Assembly: GCA_938010045.1 (NCBI GenBank)
Contig: CALLFZ010000001.1
Span: 62,001-126,000 of the forward strand
Origin: an uncultured bacterium
Lineage (GTDB): Bacteria > Verrucomicrobiota > Kiritimatiellia > PWTM01
DNA length: 64,000 nucleotides
Direction: 5' to 3'
Positions 1 to 64,000 of the stretch are shown in pieces. Numbering within the stretch: position 1 is the first letter of the stretch; every line of letters begins with the position of its first letter. Below the pieces are notes generated by a model, which was not told where the DNA came from, searched no databases, and worked only from the letters and a program-made list of their open reading frames with translations. A program made the translations under genes and the position numbers.

Positions 1-333
1 GCCGCGGGCTCGGCGCAACTGGCCAAGGCCGCCGGTCAGCCGCCGCACGACGGACTCCTTCCACTCCCGCAGGCGGTTCAGGTCCAGCCGCGGCGGCGCG
101 GTTTCGACGCCGCAATCGCGCAGCTCCTCGGCCTCCGCGAGCCAGCGCGCAACATGCAGGAGCGCCTTCGACGGAATGCATCCGCGGTGGAGGCAGACGC
201 CGCCGGGGTGTTCTTCGAGGTCCACGAGCGTGACGCGCAAGCCGAGGTCGGCCGCGTGAAAGGCGGCCGGGTAGCCGGCTGGGCCGGCGCCGATGACCAC
301 GAGCCGCGCGGGCGTGAAGGGTGGCGCATTCAT
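1..333 (-). CDS. lpdA: Dihydrolipoamide dehydrogenase, N-terminal part (cut by window edge)
   Basis: FAD/NAD-dependent disulfide oxidoreductase, the E3 subunit of 2-oxoacid dehydrogenase or glycine cleavage complexes in the cytoplasm. Only the first 111 codons are present; the reading frame runs open off the left edge. Seen directly: an FAD-binding GAGPAGYPAAFHAA loop near residues 16-29 and the redox-active disulfide signature GGVCLHRGCIPSKALLH near residues 44-60, the two cysteines being those of the E3 family. The ATG at 333 gives the normal short lead before the dinucleotide fold. It is divergent from purM. A mercuric-reductase-like or soluble transhydrogenase relative cannot be excluded without the C-terminus, but the CxxxxC context is typical of LpdA. 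Confidence 0.85.
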   Translation of the reverse strand, partial: MNAPPFTPARLVVIGAGPAGYPAAFHAADLGLRVTLVDLEEHPGGVCLHRGCIPSKALLHVARWLAEAEELRDCGVETAPPRLDLNRLREWKESVVRRLTGGLGQLRRARG

Positions 334-348
334 GAGACAGATCACGTT

Positions 349-377
349 AGTATACGTTGGAACCGCCCGTGTGCCAG
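349..377 (-). promoter_or_regulatory. Candidate sigma70-type promoter for lpdA
   Basis: On the minus strand a CTGGCA box (372-377) is followed after 17 bases by TATACT (349-354), four and five matches to the -35 and -10 consensus. The predicted transcript would start only about 9 bases before the lpdA ATG, so the leader would be very short. Matched by eye only. Confidence 0.3.
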
Positions 378-424
378 AGGGGGCGCGGGGGGCGGTATCG
401 GCCGGGCCGTGCCGCGCGGTCGGA

Positions 425-454
425 TTGTCCGCGGCGGCGGGGGTTTGTTATCGT
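425..454 (+). promoter_or_regulatory. Candidate sigma70-type promoter for purM
   Basis: TTGTCC (425-430), an 18-base spacer and TATCGT (449-454) precede purM, leaving a leader of roughly 50 bases. No purine riboswitch or PurR-like box was recognised in the 175-base gap. Weak consensus match in GC-rich DNA. Confidence 0.25.
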
Positions 455-508
455 GCCCGCGAACGCGGGCCCGCCAACGGCGGAGCCGCGCGCTCGGATC
501 TGGCAGGT

Positions 509-1543
509 ATGGCAGCCAACACATCAGCGTACGCGGCGGCGGGAGTGGACATTGACCGGAAGATGGCGGCGCTCCGCCGCGCGAAGCGAGCGATCGAGGC
601 GACGTTCACGCGGGGCGTGGTGGGCCGGCTCGGCTCGTTTGGCGGCATGTTCCGCTCGCCCGGGTGCGACACGTTGCTGGTGGCGAGCACCGACGGGGTC
701 GGCACCAAGCTCAAGGTCGCCGTGATGACCGGCCGGCACGACACGGTTGGCGCGGACATCGTGAACCACTGCGTGAACGACATCCTCGTGCAAGGGGCCG
801 AACCGCTGTTCTGTCTTGACTACATCGGCGCCTCGCGGTTGGACCCGGCGGTGCTCGCGCAGGTGATCGAGGGGTTGTGCGGGGCGTGCCGCGAGAACGG
901 TTGCGCGCTGATCGGCGGCGAGACGGCGGAGATGCCGGGGCTCTATCCCGAGGGCGAATACGATTTGGTCGGCACGATCGTGGGGGCCGTTGCGCGCCGC
1001 GACGTGATCACGGGCCGCGAGATTCGCGCGGGCGATGTGCTGATCGGGCTGCCGTCGAGCGGCCTGCACACGAACGGCTACACGCTGGCGCGCCGAATCA
1101 TCTTCGAACAGGCAAGGCTCTCCCCGCAGGACGTGCTGCCGGGCGACGGGCGCACGGTCGCGGACGCGCTGCTGGCCGTGCACCGCAGCTACCTGGGGCC
1201 GATTCGAGCGCTGCGGCGTGCCGTGCGGGTGCGGGGCCTCGCGCACATCACGGGCGGCGGATTTCCCGACAACCTGCCGAGAATCTTGCCGGCCGGCCTC
1301 GCGGCGGTGCTGGATCGGGGCGCATGGAGGCCGCCGCCGCTCTTCGCGTTCCTGCAACAGGCGGGCGGTGTGGACCGGGACGAGATGTACCGCGTGTTCA
1401 ACATGGGCATCGGCATGGTGGCGGTGGTGCGCGCGGCCGAGGCCGACGACGCGTTGCGCGCGCTGCGACGGGCGGGCGAGCGCGCCGTGCCGATCGGCGA
1501 GGTGCGCGCGCGCCGCCGCCGCGCGGTTGAACTCGTGGGCTGA
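509..1543 (+). CDS. purM: Phosphoribosylformylglycinamidine cyclo-ligase (AIR synthetase)
   Basis: Converts FGAM plus ATP to aminoimidazole ribotide, step five of de novo purine synthesis, in the cytoplasm. The 344-residue product matches the usual family length. Seen: start SAYAAAGVDID, the ATP-binding DGVGTKLKVA segment, NDILVQGAEPLFCLDY, GGETAEMPG and ITGGGFPDNLPR, all in PurM order. The frame is open further upstream (to about 293), but ATG 509 (MAANTS) places the conserved AGVDID motif correctly and clears the divergent lpdA promoter region. Only 24 bases separate it from purH, so the two purine genes probably form one operon. Confidence 0.95.
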   Translation: MAANTSAYAAAGVDIDRKMAALRRAKRAIEATFTRGVVGRLGSFGGMFRSPGCDTLLVASTDGVGTKLKVAVMTGRHDTVGADIVNHCVNDILVQGAEPLFCLDYIGASRLDPAVLAQVIEGLCGACRENGCALIGGETAEMPGLYPEGEYDLVGTIVGAVARRDVITGREIRAGDVLIGLPSSGLHTNGYTLARRIIFEQARLSPQDVLPGDGRTVADALLAVHRSYLGPIRALRRAVRVRGLAHITGGGFPDNLPRILPAGLAAVLDRGAWRPPPLFAFLQQAGGVDRDEMYRVFNMGIGMVAVVRAAEADDALRALRRAGERAVPIGEVRARRRRAVELVG

Positions 1544-1567
1544 GGCGGCGGTGGACTGGGGGCGCAC

Positions 1568-3178
1568 ATGACGGCCATTCGACGGGCATTGATCAGCGTG
1601 TCGGACAAGACGGGCGTGGTGGAGTTCGCGCGCGCGCTGGCGGACTTCGGCGTCGAGATCCTCTCCACGGGCGGCACGGCGGCGGCTCTGCGCGCGGCGG
1701 GTGTGCCGGTGCGCGAGGTGTCCGACTTTACGGGATTTCCCGAGATGCTCGACGGGCGCGTGAAGACGCTGCATCCGCGCGTGCACGCGGGCATCCTGCA
1801 CCGGCGCGACGTCCCCGCGCACCTCGAGGCGATGCGCGAGCACGGTCTCGAACCCATCGACCTGGTCGCCGTGAATCTCTACCCTTTCGAACGGGTGACG
1901 GCCGGCGGTGCGGACTGGGAGACCGCGATCGAACATATTGACATCGGCGGACCGGCCATGGTGCGCTCGGCGGCGAAGAACATGGATGCGGTCACGGTGG
2001 TGACCGATCCAGCCGACTACTCGCGCGTCGTCGCGTGCATGCGCGAGCACGGCGGCGCGACCACGCTCGAGTTGCGGCGCGAGCTGGGCGCGAAGGCGTA
2101 TGCGCGCACCGCGCAGTACGACGCCGCGATTGCGGCGTGGCTCGGCGCAGCCTCCGCGCCGTTGGTGGTGACGGCTGGGCCCGGCACGCCGCTGCGCTAC
2201 GGCGAGAACCCGCACCAGGCCGCGCGGCTGCACCTCGATCCGTTCGCGTTGGGGCCGACGATCGCCCGCGCCCGCCAGCTTCACGGCCGCGAACTGTCGT
2301 ACAACAACTATCTCGACGGCGACGCGGCGCTCGAGACCATCCGTGAATTTTACGACGTGCCGGCCGCAGTGGTGATCAAGCACAACAACCCGTGTGGCTG
2401 CGCAACGGCCGACACGCTCGCGGCGGCGCTCGACGCGGCATGGGAGGGGGACCCGGTCTCGGCGTTCGGCAGTGTGATCGCGGTGAGCCGGCCGATGGAT
2501 CGGGCGGCGGCCGAGCGGCTGAAGGGACGATTCGTCGAGGCCATCGTCGCGCCCGGGTTCGAGCCCGACGCGCTCGAGTTTCTGCGACGAAAGAGCCGGG
2601 ACCTTCGATTGCTCGAACTCGACGTGCCCCTTGCGCCACCCTCGGCGGCGTGGCGTGTGCGTCAGATCAGCGGCGGGTGGCTGGTCCAGGAAGGCGATGT
2701 GGGCGTCGTGCAGCACTGGGTGGTGCCCACGAGCACCCCGTTCCCCGATGCAAAGCGAGCGCTGGCCGAGTTTGGCATCCGCGTCGCGAAGCGCATCCGA
2801 TCCAACGCGATTGTGATCGTGCGGGAGCATGCGCCGGGTCGGTACGCACTGCTCGGCATGGGGGCAGGCCAGCCGAACCGCGTGGACGCCCTCGCGCGGC
2901 TCGCGGTGCCGAGGGCGGTGGAGAACCTGCGCCGGCTGCACGCGGCGGTGGGCTACGGCGAAAACGAGCCCGAGTTTGTGCAGCGGGCAATGGCCGAGAG
3001 CGTGCTGGTCTCCGACGCGTTTTTCCCTTTCCCCGATAACATCGAGCAGGCCGCGGCGGCCGGCGTGAAATACGTCGTGCAGCCCGGCGGCTCGGTGCGG
3101 GATGAGGAGGTCGTCGCCGCCTGCGATCGCTTTGGCATCGCCATGGTGTTCACCGGCATGCGGCACTTCCTGCACTGA
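1568..3178 (+). CDS. purH: Bifunctional AICAR formyltransferase/IMP cyclohydrolase
   Basis: Catalyses the last two steps of IMP synthesis, formylating AICAR with 10-formyl-THF and then closing the ring. 536 residues, normal length. The N-terminal MGS-like cyclohydrolase domain (about 1-200) shows ISVSDKTGVVEFARAL, STGGTAAALR and DGRVKTLHPRVHAGIL. The C-terminal AICAR transformylase domain shows LRYGENPHQAA, LSYNNYLDGDAA and VIKHNNPCG, where the Lys-His pair is catalytic in the family. It ends with the usual VVQPGGSVRDEEV and GMRHFLH. It follows purM closely. The ATG at 1568 fits the family start exactly. Confidence 0.97.
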   Translation: MTAIRRALISVSDKTGVVEFARALADFGVEILSTGGTAAALRAAGVPVREVSDFTGFPEMLDGRVKTLHPRVHAGILHRRDVPAHLEAMREHGLEPIDLVAVNLYPFERVTAGGADWETAIEHIDIGGPAMVRSAAKNMDAVTVVTDPADYSRVVACMREHGGATTLELRRELGAKAYARTAQYDAAIAAWLGAASAPLVVTAGPGTPLRYGENPHQAARLHLDPFALGPTIARARQLHGRELSYNNYLDGDAALETIREFYDVPAAVVIKHNNPCGCATADTLAAALDAAWEGDPVSAFGSVIAVSRPMDRAAAERLKGRFVEAIVAPGFEPDALEFLRRKSRDLRLLELDVPLAPPSAAWRVRQISGGWLVQEGDVGVVQHWVVPTSTPFPDAKRALAEFGIRVAKRIRSNAIVIVREHAPGRYALLGMGAGQPNRVDALARLAVPRAVENLRRLHAAVGYGENEPEFVQRAMAESVLVSDAFFPFPDNIEQAAAAGVKYVVQPGGSVRDEEVVAACDRFGIAMVFTGMRHFLH

Positions 3179-3208
3179 GGTTGCGACGGGCTGTGAAGCG
3201 CCCGCGCC

Positions 3209-4612
3209 ATGGTTTTTAGCTCGCCCATTTTTTTGTTCCTCTTCCTGCCGGCGCTTCTCGCCGCGTACTTCGCTTCGCCACGCCCCGCGCGGAACGCGGT
3301 GCTGCTGGTGGCGAGCCTTCTGTTCTATGCGTGGGGGGAGGGGCCCTACACGGCCGTGATGCTGGGCTCGATCGCGATCAACTACGTGTTCGGGCGGGCG
3401 ATCTCGCGGGCGGGCGGCGTTGCGCGGCGCCGCTGGACCGTCGCAGCGGTGGCGGCGAATCTCGCGCTCCTCGGGTGGTTCAAATACGCGAACCTCGCGG
3501 CGGAGACGTGGTTCCCGGCCGCGGTGGCCGCCGGCCGGTGGAAGCCGGTGCACCTGCCGATCGGCATCTCGTTTTTCACGTTTCAGGCGCTCTCGTACGT
3601 GCTGGATGTCGCGGCGGGTCGGGCGCGCGTGGAACGAAATCCGCTGCGGCTCGGGCTCTACATTTCGCTGTTTCCCCAACTGATCGCGGGTCCGATCGTG
3701 CGGTGGGGCGAGATCGCCTCCGCCATTCAACGCCGTCGCGAGACGCTGGCCGCGACGGCCGCGGGCATCCGTCGGTTCACAATCGGCCTCGCGAAGAAGG
3801 TGCTGATCGCGAACGTGCTCGCCGAGCCGGCCGATGCCGCGTTCGGCGCGGCGTCAGCGGGGTTGGAACAGAGCGCCGCGTGGTGGGGACTGGCCTGCTA
3901 CGCGGGCCAGATCTACTTCGATTTCTCGGGCTACTCCGACATGGCGATCGGCCTCGGGCGACTTTTCGGGTTTGAGTTCCCCGAAAACTTCCGCCATCCC
4001 TATGCGGCGCGCTCGATGACGGAATTCTGGCGGCGCTGGCATATCACGCTCTCAACGTGGTTCCGCGACTACCTCTACATTCCGCTCGGGGGCAACCGCG
4101 GCGGCCCGCTGCGCACGGCGCGGAATCTCGCGATCGTATTTGCGCTCTGCGGTCTCTGGCACGGCGCCGCGTGGACGTTTCTGGTATGGGGTCTCTGGCA
4201 CGGTGCGCTGTTGGCGCTGGAGCGGCCGTGGCGCGGCCGGCGGGCGCCGGCGTGGACCGCGCCGTTCCGGCATCTCTATGTGTTGCTCGCCGTGGGCGTG
4301 GGGTGGGTACTGTTCCGCAGTGCCGAGTTGGCCTCGGCGCTGGCCTACCTTCGCGCGCTGATTGGGATGGGGCCTGGGGTGTCGGGTGCGCGCGAGCTGG
4401 GTCTCATCACGCCACCGGCCATCCTGGCACTCATGGTGGCCGCCATCGCCTCGGTGCCCTCGCGACGGCCCCCTACGATGGGCGGGAGGTCGCCGGTGCC
4501 GGCGATGATGGGACGATGGCTCTCCGTGCCCGCCTGCGTGGCCGTCTGGGTGCTGTGCTGGGTGCGGCTCGCTGCCGGCACCCACAATCCGTTCATCTAT
4601 TTCCGATTTTGA
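3209..4612 (+). CDS. MBOAT O-acyltransferase, AlgI-like (copy 1)
   Basis: Polytopic inner-membrane acyltransferase of the AlgI/DltB type, which moves an acyl (usually acetyl) group across the membrane for modifying an exported polysaccharide or wall polymer. 467 residues with about ten hydrophobic segments. Signature stretches: PIGISFFTFQALSY, YFDFSGYSDMAIG, FWRRWHITLSTWFRDY, YIPLGGNRGG and LWHGAAWTFLVWG with the presumed active His at residue 318. It starts MVFSSPIFLFLFLP, as AlgI homologues do. The TGA stop overlaps the TTG start of an AlgX-like gene, giving a transmembrane plus periplasmic acetylation pair. A second such pair lies at 39.6-42.5 kb. The polymer acetylated is unknown. Confidence 0.9.
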   Translation: MVFSSPIFLFLFLPALLAAYFASPRPARNAVLLVASLLFYAWGEGPYTAVMLGSIAINYVFGRAISRAGGVARRRWTVAAVAANLALLGWFKYANLAAETWFPAAVAAGRWKPVHLPIGISFFTFQALSYVLDVAAGRARVERNPLRLGLYISLFPQLIAGPIVRWGEIASAIQRRRETLAATAAGIRRFTIGLAKKVLIANVLAEPADAAFGAASAGLEQSAAWWGLACYAGQIYFDFSGYSDMAIGLGRLFGFEFPENFRHPYAARSMTEFWRRWHITLSTWFRDYLYIPLGGNRGGPLRTARNLAIVFALCGLWHGAAWTFLVWGLWHGALLALERPWRGRRAPAWTAPFRHLYVLLAVGVGWVLFRSAELASALAYLRALIGMGPGVSGARELGLITPPAILALMVAAIASVPSRRPPTMGGRSPVPAMMGRWLSVPACVAVWVLCWVRLAAGTHNPFIYFRF

Positions 4613-6228
4613 ACCAGCTATCGCCATCGGATCACCCATCGATCACGGTGCGCGTCGCCGACGCCGCGCTCTGGCTTGCGTTCGCGTCGTTTCTACTCGC
4701 GGGATGGCTACCGGTGCGGCTCGGGTGGGCGCCGGACCCTGCGGCCGCCGCCCTCCGCGAACACCGGCGACTCCACGAATGTCCCGCGGCGCCATGGGGC
4801 GCGGGTTGGACGAACTGGACCCGCGAGGTGGAACTGGCGTTGCACGACCGCTTGGCGTGGCGGCCGCAGCTGATTGCGGCCCATCATCGGGCCCTGCTCG
4901 CGATGGGTGTCTCGCCGCGGCCCGATGTGTTCGTGGGCCCGGACGGTACACTGTTCTATGACGAGCTGCGACGCCGCGGCTATCGGCCGGCCGACGGCTA
5001 CGGTGCCACCTTCGCGTTCCCTGAGCCCCAGCTGCGGCTGATCGCGCGCGTGCTCGAGGAGCGCCGCCACTGGCTCGAGACGCACGGAATTGAGTATCGC
5101 GTCGTGCTGATCCCGGACAAGCAGTCCGTGTACCCGGATCGGCTGCCGCCGGAGCTCGCCGTCGGCGCACAACCCCGATCCGCCGCCGCACAGGTCGTCG
5201 ACGCGCTCCGACGATGGACCCGCGTCGAGGCGCTCGACCTGACGCCTGCGCTGCGTGCCGCCCGGGGACTTGGCGAGCTGTACTACCGCTACGACACGCA
5301 CTGGACCCCGCTCGGTGTCGCGGTCGGCGCGGCCGCGATTACGGACTGGCTGCGCGAGCGCTGGCCGCACCTGCCACCGCTGCCGACCGCGTGGACGTGG
5401 GGCGAGCAGGTGGGCCCGCCCTATCTCGATCTCGCGCGGCTGCTCGGCCTTGAAGCGTGGTATCGCGAAACAGTACCCTCGGTCGGCATCGAGAACTGGC
5501 CACCGGCACGCGTGGTCCGAGCGGGAACCGGTACCGATCCGATCGAGTTTACGACCGATCACGCCGACCGCCCCTCGGCTTGGGTACTGCACGATTCGTT
5601 CACCGGTCTGCTCGCGCATCACCTCGCGCCGCTCTTTCACCGGTCCCGATTCCAATGGCATACGCGCGCCTCGTTCCGCCCCGCGGACATCTTGGCGTGG
5701 CGACCGACGGTCGTGATGGAATTGTTCGTCGAACGCCACGCCAATTTGTGGCGAGGCAACGTGCCGGAGGTCGCGGCGGCCAGCGAACAGGGCGCGTTCG
5801 ATGCGTCCGACCGGCGGCTGGTCTTTGTCTCTTCTCCGCCGGTGGCGGAGGAGGAGGGCACACGGCTTGACCCGTTGGCCGATGGATGGCTGGTCCAGGG
5901 GGGCATGCAGGGCGCCACGTTGCGACTGGCCGGTCTGCGGCTTGAACCCAATGCCGACGCGATTCTTCGCATCGCATGGGATTCGCCCACGCCGATTCGC
6001 GTGGAGATCTCATGGAGGCGCGCCGGCCGCCCAATCCGTCTCACGGCCTCGTTCGATGCGGGCCGCTCCGCGTGGTGGGTGAGGCTCTCAGCGCCGCACG
6101 ACGACGGACCCTACCGCCTGCGAGTGACCGGCTCGGGTTCGTTTACATTGTTCACGCCCGAGGCGCGCGCGGTCCCGCGTTGGGAGGGCTCGGTGGCTGG
6201 CGAGCCGACACTCCCGGAGGTACCGTAG
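4609..6228 (+). CDS. AlgX/AlgJ-like SGNH-type acetyltransferase partner (copy 1)
   Basis: Predicted membrane-anchored periplasmic protein that accepts acetyl groups from the adjacent MBOAT protein and transfers them to a polysaccharide. About 539 residues if it begins at TTG 4609, which overlaps the upstream stop as TTGA; a GTG at 4648 is the alternative. An N-terminal hydrophobic anchor (WLAFASFLLAGWL) is followed by an ALGX-type domain with VVLIPDKQSVYPDRLP, DTHWTPLG (Asp229/His231) and HDSFTG (Ser330), the expected SGNH Ser-His-Asp elements. The C-terminal about 150 residues look like an extra beta-rich domain, possibly carbohydrate-binding. No Shine-Dalgarno sequence is seen, so translation is probably coupled. 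Confidence 0.8.
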   Translation: MNQLSPSDHPSITVRVADAALWLAFASFLLAGWLPVRLGWAPDPAAAALREHRRLHECPAAPWGAGWTNWTREVELALHDRLAWRPQLIAAHHRALLAMGVSPRPDVFVGPDGTLFYDELRRRGYRPADGYGATFAFPEPQLRLIARVLEERRHWLETHGIEYRVVLIPDKQSVYPDRLPPELAVGAQPRSAAAQVVDALRRWTRVEALDLTPALRAARGLGELYYRYDTHWTPLGVAVGAAAITDWLRERWPHLPPLPTAWTWGEQVGPPYLDLARLLGLEAWYRETVPSVGIENWPPARVVRAGTGTDPIEFTTDHADRPSAWVLHDSFTGLLAHHLAPLFHRSRFQWHTRASFRPADILAWRPTVVMELFVERHANLWRGNVPEVAAASEQGAFDASDRRLVFVSSPPVAEEEGTRLDPLADGWLVQGGMQGATLRLAGLRLEPNADAILRIAWDSPTPIRVEISWRRAGRPIRLTASFDAGRSAWWVRLSAPHDDGPYRLRVTGSGSFTLFTPEARAVPRWEGSVAGEPTLPEVP

Positions 6229-6232
6229 GCTC

Positions 6233-6829
6233 ATGTGGTGTCAAGGCTGCAGGTGGGCCGCGGCGCTGGTGCTCGCATCGGCCGGGTGCGGCCGGCGGGA
6301 TGCGCCGCCGGCACGCACATGGCGGGAACCGGCCCCCGACGCGTTGTCGGAGGTGGTGAGTGCGCGGCCGCCCGCCCCAAGTGCGGGGCCGGTCGTCTCG
6401 TCCGAGCCGGTGAGCTGGACGCTTCCGCCGGGCTGGACCGTTCGCGAGGGCGGGGGCATGCGCCGGGCGACATTTGAAGTGTCCGTGGCCGGGGTTGCGT
6501 ATGAATGCAGTCTCACGGTGCTGCCGGGTGAGGCGGGCGGGCTTGACGCGAACGCGCGCCGCTGGGCCGCGCAGATCGGCCGAAGCCCCGATGGCCTCGG
6601 CTGGACTGAATGGCTGGCGGGCGCGGCCGCGGGCACGACCGCTGGCGGTGCACAGCTCTGGATTCTCGACTACTCGCGGCTGCCGGGTGCGGAGCCCGGC
6701 GCTCCCTCGATGCTGGCCGCCGTGGTGCGGCGCCCCGTCGACTCGTTGTTTCTGAAATTGGTTGGCCCGTCTGCGGTGCTCTCGGAGGTGCGCGACGGGT
6801 TTGTTGCGCTCGCGCGCTCGTTGCGGTGA
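6233..6829 (+). CDS. Putative secreted lipoprotein, unknown function
   Basis: 198 residues. The N-terminus (MWCQGCRWAAALVLASAGC) is a short hydrophobic signal ending in a lipobox-like ASAGC, so export and lipidation are likely though the box is not ideal. A Pro/Ala-rich linker follows (residues 25-60), then a small globular domain beginning WTLPPGWTVREGGGMRRATFEV and ending VRDGFVALARSLR. That layout recalls small periplasmic domains that assess a predicted effect or fit, but I cannot name the family. It starts 4 bases after the AlgX-like gene, and its TGA overlaps the GTG of the protease that follows, so it is probably co-translated with both. Confidence 0.6.
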   Translation: MWCQGCRWAAALVLASAGCGRRDAPPARTWREPAPDALSEVVSARPPAPSAGPVVSSEPVSWTLPPGWTVREGGGMRRATFEVSVAGVAYECSLTVLPGEAGGLDANARRWAAQIGRSPDGLGWTEWLAGAAAGTTAGGAQLWILDYSRLPGAEPGAPSMLAAVVRRPVDSLFLKLVGPSAVLSEVRDGFVALARSLR

Positions 6830-8328
6830 GCCGGGCACGCCCATCGCAAAACCGCTGGCGCGCTCTCGCCGTCACGACGCCGCTCGTGTGGTTCGCGACG
6901 GGCGCGAGTTTTGGCGCTGAGGTGGCGCTGCGCGGCGAGCGCCTCTCGATCCGGACGGAGAACGAACCCCTGTCGGCCGTGCTCGGTGAACTCGCGCGGC
7001 TCGGCGTGCGCGTCATGATGGACCCCGCGGCCGACCGCATGGTGACCGTCACCTTACCCGACCGCGCGGCGGACTCGGCGCTTTCGGCACTCATCGCGCC
7101 GCTCGATTCGATGGTCTCCTGGAGCGTCGTGCCCGGTCCCGCCGGCGGATTTCGTCAGCTTTCCGAAATCCGCGTCTTTGCGCCAGGCCGCCCCGAGCGC
7201 GCGCGGCCGTTGGAAGCGCCACGGCGCCTCGAACTCTCCCGCGGCGCCGACGGCCGGGGGCCGCTGCATGTGGAGCGCGAGGTGCTGGTGGCGCTGCGGT
7301 CGGGCACGCCCCCCTCGGAGTTTCTTCGGTTTCTCGCCGCGTGGGACGCTTCGCTCGTCGGCTGGGCGCCGGGCGGCATTTATCGAATCCGACTGCCGCG
7401 CGGCTCCGACGCGCTGGCGGCGGCGGAGCGAATGGGCACCGACCCGATCGTGCGCGCCGCCGAGGCGAATTACGCCATCCGACTGCCTGCCCCCGCGGTG
7501 GCCGAGGGCTCGGCCCCGGCAGCCGCGGGCATGCCGGCGAGCGCGTCCACTGGCGCGGCCGGGAGCGTGGCGGTGCTCGACACCGGCCTGACTCTCCCGC
7601 CCGGTTGGTCCATCGCGCTGGCCGGCGCGTGGGATGCGGTCCGCCCCGGCGAACCGGTGCGCGACCCCCTCGGCCACGGGACGCAGATGGCGCTGATTGC
7701 GTCCGGCGCGGTCGTTCCGGATCAGGCCGCGCCGGTGGGGGCCACACCCGTGCTTGCGATCCGCACCTTCGACGACCACGGCGTCACCTCGAACTTCGAT
7801 GTGCTGCGCGCGGTCTCGTTTGCGGCGGACAGCGGCGCCGCGGTCTTGAGCATGAGCTGGGGCACCGACACACCCAGCGAATTCTTGCGTGCGGCCATCG
7901 CCGAGGCACAAGGGCGCGGCGTTGTGGTGGTTGCCGCGGCGGGGAATGAACCTCTCGGCCGCCCGTACTACCCGGCCGGCTACCCCGGCGTGATCGCGGT
8001 CGCCGCCGCGATGCCCGACGGCCGGCCGTGGGACCAGTCGAACTACGGCGAGTTTGTCGTCGTGGCCGCTCCCGCCACCGCGCAGTTCCCGGTGGGGTAC
8101 GAGGGGCCGCCCGGACGATATGCCGGCACCTCCACGGCCACGGCCTACACCGCCGCGGCGCTCGCGCAGTGGCGGGCGCGCCATCCGGGCGCGACACCCG
8201 CCCAGGCGGCCGAGGCGCTCGCTCGTGCGGTGACCGACGCGGGCGAGGCCGGGCGCGATCCCCGGTACGGCTACGGGCTGCTCGATGCGGCTGCCGTCAC
8301 GCGCCTGCTCACTCCGCCGGCCCGCTGA
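6826..8328 (+). CDS. Secreted subtilisin-like serine protease with N-terminal STN-like domain
   Basis: S8 family peptidase, 500 residues from GTG 6826, which overlaps the previous stop as GTGA. A signal peptide covers about residues 1-31 (ending ATGASFGA). Residues 38-105 resemble a secretin/TonB short N-terminal (STN) fold: LSIRTENEPLSAVLGELAR followed by VTVTLPDRAADSALSALI. Residues 148-220 look like a fervidolysin-type propeptide (REVLVALRSGTPPSEFL, GIYRIRLPRG). The catalytic domain has Asp252 in VAVLDTG, His284 in GHGTQMA, Asn374 in AAGNE and Ser436 in GTSTATA, so the triad is complete. It should be an active extracytoplasmic protease; its substrate is unknown. The STN-protease combination is unusual. 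Confidence 0.88.
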   Translation: MSRARPSQNRWRALAVTTPLVWFATGASFGAEVALRGERLSIRTENEPLSAVLGELARLGVRVMMDPAADRMVTVTLPDRAADSALSALIAPLDSMVSWSVVPGPAGGFRQLSEIRVFAPGRPERARPLEAPRRLELSRGADGRGPLHVEREVLVALRSGTPPSEFLRFLAAWDASLVGWAPGGIYRIRLPRGSDALAAAERMGTDPIVRAAEANYAIRLPAPAVAEGSAPAAAGMPASASTGAAGSVAVLDTGLTLPPGWSIALAGAWDAVRPGEPVRDPLGHGTQMALIASGAVVPDQAAPVGATPVLAIRTFDDHGVTSNFDVLRAVSFAADSGAAVLSMSWGTDTPSEFLRAAIAEAQGRGVVVVAAAGNEPLGRPYYPAGYPGVIAVAAAMPDGRPWDQSNYGEFVVVAAPATAQFPVGYEGPPGRYAGTSTATAYTAAALAQWRARHPGATPAQAAEALARAVTDAGEAGRDPRYGYGLLDAAAVTRLLTPPAR

Positions 8329-8351
8329 GGGATCGCGGCGCGGCGGAGCGA

Positions 8352-8438
8352 TGGTGGTGGGGGAAGGATTCGAACCTTCGAAGGCATAGAGCCGGCAGAT
8401 TTACAGTCTGCTCCGTTTGGCCGCTTCGGTACCCCACC
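8352..8438 (-). tRNA. tRNA-Tyr (anticodon GTA)
   Basis: An 87-base class II tRNA on the minus strand. The acceptor stem GGTGGGG (8432-8438 read in reverse) pairs with CCCCACC (8356-8362). The anticodon stem-loop is GCAGA-CTGTAAA-TCTGC, giving anticodon GTA. There is a long variable arm typical of tRNA-Tyr, a T-arm GAAGG-TTCGAAT-CCTTC, and an encoded ACCA tail. All stems pair by eye. It lies opposite in orientation to the flanking protease genes. Confidence 0.95.
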
Positions 8439-8639
8439 GAAGCAAGACCAAGATTCTAACCCCCGGCTCCAGCTTGTCGAGCTGCTCGCCAACCGTTCGC
8501 GACGGCGCGCACTCTCGCCTCGACCAGCCTGCCGCCAGCGCCCGGCGCGGGATCTCGGCTTGTGGCCGGCGAATCCGGCCGATATGCTGCGGATTCGTCG
8601 CGCGGCGCCCGGCCGCGCGTGGTTCACGGAGCAGACGTC

Positions 8640-11585
8640 GTGAGCACACACACACCGCCGCAGGACGTTGTCGTGCACGGTTTCCGCCTGGAGGAAACCG
8701 TGGACCTGCCCGACCTCGGCGCCGTCGGCCGGCGCTTCCTCCACCAGCGTAGCGGCGCGCAGCTGCTCCATCTCGACGCGCGGGACGAGGAGCATCTGTT
8801 CGTCGCCGCCTTCCGCACTCCGCCGCCCGACGACACCGGCCTGCCGCACATTCTCGAACACACCGTGCTCTGCGGTTCCCGTCGCTATCCCGTCAAAGAC
8901 CCGTTCGTCGAGATGCTCAACAGCAGCCTCGCGACGTTCCTCAATGCGATCACGTGGCCGGACCGGACGATCTATCCCTGTGCGAGCGCCAATCTGCGCG
9001 ATTTCCGCAACCTGATGGCGGTCTACTGCGATGCGGTGTTCCAGCCGTTGCTCACGGAGGATCATTTCCGTCAGGAGGGCCATCACCTCGCGGTGGCGGA
9101 TCCCGACCGTCCCGACAGCCCGCTGGTGATCCGCGGTGTCGTGTTCAATGAAATGAAGGGGGCCTATTCCACGCTCGACGGCATGCTCGACCGCGTGGCG
9201 GTTTCCGCGCTGTTCCCCGACACTCCGGCCGGTCGCGACTCGGGCGGTTGGCCCGACGCGATTCCGTCGCTGAGCTACGAGCAGTTCGTTCGCTTCCACC
9301 GCGAGCACTACCACCCCTCCAACGCCTATCTTCTGCTCTATACCTCGTCGCCGCTCGAGCCGCATCTGCAGTTTCTCGACGAGGAGGTGCTCGCGCCGTT
9401 CGAGCGCTGCGATCCGCCGCCGCCCATCCCGTTGCAGCCGCGCTGGACCGCGCCGCGTCGGATCGAGGCGGCCTACCCCGCGCTGCCGGGCGAATCGGCC
9501 GAGGAACGCAGCGCCGTGACGCTCGACTGGCTGACGCATCCCAGCGAGGACATCGAGACGTCGGTGGTGATGAGCGTGGCCAGCCACTACCTGCTGGCGC
9601 ACTCGGGCAGCCCGCTGCGACGCGCGCTGGAAAGCACCCACTGGGGCGACGAGGTCATCGCCTCCGCCTCGACCGCGCGTCGCGAGGCCACCTTCACGGT
9701 CGGTTTGCTCGGCACGGACGCTGCGCGCGCGCCGGAGCTCGAAGCGTTGGTGTTCGATGTGCTCCGCGGGGAGGTCGCGCGCGGGTTTGATCGCGACCAT
9801 CTCGACGCGGCCTTCCATCAGTTCGAACTGTCCGCGCTGCACATTCCGGAGCTGTTTCCCCTCATCGTGGCCGACCGCGTGCTTCTGCTCTGGCTCTACG
9901 GCGCGTCGCCATGGACCTGGCTCAACATCCGGGCGCGGCTCGCGGAGTTGAAGGATCGGATGCGGCGAGAGCCGCGTCGCATCGAGCGGGCGGTCAAGCA
10001 GTGGTTGATCGAAAATCCCCACCGGGTCACCGTGACCCTGCGGCCCGACCCGGACCTGAACCGCCGCCGCGAGGAGGAATGGGCGCGCCGGCTCGAGGAG
10101 CGCCGCCGCGCGATGTCGCGCGATGAGCTCGAACGCCTCGCCCGGGAGACGCGCGAACTCGATGCGCGCACCGCGGCGCCGAACCCGCCCGAGGCGCTCG
10201 CCACGCTGCCGCGCCTCTCGCTGGCCGACGTGCGCCCGGAGCCGCGGTTGATCCCGACCACGATCGAGTCCATCGGCGGATGTCCGATGCTGCGCGTCGA
10301 GACCCTCACGCGCGGCGTCACCTACTTCGAACTGGCCGCCGAGATTACGGCGCTACCGCCGGACGACTGGATCCGGTTGCCGGCGCTCGTCGAGCTCTGG
10401 CTCAATACCGGCGCGGCCGGTCGCGATCACGCCCAGATGGCGAGCCTCGAATCCTCCGTCTGCGCCGGTCTGCGCGGCGCGGTGAACGCGACCGGCTGCG
10501 TGGACGATCCCGGCCGGCTGCGCCTGTACCTGACCGTCGCGACTCATGCGCTGGAGGAACGGCTGCCCGCGGCGCTGGATCTCATCACGATGCGCCTCGA
10601 ACAGCCAAACTTCGCCGACCCGCCGCGCATTTCGACTCTGCTCGCGGAACGGCAGTCGCAGCTTCGCGACGATGTCGTGCACTCCGGCAGCGCGTATGCG
10701 GGCCGCCGCGCGGCTCGGCGGTTCGGACCGGTGTGCGCGTGCGAGGAGGCGCTCAGCGGCATCGAACAGGTGCGCGCCGCTCGCCGATTCGCCGATGCGG
10801 CCGAACACGATGGCCCGGCCGTCGGCGCGGACTTCGAGGCGCTGCGCCGACGCGTGGTGGGCGGCGCGCGCTGGCATCTGGCCGCGGCCGGTTCTGATGG
10901 GGCCATGCGGACCCTCGCGGGCTGGTTCCGTGACTTCACGGCCCGTCAGCGGCCGACCTCGTCGGGCGTTCCGCCTCCTCCGATGCCATCCTTCGACGCT
11001 CCACGGATCGAGGGCATTGCGGCGCCCTCGGACGTTGCGTTCGCGGCGATCGCGGCGCCAGCGGTGCGCGCGACCGATCCGCAGAGCGCGGCGCTGCGCG
11101 TGCTGTGTCATCGCCTTACGCTCGACCATCTCTGGACCGAACTCCGCATCCGGCGCGGCGCCTACGGCTGCGCCGCGCGGTATCCATCGCTCTCGGGCGT
11201 CCTTCTGTTCTCCAGCTACCGCGATCCCACGCCGGCCCAGTCGCTGGAGGTGTTCCGTCGCATTCCCGACCACGTGGAGCGCGAGATGGACCTCTCGCCC
11301 TCGGTGGTCGAGCAGGCCGTGATCGGCACGCTGAAACCGTACGAGCGGCCGTTCCGTCCGGCTGGCGCAGTGGCCGAGGCCCTCCACCGCTATCTGGTCG
11401 GCGCCGACGACGAGTTTTTGCGGCGGGATCGCGCGGCGTTGCTCGCAGTGGATGGCCATGCGCTGCGCCGCGTCTCGGAGACGATCGTGCGGCCGGCGCT
11501 CGAACGCGCGGCGACCTGTGTGATCGCGCATCGCGAGGCGCTTCGCGCGGTGCCGATCCCGGACGATCGCCTCGAAGATCTCTAA
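8640..11585 (+). CDS. M16C family zinc metalloprotease (PreP/presequence-protease-like)
   Basis: Large insulinase-superfamily peptidase of about 981 residues, the size of PreP and CPBP-type M16C enzymes that degrade short unstructured peptides in a closed chamber. The inverted zinc motif HILEH (His70, Glu73, His74) sits in GLPHILEHTVLCGS, with RYPVKDPFVEML following as in PreP. GVVFNEMKGAYS supplies the distal zinc-ligand region. The C-terminal half is the degenerate M16 repeat. Start: GTG 8640 is chosen because residues before it (an open frame to 8562) look non-coding. No signal peptide is evident, so it is probably cytoplasmic. It lies just upstream of a peptide ABC importer, which fits a role in breaking down imported peptides. 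Confidence 0.92.
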   Translation: MSTHTPPQDVVVHGFRLEETVDLPDLGAVGRRFLHQRSGAQLLHLDARDEEHLFVAAFRTPPPDDTGLPHILEHTVLCGSRRYPVKDPFVEMLNSSLATFLNAITWPDRTIYPCASANLRDFRNLMAVYCDAVFQPLLTEDHFRQEGHHLAVADPDRPDSPLVIRGVVFNEMKGAYSTLDGMLDRVAVSALFPDTPAGRDSGGWPDAIPSLSYEQFVRFHREHYHPSNAYLLLYTSSPLEPHLQFLDEEVLAPFERCDPPPPIPLQPRWTAPRRIEAAYPALPGESAEERSAVTLDWLTHPSEDIETSVVMSVASHYLLAHSGSPLRRALESTHWGDEVIASASTARREATFTVGLLGTDAARAPELEALVFDVLRGEVARGFDRDHLDAAFHQFELSALHIPELFPLIVADRVLLLWLYGASPWTWLNIRARLAELKDRMRREPRRIERAVKQWLIENPHRVTVTLRPDPDLNRRREEEWARRLEERRRAMSRDELERLARETRELDARTAAPNPPEALATLPRLSLADVRPEPRLIPTTIESIGGCPMLRVETLTRGVTYFELAAEITALPPDDWIRLPALVELWLNTGAAGRDHAQMASLESSVCAGLRGAVNATGCVDDPGRLRLYLTVATHALEERLPAALDLITMRLEQPNFADPPRISTLLAERQSQLRDDVVHSGSAYAGRRAARRFGPVCACEEALSGIEQVRAARRFADAAEHDGPAVGADFEALRRRVVGGARWHLAAAGSDGAMRTLAGWFRDFTARQRPTSSGVPPPPMPSFDAPRIEGIAAPSDVAFAAIAAPAVRATDPQSAALRVLCHRLTLDHLWTELRIRRGAYGCAARYPSLSGVLLFSSYRDPTPAQSLEVFRRIPDHVEREMDLSPSVVEQAVIGTLKPYERPFRPAGAVAEALHRYLVGADDEFLRRDRAALLAVDGHALRRVSETIVRPALERAATCVIAHREALRAVPIPDDRLEDL

Positions 11586-11588
11586 CCC

Positions 11589-13241
11589 ATGGCCGACGCC
11601 ACCGCTCTGCTCTCGATCCGCGATCTGACGGTCGAGTTTTCGCTGCCCGACGGGCCGCTGCGCGCGGTGGACGGCCTTTCGCTCGACGTGGGGCGCGGCG
11701 AGGTGGTGGGGCTCGTCGGCGAGAGCGGGTCGGGTAAGTCGGTCACGGCGTTGTCCGTCCTCCGGCTGCTCGAGGGCGTGGCGCGGTATCCCTCCGGCCG
11801 CATCGAGTGGCGGGCGGAGGGGCGGCCGGTGGACATGCTGCAATTGCCCGAGCCACGGCTGCGCGCGATCCGCGGTGCCGAGATCGGCATGGTATTTCAG
11901 GAACCGATGACTTCGCTGAATCCGCTGCACACGATCGGCCGGCAGCTCGCAGAGGCGATTCGGCTTCACCGCGTGGCGACGGCCGCCGACGTACGGCGCG
12001 AGGTGGTGGAATGGCTCGAGCGGGTCGGTTTGCCCGAGGCGCACCGCCGACTCGACGCCTGGCCGCACGAGCTCTCCGGCGGCGAACGGCAGCGCGTGAT
12101 GATCGCGATGGCGCTGATCAACCGTCCCGCGCTGCTGATCGCCGACGAACCGACCACCGCGTTGGATGTCACGATTCAGGCGCAGATCGTGGAATTGGTC
12201 GCGCGTCTCCGCGCCGAACTGGGCATGGCCGTGCTCTGGATTACACACGACCTGGGGCTGCTGCGTCGGCTGGCCGACCGTATCGCGGTGATGTACCAGG
12301 GCCGCAAGGTGGAGGAGGGGCCGGCCGACCGGATCCTCACCTCGCCGCAGCACCCGTACACGCAGAGGCTCGTGAATGCGCTGCCCGCCGGTGGGCCCGC
12401 GCCGGTACCGCCAGAGGCGCGCGAGGTGATCGCGGTGGAGGGGCTGAGGGTCGAGTTTCCGGTGCGGCGCGGCCTGCTGCGGCGGGAGGTTGGCGCGGTG
12501 CGCGCGCTGGCCGGCCTTTCGCTGCGGCTGGCCGAAGGCGAATCGGTGGGGCTGGTTGGAGAGAGCGGATCGGGCAAGACCACCGTGGCGCTCGCGCTGC
12601 TGCGGCTCTGGGCGCGCGGCATGGTGCGGCAGACGGGCGCGGTCGTCTATCAGGGCCGGGACCTCGGCGCGCTCAGCCGGGCGGAGCTGCGCGGCCTCCG
12701 GCGCGAAATGCAGATCGTCTTCCAGGATCCGTTCGCCTCGCTGAATCCACGCATGACCGTCGGCCAGATCGTCGGCGAGGGACTCGCCGTGCACGAACCG
12801 GCGCTGTCGTCCGCCGAGCGCGAGCGGCGCGTCGGCGAATCGCTCGCCGCGCTCGGACTCGAAGCCGCGCACGCGCACCGTTACCCGCACGAGTTCTCTG
12901 GTGGACAGCGCCAGCGCATCGCCCTCGCGCGCGCGCTCGTACTGCGGCCGCGCCTCGTGGTGCTCGATGAGCCGACCTCGGCGCTCGATGTCTCGCTGCA
13001 GGCCGAAATCGTGAACTTGCTGCGCGCGATTCAGCGCGAGCGGCGGGTCGCATTTCTTCTGATCAGCCACGACTTGCGAGTGGTCCGCGCGCTCTGCCAC
13101 CGCGTCATCGTGCTGCGCCGCGGCGAGGTGGTCGAGCAAGGACCAACCGCGGAGGTGCTGAGCGCGCCGCGCAGCGCCTACACGCGAGCGCTCATCGCGG
13201 CGGCGTTCGACTACCGCGCTGTCGAGGGGCCGGCCGCATGA
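11589..13241 (+). CDS. yejF: Peptide ABC transporter, dual ATPase subunit (YejF-like)
   Basis: Fused pair of ABC ATPases energising an oligopeptide/microcin C-type importer. 550 residues. The first domain has Walker A GESGSGKS (44-51), signature LSGGERQRV and Walker [13 protein letters not shown]. The second has Walker A GESGSGKT (324-331), signature FSGGQRQRI and Walker [12 protein letters not shown]. Each half ends with the oligopeptide-family region ([10 protein letters not shown] and [10 protein letters not shown]). It begins 3 bases after the M16C stop and overlaps yejE by four bases. Domain layout matches YejF/GsiA; the flanking yejE/B/A-like genes favour YejF. Substrate specificity cannot be read from the sequence. 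Confidence 0.92.
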
Positions 13242-14296
13242 GCCCGCTCGTGCGATGGTCACCGCTCACGCGTCGGCGCTGGGCCGCGTTCCGGGCCAAC
13301 CGCCGCGGATTCGTCTCGGCGATCCTGTTCGTCGCGCTGCTGGCCGTCTCACTCGCCTCGCCCTGGCTGGCGGCAGACCGCCCCTGGGTGGTGCGTCTGG
13401 ACGGCCGCTGGTACTGGCCGCTCTGGCAGACTGTGACCGAGGCGGACCTCGGCGGTGTCTTCGAGACCGCGGCGGATTTCCGCGATCCCTACGTCGTCGA
13501 GACGTTGATCCGCGCGCGCGGCGGTTGGCTGTGGTGGCCGCCGATCCCCTATGGCTACGACACGGTGGACCTCGACGCGCCCGGACCCGCCCCTGCGCCG
13601 CCCGACCGCCGGCACTGGCTCGGCACCGACGACCTCGGTCGCGACGTGCTCGCGCGCGTGTTGCATGGCCTGCGCCTCTCGCTGCTCTTCGGCATCACGC
13701 TGACGCTCGTCAGCGCCGTGATCGGCACGCTGCTCGGCCTCTGGCAGGGATTCGCGGGCGGCTGGGTGGACTTGATCGCGCAGCGGCTGATCGAGCTCTG
13801 GGGCGCGATGCCGAGGCTCTATATCCTGATCATCATGTCGGCCGTGATCGAACCCGGGTTCGGCTCGTTGCTCAGCATCCTGCTGTTCTTCTCCTGGATG
13901 AGCCTTGTGCACGTGGTCCGCGCCGAGACGCTCCGCGCGCGCAATTTCGACTACGTCCGCGCCGCCCGCGCGCTCGGCGTGCCGGAGTGGCGCATCGCGA
14001 TCCGGCACGTGCTGCCGAACGCGCTCGTTGCCGCGATGACCTACTTACCGTTTCAGCTCGCCGGCTCGCTCACGATGCTGACCTCGCTCGACTTCCTTGG
14101 CCTCGGCCTGCCGCCGGGCTCGCCCTCGCTCGGCGAAATGCTCCAGCAGGGCAAGGCGAACCTCCACGCGCCGTGGCTCGGCCTGACCGCGTTCATCGCG
14201 CTCGCGGCGCTCTTTATGCTCGTCGTGTTCATCGGCGAGGCCGCGCGGGACGCATTCGATCCGCGCACGACCCTGTCCTCGAGAGGTGCGCGATGA
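13238..14296 (+). CDS. yejE: Peptide ABC transporter permease (YejE-like)
   Basis: Inner-membrane permease of the DppC/OppC class, 352 residues. The N-terminal segment [21 protein letters not shown] leads into the first membrane span, then a long periplasmic loop (about residues 45-130) containing RWYWPLWQ and [12 protein letters not shown], characteristic of YejE rather than DppC. The binding-protein-dependent transport domain follows, with [15 protein letters not shown], and the EAA loop around [19 protein letters not shown], which contacts the ATPase. The start overlaps yejF by 4 bases and the end overlaps yejB as ATGA. Confidence 0.92.
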
Positions 14297-15399
14297 CGGC
14301 GTACATCCTTCGCCGCCTGCTGCTGATGATCCCGACGCTCTTCGGGGTGCTCCTGATCAACTTCGCGATTATCCAGTTGGCGCCCGGCGGGCCGGTGGAG
14401 CAGATCCTCGCGCAGCTTCGCGGGGTCGGCGCCGACGTCGCCGGTCGGATCAGCGGCGCGACGGGCGCGGAGACCGGCCCCGGCGGCACGGCGCCGGCGG
14501 GCGCCCGCCCGACCGACTCGCTCTACCGTGGCGCGCAGGGGCTAGACCCAGAGTTGATTGAAGAGCTGAAACGGCAGTTTGGATTCGACCGGCCCGCCCC
14601 GGAGCGGTTCTGGCGCATGTGCCGCGACTTTCTGCGATTCGATCTCGGGCGCAGCTTCTACCGCGACCGGCCGGTCTGGAGCCTCATCCGCGAGAAGCTG
14701 CCCGTTTCGATTTCGCTCGGCGTCTGGTCCACGCTGCTGATCTACGTGATCTCGATACCGCTCGGCATCCGTAAGGCCGTGTGTGACGGCAGCCGGTTCG
14801 ACGCCTGGACGAGCGTGCTTGTGATCGCGGGCAACGCGATTCCGAGCTTTCTCTTCGCGATTGTGCTCGTGATGGTGTTCGCGGGCGGGCGCTACTTGCA
14901 GTGGTTTCCACTGCGCGGCCTGGTTTCGGACAACTGGGCCGAGCTCTCGTGGGGCGCGCGCATCCTCGACTACGCCTGGCACATGACGCTGCCGGTGCTC
15001 ACGATCACCATCGGCGGCTTCGCGTCGCTCACGATGCTCACGAAGAACTCGTTTCTCGACCAGATCCACCTGCAGTACGTCACGACCGCGCGCGCGAAGG
15101 GGTGCTCGCCCCGGCGCGTGCTGTACGGCCACGTGTTCCGCAACGCGATGCTGATCGTGATCTCAGGGTTTCCCGCGGCACTGATCCTGATGCTGTTCAC
15201 AGGGTCGGTGTTGGTAGAGGTGATCTTTAGTCTCGACGGGCTCGGGTTGCTCGGCTTTGAAGCGGCGCTCAAACGCGATTATCCAGTGATGATGGGCACG
15301 CTCTATATCTTTGAACTGCTGACGTTGTTGCTCGCGCTCGTGAGCGACATCACCTACACGCTGATCGATCCGCGGATCGACTTTGAACGGCGCGCATGA
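14293..15399 (+). CDS. yejB: Peptide ABC transporter permease (YejB-like)
   Basis: Inner-membrane permease of the DppB/OppB class, 368 residues, partner of YejE. It begins [21 protein letters not shown], a typical first span, and continues [18 protein letters not shown] hydrophilic insert (about residues 50-85, rich in Gly/Ala/Thr) is followed by [18 protein letters not shown], as in YejB. The EAA-type loop [21 protein letters not shown] and the terminal DPRIDF are present. ATG 14293 overlaps the yejE stop; an open frame further upstream is only a shadow of yejE. The stop overlaps yejA by 4 bases. Confidence 0.92.
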
Positions 15400-17345
15400 A
15401 GCGGACGGCGGCCTCGGCGGTGGCGGCGGTGGTGCTCGCGGGCGCGGGCGCGATCGGGCCCACCGCGTCGCCCGCGCGGGCGGCATGGAGCAACGGCGTT
15501 TGGCGCGGCCATGCGCTTGCGCTGCACGGCGAGCCGAAGTATCCAGCAAACTTCACGCACTTCGACTACGTGCGGCCCGACGCGCCGAAGGGCGGCACGC
15601 TGCGGCTCGCGGAGGAGGGCGGTTTCGACTCGCTGAACCCGTTCATCCCGCGCGGCAACGCGCCGCTCGCGATGACGCTGGTGTTCGAGACGCTCGCGGT
15701 CAACAGCGGCGACGAGCCCTTCACGATCTACGGCATGCTCGCGGAACTGATCGAGATGCCCACGAACCGCGCGTGGGTCACGTTTCACCTCCGGCCCGAG
15801 GCGCGCTGGCACGACGGGCGGCCCGTGACCTCCGAGGACGTCGTGTTTTCGTTCCAGACCCTTCGCGAGAAGGGCGCGCCGACCTACCGGCTGTACTACC
15901 GCAATGTGGAACGGGTCGAGGCGATCGACGAACGCACTGTGCGGTTCCAGCTTTCGACCAACCATCCGAACCGCGAGCTGCCGTTGATCGTCGGCCATCT
16001 GCCGGTGTTGCCCGCGCACTGGTGGGCTGGCCGCGACTTCGGCGCGGTGACGCTCGAGCCGCCGCTCGGCAGCGGGCCCTACCGCGTCGCGGCGCTCGAG
16101 GCCAACCGCTACATCCTGTTCGAGCGCGTCCCCAACTACTGGGGCGCTACGGTGCCCGCCGTGCAGGGCATGTACAACTTCGACCGCGTCCGCTACGAGG
16201 TGTACCGCGACGCGACCGTGAGCCTCGAAGCGTTCAAGGCCGGCGCCTACGACTGGCGCGTGGAGATAAGCGCGAAGGACTGGGCGCACGGCTACCGCAC
16301 GCCCGAGCGCGACGCCGGCGTGATGCGCTGCGAGCTGTTCCCGAGCGGACGCCTCGCCTCGATGCAGGGGTTTGCGTTCAACCTGCGGCGACCGATCTTC
16401 GCGGATCGCCGCACGCGCCGCGCGATGCAGTACGCGTTCGATTTCGAGTGGGCGAACCGCGCGCTGTTCCACGGGCAGTATCGCCGCTGCCGCAGCTTCT
16501 TCGGCCAGTCGGAGCTGGAGGCGCGCGGCCTGCCGGAGGGCGAGGAACGGCGTCTGCTCGAGGAGCTGCGTGCCCGCCATGGCGGCGCCGTGCCGGAGGA
16601 GGTCTTCTCCCAGGAGTATCAGCCGCCCCGCACCGACGCCGATCGCGGCGAGACCGCACACCGGCTGTCCGTGCGCACCAACCTGCTCGAGGCGCGGCGC
16701 TGGCTCCACGAGGCCGGCTGGCAGCCGCGCGCGGGCGACGGCCGGCTCGTCCACCGCGAGCTGCGCGACGCGACCGGCCGCGCACTCGAGTTCTCGTTCG
16801 AAATTCTGCTCGTGCAACCCGCGTTCGAGCGCGTCGTGCTGCCTTTCACGCTGAACCTGCGGCGGCTCGGGATCGAGGCGCGCGTGCGCACCGTGGATGC
16901 CTCGGTCTACATGAACCGCATCCTCGCATTCGATTTCGATATGGTCGTTTCCAGCTGGCCGATGAGCGAGAGTCCCGGCAACGAACAGCGCGACTACTGG
17001 CACTCGTTGGCTGCCGACCAGCCCGGCAGCCGCAACATCCTTGGGCTCGCGAACCCGGCGGTGGACGACCTCGTCGAAGAGGTCATCCGCGCCGAGGACC
17101 GCGCCGCGCTCGTCGCGCGGGTGCGCGCGCTCGACCGCCTGCTGCAGTGGGGCTTCTACTGCATCCCGAACTGGTACCTGCCGTGGAACCGCATCGCGTT
17201 CTGGGATCGGTTCGGGTACCCGCCACCCCACCCGGAGGTCGGCACGCACTGGATCTATTGGTGGCTCGACGCCGAGAAGGACGCGACCTTCGCGGCGCGC
17301 CGCGAGGCCGCCCGCCGGCGCCCAGATCGAGGATCGCAACGATGA
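15396..17345 (+). CDS. yejA: Peptide ABC transporter substrate-binding protein (YejA-like)
   Basis: Periplasmic solute-binding protein, family 5 (SBP_bac_5), 649 residues, longer than DppA and in the YejA range. A signal peptide spans about residues 1-30 (ending SPARA before AWSNG). YejA-like landmarks: [25 protein letters not shown] cut across the mature start, [31 protein letters not shown] and [11 protein letters not shown]. Gene order is yejF-E-B-A, the reverse of the yejABEF order familiar from enterobacteria. Its TGA overlaps the ATG of the nucleosidase downstream. Confidence 0.92.
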
Positions 17346-18178
17346 TCGGGTTGATCTGCGCGATGCCCGAGGAAGCGGCACGACTGCGCGAGGCGATGTG
17401 CGACGCTCGGGTCGAGCGTCGCGGCCGCCGCGAATTCGTGATCGGTCGCCTCTTCGAACGGGACACCGCGCTGTGCGTCTCCCGCTGCGGCAAGGTCGCG
17501 GCCGGCGCAACGATGGCCGCGATGATCGAGCGCTACCACGCGACGCCGTTCATCCTCACCGGCGCCGCCGGCGCCCTCGCGGACTCGCTCTCGGTGGGCG
17601 ACATCGTCCTCGCCGACACGTTGATCCAGCACGACCTCGACGCGAGCGCGCTGCCCCGGTTCACGAAGTTCGAGGTGCCGCTGCTCGGCGTCAGCCGATT
17701 CCGCGCCGATCCCACCCTCACCGCGCTCGCCGAGGCGGCCGCACGGGAGTTTGTCGAGCGCGATCTCGAGGCCGATGTGCCTCCCCGCCTGCGGGCGGAG
17801 TTCGGTATCGCGCGGCCGCACGTCGTGCGCGGTACGATCGCCAGCGGCGACCGATTCATCGCCTCGGAGGCCGAGCGGCAGGCGCTCCTCCGCGAGCTAC
17901 CCGACGTGCTCTGTGTCGAGATGGAGGGCGCCGCGGTCGCGCAGGTCGCCTACGAATATGAGGTGCCGTTCGCGGTGATCCGCACGATCTCCGACATCGC
18001 CAATCCCTCCGCGCCGATCGCGTTCGAGCGGTTCCTGCAGATCGTCGCGCATGTGACCTATGGCGTTGTCCGACGCCTGCTGCACCGCCTTCCGGACGCC
18101 GGATCGGGCGCCGCACCTGCTTGGCCTGGCCCGGCCGCCGCTCAGCGCCACTCGGGCCGCTGCCAGACGCGGAGATAA
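17342..18178 (+). CDS. mtnN: 5'-methylthioadenosine/S-adenosylhomocysteine nucleosidase
   Basis: Hydrolyses the N-glycosidic bond of MTA and SAH, feeding methionine salvage and relieving SAH inhibition of methyltransferases. 278 residues, a little longer than the usual 230-240 because of a C-terminal tail rich in Ala/Pro. Seen: GLICAMPEEAARLREAM, ILTGAAGALADSLSVGDIVLAD, the base-binding IASGDRFI, CVEMEGAAVAQVA with the conserved Glu, and TISDIAN with the catalytic Asp. ATG 17342 overlaps the yejA stop. The last 37 bases overlap the 3' end of the leftward GH16 gene. A futalosine hydrolase is the main alternative; the general MTAN signature is clear. Confidence 0.85.
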   Translation: MIGLICAMPEEAARLREAMCDARVERRGRREFVIGRLFERDTALCVSRCGKVAAGATMAAMIERYHATPFILTGAAGALADSLSVGDIVLADTLIQHDLDASALPRFTKFEVPLLGVSRFRADPTLTALAEAAAREFVERDLEADVPPRLRAEFGIARPHVVRGTIASGDRFIASEAERQALLRELPDVLCVEMEGAAVAQVAYEYEVPFAVIRTISDIANPSAPIAFERFLQIVAHVTYGVVRRLLHRLPDAGSGAAPAWPGPAAAQRHSGRCQTRR

Positions 18179-19002
18179 TCCACGTCGAAGGTCGCCGGCA
18201 AATCGGCCGCGTCCGGCCAACCCGCCCAGCTCTCCATCACCTCGCAATCGAACATGATGTGCAACGCGGTGTGGAAGTGATCGTTCTCCCGCCGGAACAC
18301 CTCCCGTCCGTCCACCCACCACCGCAGCTCATCGGGCGTCCACGACAGCGCATAGACGTGGAAGTCCTCCCAGAACTCGAAGGGCATGTTCGCGCGGGCA
18401 CTCGAACGGGGCAGCGGCGTGCGGTTCACCACCCGCGATTCGACATAGGGAGTCGTCAGCCGGTGGACGGTCATGAACAGGACCCGCACCAACTCGGGCT
18501 TGATCGGTTTGCCGAACACCTCGAAGACGTCGATTTCTTCGGAATAATGGCCGGCGCGGTATTTCGCGGGCGGGTCGAGCGGATCGTAGAGCCAGAAGGC
18601 GTTGCAGACGTTCGCGCGCATGGCCTTGGCGCGGGTCTCGAAGTAACCGTAGCGGATGCGCCGCTTGCTCTTCACGGTCGCAGTGGTGAACTGGTCATGG
18701 CCGCGCACGCGGTTCTCGACCGTGACCTCGTCTGGCCGTTGCACGCGCGCGGTGAGGCGCAGAACGCCGCCGCTCACGGCGACATTGTCTCGCGAAAAGA
18801 AGGCCGGCGGGCGTCCGTGCCACGCCGGGTTGAAATCCCACCACTTCGCGTCGTCGAGCCGGTCGCCATTGAACTCGTCGCTGAACGCCGGCACGAAGCT
18901 CCATCCCTCGCCCAAGGGACAGGGCGGGGTGGCCGGCGCCTCAGCCGCACGGCACCACGACCCGACGGCCACGGCCACGAGCAGGATCCGCGATCGGTTC
19001 AT
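18142..19002 (-). CDS. Secreted family 16 glycoside hydrolase
   Basis: Extracellular beta-glucanase/agarase-type enzyme, 286 residues from ATG 19002. That start has a GGAG/GAGG element just upstream and begins a clean signal peptide (MNRSRILLVAVAVGSWCRAAEA); an ATG at 19023 is possible but worse. The GH16 active-site motif EEIDVFE puts the nucleophile at Glu156, Asp158 beside it and the acid/base at Glu161. FSDEFNGDRLDDAKWW and the closing FDVDYLRVWQR are also typical of the fold. The DEF/KW entry and compact size suggest a marine-type beta-glycanase, but the subfamily (laminarinase, agarase, porphyranase, carrageenase) cannot be settled here. It is convergent with mtnN, overlapping it by 37 bases. 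Confidence 0.9.
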   Translation of the reverse strand: MNRSRILLVAVAVGSWCRAAEAPATPPCPLGEGWSFVPAFSDEFNGDRLDDAKWWDFNPAWHGRPPAFFSRDNVAVSGGVLRLTARVQRPDEVTVENRVRGHDQFTTATVKSKRRIRYGYFETRAKAMRANVCNAFWLYDPLDPPAKYRAGHYSEEIDVFEVFGKPIKPELVRVLFMTVHRLTTPYVESRVVNRTPLPRSSARANMPFEFWEDFHVYALSWTPDELRWWVDGREVFRRENDHFHTALHIMFDCEVMESWAGWPDAADLPATFDVDYLRVWQRPEWR

Positions 19003-19070
19003 CCTCAGTGTCTCCACGTTCATCGGAATTGGTCAGGCGGGCGTCGGCCCGTGCTGGATCGTGGAACGTT

Positions 19071-20342
19071 TCACGGTGGTTGTACGGCAAGGCCGAGAAA
19101 CCGCACGATGGCCCGTCCGAGATCCGCGCCGAGTCGCCGATAGTTCTCCGCGGTGCTCTCGGGCAAGTTCCAACGCGTTTCCAATGTCACGGCGACGACG
19201 TTCGGGCCGCCGTGGCGCTGGACCCAGGTCCGGCTCATCCGCGCCCGTTCGTCCTCGGTTTTGACGTAGCGGACGACATCATAGTTGGGCAGAATGCGCA
19301 GCGGCCCGGTCGCCGCCGCAACCGCGACCGCGAGAAACTGATCGTAGTCGGCGCGGACGGCGGCGGGCAGATGGGGGTACTCGACGGGGCCGTAGAAATA
19401 CGACGGCTGCGTCTGCCACCCCGGTTGGTGCAGGTCGAGGTATAACCTCAGGCGGCCGGCGGCGCCGAGCGTGCGAATGCGCCGCTGCGCGGCGGCCACT
19501 TCGGGATAGATGGGCGCATCGTCCCAATCGCGGTTGTGATCGCGCGGCTCGGCGTCCTTGCCACCCGCCCCGCGCACGACGTTGTCCACGTCCATGATCG
19601 GCACCAGCCACAGCTCCGCGCCGCGGCGGAGCGCGGCCGCCGCCGGGTCCTCCGAGCTCGCCCACTCGAGCAGACCGCGCGCGACCCAGCTCGAACCGAC
19701 CTCCCAGGCGTGCTGCCGCGCCTGCACCCAGATCGCGGGCCCCATCGGAGTACCGAGCCGAACAGCGGCCACCTCGCGCCCCTCGCGGGTGTGCGCAAGG
19801 ACGAACCGCTCAAGGCCGGCGCAGCGCCGTGCGGCCGCCTCGATGCTCGTCTCGGTGTGGGCGGGCAGACACGGCGGACCCCACGCGATCCAGAACGGAT
19901 CGGCCGGGGCGGCCAACGAATACACGACCTCATTCGAGTTGGTCGCGCCGGCGGGCGTTGGGGTCCAGTGGACGTCGTCGGGGCTAACCACCGCGCGATC
20001 GGGTAGTGCCCATCGGCCGGCGAGCACCTCGGCGTTCCGGTGGGGACGGCGGCTCGAGATGACGCGGACGGTAACGGTTTCGCCTTGCGATGCGCCGGCG
20101 ATCCGTGCGTACCACCAGCAAGGCCAGCCGCGGCCCGGCTCACACCGCGGTGCCAGTTCAATTCGCCGCGCGGCGGAGTCGATCGCGAGCACCTCGGCCG
20201 ATCCGCCGGGGAACTCCGCCGAGACCGTGAGGTCGGCCCCCGGCGATTGAGCACACCCCCCGGCCAGCGCGAGCACCATCACGCGCCGCACGGCGCGTGC
20301 GGTCCTGCGCCGCTGAGCTGTCCGATCGTTGCGCTGGCACAT
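19071..20342 (-). CDS. Secreted M14-family zinc carboxypeptidase-like protein
   Basis: About 423 residues from ATG 20342 (the frame stays open upstream to 20390). The N-terminus is basic then hydrophobic with a lipobox-like LALAGGC, so a lipoprotein or secreted protein is expected. An N-terminal beta-domain (to about residue 140) precedes an M14 peptidase domain. Zinc motif QARQHAWEVGSSW supplies His and Glu, DHNRDWD and DLHQPGWQ supply the substrate-binding Asn-Arg and the third zinc His, and VTLETRWN holds the probable catalytic Glu. This is the layout of the cytosolic-carboxypeptidase-like M14 branch with its own N-terminal domain. It is leftward, with the GH16 gene downstream, perhaps in one transcript. 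Confidence 0.82.
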   Translation of the reverse strand: MCQRNDRTAQRRRTARAVRRVMVLALAGGCAQSPGADLTVSAEFPGGSAEVLAIDSAARRIELAPRCEPGRGWPCWWYARIAGASQGETVTVRVISSRRPHRNAEVLAGRWALPDRAVVSPDDVHWTPTPAGATNSNEVVYSLAAPADPFWIAWGPPCLPAHTETSIEAAARRCAGLERFVLAHTREGREVAAVRLGTPMGPAIWVQARQHAWEVGSSWVARGLLEWASSEDPAAAALRRGAELWLVPIMDVDNVVRGAGGKDAEPRDHNRDWDDAPIYPEVAAAQRRIRTLGAAGRLRLYLDLHQPGWQTQPSYFYGPVEYPHLPAAVRADYDQFLAVAVAAATGPLRILPNYDVVRYVKTEDERARMSRTWVQRHGGPNVVAVTLETRWNLPESTAENYRRLGADLGRAIVRFLGLAVQPP

Positions 20343-20485
20343 GTTCGGTGCAACCGAGTCTAGCCGACGACGGCGAGAACCCCAATCCACCCGCCGGTGG
20401 CTTCGGCTCGCCCGGCATCGTTGGATCGGCTACACTGCGGGCGCATTCCCGGCCACCGCACAGCGCCGGGTGAAGAGGTGAGCGT

Positions 20486-21262
20486 TTGAAAACCGTCATA
20501 CTGGCCGGTGGCCACGGCACGCGGCTGAGCGAAGAGACCGGCATCAAACCCAAACCGATGGTCGAAATCGGCGGCATGCCGATGCTGTGGCACATCATGA
20601 AGATCTATTCGGCACAGGGGTTCCATGAGTTTGTGATCTGCCTCGGCTACAAGGGGTATGTGATCAAGGAGTTTTTCGCGAGCTACCTCCTTCGAACCTC
20701 CGACGTCACCTTCCGGCTTGCCGATGGAACCGTCGAGTATCACCGGCGCGGTGCCGAGCCGTGGACGGTGACGCTCGTCGAGACCGGCGAAGCCACGATG
20801 ACGGGCGGACGCATCAAGCGCGTGGCGCCCTACCTGGGAGAGGGAACATTCTTCTTGACGTACGGCGACGGCGTGAGCGATGTGGATCTGCACGCGCTGC
20901 TGCGGTTCCACCGCGAGCACAAGGCGCTCGTGACGCTCACGGCGGTGCAGCCACCCGGACGATTCGGCGCATTCCCACTGAGCAACGGCGAGGTGTTCAT
21001 TCGTCATTTCCGTGAAAAAAGCCGCGGCGACGGCGCCTGGATCAATGGCGGGTTTTTTGTGGTCGAGCCGGCCGCCCTCGACTACATCGCAGGGGATTCG
21101 ACCACCTGGGAGGCCGAGCCGCTGAGCCGTCTGGCGCACGACGGCAAACTGGCCGCCTACCGCCACGAGGGCTTCTGGCAGAACATGGACACGTTGCGCG
21201 ATCGAGTGTATCTGGAACGTTTGTGGGCGGAGGGCCGCGCGCCGTGGAGGATCTGGGCGTGA
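20486..21262 (+). CDS. rfbF: Glucose-1-phosphate cytidylyltransferase
   Basis: Makes CDP-glucose from CTP and glucose-1-phosphate, the entry step to CDP-6-deoxy sugars for surface polysaccharide. 258 residues, normal length. Seen: MKTVILAGGHGTRLSEETG nucleotide loop, KPKPMVEIGGMPMLWHIM, TYGDGVSDVDL and FWQNMDTLRDRVYLE. Translation starts at a TTG (20486) with a good GAGGTG ribosome site just before it; no in-frame ATG fits the family N-terminus. It opens a run of seven coupled genes, its stop overlapping the GTG of rfbG. The preceding 143 bases, divergent from the M14 gene, should hold the promoter, but I see no convincing box. Confidence 0.96.
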   Translation: MKTVILAGGHGTRLSEETGIKPKPMVEIGGMPMLWHIMKIYSAQGFHEFVICLGYKGYVIKEFFASYLLRTSDVTFRLADGTVEYHRRGAEPWTVTLVETGEATMTGGRIKRVAPYLGEGTFFLTYGDGVSDVDLHALLRFHREHKALVTLTAVQPPGRFGAFPLSNGEVFIRHFREKSRGDGAWINGGFFVVEPAALDYIAGDSTTWEAEPLSRLAHDGKLAAYRHEGFWQNMDTLRDRVYLERLWAEGRAPWRIWA

Positions 21263-22353
21263 CGCCCGCATTTTGGCGCGGCCGGCGCGTGTTCCTGACT
21301 GGCCACACGGGGTTCAAAGGCTCCTGGCTCACGCTGTGGCTTCGGAACTGGGGGGCCGAGGTGGCCGGCTTCGCGTTGCCCCCACCGACCGAGCCGTCCA
21401 TGTACGAGCTGGCCCGGCTCGGTGGGGAGGTGCGCGAGACGATGGCCGACATCCGGGACGCGGCTGCGGTGCGGCGGGCGCTCGCGGACCATGAGCCGGA
21501 GATCGTCATCCACATGGCGGCCCAGCCCCTCGTCGCACGCGGCTATGCGGCGCCCGCCGAGACGGTCGAGGTCAACACGATGGGCACGGTGTACCTGCTC
21601 GAGGCGGTTCGGGCGACGCCCTCTGTTCGCGCCGTGGTGGTGGTGACCAGCGACAAGTGCTACCGCAACAGCGGTCAACCGCGCGGTTTTCAGGAGACGG
21701 ATCCGCTCGGCGGTCATGATCCCTATGCCGCGAGCAAGGCCGCGGCCGAGCTGGTGGCGGCCGCCTGGCGCGACTCGTTCTTCTCCGGCGGGCCGCCGGA
21801 TCGGCGTCGTGTGGCGCTGGCAACCGCGCGCGCCGGCAATGTGATCGGCGGCGGCGACTGGTCGCCAGGTCGCCTCGTGCCGGATGTCGTGAGGGCGCTG
21901 CTGGCCGGCGAGCCCGTGGCGCTGCGCCACGTCGACGCGGTCCGTCCCTGGCAGCACGTGCTCGAGGCGTTGGCGGGCTACCTCGAGCTGGCGGAACGGC
22001 TCGTGAACCAGCCGAACGAGGCGGTCGGCGCCTGGAACTTCGGGCCGGACAAGGACAGCCACCGCACGGTGGCCGACCTCGTCGAGCGGCTCGTGGAACT
22101 GTGGGGCGATCCCGTGCCGTGGATGCCCGACGGCCGTCCACGCATGCCGGAGGATCGCTATCTCTGGCTCGACTCGACGCGCGCGCGGGAGCAACTCGGC
22201 TGGCGTCCGCGGCTCTCGTTTGACGAAACGTTGCAATGGATCGTCGAATGGCACCGCGCGGTCGCCGCGCGCGCCGAGGTCGCGCGTGAGATGACCCTGG
22301 ACCAGATCGTCCGCTACGTGCGGCGCGCCGTCGGGGAGGAGCGGGCTTCATGA
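21259..22353 (+). CDS. rfbG: CDP-glucose 4,6-dehydratase
   Basis: Short-chain dehydrogenase converting CDP-glucose to CDP-4-keto-6-deoxy-glucose, using bound NAD. 364 residues from GTG 21259 (GTGA overlap with rfbF). Seen: FLTGHTGFKGSWLTLWL dinucleotide loop, AAQPLVARGYA, VVVTSDKCYRN and the catalytic YAASKAAAEL with Tyr and Lys. RAGNVIGGGDW is a hallmark of the RfbG branch. The product feeds the next four genes. It overlaps the epimerase gene that follows by 4 bases. Confidence 0.96.
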   Translation: MTPAFWRGRRVFLTGHTGFKGSWLTLWLRNWGAEVAGFALPPPTEPSMYELARLGGEVRETMADIRDAAAVRRALADHEPEIVIHMAAQPLVARGYAAPAETVEVNTMGTVYLLEAVRATPSVRAVVVVTSDKCYRNSGQPRGFQETDPLGGHDPYAASKAAAELVAAAWRDSFFSGGPPDRRRVALATARAGNVIGGGDWSPGRLVPDVVRALLAGEPVALRHVDAVRPWQHVLEALAGYLELAERLVNQPNEAVGAWNFGPDKDSHRTVADLVERLVELWGDPVPWMPDGRPRMPEDRYLWLDSTRAREQLGWRPRLSFDETLQWIVEWHRAVAARAEVAREMTLDQIVRYVRRAVGEERAS

Positions 22354-23408
22354 GAGTGTTCATCACTGGAGTGTTGGGCTACATCGGGTCGTGGATGGCG
22401 GAAGAGGCCGTTCATCGCCATCACCAGGTCACCGGCCTCGACGCGGGCTTCTACCGCCAAGCGGTGCTGTACCGTCCGTCCCGCCCGAAATGGCCGTGGC
22501 TCGAGAAGGACGTGCGCGACGTCACAGAGGACGACCTGCGCGGCGTCGACGCGGTGATCCACCTCGCGGAGCTTTCGAACGATCCGCTCGGCCAGCTCGA
22601 CCCGGCACTCACCCGCCGCATCAACTTCGAGGGCAGCGTGCGGCTCGCCCGCCTCGCGAAGGCGGCCGGCGTGCCCCGCTTCCTGTACTCCTCCTCGTGC
22701 AGTGTGTACGGCATCGGCGAGGGGGACGAAATCAAGACCGAGGAGTCGCCCGTCGCGCCGCAAACCGAGTATGCGCGCTGCAAGCTGATGGTGGAGCGGG
22801 CCGTGAGTGAGCTGGCGGACGATTCGTTTTCGCCGCTGTTCCTGCGCAATGCCACCGCCTACGGAGCCTCGCCCGCGATGAGGTTCGATCTGGTGCTCAA
22901 TAACCTCGCGGGGCACGCCCACACGGCCCGCCGAATTGTGCTCACCAGCGACGGCACACCCTGGCGGCCGCTGGTGCACGTGCGCGACATCTGCGCCGCG
23001 TTCATGGCCGCGCTCGAGACCCCGCGCGAGCGGTGGCACAACCGCGTGTTGAACGTCGGCTCGAGCGCCGAGAATTTCCGCGTCCGCGAGATCGCTGACC
23101 TCGTCGCCACGGAGTTTCCGGGCTGCGAGCTGCAGCTCGGTCCGCGCGATCCCGATACGCGCAGCTACCGCGTGAGCGCCGAGCGGATCCGCGAAGTCTT
23201 GCCCGCCTTCCGCCCCGCGCGTACGGCCGCCGACGGCGTTCGTGAGCTGCGCGAGACGTTCGAGGCGGTCGGCCTGACGCGGGCGGTCTTCGAACACCCG
23301 GCCTTCACGCGGCTCGCCCGGCTCCGGCAGCTACTGGCGCGCGGCCGGCTCGATGCGGACCTCCGCTGGCGCGAGCTGCCGGTGCGGTGCGCGGAGGACC
23401 CGGCGTGA
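22350..23408 (+). CDS. NAD-dependent sugar epimerase/dehydratase (SDR family)
   Basis: Extended SDR of 352 residues acting on a nucleotide sugar, probably a 4-ketoreductase or epimerase late in the CDP-sugar route. The N-terminal FITGVLGYIGSWMAEEA gives the Gly-rich NAD loop; SSSCSVYGIGEGDE and YARCKLMVE carry the Ser and Tyr-xxx-Lys catalytic residues; VLNVGSSAENFRVREIAD is typical of the epimerase C-terminal region. Coupled at both ends (ATGA with rfbG, GTGA with the methyltransferase). It is closest in appearance to SDRs found with rfbF/rfbG and C-methyltransferases. The exact reaction is inferred from context only. Confidence 0.85.
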   Translation: MRVFITGVLGYIGSWMAEEAVHRHHQVTGLDAGFYRQAVLYRPSRPKWPWLEKDVRDVTEDDLRGVDAVIHLAELSNDPLGQLDPALTRRINFEGSVRLARLAKAAGVPRFLYSSSCSVYGIGEGDEIKTEESPVAPQTEYARCKLMVERAVSELADDSFSPLFLRNATAYGASPAMRFDLVLNNLAGHAHTARRIVLTSDGTPWRPLVHVRDICAAFMAALETPRERWHNRVLNVGSSAENFRVREIADLVATEFPGCELQLGPRDPDTRSYRVSAERIREVLPAFRPARTAADGVRELRETFEAVGLTRAVFEHPAFTRLARLRQLLARGRLDADLRWRELPVRCAEDPA

Positions 23409-24652
23409 GTGCGGCCGGCCCCACTGGGCGATGCCGCGCCTGCGGCGCGCCGCTCGAAACGACGTTCTGCGATCTCGGCACCTCGCCGCTCGCCAATTCC
23501 TACGTGCGGCCGGAGGATGCGAAGAAACCGGAACCCTTCTACCCGCTCCACGCCTGGGTGTGCACGCGCTGCTGGCTGGTCCAGCTCGAAGAGTTCGAGC
23601 CGCCCGAGGCGATCTTTCGCGAGTACGCCTACTTCTCGTCGTACTCCGACTCGTGGGTGGACCACGCGCGCCGGTACGTCGAGGCCATGATCGAGCGCTT
23701 CGGTCTCGAGCCCGCCCGCACTCGTGTCGTCGAAGTCGCGAGCAATGACGGCTACCTGCTGCAGTTCTTCCAACAGCGCGGATTCCATGTGCTCGGCATC
23801 GAGCCCGCCGCCAACATCGCCACCGAGGCGGTTCGGCGCGGCATTCCGACGATCGTACGATTCTTTGGTGAACGTACGGCCCGCGAGCTCGCCGCGCAGG
23901 GTGAGGCCGCGGACTGGATCGTCGCCAACAACGTGCTCGCGCACGTGCCGGATCTCAACGACTTCGTCGAAGGCTTCCGCGTTCTGCTGCGGCCGGGCGG
24001 CACATGGACCGCCGAGTTCGCCTGGGTTGTGGAACTCGTGCGCCGCGTCGCGTTCGACACGATCTACCATGAGCACTTCTCGTACCTGTCGCTCACCTTC
24101 CTCGACGGCTTCCTGCCGCGGCACGGCTTGCGCCTCTTCGACGCCGAGGCGCTTCCGACCCACGGCGGTTCGCTGCGCATCTATGTGGGCCACGCCGATG
24201 ACCCGCGGCCGCGCAGCGACCGGCTCCAGCGGCTGCTGGCCGAGGAAATGGCGCTCGGCCTGCGGGACCCGGCCTGGTATGCGGCGTTCGGACCCCGCGT
24301 CGCGGAGGTCAAGTTCCGGCTGCTCGAATTCCTAATCGGCGAGCGCCGCGCGGGACGTCGCGTCGTCGGATACGGCGCGCCCGCGAAGGGCAACACGCTG
24401 CTCAACTACGCCGGCGTGAAGACGGACCTGCTCGAATTTACGTGTGACCGTAACCCGCACAAGCAGGACTGTTTCCTGCCCGGAACGCGGATTCCAATCC
24501 GCCCGCCCGAGGCGATCCGCGAGGCTCGGCCCGACCGCGTGCTGATCCTGCCCTGGAACATTGCCGATGAGATCGTCGCCCAGCTCGCCTACATTCGCGA
24601 ATGGGGCGGGCGGTTCGTCGTGCCGATCCCATCCACCGAGGTGCTGCCGTGA
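23405..24652 (+). CDS. Sugar C-methyltransferase (NovU/TylC3-like, SAM-dependent)
   Basis: Class I methyltransferase of 415 residues that probably adds a methyl to C-3 of a CDP-4-keto-6-deoxy sugar. It has the three-part layout of TylCIII/NovU proteins. The N-terminal zinc-binding module has CRACGAP and CTRCWLVQ, the central SAM fold has VVEVASNDGYLLQFF, and the C-terminal module has GYGAPAKGNTLLNY. The catalytic-region HYxHE-like element appears as IYHEHFSYLS. GTG 23405 overlaps the previous stop, and its TGA overlaps the next gene's GTG. The presence of this gene, with no RfbH-type 3-dehydratase nearby, points to a branched 6-deoxy sugar rather than a 3,6-dideoxy sugar. Confidence 0.9.
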   Translation: MSAAGPTGRCRACGAPLETTFCDLGTSPLANSYVRPEDAKKPEPFYPLHAWVCTRCWLVQLEEFEPPEAIFREYAYFSSYSDSWVDHARRYVEAMIERFGLEPARTRVVEVASNDGYLLQFFQQRGFHVLGIEPAANIATEAVRRGIPTIVRFFGERTARELAAQGEAADWIVANNVLAHVPDLNDFVEGFRVLLRPGGTWTAEFAWVVELVRRVAFDTIYHEHFSYLSLTFLDGFLPRHGLRLFDAEALPTHGGSLRIYVGHADDPRPRSDRLQRLLAEEMALGLRDPAWYAAFGPRVAEVKFRLLEFLIGERRAGRRVVGYGAPAKGNTLLNYAGVKTDLLEFTCDRNPHKQDCFLPGTRIPIRPPEAIREARPDRVLILPWNIADEIVAQLAYIREWGGRFVVPIPSTEVLP

Positions 24653-25185
24653 AGTTTGTGGAGACCCCGCTGGCCGGTGTTTGGGTGATCGAGCTGGAAC
24701 CGCACACCGATGAGCGCGGCTATTTCGCGCGCGCCTTCTGCGCCCGCGAATTCGCCGCCCACGGCCTCGAGACGACCTACGTGCAGTGCAACCTCTCCGG
24801 CAACCGATACCGTGGCACGCTGCGCGGGCTCCACTGGCAGGCCCCCCCTCGCGAAGAGGCAAAAGTCGTGCGCGTCGTGCGCGGTGCCGCGTTCGACGTG
24901 GTCGTCGACCTGCGCCCCGGTTCGCCGACCTACTGCCGCGCCTTCACGACCGTGCTCGACGCGCGCGGCGGCCGCGCCGTCTACGTGCCGCGCGGCTGCG
25001 CGCACGGCTTCCTCACGCTCGAAGATCACACGGACGTCTTCTATCAGATGAGCGAGTTCTATGCGCCCGAGCTCGCACGCGGCGCCCGATGGGACGATCC
25101 CGCCTTTTCGATCCCGTGGCCCGAACCGCCCCGCCACATGTCCGAGCGTGACCGGACTCACCCGCCGTTCGCGCCCGCGCCATGA
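24649..25185 (+). CDS. rfbC: Nucleotide-sugar 3,5-epimerase (RmlC/RfbC family)
   Basis: Cupin-fold epimerase of 178 residues acting on 4-keto-6-deoxy nucleotide sugars at C-3 and/or C-5. Seen: TDERGYFARAFC, NLSGNRYRGTLRGLHWQ with the catalytic His, VVVDLRPGSPTY and the VPRGCAHGFLTLEDHTDVFY segment. The family is named for dTDP-4-keto-rhamnose synthesis, but here the surrounding genes make a CDP-linked substrate more likely. GTG 24649 overlaps the methyltransferase stop, and the TGA overlaps the next ATG. Confidence 0.92.
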   Translation: MKFVETPLAGVWVIELEPHTDERGYFARAFCAREFAAHGLETTYVQCNLSGNRYRGTLRGLHWQAPPREEAKVVRVVRGAAFDVVVDLRPGSPTYCRAFTTVLDARGGRAVYVPRGCAHGFLTLEDHTDVFYQMSEFYAPELARGARWDDPAFSIPWPEPPRHMSERDRTHPPFAPAP

Positions 25186-26501
25186 CCCCCCCCGGTCCAG
25201 CGGCGACCAATGATCAGCTCGGCCGGGAGCTCCACGCGCTGTGCGCCGAGCTGTATCCACTGTTCCGTAGCCTGACGGGCGAGGGTGTGCGGCAAACCCT
25301 CCGCATTCTGCAGCGCGTCTGCGGCCTCGACGTGCGCTCCGCGGTGAGCCACGAGCCCGCTCTCGATTGGACCGTGCCCCTCGAATGGAACGTCCGCGAA
25401 GCGTGGCTCCGTGGACCCTCGGGCGAGCTCTTGGCGGATGTGCGCCGGCACAACCTGCATCTCGTTGGCTACAGCGTGCCGTTTCGCGGGCGGCTGGACC
25501 TCGACGCGCTCCGGCCCCACCTGCACAGTCTGCCCGACCGCCCCGACTGGATCCCCTACCGCACCACGTACTGGGCGCGGGACTGGGGCGTTTGCCTGCC
25601 ACATCGCGTCGTCGAACGGCTCGAACCCGGCCTCTACGAGGTCGTTGTGGACACCACCCTCGAGCCCGGCCATTTCAATTGGGGCGAACTGCTGCTACCC
25701 GGGATGCTGCGCGAGGAAATCCTGATCACCACCCACATCTGCCACCCCTCGATGGCGAACGACAACTGTAGCGGCATGGCCGTCGCGTCGCGACTCGCGG
25801 CCGAATTCGCGCGCCGCGGCGGCCATCGGCGGTCCTTGCGTTTTCTCTTCGCGCCCGGCACGGTCGGCGCGATCGTCTGGCTCGCGCGGCACCTCGATGA
25901 GATCCGGCACATCCGGCACGTGATCGTGCTCGCGGGACTCGGCGATCCGGGTCCGCTCTCGCTCAAACACACGCGGGATGGCCGCCTCGAGCTGGACGAA
26001 ACCGCCGTGTCGGTCGCGCGTGCGCGCGGGACGGCGCTGATCGAGCGGCCATTCTCCCCGTACGGCTATGACGAACGGCAGTATGCCTCGCCGGGCGTCA
26101 ACCTACCGACGATCGTCATCCAGCGTACGCCCTTTGGTACCTATCCGCAGTACCACACCTCGGCGGACGACCTCGAGTTCGTGCGGCCCGAGTCGCTCGC
26201 CGATTCCTATGCCTTCGTGCGCGACCTAATCCTTGAGCTCGATGCGGCGCGCCATCCCGTGAACCGCTGTTCGATCGGCGAGCCGCAGCTCGGCCGGCGC
26301 GGCCTCTACGCGGCGCTCGGCGGCGACTCCCACGCTCAGGAACGGCAGATGGCGATGCTCTGGGTCCTCAATCTGGCCGACGGCCGCACCATCGTCTCTC
26401 AGATCGCTGCCCGCTCCGGCTTGCCGGAGTCGCGCATCACGGAGGCGATCCACGCGCTGGAACGCGCCGGGCTGCTCGGCTGGGCGGAGGAGATGCGATG
26501 A
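25182..26501 (+). CDS. Aminopeptidase-like M28-fold protein of polysaccharide clusters (DUF4910 type)
   Basis: 439 residues. The main domain resembles zinc aminopeptidases. HICHPSMANDNCSGMAVA supplies a His and Asp-type metal site, FLFAPGTVGAI follows, and YHTSADDLEFV gives a late metal-binding His. A C-terminal winged-helix segment (MLWVLNLADGRTIVSQIAARSGL onward, split by several residues) completes the known DUF2172/DUF4910 plus HTH architecture. Proteins of this type are regularly found in O-antigen and CDP-sugar clusters, but their reaction is not established to my knowledge. A deacylase or amidase on a sugar intermediate is one guess. Coupled by ATGA on both sides. Confidence 0.78.
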   Translation: MTPPGPAATNDQLGRELHALCAELYPLFRSLTGEGVRQTLRILQRVCGLDVRSAVSHEPALDWTVPLEWNVREAWLRGPSGELLADVRRHNLHLVGYSVPFRGRLDLDALRPHLHSLPDRPDWIPYRTTYWARDWGVCLPHRVVERLEPGLYEVVVDTTLEPGHFNWGELLLPGMLREEILITTHICHPSMANDNCSGMAVASRLAAEFARRGGHRRSLRFLFAPGTVGAIVWLARHLDEIRHIRHVIVLAGLGDPGPLSLKHTRDGRLELDETAVSVARARGTALIERPFSPYGYDERQYASPGVNLPTIVIQRTPFGTYPQYHTSADDLEFVRPESLADSYAFVRDLILELDAARHPVNRCSIGEPQLGRRGLYAALGGDSHAQERQMAMLWVLNLADGRTIVSQIAARSGLPESRITEAIHALERAGLLGWAEEMR

Positions 26502-27214
26502 ACCGAACGTTGAACGGCGGAATCGCTCTGGTGACGGGCGCCGGCGGCGGCATCGGAGGCGCGATCGCCACCGCCCTCGCGGGCGAGGGGATGCGGGTGT
26601 GGCTCTGCGGCCGACGCCGCGAATCGCTCGAGGTTCTCGCCGCACGAATCCAGCCCGATCGCCTCGCCGGACTCCTCGCGGCCGACGTGACGCGCCCCGC
26701 CGACCGCGAGCGCATCGCGGAGGTGGTCGGTGCGCGCCTCGATGTGCTCGTGCACGCCGCCGGACAATTCCAGCCCGGTTCGCCGGCCGAGATCCCTGCG
26801 GCTGAGATGGTCTCGCTGTTTGAGGTGAATACGATCGCGCCGTTGGACCTCACCCGGCAGCTGCTGCCGGCGCTCCGCGCCGCCCGCGGACAGGTGGTCG
26901 TGCTGAACTCCACCGCCGCGCTGCGCGCCACGGGCCCCTGGAGCGTGTATGCGGCCACGAAGGCCGCGCTCCGCACGCTGACCGAGGGCCTGCGCGACGC
27001 GGTGAACCGCGAGGGCATTCGCGTCCTCAGTGTCCTGCCCGGGCGCACCGCCTCGCCGATGCAGGCAAGGGTGCATGAGTGGGAAGGGCGCCCCTATCGG
27101 CCTGAGCGGCTGATGCAACCCGCGGACGTTGCCGCGATGGTCATCGCCGCGCTCAAGCTTCCCGACACCGCCGAGCTCACCGAACTGGTCGTGCGGCCGA
27201 GGCAACCGGGCTGA
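26498..27214 (+). CDS. Short-chain dehydrogenase/reductase
   Basis: Classical SDR of 238 residues. Seen: IALVTGAGGGIGGAIATALA cofactor loop, DVLVHAAGQF in place of the NNAG motif, LNSTAALRA with the catalytic Ser, and YAATKAALRTL with Tyr and Lys. It ends VVRPRQPG. It is coupled by ATGA to the M28-like gene and closes the CDP-sugar cassette, so the likely role is ketoreduction of the sugar or of a linked acyl group. General-metabolism SDRs look alike, so the specific substrate is open. Confidence 0.85.
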   Translation: MNRTLNGGIALVTGAGGGIGGAIATALAGEGMRVWLCGRRRESLEVLAARIQPDRLAGLLAADVTRPADRERIAEVVGARLDVLVHAAGQFQPGSPAEIPAAEMVSLFEVNTIAPLDLTRQLLPALRAARGQVVVLNSTAALRATGPWSVYAATKAALRTLTEGLRDAVNREGIRVLSVLPGRTASPMQARVHEWEGRPYRPERLMQPADVAAMVIAALKLPDTAELTELVVRPRQPG

Positions 27215-27235
27215 ACACGCGCCAAGGTGACGAGC

Positions 27236-29314
27236 ATGACGTGGGAGGTCATCACAGCAGCGCCGTCGGTGGCGGCGCTGCGGGGCGCGCTGGAGTGGGC
27301 GGTTCTCTTGGCGATTCCGGGCGCGACGTGGGCGTGGGCGCTGCGGCGCACCGACGGGCGGCCCGGCCCCGGCGCGTTCGCGCGGACCCTCGTCGCCGGC
27401 CTGATCGCGACGCTGATCGTCGTCCTCGGACTCGCGGCGGGTGGCCGCTACACCGCCGCGAAGGAACGGTGGGCCATCGCATGGATCGCCGCGCTGGGTG
27501 CGGCGCTCGGGCGGCGGCAGCTCATATCCGATGCGCGCGGCGCGATCGGCGCGGCCATCCTGCTGGCGATCGGCGCACTGATCGCGATCGCGCTGCCGCG
27601 CCGCGGCGAGTGGATCCTCGGCGGATGGGACCCGGGCGTGTACATCCACCAAGGCGTCACGCTCGAACGGAGCGGCTCGCTCGGACCGATGCCCGACCCC
27701 CTATTCGCCGCACTGGAGCCGGACGAGATCGCCGTGTTCACGCGGCCGGAATTTGCGAACATCGTCGCGTGGCCGGCTGTACCGGTGGATATCGCCCACC
27801 GTACATTCGAGCCGTTTTTTCCGCATGCATGGCCGGCCTGGATCGCGCGCGCGCACCGATGCATGGGCCTGCGGGGCGCACTCCGCGCGAATCACCTCGC
27901 CGCGTGGCTCGTGCTGCTGCTCGCGGCGCCGGCGGCCTGCTCGCTCGGAATGACCCGCCGCGCGGCCGGTTTTGCCACCACGGTGCTCGCGGCGCATCCG
28001 CTCCTGATCCACCACACCGCATTTCCAACCGCCGAACTGCTGCAGTTGTCGCTGTGGTTCGGGTTGGCCCTCCTCTGGGCGCATCGGCGGACAGCGGGAC
28101 CGGCGATCGGATTCGCCGCGCTGCTCGGTCTCGGCGTCGTCGCGCGTCCGTCGTTCCTGCCGTTTGGCGCGATGCTGACAGCGCTGGCGGCGCTCGATGA
28201 GGCCCGCGACGCGCGGCGACGTGCGGCGCGATGGCGGCGGCTGCTACAGATTGGCGCGCTCGCGGCCGGCGCGGCGTTCGTGATGCGTTGGAATGGGCCG
28301 CTGCTGCTGCGCTGGGGGCCAACCACCACCGTCCTCGGCGCGGGATTCGCGGTCTTCGGTCTCGGCGCGCTGCTGGTGGACCTGGCCGCGTCGCTGTCCG
28401 CCGGGATCCGACGGCTCGCGGCCCGGCCCGCGCTCGACGGCGCGCTGATCGCTGCGGCCGTCGCGGCCGGTCTTGTGGCGGTCAGTGTCGCCGCGCTGGT
28501 CCATCGCGACCCCGCGTCCACCGCAACGGTTGCCTGGGCGTCCGGCGCTGTGGTCTATGCGGGGTCATCCCTGTGGCTGGCCGCGCTGCTCGGCTGGTGG
28601 ATCATCGGAGTCCGGCGCGATCCGGACGAGCATCCGCTGCGGCTGTGGCTGGCGTTCCTGCTCGCGTCCGTCGCCGCCGCGCTGGTCTCGCCCCAGATCA
28701 CGATCTGGTGGCCGTGGGCGAGCCGCCGCCTGCTCGAGGCCGCGCTGCCGGCGATCGCGCTCGGCGTCGGCGCGGCGCTCGATCGCCTCGGGGCCGTGTG
28801 GCCGGCGACGCGCGTCCGCTGGCGGCCAGCGGGACTGGCGCTCGCGTTCGCGCTCGTCGCGCTGCCCCAGGCGCGCCGCTGGCGGGCCGCCGCGCGCGCC
28901 ACCGAGTACGACGGCGCCACCGAGGCGCTCGCGCCGATCATCGCCGCGCTGGGTCCGCGCGACCTTGTCGTCGCCGACCACTTTTGGTGGGGTGCACCAG
29001 TTCGGTTCCTCGCCGAGGTGCCGGCGCTCAACGGGGAGCTTCTTTGGGCCGGCGAGGACGAGGGTGATCGCCAGCGACTGGCGATGGACGTGCTCGCCCG
29101 TCTGCATCGCGAGGGATGGCAGATCCGCCTCCTGACCTCCACCGAAACGGGGCTCGGCGTGTATGACCGGCCATGGGACGGTGCCCAGCTGGATATCGAA
29201 ACGCCCGCTTGGACAGCGCGCGAACTGGTTCAACATCCGCGCGCGCGCGGCTATTCGATGCGCGACCGCCTCCGCCGCTTCCGCCTCTACACCTGGCGGC
29301 CGGCGGCCAACTGA
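27236..29314 (+). CDS. Polytopic membrane protein, possible lipid-linked glycosyltransferase (GT-C-like)
   Basis: 692 residues with at least twelve hydrophobic segments and a soluble C-terminal domain of about 120 residues. ATG 27236 sits 8 bases after an AAGG site; a GTG at 27227 is also possible. The first periplasmic loop contains RGEWILGGWDPGVYIHQG, an Asp-bearing loop in the place where GT-C/ArnT-like enzymes keep catalytic acids, and PFFPHAWPAWIARAH. The tail (GPRDLVVADHFWWG, LLTSTETGLGVY) resembles the soluble end of DUF2029/PMT-like proteins. It follows the CDP-sugar cassette by 21 bases. Function is inferred from topology only. Confidence 0.6.
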   Translation: MTWEVITAAPSVAALRGALEWAVLLAIPGATWAWALRRTDGRPGPGAFARTLVAGLIATLIVVLGLAAGGRYTAAKERWAIAWIAALGAALGRRQLISDARGAIGAAILLAIGALIAIALPRRGEWILGGWDPGVYIHQGVTLERSGSLGPMPDPLFAALEPDEIAVFTRPEFANIVAWPAVPVDIAHRTFEPFFPHAWPAWIARAHRCMGLRGALRANHLAAWLVLLLAAPAACSLGMTRRAAGFATTVLAAHPLLIHHTAFPTAELLQLSLWFGLALLWAHRRTAGPAIGFAALLGLGVVARPSFLPFGAMLTALAALDEARDARRRAARWRRLLQIGALAAGAAFVMRWNGPLLLRWGPTTTVLGAGFAVFGLGALLVDLAASLSAGIRRLAARPALDGALIAAAVAAGLVAVSVAALVHRDPASTATVAWASGAVVYAGSSLWLAALLGWWIIGVRRDPDEHPLRLWLAFLLASVAAALVSPQITIWWPWASRRLLEAALPAIALGVGAALDRLGAVWPATRVRWRPAGLALAFALVALPQARRWRAAARATEYDGATEALAPIIAALGPRDLVVADHFWWGAPVRFLAEVPALNGELLWAGEDEGDRQRLAMDVLARLHREGWQIRLLTSTETGLGVYDRPWDGAQLDIETPAWTARELVQHPRARGYSMRDRLRRFRLYTWRPAAN

Positions 29315-29322
29315 TCGCCACC

Positions 29323-29369
29323 GTCCAAACTTTGGACGCGGACGCCGCGTTCGCGTCCAAGCCTTGGAC
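29323..29369. repeat. 47-base interrupted palindrome built from two GTCCAA/TTGGAC dyads
   Basis: Two perfect 15-base dyads, GTCCAAACTTTGGAC (29323-29337) and GTCCAAGCCTTGGAC (29355-29369), flank a GC-rich core. The whole 47 bases can also fold as one hairpin: 23 positions per arm, of which 19 are Watson-Crick pairs, 2 are G-U and 2 are mismatches, with a single central base. It lies between two convergent genes, so a bidirectional transcription stop is the simplest role, although no T-run follows. A dispersed REP-like element is the alternative. Confidence 0.7.
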
Positions 29370-29433
29370 CACGAGCGCTTGGCCGTTTCATCTCCGTGGC
29401 GGCTCGCGGCCGGCGAGGCCGCTGACTCCAGGC

Positions 29434-31203
29434 TCAACGCGCGTACACTGGCCGGCGTCGGTAGTGCGTGTGCAGCAGTTCGTGCGCGCGCGCGCTCAGT
29501 GGGGCTCCGAGAAACTCGGCGTAGAGCTTCTGGATGTACGGGTTTTGGTGCGAGCAACGCTTCTGACTCATCGCGTCGTCCTGGTAGATACCCGACGCGC
29601 GACGCCGGCGCACCTCGTCGTCGGCGCCGTACGGTTGGCCGCCGCCGCCCACGCATCCGCCGCGACAGGCCATCACCTCGATGAAATGATAGGCCGGCTC
29701 TTCGCCGCGCCGCCGCGTTTCACGCACACGGTCGAGCACAGTTTCGATGTTGTTCATCCAGTGCGCCGCGGCGACGCGCAGCGTGCGGCCTGCGATCTCG
29801 ATCGTCGCCTCCTTCACGCCGTCGAGCCCGCGCAGCGGCAGGAAGTTAATGTCCGGCGCCTCCCGCTTGGTGATCAGGTAGTGCGCAGTGCGCAGCGCGG
29901 CCTCCATCACGCCGCCGGTCGCCCCGAAGATCGTGCCGGCGCCGGTGTAGTAGCCGAGGATCGAATCGGCCTCTTCGTCCGGCAGCTCCATGAAGTCGAT
30001 GCCGCACTCCTTGATCATGCGCGCGAGCTCGCGCGTCGTGATCGACACGTTCACGTATGGCCGCTCGCCATCGAACATCTCGCGCGACCGGATGATCTCG
30101 AACTTCTTTGCGGTGCAGGGCATCACGGAGACCATGTAAATCTTCGCGGGGTCGAGCCCCTTCACCTGCGCGTAGTAGGTCTTCGCCATCGCGGCGAGCA
30201 TCGCGTGGGGCGACTTCGCGGTGGAGAAGTTCTCGATGAAGTCCGGCGCGTACTTCTCCATGTAGTCGGTCCAGGCTGGGCAACAGCTCGTGATCAGCGG
30301 CAGCGGTCCAGCGCCGTGCAGGAAGCGATGCACGAACTCGGTGGCCTCCTCCATGATCGTGAGATCGGCGCCGAAGTTCGTGTCGAACACGGCCTGAAAG
30401 CCCAGCCGCCGCAGCGCGGCGTAGGTCTTGCCGGTGAGCACGGTGCCGGGCTCGTAGCCGAACGCCTCGCCGATCGCGACGCGCACGGCCGGCGCGATCT
30501 GCACGACACAGTGCAGGTCGGGGTTCTGCAGCGCGCGCCATACGCGGTCGGTTTCGTCGTGTTCGTAGATTGCGCCGACCGGACAGTGCGCGCTGCACTG
30601 GCCGCAGCGGATGCAGGGGCTCTCGGCGAGCTGGATGTCGCCGGTGGGCGCGAGCCGCGTCGAGTCACCGCGGCCGACGAACTCGAGCGCCCAGACGTTC
30701 TGCATCCGCTGGCAGACGATTGCGCATCGGCCGCACTTCACGCACTTCTCGGGGTTCAGCACGACCGCGCGCGTCGAGTCGTCGGTTGGCAGGCTCGCGA
30801 CGCGGCTCGCGAACGGCACCTCGCGGATGCCGAAATCGGCCGCGAGCCGCTGGAGCTCGCAGTTGCCGTTGCGCGGGCAGCGCAGGCAGTCGTTCGGGTG
30901 CGTCGAGAGGAGGAGCTGCAGCACAGATTTACGCACGCGCACGATCTCGGGGTCGTGCGTTGTGATCCGCATCCCGTCCTCGACGGGCGTTGCGCAGGCG
31001 CGCAGCATCTTCGGCGAGCCCTCAACCTTCACCACGCAGATGCCGCAGGCGGCCCACGCCGGCAGGTCCGGGTGGTAGCACAGCCGCGGAATGCGGATCC
31101 CGATGCGCTCGGCCGCCTGGAGAATCGTTGTGCCCTCTGGCACCTCACACTCGAGGCCGTTGATCTCCGCCTTCACCGTGGGGATGGTCCGTGCGGTCGT
31201 CAT
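29434..31203 (-). CDS. hydA: [FeFe] hydrogenase catalytic subunit, HndD/HydA of an NAD-linked bifurcating complex
   Basis: 589 residues. The N-terminal plant-type [2Fe-2S] domain has Cys42, Cys53, Cys56 and Cys70. Next come the His-ligated [4Fe-4S] motif HPNDCLRCPRNGNC (102-115) and two [4Fe-4S] ferredoxin motifs (CVKCGRC at 154, CIRCGQC at 197). The H-cluster domain has L1 TSCCPAW (305-311), L2 MPCTAKKFE (361-369) and L3 MACRGGCVGGGGQP (511-524), all intact, so it should be catalytically competent. With HydB and HydC it should couple H2 to both ferredoxin and NAD(H). ATG 31203 has a GGGAG site; the frame reads open into hydB upstream, but that part is shadow. The maturases HydEFG are not in this window. 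Confidence 0.96.
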   Translation of the reverse strand: MTTARTIPTVKAEINGLECEVPEGTTILQAAERIGIRIPRLCYHPDLPAWAACGICVVKVEGSPKMLRACATPVEDGMRITTHDPEIVRVRKSVLQLLLSTHPNDCLRCPRNGNCELQRLAADFGIREVPFASRVASLPTDDSTRAVVLNPEKCVKCGRCAIVCQRMQNVWALEFVGRGDSTRLAPTGDIQLAESPCIRCGQCSAHCPVGAIYEHDETDRVWRALQNPDLHCVVQIAPAVRVAIGEAFGYEPGTVLTGKTYAALRRLGFQAVFDTNFGADLTIMEEATEFVHRFLHGAGPLPLITSCCPAWTDYMEKYAPDFIENFSTAKSPHAMLAAMAKTYYAQVKGLDPAKIYMVSVMPCTAKKFEIIRSREMFDGERPYVNVSITTRELARMIKECGIDFMELPDEEADSILGYYTGAGTIFGATGGVMEAALRTAHYLITKREAPDINFLPLRGLDGVKEATIEIAGRTLRVAAAHWMNNIETVLDRVRETRRRGEEPAYHFIEVMACRGGCVGGGGQPYGADDEVRRRRASGIYQDDAMSQKRCSHQNPYIQKLYAEFLGAPLSARAHELLHTHYRRRPVYAR

Positions 31204-31220
31204 CGTCGAACTCCCTTCGC

Positions 31221-33011
31221 TTAGCTGCGCTGCACGGCGCCGAACTTGCAGGCCTTGAAACATTCGCCGCACTTGATGCAGCGCGAGAGGTCGATCACGT
31301 GCGGCTGGCGGCGCTCGCCGCGGATGCAGTTGACGGGGCAGCGGCGCGCGCAGAGCGTGCAGCCGATGCACTTGTCCGCGAGGATCGTATAGGTCACCAG
31401 CGCGCGGCAGCGGCCGGATGGACAGCGCTTTTCCTTGATATGGACGCGATACTCTTCGCCAAAGTACGTTAGCGAGGAGAGCACCGGGTTGGGCGCGGTC
31501 TGCCCGAGGCCGCAGAGCGACGCCTTCTGCATCGCATGCGCGACGGTGTGAATCTGCTCGATGTGGCCCACCGTACCGCGGCCCTCGGTGATGTCGGTGA
31601 GCAGGTTGAACATCGTGCGGCCGCCGATGCGGCAGGGCGCGCACTTGCCGCAGGACTCGTCCACCGTGAACTCAAGGTAGAACTTGTTCACATCCACGAT
31701 GCAGTCGTCCTCGTCCATCACGATCAGCCCGCCCGAGCCCATGATCGAGCCGAGCTTCGCGAGCGACTCATAGTCGATCGGCGTGTCGAGGAACGACTCG
31801 GGAATCACGCCGCCCGACGGGCCGCCCGTCTGCGCGGCCTTGAACCGTTTTCCGCCCTTGATGCCACCACCGATGTCGAAAATGATCTCACGCAGCGTCG
31901 TGCCCATCGGCACCTCGATGAGACCCGAGTTGTTGACCTTGCCGGTCAGCGCGAAGACCTTCGTGCCCTTCGAAGTCTCCGTGCCGATCGAGGCAAACCA
32001 CGCGCCGCCCTTCAGGATGATCACCGGAATGTTCGCGAGAGTCTCGACGTTGTTGATCACCGTCGGCCGGCCCCAGAGCCCGCGCACCGCGGGGTAAGGG
32101 GGACGCGGAACGGGCATCCCGCGGTGGCCCTCGATCGAGGCAATCAGCGCGGTTTCCTCGCCGCAGACGAACGCACCCGCGCCGAGCCGCAGCTCGACGT
32201 CGAAGTCGAAACCAGTGCCCAGAATATCACGGCCGAGCAAACCGAGCTCGCGCGCCTGCCGGAGGGCGACCTCGAGCCGATGGATCGCGAGCGGATACTC
32301 CGCGCGAATGTAGATGTAGCCTTGATGCGCGCCGACCGCATAGCCCGCGATCGCCATCGCCTCGAGCACCGAGTGCGGATCGCCCTCGAGGGTGCTGCGA
32401 TCCATGTAGGCGCCCGGGTCGCCCTCGTCGGCGTTGCAGATGACGTACTTGACGTCCGAGTCGGCGTTCTTCGTGAACGTCCACTTCTTCCAGGTCGGAT
32501 AGCCGGCGCCGCCGCGGCCACGGAGGCCCGAGATCCGCACCTGCTCAATCACATCCTCGGGCGTCATCGAGGTCAGCACCGTCGCGAGCGCCTCGTAGCC
32601 TTCGCGCGCGATGTATTCCTCAATGTTCTCGGGATCAATCACGCCGCAGTTGCGCAGCACGATTCGAAACTGCTTCTGGTAAAAAGGGATGTCGGCGATG
32701 GCCGCGCGCCCCGCGCCGCCATAGAGCAGACGCTTCACCGGGCGGCCTTTCGCGAGGTGTTCGGCGACGATCTCGCCGGCGTCCTCGGGGCGGACCTGAA
32801 CGTAGAAGGTCTCATCGGGCAGGACCTTCACCACGGGGCCCTGCGCGCAGAATCCGAAGCAACCGGTGCGCACCACCTGCACTCGACCCTCGAGCCCCTG
32901 CGAGCGCACCGCGGCGGTCAGGCGCGAGTAGATTTCCCGACTCTGACAGGAGTCACAGGCGGTGCCAGCACAGACCAGAACGAACTGAGAGTACGGCATA
33001 GCTCGGCTCAC
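31221..33011 (-). CDS. hydB: NADH-binding subunit of bifurcating [FeFe] hydrogenase (NuoF-like)
   Basis: 596 residues with the HydB/HndC layout. An N-terminal thioredoxin-like [2Fe-2S] domain has CAGTACDSC and TGCFGFC. The NuoF core has GRGGAGYPTWKKWTF for FMN, CNADEGDPGAYMDR, and ESCGKCAPCRIG for a [4Fe-4S] cluster. Two C-terminal ferredoxin clusters are present (CIGCTLCARRCPVNC and CIKCGECFKACKF). It binds NAD(H) and FMN and is the site where electron bifurcation is thought to occur in this family. The GTG at 33011 overlaps the ferredoxin gene's stop; an ATG at 32999 (MPYSQF) is an equally good start. hydA follows after 17 bases. Confidence 0.95.
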   Translation of the reverse strand: MSRAMPYSQFVLVCAGTACDSCQSREIYSRLTAAVRSQGLEGRVQVVRTGCFGFCAQGPVVKVLPDETFYVQVRPEDAGEIVAEHLAKGRPVKRLLYGGAGRAAIADIPFYQKQFRIVLRNCGVIDPENIEEYIAREGYEALATVLTSMTPEDVIEQVRISGLRGRGGAGYPTWKKWTFTKNADSDVKYVICNADEGDPGAYMDRSTLEGDPHSVLEAMAIAGYAVGAHQGYIYIRAEYPLAIHRLEVALRQARELGLLGRDILGTGFDFDVELRLGAGAFVCGEETALIASIEGHRGMPVPRPPYPAVRGLWGRPTVINNVETLANIPVIILKGGAWFASIGTETSKGTKVFALTGKVNNSGLIEVPMGTTLREIIFDIGGGIKGGKRFKAAQTGGPSGGVIPESFLDTPIDYESLAKLGSIMGSGGLIVMDEDDCIVDVNKFYLEFTVDESCGKCAPCRIGGRTMFNLLTDITEGRGTVGHIEQIHTVAHAMQKASLCGLGQTAPNPVLSSLTYFGEEYRVHIKEKRCPSGRCRALVTYTILADKCIGCTLCARRCPVNCIRGERRQPHVIDLSRCIKCGECFKACKFGAVQRS

Positions 33012-33424
33012 TTTCCGGGCGCGCGAAGGTGCGGGGCCAGATCCGTGGCCGGCCGGTCATACACATGGTCATCCACGAGGCGCCCGCCGATCACGTGCTC
33101 CTCGACGATGCGCCGCGCCACCTCCGCAGTCACGCGGCCATAGATGGTCGGCGGCATGCCGGTGACGCGGACCTCGACCGTCGGTTCGGAGAAACATAAA
33201 CCCATGCAGCCGGTCTGGCGCACGACGATGTCGCCGCGGTGGTGTTGGTTGAGCGTCTCCACGAGCGCATCGAGCGCCTCGCGCGCGCCGGCCGCGATAC
33301 CGCAGGTGCCCATGCCAACGATGATTTCGCCGGCGGCGCCCTCGGCCGTCTGACGGCGCGCGATCGTCTGCTGCGCCCGTTCGCGCAGCGCCCGAAGTTC
33401 GTCCAGTGTCAACTTGCCCATCAT
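33008..33424 (-). CDS. Thioredoxin-like [2Fe-2S] ferredoxin of the hydrogenase operon
   Basis: 138 residues. After a charged N-terminal helix (LTLDELRALRERAQQ) comes a thioredoxin-like ferredoxin fold with the four expected cysteines, the first in MGTCGIAAG and later ones in RQTGCMGLCFSEP. Small proteins of this kind sit between the NuoE-like and HydB subunits in several [FeFe] hydrogenase operons and may carry electrons or build the complex. ATG 33424 overlaps the upstream stop (ATGA) and has a GGGAG site 5 bases ahead; ATG 33421 is next to it. The loop MGTCG keeps only one Cys before the second pair, so a close look at the fourth ligand is needed. Confidence 0.85.
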   Translation of the reverse strand: MMGKLTLDELRALRERAQQTIARRQTAEGAAGEIIVGMGTCGIAAGAREALDALVETLNQHHRGDIVVRQTGCMGLCFSEPTVEVRVTGMPPTIYGRVTAEVARRIVEEHVIGGRLVDDHVYDRPATDLAPHLRAPGK

Positions 33425-34011
33425 CGCATCTCCCATCGAGCGACCGGTGCGCGGCTCTCCGGCGCCGCCCTGAGTTTCGATTCGAGTGCCACCAGGCGGC
33501 GGCGAAGGCTCGTGATCGCCTCCGCGCGGGTCGCGCCGCCCCCATCCAGCCACTCAAGATTGTCCAGCTCGTAGCCGTGACCGTCCCGTTGGCGGCGCCA
33601 GCGCAGCGCCACTCCCCGGCCGGCGGCCATCGCCATCGCCGCGGCCGCCGGGGCGGCCCAGTCGCCCGATGGCGGGGCGTCCGGATGAGTCGCGTCCAGC
33701 GTCCAGCGCACCACCGTGCCGACACCGGGCTCCGACTCGATGGCAAGGTCCCCACCGGCTTGGCGGACGGCCTGATCGAGCATCGGCAGGCCCAGATGCG
33801 GCCGGCGTCCTGGGTGTTTGTGTGGATTCCCGCCGGCGAGGGGATCCAGAAGCGACCGCATCGCGTCCGCCGCCATGCCAGGACCGTCGTCGGACACAGT
33901 GACCGTCACCCGCGGACCCTCCTCAACGACCTCGACCTGCACCGCACGCGCGCCGGCCTCGATGGCGTTCGCCACCGGTTCCAACAGCCAGTCGCCGAGA
34001 GTCGTGTGCAT
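33421..34011 (-). CDS. GHKL/histidine-kinase-like ATPase domain protein of the hydrogenase operon
   Basis: 196 residues. The N-terminal 110 residues form a HATPase_c domain: N-box region LLEPVANAIEAGA, G1 box DDGPGM, a G2-like RRPHLGLPMLDQA and G3 GVGTVVRWTLD. There is no phospho-accepting His domain and no membrane segment, so it is a stand-alone ATPase, possibly an anti-sigma-type kinase or a protein-binding ATP switch. The C-terminal 80 residues are unassigned. The gene is locked inside the hydrogenase operon, overlapping the stop of hydC and the start of the ferredoxin gene. Similar proteins occur in NuoE-containing hydrogenase operons elsewhere; their function is not established. Confidence 0.8.
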   Translation of the reverse strand: MHTTLGDWLLEPVANAIEAGARAVQVEVVEEGPRVTVTVSDDGPGMAADAMRSLLDPLAGGNPHKHPGRRPHLGLPMLDQAVRQAGGDLAIESEPGVGTVVRWTLDATHPDAPPSGDWAAPAAAAMAMAAGRGVALRWRRQRDGHGYELDNLEWLDGGGATRAEAITSLRRRLVALESKLRAAPESRAPVARWEMR

Positions 34012-34541
34012 CAGCCCCCCCGATGTTTCGCGACGATGTCCGCGAGCTGGTCCTTGGTCAGCCGCCCGTACACCTGTCCGTCCACCGTCAGCACCGGCGC
34101 CAAGCCGCAGCAACCGATGCAGCGGACGGCTTCGATCGAAAATTCGCCATCCGCCGTCGTCTGATTGAGGCCGATGCCGAGGATCGTCTCCAGTTCCTTG
34201 ATCAGATCTTCTCCGCCCTTCAAGTAGCAGGCCGTCCCCATGCACACCGCGATCTGGTGGCGTCCCGGCTTCCTCAGCTTGAAGAAGTGATAAAACGTCA
34301 CCACGCCATAGATTTTGGCCAGCGGCACATCGAGGCGTGCGGCGACCTCGAAGGCGACGTCCCGCGGCACGTAACCGTAGTGCTCCTGCACACGGTGGAG
34401 AACCATGATCAGGTTCCCCGGCCGCGTCTTCCACTCCTCGATGAACCGGGAGAGGTCCTCCGGCAGTTCGATCGTGCGATCCGGCAACGCTGTAATTGGC
34501 TCGTTCGTTTCCATAGTTCGTATCTCGACTCGCTCCGCCAT
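34011..34541 (-). CDS. hydC: NuoE-like [2Fe-2S] subunit of bifurcating [FeFe] hydrogenase
   Basis: About 176 residues from ATG 34541 (ATG 34514, METNEP, is an alternative; neither has a strong ribosome site). It is the 24-kDa-subunit type: helical N-terminus (DLSRFIEEWKTRPG), HYGYVPRDVAFEVAARLDV, YGVVTFYHFF, then a thioredoxin-like [2Fe-2S] domain with CMGTACYLKGG and RCIGCCGLAP, giving the four ligands. It forms the HydC part of the HydABC complex and is the first gene of the leftward operon. Its stop overlaps the GHKL gene by a single base. Confidence 0.93.
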   Translation of the reverse strand: MAERVEIRTMETNEPITALPDRTIELPEDLSRFIEEWKTRPGNLIMVLHRVQEHYGYVPRDVAFEVAARLDVPLAKIYGVVTFYHFFKLRKPGRHQIAVCMGTACYLKGGEDLIKELETILGIGLNQTTADGEFSIEAVRCIGCCGLAPVLTVDGQVYGRLTKDQLADIVAKHRGG

Positions 34542-34565
34542 GACCGGAGAGAGCAAATTTCTTTC

Positions 34566-34593
34566 ATGATACCAGCCCAGATGATGGATTCAA
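34566..34593 (-). promoter_or_regulatory. Candidate promoter of the hydrogenase operon
   Basis: On the minus strand TTGAAT (34588-34593), a 16-base spacer and TATCAT (34566-34571) form a reasonable sigma70-type promoter about 25 bases before hydC. It is the best match in the gap. The Rex operator lies about 40 bases upstream of the -35 box. Confidence 0.45.
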
Positions 34594-34633
34594 GTGGAAT
34601 ATGGCACGTATAGTCTCAACGCGATGGCGCAAT

Positions 34634-34651
34634 ATGTGAAATCCTTCACGA
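34634..34651. promoter_or_regulatory. Rex operator (redox-responsive repressor site)
   Basis: ATGTGAA-ATCC-TTCACGA matches the well-known Rex consensus TTGTGAA-N4-TTCACAA at 12 of 14 fixed positions, including the full TGTGAA/TTCAC core. It sits in the 175-base gap between hydC and rex, and so can serve both directions: autoregulation of rex and NADH-dependent derepression of the hydrogenase operon. Binding itself is inferred. Confidence 0.85.
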
Positions 34652-34657
34652 GTGAGC

Positions 34658-34685
34658 TTGAATTCTGTGCGACGTGCGATACTTT
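34658..34685 (+). promoter_or_regulatory. Candidate rex promoter
   Basis: TTGAAT (34658-34663), 16 bases, TACTTT (34680-34685), starting 7 bases after the Rex operator. The -10 box is poor. A TATAGT at 34609-34614 is a better -10 box and would place the operator just downstream of its start site, but it has no good -35 box. Either would be blocked or touched by Rex. Confidence 0.25.
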
Positions 34686-34716
34686 ATTGCACGGAATAAG
34701 TGGAGCACAGCGCAAC

Positions 34717-35358
34717 ATGAGTGCAACAAAAGAAGTGGTCGTCCGGCTGACAAAGTACAAGAACGTACTGGAAAAGCTTCGCTCGCTGGGGTTTGTAAAG
34801 GTGTTTTCCGACAATCTCGCCGATGCGGTGGGCGTGTCGCCAGCACTGGTCCGTAAAGATTTTTCCGTTTTCGGACTGACCGGCAAGAAGCGCGCGGGCT
34901 ACCAAGTGGATGACCTGATCGCCCAGCTCAACCGGATCCTCGGGGTGGACGAGGTCCAGCGAGTGATTGTGGTCGGCTGCGGCAAGATCGGAACCGCCCT
35001 CATGCGGTATCGGGGCTTTGCGCGCGAACGCATCCGGGTTGTGGCAGGTTTCGATGTGGACCCGTCGAAAATTGACCCGAACGCGCCGATTCCGATCCGC
35101 GATATCAACGAGATGCCCTACATCGTGAAGAGTGAGAAGATCCAGGTCGCGATTCTCGCGGTGCCCGAGACGGTGGCCGCGCAGGTCGCGGAGGCGTTGA
35201 TCGCGGCCGGGATTCGCGGCATCTTGAACTTCGCGCCCATTCTGCTGAAAAGCCAAAACAACGTTGTGGTCCAGAACATCAACATCGCGCTGGAATTGGA
35301 AAACCTCTTCTGTTTGTTGCGTTTTGCAGAGCAGGGGTTGGATCGGGGGCGGCCATGA
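34717..35358 (+). CDS. rex: Redox-sensing transcriptional repressor Rex
   Basis: 213 residues, standard length. The N-terminal winged helix shows VFSDNLADAVGVSPALVRKDFSVFG, ending in the RKD(L/F)S..G motif that is diagnostic for Rex; the Rossmann domain has VIVVGCGKIGTAL (GCGKIG at 87-92) for NAD(H); a C-terminal swapped helix follows (INIALELENLFCLL). It senses the NADH/NAD+ ratio and represses fermentative and hydrogenase genes when NADH is low. ATG 34717 matches the family start; GGAG lies 11 bases ahead. A Rex site lies 66 bases upstream. It overlaps the following gene by 4 bases. Confidence 0.96.
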   Translation: MSATKEVVVRLTKYKNVLEKLRSLGFVKVFSDNLADAVGVSPALVRKDFSVFGLTGKKRAGYQVDDLIAQLNRILGVDEVQRVIVVGCGKIGTALMRYRGFARERIRVVAGFDVDPSKIDPNAPIPIRDINEMPYIVKSEKIQVAILAVPETVAAQVAEALIAAGIRGILNFAPILLKSQNNVVVQNINIALELENLFCLLRFAEQGLDRGRP

Positions 35359-35693
35359 CGCTGGATGATGCCCGACGGGCCCTCGCGGCCGAAGAGATCC
35401 ACCTGCCGGACGCGGCGCGCGCGAGAGAGGTGTCGGGTGTGGTCGCGACGGATCTCATGAGCGACCTGCTCACCGCCGATCGCGTGGGATGCCTGGTGCT
35501 GACCGCTCTGGCCTCGGACCAGGCGGTGCGCACGGCGGATCTCGTCGGAGCCGCCGGTGTGATTGTCGTGAACGGCAAACCCCTGCCAGCCGGCATGGTG
35601 GAGCTGGCGCGCGAGCTGGGCATGCCGCTCTTGCGCTGCCGCCGGCCCATGTTCGAGTCGTGCGCGGCGCTGGCCCGTGCGGCCGGTCGGTGA
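35355..35693 (+). CDS. DRTGG-domain protein
   Basis: 112 residues, essentially one DRTGG domain. It has an N-terminal region (EEIHLPDAARAREVSGVVATDL) and the core MSDLLTADRVGCLVLTALASDQAVRTADLVGAAGVIVVNGK, broken here by normal variation, ending in a Met/Cys-containing tail (PLLRCRRPMFES). Such domains occur beside CBS domains and in HPr-kinase relatives and are thought to bind a small ligand. The gene overlaps rex by 4 bases and the CBS-GHKL gene by GTGA, so it belongs to a Rex-controlled unit. DRTGG proteins co-occur with NAD-linked [FeFe] hydrogenases in other anaerobes; no function is proven. Confidence 0.8.
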   Translation: MTLDDARRALAAEEIHLPDAARAREVSGVVATDLMSDLLTADRVGCLVLTALASDQAVRTADLVGAAGVIVVNGKPLPAGMVELARELGMPLLRCRRPMFESCAALARAAGR

Positions 35694-36682
35694 CCGGCGC
35701 GATGGCAGCGGAGCGGCCGATGGCCGTCCTTCCCCTTCCGGCGGATCAGATTCCGCTCGTGCTGCAGGACCTGCTGTTCCGCCTCAAAGTGCGGGACGTG
35801 ATGACGCGCGACCTCATCACGGTGCGCCGCACCGACACCATGCGCTATGCGCGCGCGCTGATGAAAACGCACGGCATCACCGGCCTGCCCGTTGCCGAGC
35901 AGGACCGCCTCTACGGAATCGTGAGCATGGACGACGTGATCACGGTTCTGGAACTGCAGCGCCTCGACGATCCAGTCGAGGCGCACATGACCGAGCGGGT
36001 GGTGGTGCTCGAAGACGACATGCCGCTGGCGTTCGGCGCGTCGTATTTCGACAAGTACCGGTTCGGGCGTTTCCCGGTGTTGGACCGCAACGGCCGGCTG
36101 TGCGGCATCCTCACCAGCCGCGACATCAGCGCCTCGCTGCTGATCGAGCTCTATAAGGAGTACGCCCGCCTCGAGGCCCGCGTGCCCGCTCCGGCGCCGC
36201 GTCGCACGCCGGGCGAGCGGCTTCGTTTCACCGTGCGGCGCTACGACTTTGAGAACGCCGGACGGGCCGCTCACGAGATTAAGAAGGCCCTCACCGCACG
36301 TGGCCTGCCGCCGGAGCTGGTGCGCCGGGTCGCAATCGCTGCGTATGAGATGGAGATGAATCTCGTGGTTCACTCGGTCGGAGGTGTCCTGGAGGCCCAC
36401 ATCGAGGATGGGCTGGCCGAGATCACCGCGACCGACGAGGGGCCCGGCATCGCGGATGTGGAACTCGCGCTCCAAGACGGCTTCTCCACCGCAAACGATT
36501 GGGTGCGCTCGCTTGGATTCGGCGCGGGCATGGGGCTGGGTAACATCCGCCGCGTCGCGGACGACTTCTCGATCCGCTCGGCGCCGGGGCAGGGCACGCA
36601 TTTGCGCGCCGCGGTCCGTTGGCCGCCCGCCGACACGCCGCCTCCCGCATCCACCACGACCGGCGCGGAGCCGCCGCGATGA
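35690..36682 (+). CDS. CBS-pair protein fused to a GHKL (RsbW-like) ATPase domain
   Basis: About 330 residues from GTG 35690 (GTGA overlap) or 326 from ATG 35702. Two CBS motifs span roughly residues 30-150 (VRDVMTRDLITVRRTDTM, GLPVAEQDRLYGIVSMDDV, FPVLDRNGRLCGILTSRDI). The C-terminal 120 residues are an anti-sigma-factor-type ATPase with N-box YEMEMNLVVHS, DEGPGI and GFGAGMGLGNIRRVAD. CBS pairs usually sense adenine nucleotides, so ligand-gated kinase or anti-sigma activity is a reasonable idea. No sigma factor or anti-anti-sigma STAS protein is encoded nearby. Confidence 0.85.
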   Translation: MTGAMAAERPMAVLPLPADQIPLVLQDLLFRLKVRDVMTRDLITVRRTDTMRYARALMKTHGITGLPVAEQDRLYGIVSMDDVITVLELQRLDDPVEAHMTERVVVLEDDMPLAFGASYFDKYRFGRFPVLDRNGRLCGILTSRDISASLLIELYKEYARLEARVPAPAPRRTPGERLRFTVRRYDFENAGRAAHEIKKALTARGLPPELVRRVAIAAYEMEMNLVVHSVGGVLEAHIEDGLAEITATDEGPGIADVELALQDGFSTANDWVRSLGFGAGMGLGNIRRVADDFSIRSAPGQGTHLRAAVRWPPADTPPPASTTTGAEPPR

Positions 36683-37041
36683 GGACCGTCGGATCGCTCT
36701 GGACCGCGCTCGGCGGCGTCGAGGTGCTGGTGGAAGGAAACCCGAACACGCCGCTGGCTGCGGGCTACACCTCAGACCTGCTCAGCGACGTGCTCGGCCA
36801 CGCGCCGCCGGATAGCGTTTGGATCACCGTGCAGACCCACCGCGCCGTCGTCGGCGTCGCGGTGGCGGTGGGCATCCGCGCGATGTTGGTGGCCCACGGC
36901 CGCGAGGTTCCACCGGAGACGCTCGAAGCCGCGCGAGCGGAATCGCTCGCGATCGCGCGCTCGCCGCTCAACCAGTTCGAGCTCTCGTGGCGGGTTCATG
37001 GAGCGCTCACGGACGTCGCGCCCCCCGTCGGCACGACGTGA
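36679..37041 (+). CDS. Second short DRTGG-like domain protein
   Basis: 120 residues. AAGYTSDLLSDVLGHAPPDSVWITVQTHRAVVGVAVAVGIRAMLV follows the DRTGG pattern of a short acidic helix then a hydrophobic beta-strand (sequence read in pieces), and the protein resembles the small partner proteins found with PHP-domain genes in hydrogenase loci. It overlaps the CBS-GHKL gene by ATGA and is separated from the PHP gene by one base. The C-terminal half (PPETLEAARAESLAIARSPLN) is helical. Ligand and role are unknown. Confidence 0.7.
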   Translation: MRTVGSLWTALGGVEVLVEGNPNTPLAAGYTSDLLSDVLGHAPPDSVWITVQTHRAVVGVAVAVGIRAMLVAHGREVPPETLEAARAESLAIARSPLNQFELSWRVHGALTDVAPPVGTT

Positions 37042-37042
37042 G

Positions 37043-37792
37043 ATGAAAACCGATCTGCACATTCACACGTGCCTTTCGCCGTGCGGCGACCTGAGCATGT
37101 CGCCCCGCGCGATTGCCCACGCCGCGGTGCGCGCCGGCCTCGGGCTGATCGGCGTGGTGGACCACAACTCCGGCATGAACGCGCCCTCCGCCGTGCGCGC
37201 GGCCACGGACCGCGGCGTCGCCACCCTCGCCGGTGTCGAGGTGACCACCGTCGAGGAGCTGCATGTGTTGGCCCTCTTCGACAATCCGGCCGCCGCCGTC
37301 GCGTTCGGCCGTTGCGTGTTCGAACGGATGACTCCCGTCCCCGCCGCTGGGTTCGACGACACCGATCAGCCCGTCGTGAACGAGACCGGCGAGATCGAGC
37401 ACTTCGTGCCCCTCTGGCTCGGCGCTCCCACGGACTGGCCGCTCACCGACCTCTGTCGACTCATCCTCGCGGCGGGCGGTCTGTGCATCCCCTCCCATGT
37501 GGACCGCCCCACGATGAGCATCCTCTCGCAGCTCGGGCGCATGCCGGAGCTTCCCTTTGATGCCGTCGAAATCAGCGGCCACTATGATCGGCGCCGCGAC
37601 CCGGCCCACCTGCGCGGTCGGTGGGCGATGATCCGGACCAGCGATGCCCACCGTCCCGAGGAGATCGGCCGCGGCTGGACCGAGCTGCCCATTCGACGCG
37701 TCGCCATACCGGAGATTCGTACCGTGCTGCGCGACTTGCAGGTCGAACAGCGCTTCGACCCCGACGCCGGACTTTCGCCGGCGGACTTGTGA
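37043..37792 (+). CDS. PHP-domain metal-dependent phosphoesterase-like protein
   Basis: 249 residues. It begins directly with MKTDLHIHTCLSPCGD, the first PHP metal motif, followed by GVVDHNSG, LAGVEVTTVEEL, IPSHVDRP and RTSDAH, so the metal site looks complete. PHP enzymes hydrolyse phosphoesters of nucleotides or small metabolites. As the last gene of the rex operon it could destroy a signal molecule sensed by the DRTGG or CBS proteins; that is inference. Start ATG 37043 lies one base after the preceding stop. The reading frame extends upstream without family similarity. Confidence 0.88.
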   Translation: MKTDLHIHTCLSPCGDLSMSPRAIAHAAVRAGLGLIGVVDHNSGMNAPSAVRAATDRGVATLAGVEVTTVEELHVLALFDNPAAAVAFGRCVFERMTPVPAAGFDDTDQPVVNETGEIEHFVPLWLGAPTDWPLTDLCRLILAAGGLCIPSHVDRPTMSILSQLGRMPELPFDAVEISGHYDRRRDPAHLRGRWAMIRTSDAHRPEEIGRGWTELPIRRVAIPEIRTVLRDLQVEQRFDPDAGLSPADL

Positions 37793-37844
37793 GCCGCTTG
37801 CCTGAGCCGGTACGATGGGCCCCATCACGACAACGAGGTTTTCT

Positions 37845-38222
37845 ATGACCATCCTTCGCACCGACGAAGCGCCGGCGCCGATCGGCCCCTACTCCCAGGG
37901 CGTCGCGGCGGGCGACTGGATCTGGACCGCCGGACAACTGGGCATGGACCCGCACAGCGGCGCGCTCGCCGAAGGGTTCGAGGCGCAGGCGCGGCAAGCG
38001 CTGGCGAATGTTCGCGCCGTGCTGGCGGCCGGCCGCGCCACGCTCGCGGACGTCGTACGCGTTACGGTGTACGTTCGCGACCTCTCGAACTTCGGCGCCT
38101 TCAACGCGATCTTTGAGGAGTTCTTCCGCCCTCCCTGGCCGGCACGCGAAGTGATCCAGGCTGCCCGGCTGCCCCGCGACGCAGAGATCGAGATCTCCGC
38201 GGTTGCCCACCGCGCCCAATGA
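37845..38222 (+). CDS. ridA: RidA family enamine/imine deaminase
   Basis: 125 residues. Removes reactive 2-aminoacrylate-type enamines made by PLP enzymes, in the cytoplasm. Seen: EAPAPIGPYSQGV, WTAGQLGMDP, RQALANVRAVL, VVRVTVYVRDLSNF and PAREVIQAARLPRDAEIEI with the conserved active-site Arg before the xxLP motif. ATG 37845 gives the standard N-terminus. It overlaps the following secreted-protein gene by 4 bases, an unexpected pairing that probably reflects operon compaction. Confidence 0.93.
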   Translation: MTILRTDEAPAPIGPYSQGVAAGDWIWTAGQLGMDPHSGALAEGFEAQARQALANVRAVLAAGRATLADVVRVTVYVRDLSNFGAFNAIFEEFFRPPWPAREVIQAARLPRDAEIEISAVAHRAQ

Positions 38223-39610
38223 GCCGGCCGGAGATAATGACGGGGTGCCTCGTCACCGCGATGTTGAGTGCAGCGGTGGGGGCCGCGGCCGCGCCGGCGG
38301 ATGTGGCCGCCGCGCTGCGTCAGCTCGCGGGCGGCCCGACGCGCGTCGTCTGGTGCCGCCAGGTGGCCGGCGAGGGCGGTGATCCCTTCGCCACGAACGC
38401 CTGGTACTCGCTCATGGCGTTCGACACCGAAGCGGGTGGCGAACGCGTCCTGCTGCCCGGCCCGCGTTCGATCCGCAAACCGCTTCTCTCGCCGGATGGT
38501 CAGTGGGTCGTGTTCACGGATTATCTGCGCGGCCGCGTGATGGCAGTTCCGTTCGCGGGCGGCGAGCCGCGCGACCTGGCCGATGGCCACGCGGCGGATG
38601 TCTGGGCCGATCCGGCCAACGGCCAACTCTGGGTCGTCGCGATCCGTGGTCCCCTGCAATCGGAGGCATTCCTCGGCTCGCCGGTCGTCCGGTTTTCGCT
38701 CGACCGACCCGCGGAGAATCGCGTGGTCTGGACGAAAACGCCGGTGAGCGTGGACAACTTCCAGTTGACGCCGGATGGCACGCGCGCCGCCGCGCTGGCG
38801 CCGTGGCCCACCGCCGCATGGATCGAGGTGCCCGACGGCGTGATGAAACGGGTCGGCCGCGGCTGCTGGACTTCGTGCTCGCCGGACGATTCGCGCCACA
38901 TGTGGATCTTCGACGGCGCTCACCGCAACCTCCTCGTCCTCTCGCTTCGCGACGATCGTCGCTGGACGGTGCCCGTCAACACGGCTCCGGGCATGCAGGG
39001 CGCGGAGGTGTACCACCCCCGCTGGGGCCGCCCCGCGCAACTGTTCGCGCTGACGGGCCCCTATCTCTCCGGCCATGGCTCGATTCGCATCCACTTCGGC
39101 GGTCCACGCGTCGAGGTGTTCGTGGGTCGGTTGTCGCCCGACTTCACCCGCGTCGAGGGGTGGGTCCAGATCACGCACAATGAAACGGCCGATTATTTTC
39201 CGGACGTGTGGAGCTCCGGGGGCGGGGCGTCCCGTCCCGCCGATGCACCGGCCACCCACGCCTCACCGCCGGCCACGGCGCCCGCGCGCGTCCGACGCAG
39301 CGTCGAAGCGCGGGTCGTCGCGCTCACCCGCACGCCAACCGCCGCCGAAATCCGCCCCTATGAGCACGCGCTGGTCGCCTATGAATACGAGGTGATCCGC
39401 ACGCTCGACGGCCCGCCGCTCGAGGGGCGGATTCTCGTGCTGCATTGGGGCGTCCGCAACCGCAAACCGGTCGCGCCGCGCCGCCGCCTCGGCGAGACCG
39501 TCCACCTCGCGATCGAACCCTACGAGGCCCACCCCGAGCTCGAAGGCGAACGGGTCGTCATGGACATGCCCGACGAGGGCCGCCCGCAGTTCGTCGAGGT
39601 GCCGCTCTGA
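38219..39610 (+). CDS. Secreted TolB-like beta-propeller protein with a C-terminal extra domain
   Basis: 463 residues. A signal peptide (about residues 1-25, LVTAMLSAAVGAAAA) precedes propeller-type repeats typical of TolB/DPP-like proteins, for example KPLLSPDGQWVVFTDY, LTPDGTRAAALAP and SCSPDDSRHMWIFDG. After a Pro/Ala linker (about 345-360) comes a 110-residue domain (VEARVVALTRTPTAAEIRPY, LVLHWGVRNRK, LAIEPYEAHPELEG) that I do not recognise. It precedes the second MBOAT/AlgX pair by 12 bases and may be part of the same polysaccharide-modifying or -exporting unit. No catalytic residues are recognised. Confidence 0.7.
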   Translation: MSRPEIMTGCLVTAMLSAAVGAAAAPADVAAALRQLAGGPTRVVWCRQVAGEGGDPFATNAWYSLMAFDTEAGGERVLLPGPRSIRKPLLSPDGQWVVFTDYLRGRVMAVPFAGGEPRDLADGHAADVWADPANGQLWVVAIRGPLQSEAFLGSPVVRFSLDRPAENRVVWTKTPVSVDNFQLTPDGTRAAALAPWPTAAWIEVPDGVMKRVGRGCWTSCSPDDSRHMWIFDGAHRNLLVLSLRDDRRWTVPVNTAPGMQGAEVYHPRWGRPAQLFALTGPYLSGHGSIRIHFGGPRVEVFVGRLSPDFTRVEGWVQITHNETADYFPDVWSSGGGASRPADAPATHASPPATAPARVRRSVEARVVALTRTPTAAEIRPYEHALVAYEYEVIRTLDGPPLEGRILVLHWGVRNRKPVAPRRRLGETVHLAIEPYEAHPELEGERVVMDMPDEGRPQFVEVPL

Positions 39611-39622
39611 GGCGGCGGGGCG

Positions 39623-41086
39623 ATGGTCTTCAGCTCCCATATCTTTTTGTTCGTGTTCCTCCCGCTCACGCTCGCCGGCTACTACGCGTTGCCGCGTGGC
39701 GCCCGGAACCTGTGTCTGACGCTGGTCAGCTACGTTTTCTACGGCTGGTCCAATCCAGCCTTCGGCCTGCTGATGTTCGTCTCGACCCTCATCGACTACG
39801 TCGCCGGCCTGCTCATCTCCGGCCAGTGGCGTCCCTCGGCATGGTCGAAACCGGTCGAACCGCTCGAGCCCGGCGGACCGCGGACGGCGCTACAGCGCGC
39901 GGGGGTCGTGATCAGCATCGTCTCGAACCTCGCGCTGCTCGGGTTCTTCAAGTACTTCAACTTCGCCGTCGACTCCTGGAACGCGCTCGCGCACCTGCTG
40001 GGCCGCCCGGGCGCGATGATCGAGACCACCCTGCGGGTCGTGCTGCCGCTCGGCATCAGCTTCTACACGTTCCAGTCCATGTCGTACTCGATCGACGTCT
40101 ACCGCGGCCACGCGCGCGCGATCCGCAACTTCACGGACTTCGCCTGCTACGTCGCGATGTTCCCGCAACTCGTCGCGGGGCCGATCATCCGCTTCGCCGA
40201 GGTCGCGCGACAGCTCACCGAGCGGCGCGAGACGTATGAGAAGTTCGCCCGGGGCACGGCCTTCTTTGCGCTCGGGCTCGCCAAAAAAGTGTTGCTCGCG
40301 AACCCGTGCGGAAAAATCGCGGACCTGGTGTTCTCCTCGGCCGGAGGCGGCGGCGCGCTCGACGCTTGGTACGGCGTCGCGGCCTACGCGTTCCAGATCT
40401 ACTACGACTTCTCCGGCTATTCCGACATGGCGATCGGCCTCGGCCTCATGTTCGGATTCGTGTTCGCGAAGAACTTCGACTCGCCCTATCGCTCGGCCTC
40501 GATCACCGAATTTTGGCGCCGCTGGCATATGTCGCTGTCGAGCTGGCTACGCGACTACCTCTACGTGCCTCTCGGCGGCAATCGCCGCGGCCCCGTCCGC
40601 ACCGCCCTGAACCTCGCGATCGTGATGCTGCTGGGCGGTCTCTGGCACGGCGCGGCGTGGACCTTCGTGCTCTGGGGCGCGTGGCACGGCGCGTGGCTCA
40701 TCCTCGAGCGCGCGTTCGGGCGCCGCCCGCTCTACCATCGCCTCCCCACGCCTCTCCGTATCGCGCTCACCTTCGTGATCGTGCTGGGCTCGTGGGTGCT
40801 CTTCCGCGCTCCCGACCTGCCCACAGCCTTGGCCGTGTATCGCGCGATGCTCGGCCTCGCCGCGCCCTGGCCCGCCGCCGGCGCCGTGGCGGGTCTGATC
40901 TACGCGCCGTTCTATGTGGGGACATGGCTCGTCGCCGCTCTCCTCACCTGGACCGCCCCCACCACATGGGACTGGACCCGCCGCCTGCCAGTGGGGAAGC
41001 TCCTCGTGGCGCTGCTGCTCGCGCTGATCTCCATCGCGGTGCTGAGCACGCAGGCCTACAATCCGTTCATCTATTTCATCTTCTGA
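39623..41086 (+). CDS. MBOAT O-acyltransferase, AlgI-like (copy 2)
   Basis: 487 residues, polytopic. Same signature set as copy 1: MVFSSHIFLFVFLPL start, PLGISFYTFQSMSYSID, FPQLVAGPIIRF, YYDFSGYSDMAIG, FWRRWHMSLSSWLRDYLY, VPLGGNRRG and LWHGAAWTFVLWG with the presumed active His342, ending NPFIYFIF. It is a closer match to classic alginate-type AlgI than copy 1 because it carries the fuller VYRGHARAIRNFTDF segment. It is followed after 1 base by its AlgX/J-like partner. It should acetylate a different polymer, or a different position, from copy 1. Confidence 0.92.
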   Translation: MVFSSHIFLFVFLPLTLAGYYALPRGARNLCLTLVSYVFYGWSNPAFGLLMFVSTLIDYVAGLLISGQWRPSAWSKPVEPLEPGGPRTALQRAGVVISIVSNLALLGFFKYFNFAVDSWNALAHLLGRPGAMIETTLRVVLPLGISFYTFQSMSYSIDVYRGHARAIRNFTDFACYVAMFPQLVAGPIIRFAEVARQLTERRETYEKFARGTAFFALGLAKKVLLANPCGKIADLVFSSAGGGGALDAWYGVAAYAFQIYYDFSGYSDMAIGLGLMFGFVFAKNFDSPYRSASITEFWRRWHMSLSSWLRDYLYVPLGGNRRGPVRTALNLAIVMLLGGLWHGAAWTFVLWGAWHGAWLILERAFGRRPLYHRLPTPLRIALTFVIVLGSWVLFRAPDLPTALAVYRAMLGLAAPWPAAGAVAGLIYAPFYVGTWLVAALLTWTAPTTWDWTRRLPVGKLLVALLLALISIAVLSTQAYNPFIYFIF

Positions 41087-41087
41087 G

Positions 41088-42470
41088 ATGAGCGACGCGC
41101 GCCCATCCGACCGCCGCCCGAGCCGCGAAGACGTCGCTCATGCCGAAATCGGCCACACCGACATTCATCCAGCCGCCGCGCGGTGGACCACCTGGATCGC
41201 CGCGCTCGGCCTCGCTCTCGTGCCAATCGCGCAAGTCGGCCGCGAGATCGCCCAGTACCGGCGTGGCGACCGCAGCACGCCCTGGCCGACCATCACGAGC
41301 CTCGGCCCAGTGCTCGCCGATGCGGTCATCTCGTGGAACGCGGCACCGCAGGGATGGCGGAACCGCCTGCTCGAGGCCAACCACGTTCTGCGCCTCGGTC
41401 TGAAGCGCTACGAGGATGACCTCGAGGAAGCCTCGTGGTTTCGCGCGCGGGTCCAGCCCCTCACGCAACTTGTGTTGAGCCGCGTGTTGGCCACCGGCAA
41501 CGAGCCCACGCAGATCGGGCGCCATGGTGTGCTCTACTATGGTCCCGAGCTCGACCACCTCGCCGGTCCCGGCTTCCTGAACCCGGCCACCATGGCGCGC
41601 CGGCGGCGGGAGGGCGACCGGTGGACGCCGGCGCCCGAGCCGGACTCCGTGACCGCGATCGTGGACTTTCGCGATCAGCTCGCCACGCGCGGCATCCATC
41701 TGGTCCTTGTGCCTGTGCCCGTGAAGACCGGCGCCTGGCCGGCCGGCTTCACGCGGCGGCCACTCGGCCAGCCGCCGCTGCACAACCGCAGCTGGCCTGA
41801 GTGGCGCGCCGCGCTCGAACGACACGGCGTCGACGTCGTGGACCTCGACGCCGTGCTCCGAGCTCTGCCACCGGATGTGCGAACCGCGCCGTATCTGAAG
41901 ACCGATACCCACTGGCGGCCAGAGACCATGGAGTGCGTCGCGCGCGCAATTGCCGAACGGGTGCAGGCGTGGCTGGGAGAGAGGACCGAGACCGCGGGAT
42001 ACACGGCGCACGAGGTTACCGTGACCAACCGCGGCGATTTGGCAGTGATGCTCAATCTGCCCGACACCTCCGCGTGGCCGCCGCCCGACATCGTCACCGT
42101 GCGGCAGGTGCGGCGGCCCGACGGGCGCCCCTGGGCACCCGACCCGACCGCCGACACGCTGCTGCTCGGCGATAGCTTCGCGAACATCTTCTCGCTCGAG
42201 TCCATGCGGTGGGGCGCGGCCGCAGGGCTCGCCGAACACATCGCCTTGGCGCTGCAGCGGCCGGTGGATCGAATGGTGCGCAACGACGCGGGCGCGTTCG
42301 CGACACGCCAGATGCTGTTCGGCGAGGTGCGACGCCGGCCTGACCGCCTCGCGACTACGCGCGTCGTGGTCTGGCAGTTCTCCGAACGCGAGCTCTCGTT
42401 CGGCGACTGGAAACGCCTGTCGTGGCCCGAGGCGAGTCCGCCGACGGCCCGCTCAGCGACGCCGCCGTGA
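41088..42470 (+). CDS. AlgX/AlgJ-like SGNH-type acetyltransferase partner (copy 2)
   Basis: 460 residues. A cytoplasmic N-terminus of about 25 residues leads to one membrane span (TWIAALGLALVPIAQV), then a periplasmic ALGX-like domain. VLVPVPVKTGAWPAGF, DTHWRPETM (Asp273, His275) and LLGDSFANIF (Ser363) provide the expected SGNH elements. It ends VVVWQFSERELSFGDW, a typical AlgJ ending. It pairs with the preceding MBOAT gene; the stop overlaps the GTG of the BrkB-like gene. Confidence 0.85.
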   Translation: MSDARPSDRRPSREDVAHAEIGHTDIHPAAARWTTWIAALGLALVPIAQVGREIAQYRRGDRSTPWPTITSLGPVLADAVISWNAAPQGWRNRLLEANHVLRLGLKRYEDDLEEASWFRARVQPLTQLVLSRVLATGNEPTQIGRHGVLYYGPELDHLAGPGFLNPATMARRRREGDRWTPAPEPDSVTAIVDFRDQLATRGIHLVLVPVPVKTGAWPAGFTRRPLGQPPLHNRSWPEWRAALERHGVDVVDLDAVLRALPPDVRTAPYLKTDTHWRPETMECVARAIAERVQAWLGERTETAGYTAHEVTVTNRGDLAVMLNLPDTSAWPPPDIVTVRQVRRPDGRPWAPDPTADTLLLGDSFANIFSLESMRWGAAAGLAEHIALALQRPVDRMVRNDAGAFATRQMLFGEVRRRPDRLATTRVVVWQFSERELSFGDWKRLSWPEASPPTARSATPP

Positions 42471-43792
42471 CGCGCTCCGCCCAGCGCCCGGGCCGGCGAC
42501 GCGCGCTGGTCGTGCTCGTTGCGCGCGAAGCGTTCGCGGCGTTCGCGCGGCACCGACATGGTGAGACCGCCGCGGTGCTCGCCTACTACGGCTTTCTTTC
42601 GTTCGTGCCGCTGCTGTTGCTGATCTCCGTACTCACAAGCCGCTGGGTGATGGTCTCGCCGGCCGCGATGCAGGCAATCCGCAACGCGTCGGACCAGCTC
42701 GTGGCCGGGCTCGGCGCGATCGCGCTCGATCAGATCGAAACCCTGGCCGCGCAGCGCGCGTGGAGCTTCGTCGGTCTGCTCGCGCTCTTCTGGGCCACGA
42801 CACCCTTTGCGGCCGCGCTGCGGGGCGCGATGTGGCGGGTGTTCCAACCCGAGCGGCCGATTGGACTCGTCCGCGCAAAGTTGCGCGATGTGGTCGGCGC
42901 GCTGGTCGTGCTCGCAGTGTGTTTGCTGCTCGTCGGTGGGCGCATTCTCTATGGTGCGGTGGCGCGCCGGCTCCCGCCCTCGGTGTCGTCGGTCGCCGGC
43001 GCAGTCGAACTCGGATTTTCGTTTGCGCTTGCATTGGTGGCGGTCGCGGTGCTCTTCCGCGTCTTTGCGCCGGTACGGCTGCGCGGCGCCGACCTGCTCT
43101 CCGGCGCGGTGGTATCCGCGTTGCTCTTGCTCGTGATCCGGCCCGCCTTCGCAATGATTCTGCGCTACAATCCGAACTATGGCTTCGCGTTCGGATCGCT
43201 GAAAGCCGTGTTTCTGACGCTGACGTGGGTCTACGTCTCCTTCGCCGCGCTGCTGCTGGGCGCTGAAATCACGGCCGCGGCGCGCCGCCGCGACGCCGCA
43301 CTGCTGCGGCTCTTCGTGATCGGCCGCGGCGAGAAGGGCGCCGCACCCCTCGTTGAGCGCCATGCGCGGCCCGTCGCGGCGGGCGAGGTGCTCTTTCGGG
43401 AGGGCGACGGCGGCGACGAGATGTACGTCGTGCGCCGCGGCCGGATCCGCCTGCGCCGCGGCTCGACGGTGCTGCGCGACATGGGCGTCGGCGACTACTT
43501 CGGCGAGCTCTCGATGCTGCTGGGAACGCCGCGCAGCGCGACCGCGGAGGCCGTCGAGGACAGCGAACTCGTCGTGATCCGCCGTGACCAGTGGGAGCTG
43601 ATGCTCCGAGAACAACCCGAGCTCGCGCTGCCGCTCCTGCGCGAGCTGGCCGAACGGTTGCGGGCGACCGATGCCCGGTTCGACAGCACGCCGCCCGCGT
43701 CCAATGCGAGCGGCCACCAGGAAGATGAGATGAAGACCCAACCACCGCGCGGCGGCCCACCGGGGCCCGCGCGGTCAACGGATATGCGATGA
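42467..43792 (+). CDS. YihY/BrkB-type membrane protein fused to a cyclic-nucleotide-binding domain
   Basis: 441 residues from GTG 42467. The N-terminal 280 residues are a YihY/UPF0761 membrane domain with six spans: RHRHGETAAVLAYYGFLSFVPLLLL split over the first span, RAWSFVGLLALFWATTPF, and YGFAFGSLKAVFLTLTWVYVS. Residues 300-410 are a cNMP-binding domain: VLFREGDGGDEMYVVRRGRIRL, DYFGELSMLLGTPRSATAEAVE, which keeps the GELSxLxxxPRxAT phosphate cassette including the Arg. There is no helix-turn-helix, so it is not a CRP regulator. The fusion suggests a membrane function gated by a cyclic nucleotide. It overlaps genes on both sides. Confidence 0.88.
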   Translation: MTRSAQRPGRRRALVVLVAREAFAAFARHRHGETAAVLAYYGFLSFVPLLLLISVLTSRWVMVSPAAMQAIRNASDQLVAGLGAIALDQIETLAAQRAWSFVGLLALFWATTPFAAALRGAMWRVFQPERPIGLVRAKLRDVVGALVVLAVCLLLVGGRILYGAVARRLPPSVSSVAGAVELGFSFALALVAVAVLFRVFAPVRLRGADLLSGAVVSALLLLVIRPAFAMILRYNPNYGFAFGSLKAVFLTLTWVYVSFAALLLGAEITAAARRRDAALLRLFVIGRGEKGAAPLVERHARPVAAGEVLFREGDGGDEMYVVRRGRIRLRRGSTVLRDMGVGDYFGELSMLLGTPRSATAEAVEDSELVVIRRDQWELMLREQPELALPLLRELAERLRATDARFDSTPPASNASGHQEDEMKTQPPRGGPPGPARSTDMR

Positions 43793-45072
43793 ATGTGAAT
43801 CGAGTTGCCATCATAGGGTTCGTGGGGTGTACATGGTCGCTCGTCGCGGGCGCGGCGGAGACGGGCGGGGTCGTTCGGCTCGAGGTCCGCAGCGATGCGC
43901 CCATGCTGAGCGAGTCACTTCGGCGCGAGGCGCAGGCGGCGGTGGATCGGGGCCTTCAGTGGCTACTTGGGCATCAGTCGCCGACCGGAAGCTGGTCCAA
44001 CGCCCAGTATCCCGCGCTCACCGCCCTGCCGCTCTGGGCGCTCGCCAAGGCGGGCCGTGCCGACACGCCCGCCGCAAAGCGCGCGGTGGATTTCCTTCTG
44101 TCCTGTGCGCACGACAACGGCGCGATCTACCGCGCGCCCGATCGGCCCGGCGGCGGGGGTGGGCTGCCGAACTACAACACCGCGATCAGCATGGTCGCGT
44201 TGCATTTGAGCGGTGATTCGCGCGCCGTGCCGGTCGTGCTCAAGGCGCGCCGATATCTCGCCCGCACGCAGCATCTGGGGGGTGACGTCTACTACGGCGG
44301 AATGGGCTACGACGCCGACAGCGGCCGCCCCTATGCCGACCTCTCGAACTCGTACATCGCCTATGAGGCCATGCGGCTGACCGAGTCCGCCGAGGACCTG
44401 CGCCGCGACGGCGAGCCCCGCGCCGACCTGAACTGGGAGGCCGCACGCGCCTTCATCCAGCGCACGCAGAACGACGCGCGCTTCAACCCGGCGCCATGGG
44501 CCTCCGACGATCCCAATGACCGCGGCGGGTTCGTCTACCATCCCGAACAGACCCGCGCCGGCATCACGACCAACGCCGCGGGCGTCGTGAAATTCCGCTC
44601 GATGCGCGGCATGACCTACGCGGGTCTGCTGAGCTACATCTACGCCGATGTGGACCGCACCGATCCGCGCGTCGAGGCGACGGTGAACTGGATCGTTCGG
44701 CACTGGTCGCTCGACGCAAACAATCCCCGCGCCGAGGGTCCGGGGAAGGCCGCCACGGAGGACGAGCGCGAAGGCCTCTTCTATATGTACAACGTGATGG
44801 CGAAAGGATTGGCGGCCTATGGCCAGGACGTGTTCCGGCCGCCGGATCGTCCGCCGTTCAATTGGCGGGTGGAGTTGATCCAGCGGCTGCTCTCGCTGCA
44901 GAAGATTGAGCCCACGACCGGCTACGGCTACTGGGTCAATGACGTGGGCCGCTACTGGGAGTCGGATCCTGTGCTGGTGACCTCCTACGCGGTGATCGCG
45001 CTACAGGTCGCGCTCGGCGCCGACCCCGCCACCGGCGCCTGGCGCCCGCTTCCCGCGGAGGGTGCTCGCTGA
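43789..45072 (+). CDS. Secreted alpha-toroid protein (squalene cyclase/prenyltransferase repeat fold)
   Basis: 427 residues with a signal peptide (residues 1-22, IIGFVGCTWSLVAGA). The mature protein has repeated helical-barrel motifs of the terpene cyclase superfamily: AVDRGLQWLLGHQSPTGSWSN, AKRAVDFLLSCAHDNGAIY, MTYAGLLSYIYADVD and the late LLSLQKIEPTTGYGYWVN. The acidic DxDD motif of true squalene-hopene cyclases is not evident, and the protein is exported, so it is probably not a terpene cyclase. Such secreted toroid proteins are common in Verrucomicrobiota and Planctomycetota genomes and are of unknown role. It overlaps the BrkB fusion gene by 4 bases. Confidence 0.75.
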   Translation: MNVNRVAIIGFVGCTWSLVAGAAETGGVVRLEVRSDAPMLSESLRREAQAAVDRGLQWLLGHQSPTGSWSNAQYPALTALPLWALAKAGRADTPAAKRAVDFLLSCAHDNGAIYRAPDRPGGGGGLPNYNTAISMVALHLSGDSRAVPVVLKARRYLARTQHLGGDVYYGGMGYDADSGRPYADLSNSYIAYEAMRLTESAEDLRRDGEPRADLNWEAARAFIQRTQNDARFNPAPWASDDPNDRGGFVYHPEQTRAGITTNAAGVVKFRSMRGMTYAGLLSYIYADVDRTDPRVEATVNWIVRHWSLDANNPRAEGPGKAATEDEREGLFYMYNVMAKGLAAYGQDVFRPPDRPPFNWRVELIQRLLSLQKIEPTTGYGYWVNDVGRYWESDPVLVTSYAVIALQVALGADPATGAWRPLPAEGAR

Positions 45073-45278
45073 GCGAATTCACGGCGACGGTTGCCGCCTG
45101 TGCCGCTTCCGGGACCGTCGAGCGACCGCCTCGCCGCCCGTTTCGCGCCGGCCCGGCCGCCGCCTTCACTCCAGCGGCCGTGTCGCTCGGTGTCGCTCCG
45201 GGACCGTTCGTCGGCCGTGCCTCGATTTCCCTGAGAACCCGGCCTCCTCCCTCGCCCCGCAACGGCCGTCTCCACCGC

Positions 45279-45322
45279 TTGACGGGCCGGTTCAGTTTGT
45301 TCATTCTGTAGTGAACAAACTG
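45279..45322 (+). promoter_or_regulatory. Promoter overlapped by a perfect 11-bp inverted repeat
   Basis: TTGACG (45279-45284) and a CATTCT -10 candidate (45302-45307) lie just before the GbsR/MarR gene. A perfect dyad, CAGTTTGTTCA (45293-45303), 8 bases, TGAACAAACTG (45312-45322), covers the -10 box and touches the GTG start. This is the expected geometry for autorepression by the gene it precedes. Its A/T-rich core stands out from the surrounding GC-rich DNA. Confidence 0.75.
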
Positions 45323-45843
45323 TGATCCGCATCATGCCGGAGAACGGCCAGTCCGTCGCGGTTGCCCCGGCCCGACTCGAGCAGATCGAGCGGGCGGTGG
45401 TGGACCTCTTCGTGCGGCTCGCCGAAGTCGCAGGTCTGCCGCGCTCGGTCGGTGAAATCTACGGATGCCTGTTCATCTGCGCCGATCCCGTGCCGATGGA
45501 CGCCTTGATGGAGCGGCTGCATTTGAGCAAGGGAGCGGTGAGCCAGGGGCTCCGGCTCTTGCGCTCGTTCGGCGCGGTGCGGACCGTGTACGTGCCGGGC
45601 GACCGGCGAGACCATTTTACGGCCGAACGCGAGCTGCGGAAGCTCGTGTCGGGATACTTGCAGGAGAAGGTGGTCCCCCACCTTCGAAGCGGGGACGAAC
45701 GGTTGAAAGTGATCCGCGCCCTCGTCGCCGAGACGAACGGCGGTGCGCGGAAGGTGTTGCAGGAACGGGTGGCTCAGCTCAGCCGGTGGCACCGCCGAGC
45801 GGAGCAGATCATCCCGCTCCTGCTGCGCGTGTTGCAACAGTGA
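45322..45843 (+). CDS. GbsR/MarR-family transcriptional regulator
   Basis: 173 residues from GTG 45322 (ATG 45334 is an alternative). A winged-helix domain in the first 100 residues includes RSVGEIYGCLFICADPVPMDAL, the recognition-helix region LSKGAVSQGLRLLRSFGAV and the wing YVPGDRRDHFTAE. A C-terminal helix pair (about 110-170) would form the dimer. It resembles the GbsR branch, whose members sense small molecules or osmotic state. The perfect dyad at its own start suggests autorepression; downstream glycan genes could be further targets. Confidence 0.88.
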   Translation: MIRIMPENGQSVAVAPARLEQIERAVVDLFVRLAEVAGLPRSVGEIYGCLFICADPVPMDALMERLHLSKGAVSQGLRLLRSFGAVRTVYVPGDRRDHFTAERELRKLVSGYLQEKVVPHLRSGDERLKVIRALVAETNGGARKVLQERVAQLSRWHRRAEQIIPLLLRVLQQ

Positions 45844-46013
45844 CATACCACAGCCGCCACCGGTGCGGCGGGGCCGTTGGCGAGAACCGCTCCAACGACC
45901 ACGGGCGGCAGCCTGCCTCACTTCGGCCACCCCATCACCGACAGGCGGTCCCCCGGCGGCCCCGCCGAGACGCCACCCTCCGTCGGCAACGTTGATCGGG
46001 ACAATCCAACGCG

Positions 46014-47135
46014 ATGAAGATTCCGCTGCTGGATTTGAAGGCGCAGTATGCTGCGATCCGCGGCGACATAGAGGCCGCGATGCGCGAAGTGGTCGAATCG
46101 CAGGTCTTCATCAACGGCCCGCAGGTCGGCGCGCTGGAGACGGCGGTCGCCGCCTACTGCGGCGTGCCCCATGCGGTCGGTGTTTCCTCGGGCACCGACG
46201 CGCTGCTGGTCTCGATGATGGCCACGGGGATCGGCCCGGGCGACGAGGTGATCACGTCGCCATACACGTTCTTCGCGACCGCCGGATCGATCGCGCGGCT
46301 CGGAGCGCGGCCGGTGTTTGTGGACATTGATCCGGTGACATTCAATCTGCGCTCCGACCGCGTCGCGGACGCGGTGACACCCCGCACGCGCGCGATCGTG
46401 CCGGTCCACCTCTTCGGTCAACTGGCCGACATGGGTCCGATCCTGGATGTGGCGGCCCGGAAAAATTTGGTCGTCATCGAGGACGCCTGCCAGGCGATCG
46501 GCGCTGAGCATGCGGGGCGGCGCGCGGGTGCCATCGGCGATTACGGATGCTTCTCATTCTTTCCTTCGAAGAATCTCGGCGGCTTCGGCGATGGCGGCAT
46601 GGTGACGGCGCGAGATCCGTCCAAGGCGGAACGGGTGAGGCTGCTGCGCACGCACGGGATGCACCCGAAGTACGTGCACCGGCTGGTCGGCGGCAACTTC
46701 CGGCTCGACACTCTGCAGGCGGCGGTGCTGCTGGTGAAGATGCGCTATCTTGATCGGTGGACCGAGGCGCGGCGACGCAACGCAGCGCGATACGATGAGT
46801 TGTTCGAGGAGTCCGGGCTCGTGGCACGGGGGCTCGTCCGCACGCCACGGGCCGTCACCGAGCGGCATGTATTCAACCAATACGTGATTCGATGCGAACG
46901 ACGGGATCCGCTCGTGGAGCACCTCCGCGCGTCCGGCATTGGATGCGAGATCTACTATCCCATTCCACTTCATTTGCAGGAATGTTTCCGGGACTTGGGC
47001 TATGCGCCGGGCGATTTTCCTGAAGCGGAGCGAGCGGCGCACGAAACGCTGGCGTTACCTGTGTATCCGGAACTGAGCGAGGACCAAGCGCGCGCGGTCG
47101 TCACCGCAATCTCGAACTACTATGAAACGACCTAA
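46014..47135 (+). CDS. DegT/DnrJ/EryC1/StrS-family sugar aminotransferase
   Basis: 373 residues. PLP-dependent enzyme transferring an amino group to a keto nucleotide sugar. Seen: [60 protein letters not shown] and the cofactor lysine in [14 protein letters not shown] (Lys186). The sequence resembles WbpE-type enzymes that aminate UDP-3-keto-GlcNAcA. The start ATG follows a GATCGGGACAA stretch without a strong ribosome site. It stands 170 bases after the regulator gene, still in high-GC DNA, and may belong to the glycan island that begins downstream. Confidence 0.93.
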
Positions 47136-47435
47136 AACGAGCTCGGGACCATGAACCGATGGAGATGCCCAAGGGCCCCGTGGGGAGGGATCCCGGCATC
47201 GAGTCGCCCAGTCCCGAGAGCGCGGCGTCTCCAGATTCGTATTGATCGCCGCGGACCCGGCGAATGCGACTGCGAGTAAACAGAAACCGGGGGAATCGTC
47301 TAAAGCGTTCCCCTCGCTTGTGAGTTCAGCATCATTGGCTCAGATTGTGACATAATGGCTTGGTTCACCTCGTCGCATCCGATGCCCGGAGATGTTGGTT
47401 CGCACACGAGCGGTACGTGGGGAGGGAGAATCTGC
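47136..47435. other. 300-base intergenic stretch at the start of the glycan island
   Basis: No gene, RNA or repeat recognised. The last part is clearly lower in GC than the DNA to the left and marks the start of the compositional change. A purine-rich GGAGGGAG ribosome site at its end serves the gene at 47436. No convincing -35/-10 pair was found. Confidence 0.5.
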
Positions 47436-48482
47436 ATGGCAAACCGCGTAAGCCGCCTCCGATGGCTCAGCGGGGGACTACAGCTTGGCGTTGTCCTCAC
47501 GTTTGTGGTCAGCGCCCTGTCCTCAGACAAGGAAGGTGGCGATCATGCTCTGACGTCCGCCGCCGAGAGCGAACTGAAGATTCTACAGATGGAGTATCAG
47601 CAACGACTACTCAAAGCCCGAGCGCCGGCCGACGAATGGTATCGGCGCCAACTTCGGGCATTGCTCATCCGTTACCAAAAAGCCGGAGATACAGAGCTGG
47701 TGGGCATACTCACATCGGAGCTGGCCGATCCGGACCCCAACCGTCCGCTGCCGGGCGCGCGCGCCTGGCCCGCCGATCTCATGGGTCTGCGAAAAACCTA
47801 TGTTACGCAAGCACGGAACTATACTGCACCTGTCGAAGACTGGTATCGCAACGAACTTCGAAATCTCGAGAGGGCGCGGGTTCGAGCAGGAGACCTCGAA
47901 GGCGCCCAGCTCGTTCGCGCGAGGATCGAGGCCGTTACGGTGGAGCCAACAACTCCCCTAACGTCGAGGCAGCTTTCGCTCACGAACCAGTGGACGGTTC
48001 TGTGTGGTGGAACAATCCAGGGAAGTGGTGGCCGGATTACGTTAACCGGGCCGGGCTCAGGATATGGCGCTCTACAGCTGGCCATTGCCCTGTCGCCATG
48101 GGAGATATCGAGGAACGTCAAGGTATCGGGTAAAATCAGGATTCGCGGGCAGGCCGGAGGGTTCGCTCTAGGGCGAAATGAAAAAGATTGTGTCACCGTG
48201 TATTGGAGCCGTGGGACGAGTTGGGGCGTCCAGCACGTCGGGGAGGAGCGTCGCATTCTTTCGCGACCGGCTTTGGCCTGGAAGCCGGAATCTTGGCAGA
48301 CCTTCGAAATCTTCCGCGAACGAGATGATCTGATCGTCAAGATCGATTCAACGGTGGACCGTATTGAGCTTCCGAAAGGAATAGGCCGATATTGTTTTGG
48401 CGTTACAACGGCGTATCAGCCGTCGGCTGTGGATGTCGATGACATAAAAATTGAGGAACTCATGGGGGACAAGAAACGATGA
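47436..48482 (+). CDS. Secreted protein with two WYR/AGD helical repeats and a lectin-like C-terminal domain
   Basis: 348 residues. ATG 47436 lies 8 bases after a strong GGAGGGAG site and starts a signal peptide (MANRVSRLRWLSGG, then LQLGVVLTFVVSALS). Two related helical repeats follow, about residues 48-96 and 116-164. Each runs Tyr ... AP..(E/D)WYR..LR ... AGD.E; the first has APADEWYRRQLRAL and the second APVEDWYRNELRNL. The C-terminal domain (175-345; SGKIRIRGQAGGFALGRNEKD, WQTFEIFRERDDLIVKID) looks like a DUF1080/LamG-type jelly roll. Proteins with such GDLE-type repeats are frequent in PVC bacteria. Function is unknown; it overlaps pseB by 4 bases. Confidence 0.65.
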   Translation: MANRVSRLRWLSGGLQLGVVLTFVVSALSSDKEGGDHALTSAAESELKILQMEYQQRLLKARAPADEWYRRQLRALLIRYQKAGDTELVGILTSELADPDPNRPLPGARAWPADLMGLRKTYVTQARNYTAPVEDWYRNELRNLERARVRAGDLEGAQLVRARIEAVTVEPTTPLTSRQLSLTNQWTVLCGGTIQGSGGRITLTGPGSGYGALQLAIALSPWEISRNVKVSGKIRIRGQAGGFALGRNEKDCVTVYWSRGTSWGVQHVGEERRILSRPALAWKPESWQTFEIFRERDDLIVKIDSTVDRIELPKGIGRYCFGVTTAYQPSAVDVDDIKIEELMGDKKR

Positions 48483-49543
48483 TCCATCTTGGCGATCTAA
48501 GTTACCTGAGCGGTGCACGGGTTCTGATAACCGGCGGCACGGGATCATTAGGTAAAAAACTGACGGCCCTCTTGCTCGCGAAGAGCGAAGCGCGAACCAT
48601 CGTGATCTACAGTCGTGACGAGTTCAAACAGTTCACGATACAGCAATCGTACAGTGAATCTGAACGTCGTCGGTTGCGGTTCTTCCTGGGCGACGTGCGC
48701 GACGGGGATCGCCTGAGACGAGCCATGGAATCCGTGGATTACGTCATTCATGCCGCCGCGTTGAAGCAAGTTCCTGCCGCCGAGTACAACCCGTTTGAGT
48801 TTGTGAAGACCAACATCCACGGCGCCGAGAATGTGATCAATGCGGCACTCGACACCGGCGTCCAGCGCGTGATCGCCCTTAGTACCGACAAAGCGGCCAA
48901 CCCGATCAATTTATACGGCGCCACGAAACTGTGTTCCGACAAGCTGTTCGTCGCGGGCAATAGTTATAGCGGGGTGAAAGCCACACGATTTGCGGTCGTC
49001 CGCTACGGCAATGTGGTCGGCAGTCGCGGCAGCGTTGTGCCGTTCTTCTTACAAATCCGAACCACCGGGGAACTGCCAATCACCGACCCGAGGATGACCC
49101 GATTCTGGATCACGCTGGACCAGGGCGCAGCCCTGGTGCTCAATGCGTTGCGGGACATGCATGGCGGCGAAATTTTTGTGCCGCGGATTCCGAGCATGAG
49201 AATCATGGATCTCGCCCGCGTGATCGCACCGCAATGTCGGACCCGTGTGATCGGAATTCGACCGGGTGAAAAACTTCATGAAATCATGATTCCCGTGGAT
49301 GACGGCCGCTCGACGGTGAGGTTTTCTTCACATTATGTCATTCTGCCGCAGGGGCGCAGTGGCGTTGATTTCGCAACACCAGAGATGTACCTCGCCCGCG
49401 GCGGCGAGCCTTGCCCGGAAGGGTTTCAATACAGTAGCGATCGCAACGACCTTTGGCTCAGCGAGGAGGAACTCGCCCGCATGATCGCGGATCTTGATTT
49501 GCCTGAAGCGAAAGAATGGGCGGCCGAGCGCGGGCTCGCCTGA
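48479..49543 (+). CDS. pseB: UDP-N-acetylglucosamine 4,6-dehydratase (inverting), PseB-like
   Basis: First enzyme of pseudaminic acid synthesis, converting UDP-GlcNAc to UDP-2-acetamido-2,6-dideoxy-beta-L-arabino-hexos-4-ulose. 354 residues. Seen: VLITGGTGSLGKKLTALLL, YSRDEFKQFTIQQ (the RDE.KQ motif of PseB/FlaA1), HAAALKQVPAAEYNPFE, STDKAANPINLYGATKL with Lys and Tyr, and RYGNVVGSRGSVVPFF. A non-inverting, legionaminic-type dehydratase would be longer and membrane-bound, so PseB is favoured. It lies directly upstream of the aminotransferase. Confidence 0.93.
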   Translation: MIHLGDLSYLSGARVLITGGTGSLGKKLTALLLAKSEARTIVIYSRDEFKQFTIQQSYSESERRRLRFFLGDVRDGDRLRRAMESVDYVIHAAALKQVPAAEYNPFEFVKTNIHGAENVINAALDTGVQRVIALSTDKAANPINLYGATKLCSDKLFVAGNSYSGVKATRFAVVRYGNVVGSRGSVVPFFLQIRTTGELPITDPRMTRFWITLDQGAALVLNALRDMHGGEIFVPRIPSMRIMDLARVIAPQCRTRVIGIRPGEKLHEIMIPVDDGRSTVRFSSHYVILPQGRSGVDFATPEMYLARGGEPCPEGFQYSSDRNDLWLSEEELARMIADLDLPEAKEWAAERGLA

Positions 49544-49556
49544 GATGGGAAACTGC

Positions 49557-50765
49557 ATGAACACAAACGCGCGCAACTCCTTGCCGTTCCTTCCGTACGG
49601 CCGGCAAATGATTTCGGATGAGGATATCGCGGCGGTTGTTGAAGTTCTGAAATCGGATTGGCTGACTACAGGTCCCAAGGTCTCTGAGTTTGAAGAGGCG
49701 CTGGCGAAATTCTGCACAGTGGACCATGCGGTGGTGCTGTCGAGTGGAACGGCAGCTTTACATGCGATCACTCACGCTTTGGGGTTGGGGCCTGGCGATG
49801 AAGTGATCGTGCCCGCCATGACGTTTGTGGCGACCGCGAATTGCGTTGTTTTTCAAGGAGCCCGACCCGTCTTTGCGGATGTAGATCGGGATACGCTGGT
49901 TTTGGATCCAGGGGATGTCGAGCGAAAAATCACCAAGCGCACCAAAGCTGTAATTGCGGTTGATTACGCAGGCCATCCCTGCGACTACGACGCGCTTCGC
50001 GAACTCTGCGAGTCGAAGGGCATCCGATTGGTCGCCGACGCGTGCCATTCGATCGGAGGGAGTTATAAAGGGCGCCCGGTGGGATCTCTGGCGGATATCA
50101 GCGCATTCAGCTTTCACCCCGTCAAAAACATGACCACCGGAGAGGGGGGGGCGATTACGACCAACGACGCGGAACTGGCGGCAGCGGTCCGCCGGTTCCG
50201 ATGCCACGGAGTCACGGCAGACTTTCGTGAGCGCATGCGTAGTGGATCATGGTACTACGACATGGTGGAGCTTGGTTATAATTACCGTCTGACCGACATC
50301 CAATGTGCGCTCGGCCTCTCCCAGCTACGACGTCTTCCTCAATGGATTCAGCGACGCAATGAACTGGCCAATACCTATGACCACCTGTTGAGCGAATATG
50401 GCTTGACAGAGCGAGTGCGGCCTCTTGGGAAAGCCGCATATGAGATGGTTCACGGACGTCATTTGTATGTCGTCCGTGTGCCGGCGGCCGATCGAGCTTC
50501 CGTGTTCGCCGATCTGCGTGCAGAGGGTATCGGTGTCAACGTGCATTACCTTCCGGTTCACATGCACTCGTTCTATCGGCAGGAATTTGGGACGGGGCCC
50601 GGCTTGTGCCCCGTCGCCGAAGCCGCCTATGAGCAATTGATCACATGCCCACTCTTCCCGGCGATGACGGATGATGATGTCGCCCGGGTCGTGCGCGGCT
50701 TCAGTCGTGCCGTTCGCCTGGCTTCGTCGTCGGGGGGCGTGATCGAACCGGGGCGCATCGCGTGA
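49557..50765 (+). CDS. pseC: UDP-4-amino-sugar aminotransferase, PseC-like
   Basis: PLP enzyme that aminates C-4 of the PseB product. 402 residues from ATG 49557 (ATG 49545 also possible). Seen: LPYGRQMISDEDIAAVVEVL, LSSGTAALHAITHALGLGPG, VVDACH-type VADACHSIGGSYKG, and the cofactor lysine in FSFHPVKNMTTGEGG (Lys190). YNYRLTDIQCALGLSQL and the N/VHY motif VNVHYLPVHMHSFY are usual in PseC. It follows pseB after 13 bases. Confidence 0.93.
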   Translation: MNTNARNSLPFLPYGRQMISDEDIAAVVEVLKSDWLTTGPKVSEFEEALAKFCTVDHAVVLSSGTAALHAITHALGLGPGDEVIVPAMTFVATANCVVFQGARPVFADVDRDTLVLDPGDVERKITKRTKAVIAVDYAGHPCDYDALRELCESKGIRLVADACHSIGGSYKGRPVGSLADISAFSFHPVKNMTTGEGGAITTNDAELAAAVRRFRCHGVTADFRERMRSGSWYYDMVELGYNYRLTDIQCALGLSQLRRLPQWIQRRNELANTYDHLLSEYGLTERVRPLGKAAYEMVHGRHLYVVRVPAADRASVFADLRAEGIGVNVHYLPVHMHSFYRQEFGTGPGLCPVAEAAYEQLITCPLFPAMTDDDVARVVRGFSRAVRLASSSGGVIEPGRIA

Positions 50766-50784
50766 CCCCCAACGGGTGGCGCCC

Positions 50785-52446
50785 ATGACACCCCGAATTC
50801 GCATCGTCGTTCAGTGCCGCGTTTCCTCGTCCCGATTGCCGGCCAAGGCGCTGTTACCTCTGGCGGGATTCCCGAGCGCCCTGTTGTGCATTCGTCGCGC
50901 CGCGAATACCGGCCTTGACGTCCGAGCCGCGATTTCGACGCACCCGACGGACGATGTGCTGGCAAAGTTGTTGACCCAAGAACGTGTGCCGCTGATTCGA
51001 GGCCCTCTCGACGATGTGCGGGCGCGGTTTTTGATGGCGATCTCAGATTTGGCCGATATGGACCGCGTCGTTCGCCTCACCGCCGATAACGTGTTTCCGG
51101 ACGGATCCTTTGTCGAAGAGCTCGTGGCAGATGCGGTCGCTCGCTCACTCGATTATTCCAGCACGAGCTCCCCATTCGATGGGTTGCCGTATGGTTTGAG
51201 CGCGGAGACCTTCACCGCCGGCGCCTTGCGCCGCGCCGCCGCCCAAGGGGGCGATTCGTTCGACCGCGAGCATGTCACCCCCGCCCTGCGCCGACCATCT
51301 CCCCCAGCACCGTTTCGACCTTCAGGTTTGACCTCGAATTACGGACATCTTCGCTGCACGCTGGATTCCTTCGAAGATTACGACCGGCTTCTTCGTGTGT
51401 TTGAATCGGTTCGCGACCCGATAAGGATCAGTTGGCGTGAATTATGCGATCGTCTCGCGGCGCTCGACGATGCGCCTCGTTTTCGCATCCCGTTTCGCCA
51501 CTGCGGCGGCCGCGTCTGCGGCGTCATGGCCCTGGGAACTGCCCAATTGGGATTGGACCAGTACGGCGCGGCCAATACGACCGGTCGTCCTGCCCGCGCC
51601 ACGGCCGTGGCAATGGTGCGGGACGCCGTGCGGCATGGCGTCACGGAGATTGACTGCGCCCGCGCGTACGGTACGGCGGAGTCGGTGGTCGGTGAGGCGA
51701 TCAATCACCTTCCGCGCGACAGTGTGCGAGTCATCACAAAACTCGATCCCTTATCGGACCTCCCGTTGGACGCGCCGCCGGCGATGGTCGGAGCAGCGGT
51801 CGAAGCCAGTGTGTTCCGATCCTGCCGAGAACTGCGCACCCAACGATTGGACGTTCTCTTGCTCCATCGCTGGACCCACCGGACCTCGCACGGCGGGGAG
51901 GTATGGGCCGCGCTGAAGCGGCTGCAGGCGGAGGGCTGCATCGATACTCTCGGGGCCTCGGTGTACACGCCGGCGGAAGCGATGGAAGCCCTGGACGATC
52001 CCGATGTGCGGCATATTCAGCTCCCGTTCAACTTGCTCGACCGCCGATGGCACGCCGCCGGCGTTCCGGAACGCGCTCAGAGCAGACCCGAGGTCACCGT
52101 GCATGCGCGGAGTATTTTGCTGCAAGGTCTTCTCGTCGGTCCGCCGGAAGCTTGGCCGAAACTGGCCGGCGTGGATGCACTCGAGTGGATTCACCGGTTG
52201 GAATGCGCGGCGTCGGAAGTCGGACGCGCGAGCCGGGCGGATTTATGCTTCGCCTACGTGGCCGCCCAACCGTGGATCAATGCGGCGGTGGTCGGCGCTG
52301 AAACACCGGACCAGCTCTCAGAGAATCTGGAACGGTGCCGTAAACCGCCGCTGACGGAGGCAGAGTGCCGTCAGGTGGAAGCGCTGCTGGACGGCGCGCC
52401 AGAGCGGTTGTTGAACCCCACGCTGTGGAAAGCCGGTAGCGCATGA
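50785..52446 (+). CDS. Fusion: SpsF/PseF-like cytidylyltransferase plus aldo/keto reductase
   Basis: 553 residues. Residues 1-235 are a CMP-sugar synthetase-type domain: VVQCRVSSSRLPAKALLPLAG (the RxxSxRLPxK nucleotide motif), IRGPLDDVRARFL, RLTADNVFPD and NYGHLRCTLDSFEDY. Residues 245-550 are an aldo/keto reductase barrel: ALGTAQLGLDQYG, ITEIDCARAYG-like VTEIDCARAYGTAE with the catalytic Asp and Tyr, VITKLDP (Lys), DVLLLHRW (His) and GASVYTPAE. Such fusions are known as PseF variants in nonulosonate clusters. The first domain should activate the sugar with CMP; the reductase's substrate is unclear. It overlaps the next SDR gene. Confidence 0.88.
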   Translation: MTPRIRIVVQCRVSSSRLPAKALLPLAGFPSALLCIRRAANTGLDVRAAISTHPTDDVLAKLLTQERVPLIRGPLDDVRARFLMAISDLADMDRVVRLTADNVFPDGSFVEELVADAVARSLDYSSTSSPFDGLPYGLSAETFTAGALRRAAAQGGDSFDREHVTPALRRPSPPAPFRPSGLTSNYGHLRCTLDSFEDYDRLLRVFESVRDPIRISWRELCDRLAALDDAPRFRIPFRHCGGRVCGVMALGTAQLGLDQYGAANTTGRPARATAVAMVRDAVRHGVTEIDCARAYGTAESVVGEAINHLPRDSVRVITKLDPLSDLPLDAPPAMVGAAVEASVFRSCRELRTQRLDVLLLHRWTHRTSHGGEVWAALKRLQAEGCIDTLGASVYTPAEAMEALDDPDVRHIQLPFNLLDRRWHAAGVPERAQSRPEVTVHARSILLQGLLVGPPEAWPKLAGVDALEWIHRLECAASEVGRASRADLCFAYVAAQPWINAAVVGAETPDQLSENLERCRKPPLTEAECRQVEALLDGAPERLLNPTLWKAGSA

Positions 52447-53258
52447 AACGTTCGGATTGGGATCGTTTACTGCGGCTCGATGGCCGAGTGGCCGTCGTGA
52501 CCGGAGCCGCCGGCCATCTCGGCGCCGGTATCGCCGAGGGACTGGCCGCCGCCGGCGCGCGCGTGGCGCTCGTGGACCGCCCCGGCATGTCGATGGGCTC
52601 GCTCGTAGAGCGGTTGAAGTCGGATGGCGGCTTCGCGGAATGTTTTGAAATGGACCTCCAGGACTCTGATTCCATACGAAATGGATGTGCGCGGATAGTG
52701 GCCGAAATGGGCGGCGTGGACATCCTCGTGAACAACGCCTATGCCGGGCGCGGTGGAACTTTGGCGACCGCCACAGCGCAGGATTTCGAACGCGCATTCC
52801 GCATTACTGTGACCGCCCCCTTCTTGCTGTTACAAGTTCTTCGTCCCCATCTGGCGGAAGGAGCCCGCCGTCACCCGGGAGGAGCGGCCGTGATCAATAT
52901 CGCCTCGATGTACGGCGTGGTTAGCCCGGATTTGCGAATCTATGACTCGGCGTTAGGTTCCAACCCGCCCTTTTACGGCGCCGCGAAGGCGGGCTTGATT
53001 CAATTGACCCGCTATGCCGCCTGCGAGCTGGCCTCGGAGCGAATTCGTGTAAATGTGATCAGCCCGGGACCCTTCCCTTCTCCGGCCGTTCAAACATCTG
53101 ACCCCGCGTTTGTCGAGCGGCTGACATCGAAGGTGCCGCTGGGCCGCATCGGGCGACCGGATGAAATCGCCGGAATCGTAGTCTTTCTGGCCTCCGACGC
53201 CGCGTCCTATCTCACCGGCGCGAACATCCCGGTGGATGGCGGCTGGACCGCGTGGTAG
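52443..53258 (+). CDS. SDR oxidoreductase of the nonulosonate cluster (PtmA-like)
   Basis: 271 residues, classical SDR. Seen: AVVTGAAGHLGAGIAEGLA, DILVNNAYAGRGG, INIASMYGVVSPD with the catalytic Ser, and YGAAKAGLIQLTRYAA with Tyr and Lys. It ends YLTGANIPVDGGWTAW. The ASMYGVVSPD stretch is shared with SDRs found in legionaminic and pseudaminic clusters (for example PtmA of Campylobacter), so a tailoring role on the sugar acid or its precursor is likely. Overlaps at both ends. Confidence 0.88.
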   Translation: MKRSDWDRLLRLDGRVAVVTGAAGHLGAGIAEGLAAAGARVALVDRPGMSMGSLVERLKSDGGFAECFEMDLQDSDSIRNGCARIVAEMGGVDILVNNAYAGRGGTLATATAQDFERAFRITVTAPFLLLQVLRPHLAEGARRHPGGAAVINIASMYGVVSPDLRIYDSALGSNPPFYGAAKAGLIQLTRYAACELASERIRVNVISPGPFPSPAVQTSDPAFVERLTSKVPLGRIGRPDEIAGIVVFLASDAASYLTGANIPVDGGWTAW

Positions 53259-54832
53259 TCCCTGTGCCGCTTCCTCATTCGTGGTTATTGATCCGCGCGG
53301 ACGCGAGCGCCCGCATCGGTACGGGACATGTGATGCGCTGTCTCGCCTTGGCTCAGGCGTGGGCGGATGCAGGTGGCCGGACTGTTTTCGTGAGCGCGGA
53401 TCTGCCGGCGCCGCTGGCCGAACGGATCGCAAAAGAAGGGTTCGCCGTTCACCCGGTCATCGGTGCGCCGGGCTCGGTCCAGGATGCGGAACATACACTT
53501 CGCCTTGCCCGCGACTTGACGTGCCCAAGCTCTTCGAATCGCCAACTCCCGACCTCCGAAGCTCGCCCATCCGCTCCGCCGGTTTGGATCGTCGCCGACG
53601 GCTACCACTTCGATCTTCCGTTCCAGCACGCCATCCGCGCCGCCGGGCATAAGCTGTTGCTGGTTGATGATTACGGTTGCATGAGCGGATATGCGGCAGA
53701 CCTTTTGCTCAATCAAAACATCAATGCGGATGAGTACTGCTACGATGCCATCCCGCCGAAGGCGCGGCTGCTCGGACCGCGCTATGCTTTGCTGAGAAGA
53801 GAATTTGTTCATGTCGCTGCCGAAGAGCGTGAATGCCCGCCGGTGGCGCATCATCTATTGGTCACACTCGGAGGTAGCGATCCGAACGACGTGACCGGAC
53901 GTGTTGCCGATGCCCTTCGCCGAATCGAAGACCCGGCATTGATGGTAAAAATCGTCGCGGGGCCGGCCTATCCTCACAACGAAGCCCTCCACCGGCGAAT
54001 GGCCGGCGACGCCCGCTTCGAAATCATATCCTTCGCGCCGGATATGCCTGCCCTCATGCGTTGGGCCGACTTGGCCGTCACCGCCGGCGGCAGCACGTGC
54101 TGGGAATTGCTCCACATGGGAGTCCCGTTCGCCGTCATCGCAATCGCCGAGAATCAACGAGGGATCGTGGAACGATTGCAGCGCGAGCATATGGCTGTCC
54201 ACTTAGGGTGGCACGAAAACGTATCGGCAGAAAAAATCTGCGAAACCGTTCAGCGGTTGGCGGACAGCCCTGATCGCCGAGCTTCGATGATACAGCGGGG
54301 TCAACGGCAAGTAGATGGGTTGGGCGCCAAACGGGTCGTCGCGTGCCTCAATGCTTCGCGGTTGGTTCTACGGCGCGCCACCGCGGCAGATGCGCGAATG
54401 TTATGGAAATGGGCGAATGACCCGACGGTTCGCGCCAATTCCTTCCACTCCGAGCCGATTCCGTGGGAGACCCACGTGCGTTGGCTGGAGGCGAAATTGG
54501 CGTCGCCGCGAACCGCCATCTTCGTTGCGGAAGATTCTGCGGGTTCCGCGATTGGGCAGATTCGTTTCGATTGGGATGGATCCGGTCGGGCCGAAGTCGA
54601 TGTCAGCCTGGATGCCGAGCACCGAAACCGTGGTCTGGGCGCGGCGCTGATTCGCGCGGGGCTGGATATGCTTTGGTCATTTCGCGAGGTGCGCAGCGTC
54701 CTCGCCAAGATCAAGGCTGGTAATCAAGCTTCGGTTCGCGCGTTTATGATCGCGGGGTTTGATGTCTGCGGGACGCAGGACCAGACGGGTGATGTTGTTC
54801 ACCTCAGTTGGAAGAGACCTTATGAGCAATAA
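53252..54832 (+). CDS. Fusion: PseG-like UDP-sugar hydrolase plus GNAT acetyltransferase (PseH-like)
   Basis: 526 residues starting at GTG 53252. Residues 12-355 are PseG: RADASARIGTGHVMRCLALA with the conserved His, FVSADLPAPLAERI, LLLVDDYG, LGPRYALLRREF, LLVTLGGSDPND and VTAGGSTCWELLHMGVP. This GT-B-like enzyme removes UDP from the diamino-trideoxy-altrose. Residues 365-520 are a GNAT domain: LVLRRATAADARMLWKWAND, VSLDAEHRNRGLGAALI (acetyl-CoA loop) and IKAGNQASVRAFMIAGF. It should N-acylate the 4-amino group as PseH does, so two steps are joined in one chain. The gene order pseC-F-G/H supports this. Confidence 0.92.
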   Translation: MVVPVPLPHSWLLIRADASARIGTGHVMRCLALAQAWADAGGRTVFVSADLPAPLAERIAKEGFAVHPVIGAPGSVQDAEHTLRLARDLTCPSSSNRQLPTSEARPSAPPVWIVADGYHFDLPFQHAIRAAGHKLLLVDDYGCMSGYAADLLLNQNINADEYCYDAIPPKARLLGPRYALLRREFVHVAAEERECPPVAHHLLVTLGGSDPNDVTGRVADALRRIEDPALMVKIVAGPAYPHNEALHRRMAGDARFEIISFAPDMPALMRWADLAVTAGGSTCWELLHMGVPFAVIAIAENQRGIVERLQREHMAVHLGWHENVSAEKICETVQRLADSPDRRASMIQRGQRQVDGLGAKRVVACLNASRLVLRRATAADARMLWKWANDPTVRANSFHSEPIPWETHVRWLEAKLASPRTAIFVAEDSAGSAIGQIRFDWDGSGRAEVDVSLDAEHRNRGLGAALIRAGLDMLWSFREVRSVLAKIKAGNQASVRAFMIAGFDVCGTQDQTGDVVHLSWKRPYEQ

Positions 54833-55520
54833 GAGATATGTTGTCGTCGGATGCAAGCCGTGGAATCGTCGGCTCTTTGATGAAACGATCTGTCATTTTC
54901 CGGGACAATGGATGTATATCGAAAAACGCGAAGACCTGACAATCTCAAATCTCAAGAAGTTTCATCCGCGGTATATTTTTTTTCTCCATTGGTCTTGGAA
55001 AGTGCCGTCGGACATACTCTCACATTTCGAGTGCGTATGTTTCCACATGACCGACGTCCCGTACGGGCGCGGGGGAAGCCCCCTTCAAAATCTGATTGTT
55101 CGGGGACATAGTTCAACACGATTAACAGCGCTTCGCATGACGGAAAATTTTGACGAAGGACCAGTGTTGATGAAGAGGGATTTGTGTTTGGAGGGCGCAG
55201 CGGAAGAAATTTATTTGCGAGCGGGGCGGCTATCAGCTGAAATGATCAAAGAAATTATAGAGAAGGAACCTGTGCCCGAAGCGCAGAAAGGCGTGCCGGT
55301 GGTGTTCAAGCGACGGTCTCCCCACGAAAGTGTTTTGCCTCCAAGCGGATCATTGATTTCCCTTTTTAATCATATTCGTATGCTCGACGCCGAGGGATAT
55401 CCCCGGGCTTTTCTTGAATATGGCGATTATCGCTTAGAATTCAGTCGCGCTGCACTGAAGCACGACAGGATCGTAGCAGATGTAACGATAAGAATCAAAG
55501 AGCAGGATCGTAACCCATGA
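54822..55520 (+). CDS. Formyltransferase-fold protein, putative sugar N-formyltransferase
   Basis: 232 residues from ATG 54822, which overlaps the previous gene and has a GGAAGAG site. The fold is that of the methionyl-tRNA formyltransferase family: FFLHWSWKVPSDIL, FHMTDVPYGRGGSPLQNLI (His75) and FDEGPVLMKRDL (Asp111). The Asn that normally precedes the catalytic His in an N-x-H motif is a Cys here (CFH), as far as I can align it. It is much shorter than Met-tRNA formyltransferase and lacks its C-terminal domain. In this cluster a 10-formyl-THF-dependent N-formylation of a diamino sugar or nonulosonate is the best guess. Confidence 0.78.
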   Translation: MSNKRYVVVGCKPWNRRLFDETICHFPGQWMYIEKREDLTISNLKKFHPRYIFFLHWSWKVPSDILSHFECVCFHMTDVPYGRGGSPLQNLIVRGHSSTRLTALRMTENFDEGPVLMKRDLCLEGAAEEIYLRAGRLSAEMIKEIIEKEPVPEAQKGVPVVFKRRSPHESVLPPSGSLISLFNHIRMLDAEGYPRAFLEYGDYRLEFSRAALKHDRIVADVTIRIKEQDRNP

Positions 55521-56209
55521 AAGATAATCCCGTTCTTGTCGTTGCCGCGCATCCGGACGATGAAGTCTTGGGATGTGGAGGAACGATGGCTCGTATGTCG
55601 CGAGAGGGGCGCGCCGTCCATGTATTGATCTTGGGCGAGGGGATCACCTCCCGCGCGAACCGACGCGAAGACGCTGATGCATCGTCGCTGGATCTCTTGC
55701 GTGCCAATGCCTGCCGCGCAAATCGCGAATTGGGCGTGGATGACGTCCGATTCGTGGGACTTCCCGACAATCGGTTTGATACGGTTCCCTTACTGGACAT
55801 CGTAAAACGAATTGAAGAGATTGTTATGGAACTTCGTCCGTCTATTCTATTTACGCAACACGGTGGAGATCTGAACATCGACCATGCAATCACCTTCCGG
55901 GCAGTTCTGATTGCAACCCGTCCGATGGCGATGGCGCCCGTAAAAGCCGTGTATGCCTACGAAGTCGCTTCATCAACGGACTGGGCATTTCAGCGCTTTT
56001 GCCCTGAGTTTCGTCCGGGGTTGTTTGTGGATATTGGCGCTACGCTGGAAGCGAAAATCAACGCCATGCGTGCGTATGAATCTGAATGGCGTTCGTTTCC
56101 GCATCCGCGCTCCGAAGAAGCGCTGCGCGCTGCGGCCGTTCGGTGGGGCAGTGTGGCGGGCGTATCGGCCGCCGAAGCGTTTGAGGTGATCAGAGAAGTG
56201 CGCGCTTGA
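55517..56209 (+). CDS. PIG-L/LmbE family N-deacetylase
   Basis: 230 residues. Zinc-dependent deacetylase of the LmbE type. The first metal motif AAHPDDEVLGCGG has His12, Asp14, Asp15, and the third ligand is His123 in HGGDLNIDHAIT. It also shows LILGEGITSRANRR and YEVASSTDWAF. It sits between the formyltransferase gene and the sialic-acid-type synthase, overlapping both. It probably removes an N-acetyl group from the sugar so another acyl group (formyl) can be added. Homologues occur in several nonulosonate clusters. Confidence 0.9.
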   Translation: MKDNPVLVVAAHPDDEVLGCGGTMARMSREGRAVHVLILGEGITSRANRREDADASSLDLLRANACRANRELGVDDVRFVGLPDNRFDTVPLLDIVKRIEEIVMELRPSILFTQHGGDLNIDHAITFRAVLIATRPMAMAPVKAVYAYEVASSTDWAFQRFCPEFRPGLFVDIGATLEAKINAMRAYESEWRSFPHPRSEEALRAAAVRWGSVAGVSAAEAFEVIREVRA

Positions 56210-56223
56210 ACGGGATGTTGGAA

Positions 56224-57270
56224 ATGGAACTGCATATCGGATCAAAGTCGTTCGGCTCCGGCCGCCCGGTTTTGATCATTGCCGAGCTGTCAGCGAATCA
56301 CGGTGGCCAGTTTGACCGGGCTGCCGAACTCGTTCGCGCCGCGGTGGCCGCCGGCGCCGATCTCATCAAAATCCAGACGTACACCGCTGATACGATGACG
56401 ATTGATTGCGATCGAGATCCGTTTCGGATCGGGAAAGGTACGATCTGGGAAGGGCGAAAACTCTACGACCTTTACAATGAAGCGTTCACGCCCTGGGATT
56501 GGCAACCCCGGCTGCGAGAACTCGCCTTGCAGCTGGGGAGCGATTTGTTTTCGACACCGTTCGATCTCACATCCGTGGCCTTCCTCGAAAACATGGGAGT
56601 GCCCGCCTACAAGGTGGCATCCTTCGAGGTCCCCGACTTGAATTTATTGCGCGCCATCGGAGCTACCCGGAAGCCGGTCATCATGTCGACGGGCATGGCG
56701 ACCCTCGCCGAGATCGATGAAGCGGTGCGCACCCTGCGCGAGAGCGGATGCCCCCATATCGCATTATTGAAGTGCACGAGTGCGTATCCAGCCCCGCCCG
56801 AAGAGATGAATCTGCGCACGATTCCGCACCTGGCAGAGGCGTTTGGCGTCCCCGTTGGGCTGTCGGATCACACGTTGGGTATTGCGGTGCCCGTCGCGGC
56901 GGTTGCGCTGGGGGCGTGTATCATCGAAAAACATTTCACGCTACGTCGCTCCGACGGTGGGCCGGACGCCGCGTTCTCCCTGGAACCGGACGAGTTCAAG
57001 GCGATGGTGGAGGCGGTACGGACTGCGGAGAAAGCGCTGGGTCGAGTCAAGTACGAGGTGACGGAGCAGGAGGCCGCCAGCCGCGTCTTCCGCCGATCGC
57101 TCTTCGTGGTCGAAGATGTGAAGGCCGGGGAGCGATTCACGGAGAACAACGTTCGGTCCATCCGCCCCGGCCACGGCTTGCCGCCCAAGTACCTCGATGT
57201 GGTCCTCGGCGCTCGCGCTAGCCGAGATATTGCGCGGGGAACGCCGCTGGATTGGAACATGCTAAAGTGA
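56224..57270 (+). CDS. pseI: Pseudaminic acid synthase, PseI-like (NeuB family)
   Basis: Condenses phosphoenolpyruvate with the 6-deoxy diamino hexose to form the nine-carbon nonulosonic acid. About 348 residues from ATG 56224, which has the best-placed ribosome site and matches the family start (MELHIGSK); ATG 56215 and TTG 56206 (overlapping the previous stop) are alternatives. NeuB barrel: IIAELSANHGG, DLIKIQTYTADTMT, FSTPFDLTSVAFLE, KVASFEVPDLNLLR, ALLKCTSAYPAP and GLSDHTLG. The C-terminal SAF domain has RRSLFVVEDVKAGE and IRPGHGLPPKY. The TADTMT/KVASFE set favours PseI over NeuB or LegI. Confidence 0.92.
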   Translation: MELHIGSKSFGSGRPVLIIAELSANHGGQFDRAAELVRAAVAAGADLIKIQTYTADTMTIDCDRDPFRIGKGTIWEGRKLYDLYNEAFTPWDWQPRLRELALQLGSDLFSTPFDLTSVAFLENMGVPAYKVASFEVPDLNLLRAIGATRKPVIMSTGMATLAEIDEAVRTLRESGCPHIALLKCTSAYPAPPEEMNLRTIPHLAEAFGVPVGLSDHTLGIAVPVAAVALGACIIEKHFTLRRSDGGPDAAFSLEPDEFKAMVEAVRTAEKALGRVKYEVTEQEAASRVFRRSLFVVEDVKAGERFTENNVRSIRPGHGLPPKYLDVVLGARASRDIARGTPLDWNMLK

Positions 57271-57301
57271 GGTGCATCCACACCGCACAGGATAATTTTT
57301 C

Positions 57302-59119
57302 ATGCAGCTAGAGATGTCAGATTTCAGCAAGGTCGTCTCTGCTCCGCACGGTTTTCTACTCTGCATTGAGCGCAACCAAACAGGCTGGATTGTGGCCCAG
57401 GAACGGCAAGACGATTATTCGGCGGCCCGAGTTGGACGGGACGATATTACCGTTTGGGTTCAAGGGGGACCGCTGCCCCGGGAAACCGCACAGCACCTGC
57501 TTTCCCGGTACACCACCGAGCCTGAGTCGTTCATACCACCGCGCGACATGGATGGTTCGTTCGTCCTGATGGACAAAACCCGCCGTCGGTTGTGGTGCGG
57601 CAGGGATCGTTCTCAAGCCTACCATCTATACATATTCGAGAAAGGTCATCTTCTCTATGTCACCACCGACCTCGCGGTCTTGTGCGGCGCCATATGCAAC
57701 GAGCTGGATGCGCTCGCTGTCGATCTTTTTCTCAACCAGGGGATCGTTCTGGCGCCGTTTCCATTGCTGAAAGGAGTGCAGGCATTATTACCGGGGCACT
57801 ATCGCGTCTATGAGGGCCAGCACGCCGGCAAAGCTTTCGAGTTTTGGCGCGTTCACAAAGTGGATGTGCCGGAACGCTATGATGACGCCGTCGCGATGTA
57901 CGGCGAGTTGCTTCTGGATTCCATTCGGCGGCATGTGCGTGAGGATTGCGCTGCCGTATACCTCTCCGGCGGGAGCGACAGTGCGGCCGTCGTGGGCGCT
58001 CTGCACAAATTGGGCGTGCGCGAGGTGTGCGCAGCCCACATGCACATCGAAGGAAATTTTCCCTTCGAGCAGCAGGACGTCGAAGCGTTGCAACGAGCCT
58101 ATGGTTTTCGTCTTCTCTATACGATTCCTCCGTGCCAGGAGGCCCGATGGTTCGACGAAGTTCGAAAACGGCTCACGTGTGGATCACTGAATTCGATTTA
58201 CCTTACATTCCCAGTCTATTTGCAGATGGGGGGGGAGTTGGGTGTTCAGGTCCCGAAGGGGACGTCGGTATTCAACGGAGAGATGTGCCTCCTCGACCAA
58301 GGCTTTAATGAAAGCAGCGATTCTACTCGGAAGGTGCGGCGATGGCTGTACATGAAAGGCGGGCGTCGTCTGGCCCACATGTTTCCAGTTTGGCCGGCAT
58401 CGGGAGCCGTCAACTGGCGCACCGTCTGCCGACCGTTTCTCGATCGCGGGAAATGGCGCGACCGTTTCGATGTTCTACGAACCGCGGTTCAAACGTTTAT
58501 TCATGCGATCGGCCGGCCCGCGGACTACTACGCCGGATTGAAACTGGGCTTTCGAGGTTTTCCGGGCATGTGGCTGGGGCTCTCGCTTTTGCCCCCCGAC
58601 TATTTGGATGGTCTTCGTGAGCGTCTGATCAGCTCCTTCTTCACGCCGTACCTTGATGATCTGAAAAGTGGTAACTGGCGCCCAACGATTGCGACGATGA
58701 ATACCTGCTGGTACTCAGAAAGCAGCAATTTCACCATGCCGACAGAAGCCGCCAGCTACGGGAAGCTGCGAATGTGCTTCCCGTTCAGCTCGGCTGGATT
58801 GATGGATTTCGCGGCTTCATTGCCCCTGGAATGGACCATCGATAAAAAAATCCAGAAAGACATGTGTCGTCGCGTGCTGAACATGCCCGAAGCGGTGGCC
58901 TATCGCATGAAGAACCATAAGCAGTCATTTTCGTACTTTAATGCCGTATACGGCGCTCTCCGGCGTTCCATGGTGAATACCGTTTTGACGACGGACTACG
59001 GGCCATTAACGGATGGGGTCAAGGCCTTGCACTCCGCCGGAAAATTAAAAGATACCACGCTGTTCTCTTTATACGGTCTTGCTCTGCAAATCGACGCGCG
59101 CAAACTTAAAGTGTGCTGA
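57302..59119 (+). CDS. Asparagine synthetase-like ATP-dependent amidoligase without the glutaminase cysteine
   Basis: 605 residues. The C-terminal part has the PP-loop SGGSDS (222-227) in VYLSGGSDSAAVVGAL and the fold of AsnB-type synthetases. The N-terminal part resembles the class II glutamine amidotransferase domain (DMDGSFVLMDKTRRRLWCGRDR), but the protein does not begin with Met-Cys and no Cys sits at position 2, so glutaminase activity is unlikely and free ammonia or another amine would be used. Proteins of this sort appear in polysaccharide clusters and may form amides on uronic or nonulosonic acid residues. Lower GC than the left part of the window. Confidence 0.82.
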   Translation: MQLEMSDFSKVVSAPHGFLLCIERNQTGWIVAQERQDDYSAARVGRDDITVWVQGGPLPRETAQHLLSRYTTEPESFIPPRDMDGSFVLMDKTRRRLWCGRDRSQAYHLYIFEKGHLLYVTTDLAVLCGAICNELDALAVDLFLNQGIVLAPFPLLKGVQALLPGHYRVYEGQHAGKAFEFWRVHKVDVPERYDDAVAMYGELLLDSIRRHVREDCAAVYLSGGSDSAAVVGALHKLGVREVCAAHMHIEGNFPFEQQDVEALQRAYGFRLLYTIPPCQEARWFDEVRKRLTCGSLNSIYLTFPVYLQMGGELGVQVPKGTSVFNGEMCLLDQGFNESSDSTRKVRRWLYMKGGRRLAHMFPVWPASGAVNWRTVCRPFLDRGKWRDRFDVLRTAVQTFIHAIGRPADYYAGLKLGFRGFPGMWLGLSLLPPDYLDGLRERLISSFFTPYLDDLKSGNWRPTIATMNTCWYSESSNFTMPTEAASYGKLRMCFPFSSAGLMDFAASLPLEWTIDKKIQKDMCRRVLNMPEAVAYRMKNHKQSFSYFNAVYGALRRSMVNTVLTTDYGPLTDGVKALHSAGKLKDTTLFSLYGLALQIDARKLKVC

Positions 59120-60054
59120 TCTGGGATCGAGGTGTCCACCAACGCACCGTTCGAACGAGTAGGGGGGAAGCGAATGCTACAGTTCAAGCAATTGCTCTTT
59201 CTCGTCGGCGAGAACGATGATGGAGACCATGCGATGTGTGGATGCGGCGAGAATCGGTTACGACGCCGCCGGCATCACCGTGGTGGACCCGCCGCAACCT
59301 GCGATTGTGACCAAGGGTTTCCTCAAGGTGTGAATGTTGAACCGCGGGAACGGTCATTCCCGTCTCGTTGTGGGGCCAGTGAGAGCGACGCATCCACGCC
59401 CAGGAGCGGCAGTGGTCTCGCGAGCCAATCCGCGGCACCCAACGTATGTACAGGAGGGCCGGCCAGGGGGGTATCGCAGTCGCCGATACTCAATGCGGCA
59501 AGGTGAATGTACAGGATCGCGGCTGGAATGTTCGCCGTTCACAGCCGAAGGCGAGAATCCGATCTCATCAACGGCCATCATGTCCATCTGGCGCAGCGGC
59601 TGGCTTGCCTGCACGTGGGATCCTGGTGCTCTGAGCAATGACCACTGTGGCGTTCGCGACGTTCGAAACCACAGCGTCGCGGCGAAATCCTGGCGAGACA
59701 CAACGTGTCGTGTCAGCTGGACGCTTCATAGATGATCATCGCTGATGGAAAATGGTCCGCGGATCGCCTCCCATCTATCCGACGATCGTCGGGGGGCATC
59801 CGTTGCCGGTGGATGGGGTACGATGTCCGCGAACATAGGCAACTCGCCTCCGTTCGTCGCTGATCATGCGGCTCGAATGCGAGAACTCTTTGTGGCGTGG
59901 GCAACATCGCAGGGGCGGCTCCTGCGGGGCGTAGGGTACGCAATGTAAATGTAAATGATCGTGGTCGTTTGAATGATTCCAATGCTCATGATCAAAGCCA
60001 CGACGCGCGGTTGGATGCCTACGTAGAGAACAGACGTGCTTCCGAGGGTGGGTT
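59120..60054. other. 935 bases without an intact gene, probably decayed sequence
   Basis: No open frame here has family similarity that I can support, and no good ribosome site and start pair is seen. Local coding-like fragments appear in different frames, for example DAARIGYDAAGITVVDPP (about 59.24 kb). Two places encode a VNVxDRG string, VNVQDRGWNVRRSQP (about 59.50 kb) and NVNVNDRGRLNDSNAH (about 59.95 kb). The second weakly recalls the variable ends of formylglycine-enzyme-type proteins. The simplest view is remnants of one or two genes broken by frameshifts. No transposase or terminal repeats were found. Confidence 0.4.
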
Positions 60055-61515
60055 GTGTTTTCGAAAATCTTTCGCATCGCGGCTTGGAGCTACATCACAC
60101 AGGCGGCGTCGATGATCTTGCTGGTGCTCCAAGTCAAGGCCCTGACAAGATGGTTGTCGGTTGCGGATTTTGGAGCGTGGAGCCAAATCAATGTGTTTAT
60201 CTTTTTCGTAAATTTGTTGGTGAGTTTCAATTTGGGTCATGGATTCATTCGCTTTGCAAGTTCCTATGCGACGTGCGATAAGGAGACGTGCTTCGGCTCG
60301 GTGTTGATATTTCAATTCGTCGCGCATCTCATCGCGTTGGCCGCGATCCTGCCATTGCGAGATGTCCTCATGAATTTTCTGTCCGGCGCGGTTTCGGATT
60401 CGGTGTTCTGGGCGATCGCCTCGCTTCTATTAATAACTGTCGTTTACAATAATATACAGAATTATCTCCTCGTGTCCGGTCGTGAACTGCAGGTGGTGCG
60501 ACAAAATTTGTTGCGGCTCCTTGTTGATGTCGCTTGTATTTGTGCGGGCGCATACCTGGCGGGCCGCCTCTGGGGCGCGTTGTGGGGTGGTGTGGCGAGC
60601 GCGGCGTTCTGCGTCATATTGTTTTCTTGGCTCAATCGAATCGATTATCGAAAGCTCACGTATTCGAGCGCGATGATTCGGCAATTATTGAAGTTTAGTC
60701 TTCCGCTCATGTCAGTTACGATTGCGTATTGGGTCATCAGCTCAAGCAATAAATATATCATTAATGCCTATTTGGGACTTGAAGCCGTGGGGCGCTTCTC
60801 CGTGGCGAATCGTTTGCCCATGATGTTGGTCACGATTTTCACCGTCTTGTCCACCATATTTCTTTCCAATGTGTCCCGTCTTTACGATGCGCAGAACTTC
60901 GATCGTGTCAGTCATTGGTTTTCTTTTGTCATCCGGTGGTATTGGCATCTCGCGGTGGCGGGCGCGGCGGGGCTAATCGGCGGAAGTCGAGCGTTGACGC
61001 TTATCGTTTCGACCAAGGAATACCTATTTGACGGGTTGCCCTTCGTGTATCTGACAATCGCGCTGGGCAGTCTGTGTTTCGGATCATTTCAGATCATCAG
61101 TCGCCTGTACGAGCTGGAAAAAGCGGTCTATCGCAGCAGTTGTACCTGGATTCTTTCAATGCTGTTGAACATTGGGTTTAACCTCCTTTTGATTCCCCGC
61201 TATGGTTTGGTGGGGGGAGCTGTGGCGACCTGTGTTTCATTGTTGAGCGCGTTCCTCGTCGGTATTTATTTTCGACCGCGTCGTATTGCTCTGAGCGTTC
61301 CCTGGTTAAAGCTTTTCGTTTATACGGCGGTTACTCTTTTTCTTGCTTGGTTGTACGCGACAGCTGTGGAGAATCGCTATCTGCCCAAGATCGGGTGGTC
61401 TATCCTGATGTCGGCGGCGGTATCGGTGGCGGCGTTGGCTCTGGGCTTTCTGATCCGGCTGGTCACTTGGACGGAGATCATGGAATTGGTTCGGGAACGG
61501 AAGCCCAGTGGCTAA
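60055..61515 (+). CDS. Wzx/MATE-like polysaccharide flippase
   Basis: 486 residues with about twelve to fourteen predicted spans, the size and topology of Wzx-type exporters that flip undecaprenyl-linked repeat units. GTG 60055 follows a GAGGGTGG site. Features: FRIAAWSYITQAASMILL, LTRWLSVADFGAWSQINVF, VISSSNKYIINAYLGLEAVGRFSVANRL, a typical central loop, and LLIPRYGLVGGAVATCVSLLSAF near the end. Codon use is clearly more AT-rich than in the first 45 kb. It indicates Wzy/Wzx-dependent assembly of the glycan encoded here. A Wzy polymerase was not recognised in the window. Confidence 0.88.
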   Translation: MFSKIFRIAAWSYITQAASMILLVLQVKALTRWLSVADFGAWSQINVFIFFVNLLVSFNLGHGFIRFASSYATCDKETCFGSVLIFQFVAHLIALAAILPLRDVLMNFLSGAVSDSVFWAIASLLLITVVYNNIQNYLLVSGRELQVVRQNLLRLLVDVACICAGAYLAGRLWGALWGGVASAAFCVILFSWLNRIDYRKLTYSSAMIRQLLKFSLPLMSVTIAYWVISSSNKYIINAYLGLEAVGRFSVANRLPMMLVTIFTVLSTIFLSNVSRLYDAQNFDRVSHWFSFVIRWYWHLAVAGAAGLIGGSRALTLIVSTKEYLFDGLPFVYLTIALGSLCFGSFQIISRLYELEKAVYRSSCTWILSMLLNIGFNLLLIPRYGLVGGAVATCVSLLSAFLVGIYFRPRRIALSVPWLKLFVYTAVTLFLAWLYATAVENRYLPKIGWSILMSAAVSVAALALGFLIRLVTWTEIMELVRERKPSG

Positions 61516-62365
61516 CGAGTTGCGATGCGTGAGGGTCGTCCTGCGTTCGGCTCCTCCGTCGTGTCTAAGAGATTGAGGCGAACCAACATCACGAAACCGA
61601 AGAAATCGGTTGATCATCACGCGACGTCGCCTTCGCGTTGCGCGGGTCCCTTGAGCCGTTCTTCCGTTCTGGGTCCCTTCGGTGGACGCCGGTGCGTGAC
61701 TGGATCGCCATGGGCGCTCGTAAGGTCCAAATCGAAGATCTATGGACCCAGCTCAGTCTCGCGGACCCGACGCTCATTGCACGAAAGCTGGGCGCCGCAC
61801 CTTTGGGGAGTACACGCTCGCGCGCTGGAGTGCCACCTTGCGGCTGATCACGCCGCCAACCTCGGGCGTCAGTTTGTGTCCGACGGCCAGCGCCGCGTAC
61901 GGACGAACGGGAAGCGCTCAAAGTCTGCGAACACATCTGTGGGCGTCGGTTGGAATCACGGCAGCCCTGGTGATACCGGCTTGCGTGCTGAGGTGGGCGG
62001 CCATCGCTTCCGCAACACGGCGTCGTTTCCACACGTATGTGCCGGGCATCGAGACGGCCCGTGTCGCCTTCATCGGCGGTCTGGCCTGGAGTCATCAGGC
62101 GACCACGCTGATTCTCGATGTTGTGCGCAGACATGGCCCCTTGCGGATGGCGATCGCGGTCACGCTCAGATTCATGTGGGGTTGGGGAATATGGATGATT
62201 CGTCGTGGAGTGGGCATCGAGGAGGTCGCCCGGCTGCGCGCGGTGTGCATGTTTTTGCTCGGCAGGTATACCTTTTCACTCAGCCGTTCGATTACACGAT
62301 CTCGCGCCTGTAACCTTTTACAACGACAGTTCGCTGAATTGTTGTGACATAGCCTGCTATTAATT
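61516..62365. pseudogene. Probable decayed gene, possibly the end of a glycosyltransferase
   Basis: About 850 bases with no intact gene. A frame from 61742 to 62347 stays open for 201 codons and its second half looks protein-like, with ETARVAFIGGLAWSHQATT, VVRRHGPLRMAIAVTLRF and MWGWGIWMIRRG. That recalls the C-terminal part of family 2 glycosyltransferases. Upstream, WIAMGARKVQIEDLWTQL is readable in another frame, so a frameshift around 61.8 kb would be needed to join them. No start with a ribosome site is evident. It could also be pure chance in GC-rich DNA. Confidence 0.35.
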
Positions 62366-63808
62366 GTGAGTTCTCCTTCCCAAATCTTGTTTTATTCTCG
62401 CCCGCATGACATGCGGTTGCATGTTGCTCTGGCGCGCCGCATGTCGGCGAATTATCCTGGGGTACCGATTTTGTTTGTGTCGTTTTTCTGGCGGACAATC
62501 CGCTATCTCCGCGAGCTCGGACTTGACGCCGTGTATCTTCCGGAGCTGCTGAATCGCGCGCGGCCGGACGAGTGCTCCGATGCGTTGCTGCAAGCGGTTG
62601 AAGCGGAGGCGTTCGTGGGATCCGGCGGGGCGAATCTTCAGCTTATGCTCCAGGCAGAACGGTTTTTGCCAAAGGACGCCCAAGCGGCCAATCGGTTTCT
62701 ACGAACCCACGTGCTGGTTCTGAACAGTCTCGTCCGCCCGGGGACGTGGTCGGTTGGCTCAATGTATGACCACTTCGTGTATTGGCTTGCCGGCAGTCTG
62801 GCCAATGCGAGGGGCGGCCGACATTTTGCGATGGTCGGTGCCGCCGTTCCACCCGGCAGCACCATGATGTTGCGCACGCCGTGGGAGTTGTGGTACGCTC
62901 CCATCTCGGAAACCGAGGCGGCCCGTTTGTTGGAGGTGTCACGGGAATCATTGACGCGGCCACTGGATGAACGGATCTGCTACATGCGTCCGATGCCCCC
63001 GCGTCCGCCCCGTCCCCGGGGCTATTACCGCGATTTTATGTCCGATCTCCTCATGGACCGCCGCGCCCACTCGTATTTTGCCGTGCCCCCTTGGTTGCCC
63101 ATCCGCGGGAAGTTGGAAAAAGTCTGGCCGCGGGCGTTCACTTGGGCGGAGCCCACCTATGATGTGGCCGATGATGCCACGCTGGCGACGATCCGCGGTC
63201 CCTATGTGTATTTTCCCTTACATATGGAGCCCGAGGCAACGCTGCTGATGTATAGCCCTTGGTGCCGCGATCAAATCGAAGCTGCGCGTCTCGTCAGCCA
63301 GGCGCTACCCGCGGGATGGAAACTCCTCGTGAAGGAAAATCCCAAAATGCAGCGACGGCGACCTTTGGCGTACTACCGAACGTTGACGTCTTTGCCGAAT
63401 GTGATGCTTGTGCATCCCCACGTTTCCACGATCCGGCTGGCACAAAACGCTCAAGCGACCATTGCGATCGCAGGCAATGCGGCGTTGGAGGCGGTACTCC
63501 TGGGACGCCCCGGCATCTGCCTGGGCCGCCCACCGTTTCGCCGGCTGCTGACCGCGGCCGACTTTGCCGAAAGCCTCAAGTTGGCGGAGATGTTCCGGTG
63601 GTTGTCGACGTGCGAGTTTCCGAGCCCTAAGCTTTCGCTGTCGTCCTGGCATCTCTACGTTTCGGGATGCGTTTTGCAGCCGTTGCCGTACGTCAGCTTC
63701 GGAACCGACATTGGTTTCACGGATGAGGCGTCGCTTGTGGAGGCGATATGTGCGTTCATAAGAGTAGCGACCGTGCCAGAAGGGGTCAACCCTAAGGATT
63801 CGTCATGA
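62366..63808 (+). CDS. Capsule polysaccharide export/biosynthesis-like protein (KpsS/LipB-type GT-B fold)
   Basis: 480 residues from GTG 62366. The C-terminal half resembles the Capsule_synth family: YVYFPLHMEPEATLLMYSP, WKLLVKENPKM, VMLVHPHVSTIRLAQNA and TIAIAGNAALEAVLLGRPGI, the last being the usual donor-binding-type loop. The N-terminal half (ILFYSRPHDMRLHVALAR) is the acceptor-side Rossmann fold. Homologues transfer Kdo or other acidic sugars onto a lipid primer or process capsule; a nonulosonate transferase role would fit the neighbourhood but is inference. The stop overlaps the next ATG. Confidence 0.75.
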   Translation: MSSPSQILFYSRPHDMRLHVALARRMSANYPGVPILFVSFFWRTIRYLRELGLDAVYLPELLNRARPDECSDALLQAVEAEAFVGSGGANLQLMLQAERFLPKDAQAANRFLRTHVLVLNSLVRPGTWSVGSMYDHFVYWLAGSLANARGGRHFAMVGAAVPPGSTMMLRTPWELWYAPISETEAARLLEVSRESLTRPLDERICYMRPMPPRPPRPRGYYRDFMSDLLMDRRAHSYFAVPPWLPIRGKLEKVWPRAFTWAEPTYDVADDATLATIRGPYVYFPLHMEPEATLLMYSPWCRDQIEAARLVSQALPAGWKLLVKENPKMQRRRPLAYYRTLTSLPNVMLVHPHVSTIRLAQNAQATIAIAGNAALEAVLLGRPGICLGRPPFRRLLTAADFAESLKLAEMFRWLSTCEFPSPKLSLSSWHLYVSGCVLQPLPYVSFGTDIGFTDEASLVEAICAFIRVATVPEGVNPKDSS

Positions 63809-64000
63809 ACTGGATCAAACGAGTTGTGCGCAACGGGCTACGACGGGCATTCAACAGGGTTCTCGTACCCTGCATCCCCAGCCATTATTTCCCAGCACGG
63901 TTAGTCCGTTGTCTGGAATATCACCGCATTGACTGCGTTCTGGATGTTGGCGCGAGCACAGGGCAGTATGCGGCGACGCTCTTGGCGGAAGGCTATCGGG
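63805..64000 (+). CDS. FkbM-family methyltransferase, N-terminal part (cut by window edge)
   Basis: The first 65 codons are present. After a basic N-terminus (MNWIKRVVRNGLRRAFNR) comes the SAM-binding entry CVLDVGASTGQYAATLLAEGY, which matches the DVGAxxGxY opening of FkbM methyltransferases. These commonly O-methylate sugars in surface-glycan clusters. It overlaps the capsule-type gene by 4 bases. Product and specificity cannot be determined from this fragment. Confidence 0.78.
   Translation, partial: MNWIKRVVRNGLRRAFNRVLVPCIPSHYFPARLVRCLEYHRIDCVLDVGASTGQYAATLLAEGYR

Follow-up and report, generated by a model that had tools for sequence, protein, structure and literature searches.

The operator of Staphylococcus aureus Rex is described as the palindrome TTGTGAAW4TTCACAA, to which binding is raised by NAD+ and lowered by NADH (PMC2883068), and Rex has been reported to bind such palindromes better with NAD+ and to leave them with NADH (PMC2883068, PMC8836258). 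In Caldicellulosiruptor bescii, gel shifts indicate that Rex binds upstream of the [FeFe]-hydrogenase genes (Hyd) (PMC6391272), Rex control of the hydrogenase operon Clo1313_1885-1881 has been reported for C. thermocellum (PMC8457756), and a Rex site has been predicted for the Hnd hydrogenase of Solidesulfovibrio fructosivorans (PMC10084766). Rex control of such hydrogenases is, therefore, already known; what is distinctive of the locus studied here, which lies in a 64-kb stretch of DNA from an uncultured bacterium (the window, i.e., the whole stretch that was analysed), is that one operator, set at an almost constant spacing, is shared by two divergent operons (Table 1). Our literature search, which reached few subscription journals, retrieved no study pairing Kiritimatiellota with Rex. 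We consider it probable that the Rex protein whose gene lies next to positions 34634-34651 binds there, acting on the rex side and probably also on the hydrogenase. What we observed directly is the site itself, how it is conserved and spaced relative to two predicted promoters, and the identity of the protein as a Rex.

Table 1. Features of the rex-hydrogenase locus (positions in the window).
Feature	Position	Strand	Basis and remarks
Putative Rex operator ATGTGAAATCCTTCACGA	34634..34651		Consensus match, de novo motif, independent matrix
Shared regulatory gap of the divergent operons	34542..34716		175 bp, hydrogenase start at 34541
Predicted rex promoter TTGAAT-16-TACTTT	34658..34685	+	Consensus prediction; -35 box starts 6 bp after the operator
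Predicted hydrogenase promoter TTGAAT-16-TATCAT, TG before the -10 box	34566..34593	-	Consensus prediction, strongest on the hydrogenase side
rex, redox-sensing repressor, 213 aa	34717..35358	+	NCBIfam NF003996, 233.8 bits (cut-off 138); Pfam Put_DNA-bind_N, CoA_binding; PDB relatives
DRTGG-like protein	35355..35693	+	DRTGG 18.5 bits, below the Pfam cut-off of 25.2; overlaps the rex stop by 4 bases
CBS pair + HATPase_c protein	35702..36682	+	Domain matches; begins 8 bases after the first DRTGG-like gene
Second DRTGG-like protein	36679..37041	+	Weak, 16.6 bits against a cut-off of 25.2; overlaps the CBS-HATPase gene by 4 bases
PHP-domain protein	37043..37792	+	Domain match; ORF listed from 36998
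NuoE-like thioredoxin [2Fe-2S] subunit, first hydrogenase-operon gene	34011..34541	-	Domain match
HATPase_c protein in the hydrogenase operon	33421..34011	-	Domain match
Small [2Fe-2S] ferredoxin-like subunit	33008..33424	-	Domain match
HydB / NuoF-like FMN, NADH-binding subunit	31221..33011	-	Domain match
HydA, catalytic [FeFe] subunit	29434..31203	-	NCBIfam NF040763 (NADH-dependent [FeFe] hydrogenase), 779.1 bits, cut-off 765

The gap between the two operons would be 202 bp long rather than 175 bp if the hydrogenase operon began at ATG 34514, which is also a possible start. HydA passes the cut-off for the NADH-dependent [FeFe] hydrogenases of group A6. On the other side, rex and the DRTGG-like, CBS-HATPase, second DRTGG-like and PHP genes are probably read as one transcript, since they overlap or nearly abut; two of three orthologous DRTGG-like pieces tested exceed the Pfam cut-off of 25.2 bits. 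The only other [FeFe]-hydrogenase domain match of the genome lies at 409-3066 on the minus strand of contig C32 (L124), in an ORF that resembles a histidine kinase towards its C terminus and is possibly an H2-sensing hydrogenase kinase.

Pfam and an NCBIfam equivalog match assign the regulator an N-terminal winged helix-turn-helix and a C-terminal Rossmann NAD(H) domain, with a GCGKIG motif, and seven of the eight distinct PDB sequences that it matched are named Rex, the eighth being an "AT-rich DNA-binding protein." Arg48 and Lys49, the recognition residues of Thermotoga maritima Rex (PMC8836258), correspond to R46 and K47 here in an ungapped stretch of the alignment. The DNA contacts of the T. 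maritima protein that are kept comprise, besides these two, Arg12 (R10), Ser33 (S31), Ser52 (S50), Gly58 (G56) and Tyr64 (Y62), whereas Glu34 (D32), Lys43 (S41), Gln46 (L44) and the wing residues Arg60 (K58) and Gly61 (R59) are changed. The wing pair is a variable trait that we do not hold to define the Rex family, and the Rex chain of 2vt2 likewise has Lys at the first wing position. R59 is invariant in all 18 aligned sequences, and this wing Arg may be the mark of a Rex subfamily linked to hydrogenases. In its right half-site ATGTGAAATCCTTCACGA has C instead of T at the second position, its only unusual base, which would map to the minor-groove contact with Thy4 O2 of the T. maritima complex, where a cytosine would also offer an O2.

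As claimed in the first-pass annotation, which was made from the letters alone, the site agrees with TTGTGAA-N4-TTCACAA at 12 of 14 positions, the mismatches being A for T at the first base and G for A at base 17, and it lies in the gap shared by rex and the hydrogenase operon, 175 bp long when counted from ATG 34541. It is thus an 18-bp palindrome of the TTGTGAA-N4-TTCACAA or TTGTTAA-N4-TTAACAA type expected of a Rex operator, and the rex start codon follows 66 bases beyond its last base. The possibility that the palindrome arose by chance, in a gap that is richer in AT than the GC-rich genome around it, has to be considered, since, although the site is the sole place in the window with at most three mismatches, 43 of 100 shuffled windows contained at least one such place. 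At the scale of the window the consensus match is, therefore, not significant, and we set consensus matching alone aside as proof of an operator. The lack of a significant site in the close relative G002 (see below) also fits a chance origin. When the 175-bp gap itself was shuffled (mononucleotides), none of 500 shuffles reached 12 of 14. The annotation had proposed a scan with a Rex matrix as a check; scored with an independent matrix, trained on 62 relatives and without the seven members of the window's family, ATGTGAAATCCTTCACGA obtains 14.2 bits; when the 260-bp upstream region was shuffled 1000 times by dinucleotides, a single shuffle did as well. This result, together with a de novo motif far above that of shuffled sets and the same register to two predicted promoters in relatives, makes a chance origin barely credible.

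The de novo motif was derived from the relatives. The Rex protein was matched in 40 of 58 related genomes, and all 17 loci taken for their close Rex (L035-L051, 50-98% identity) show the divergent order of rex and hydrogenase operon, with the first DRTGG-like gene present in 11 of them (tblastn). A scan of named genomes yielded at least 65 loci, by record title mostly from Kiritimatiellota, Omnitrophota and Spirochaetota; one of the loci examined, L116, has several genes in two or more tblastn pieces, as would result from assembly frameshifts. After two near-duplicates (L091, L110) were dropped from 71 upstream regions, the motif set comprised 69 non-redundant regions of at most 260 bp, i.e., the window and 68 relatives. 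L105 (no upstream sequence), L119 (61 residues matched), L052-L054 and L023-L034 fall outside this set, and L037-L039, L041, L043-L046, L050 and L051 enter it only as their presumed named-genome copies. An expectation-maximisation search for any 18-bp palindrome yielded TTGTGA-N6-TCACAA with a log-likelihood of 254, compared to 118 for the next-best motif and 34-50 for the best motif in 12 dinucleotide-shuffled sets, which were run with fewer seeds per set than the real one. Since position 5 of the motif is G in 55% and T in 34% of the regions, it spans the Rex consensus of both S. aureus and Clostridiaceae (PMC2883068, PMC8457756).

In a leave-one-out analysis 51 of the 69 regions upstream of the orthologous rex genes carried a site significant at 0.05 (42 at 0.01) and 18 did not, among them that of the same-genus G002. 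Within the family the held-out matrix gives 19.8 bits for G001, 18.7 for G004, 16.6 for G006 and 14.1 for G005; the best site of G003 scores about 16.7-16.9 bits, and G002 retains what we regard as a relic in place (about 5.2-5.3 bits, equalled by 171 of 1000 shuffles). Conservation in relatives, the neighbouring rex gene and the conserved recognition helix together give the name "Rex operator" used in the first-pass annotation good support. In L061 and in L064 a pair of Rex-like sites, spaced by 63 bp, precedes rex at -86 and -23 relative to its start; the weaker of the two is nearer to the hydrogenase promoter.

Another family of regulators could also account for the palindrome, namely a CRP/FNR-family protein that binds it and activates the hydrogenase from about -83.5. 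ATGTGAAATCCTTCACGA fits the CRP core TGTGA-N6-TCACA at 9 of 10 positions, the genome encodes one protein with both cNMP_binding and Crp-type HTH domains (at C20), and class I activators act from helical phases near -83.5 and near the -92.5 of G005. However, the motif came from regions upstream of rex, and the recognition helix of the C20 protein, PETLSR, is FNR-like rather than CRP-like. Neither of the half-sites TGTGA (CRP) or TTGAT (FNR) is kept across the relatives, where G at position 5 gives way to T in about a third of the matrix, e.g., in ATGTGAATGGAATAACAA of G006, and T is a base that CRP does not favour there. We hold a CRP/FNR protein to be a very improbable binder; G or T at position 5 fits Rex and neither CRP nor FNR. 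A T at this position is also found in the Clostridiaceae Rex consensus TTGTTAA-N4-TTAACAA (PMC8457756). Elsewhere in the window, an ORF at 42422-43792 with many hydrophobic stretches contains a cNMP_binding domain (43367-43609) with no match to a Crp-type HTH.

If the palindrome is a Rex operator, its placement bears on which of the two operons it serves. Binding of Rex at 34634-34651, its response to NADH and the direction of control are what we infer. At low NADH, Rex without NADH would occupy the operator beside the -35 box of rex and repress rex and the downstream signalling genes; NADH would free Rex from the operator, both operons would rise as NADH accumulates, and the resulting H2 production could drain NADH. 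Autoregulation of rex together with the co-transcribed DRTGG, CBS-HATPase, DRTGG and PHP genes is the part of this scheme that we regard as very likely. That the same bound dimer keeps down the divergent operon of the NADH-dependent [FeFe] hydrogenase as well seems to us somewhat better founded than its negation. The first-pass annotation had predicted a joint response of H2 production and the signalling set to NADH/NAD+. For the signalling set this prediction holds up, as rex, the DRTGG, CBS/HATPase and second DRTGG genes follow the rex promoter with tight overlaps; for H2 production it is only likely, as the operator abuts the predicted rex promoter but is centred some 84 bp upstream of the point where hydrogenase transcription is predicted to begin.

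This distance is too large for simple occlusion, and the operator might serve rex autoregulation only, leaving the hydrogenase promoter 84 bp away uncontrolled. The rex-hydrogenase order is divergent in 43 of the 69 regions, 35 of which have a site above 9 bits with a matrix built from the same set; in 26 of these 35 no more than 50 bp separate the site from the rex start, against about 100-350 bp on the hydrogenase side, whereas just two, L055 (= G003) and L079, have it about 60 bp or less from the start of the hydrogenase. Position does not, consequently, imply that the hydrogenase is controlled, since most divergent loci keep the site by the rex start. The operator here, moreover, abuts the predicted -35 box of rex, in a promoter missed by a stricter promoter scan.

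Three observations speak against a role confined to autoregulation. The first is the geometry in the family, for which hydrogenase promoters and operators were picked separately, each by score, and the hydrogenase start was placed 7 bases after the -10 box; in the window the predicted starts fall near 34559 (-) for the hydrogenase and 34692 (+) for rex. Relative to this predicted start the operator is centred at -83.5 in the window's genome (G000), in G001 and, as a relic, in G002, at -84.5 in G006, -81.5 in G004 and -92.5 in G005, so that operator and hydrogenase promoter keep almost the same distance from each other, although the leader varies in length. On the rex side, 6 bp separate the end of the best site from the predicted -35 box in G000, G001, G002, G004 and G006 (for the last with the second-best promoter prediction); in G005 it adjoins the rex start instead. 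The gaps are homologous (that of the window is 59-67% identical to five others), and the fixed spacing is, therefore, to be read as conservation and not as six independent observations. Secondly, G003 and L079 each have a strong site where the hydrogenase starts; G003 retains a half-site relic at -83.5, likewise 6 bp before the predicted -35 box of rex, and the strong site has been relocated to +1.5 of the predicted hydrogenase start. Thirdly, in L075 and L088 (Omnitrophota) rex and, after it, the hydrogenase genes are read in one direction from the operator, which probably heads a rex-hydrogenase operon there. Control of the hydrogenase thus appears likely from the family spacing, the G003 site, a spirochaete locus like it and the Omnitrophota loci with rex and hydrogenase behind one operator, and we judge restriction of the operator to rex autoregulation rather unlikely, though it is the alternative that we take most seriously.

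Activation of the hydrogenase by Rex is possible as well. In this Kiritimatiellota family Rex could be a dedicated switch that has essentially one operator per genome and acts in opposite ways, with rex and the signalling genes repressed from next to the rex -35 box and the hydrogenase activated, or gated by a bend, from -83.5; we consider this distinctly improbable compared to joint repression. If true, it would amount to a demonstrated activator role for Rex, a role that has been suggested, not yet demonstrated (PMC8457756).

Joint repression from this operator would seem to concern a single locus. In the whole 3.2-Mb genome four places have at most two mismatches to the consensus, against none for the reversed control pattern, and no metabolic target was found at the three others, which we reject as Rex targets: by ORF reading one lies inside a yicC-like gene beside trpB, and the other two adjoin glycosyltransferase genes close to contig ends. 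In G000 the operator is the single occurrence of the clade motif WTGTKA-N6-TMACRW, a match that is not independent, as the pattern was written after the site had been seen (R at position 17 admits it); the reversed control matched once forward and once reverse. The pattern finds the rex site in G001, G004 and G006, none of which has more than one further match, and misses it in G002, G003 and G005, where it occurs elsewhere at three, one and no places, respectively. The second site of G001 (C4:180136), in a short gap before two genes read from their ORFs as SH3-like and as cell-wall-type, respectively, is taken as chance because it is without a counterpart among the four consensus matches of G000. 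In G008 the reversed control pattern matches 115 times, perhaps owing to a repeat family. As other sites are nearly absent, our results suggest that Rex is here a local regulator serving one locus and not a regulon, while a weaker or different Rex motif elsewhere in the genome is possible.

For uncultured bacteria, the locus offers a testable link between the NADH level, H2 production and a conserved set of signalling genes that are as yet uncharacterised. With this arrangement present in Kiritimatiellota and Spirochaetota, and its co-directional form in some Omnitrophota, the phyla in which Rex controls NADH-linked [FeFe] hydrogenases would become more numerous. Compared to S. aureus, the operator is the same 18-bp palindrome, here with two mismatches, but the reported 54 sites with up to three mismatches contrast with one clade-motif site here (PMC2883068). 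Hnd, like the present enzyme, is an electron-bifurcating [FeFe] hydrogenase linked to NAD, and its Rex site is likewise a prediction, although a divergent rex is not mentioned in the available part of that report (PMC10084766). Closest are C. bescii and C. thermocellum, where a Rex site precedes an [FeFe]-hydrogenase operon and rex is autoregulated (PMC6391272, PMC8457756), both of which are predicted here. In C. bescii, however, rex is listed as a separate target (PMC6391272), whereas in the present locus, from a different phylum, rex is divergent from the hydrogenase operon with a single operator in between.
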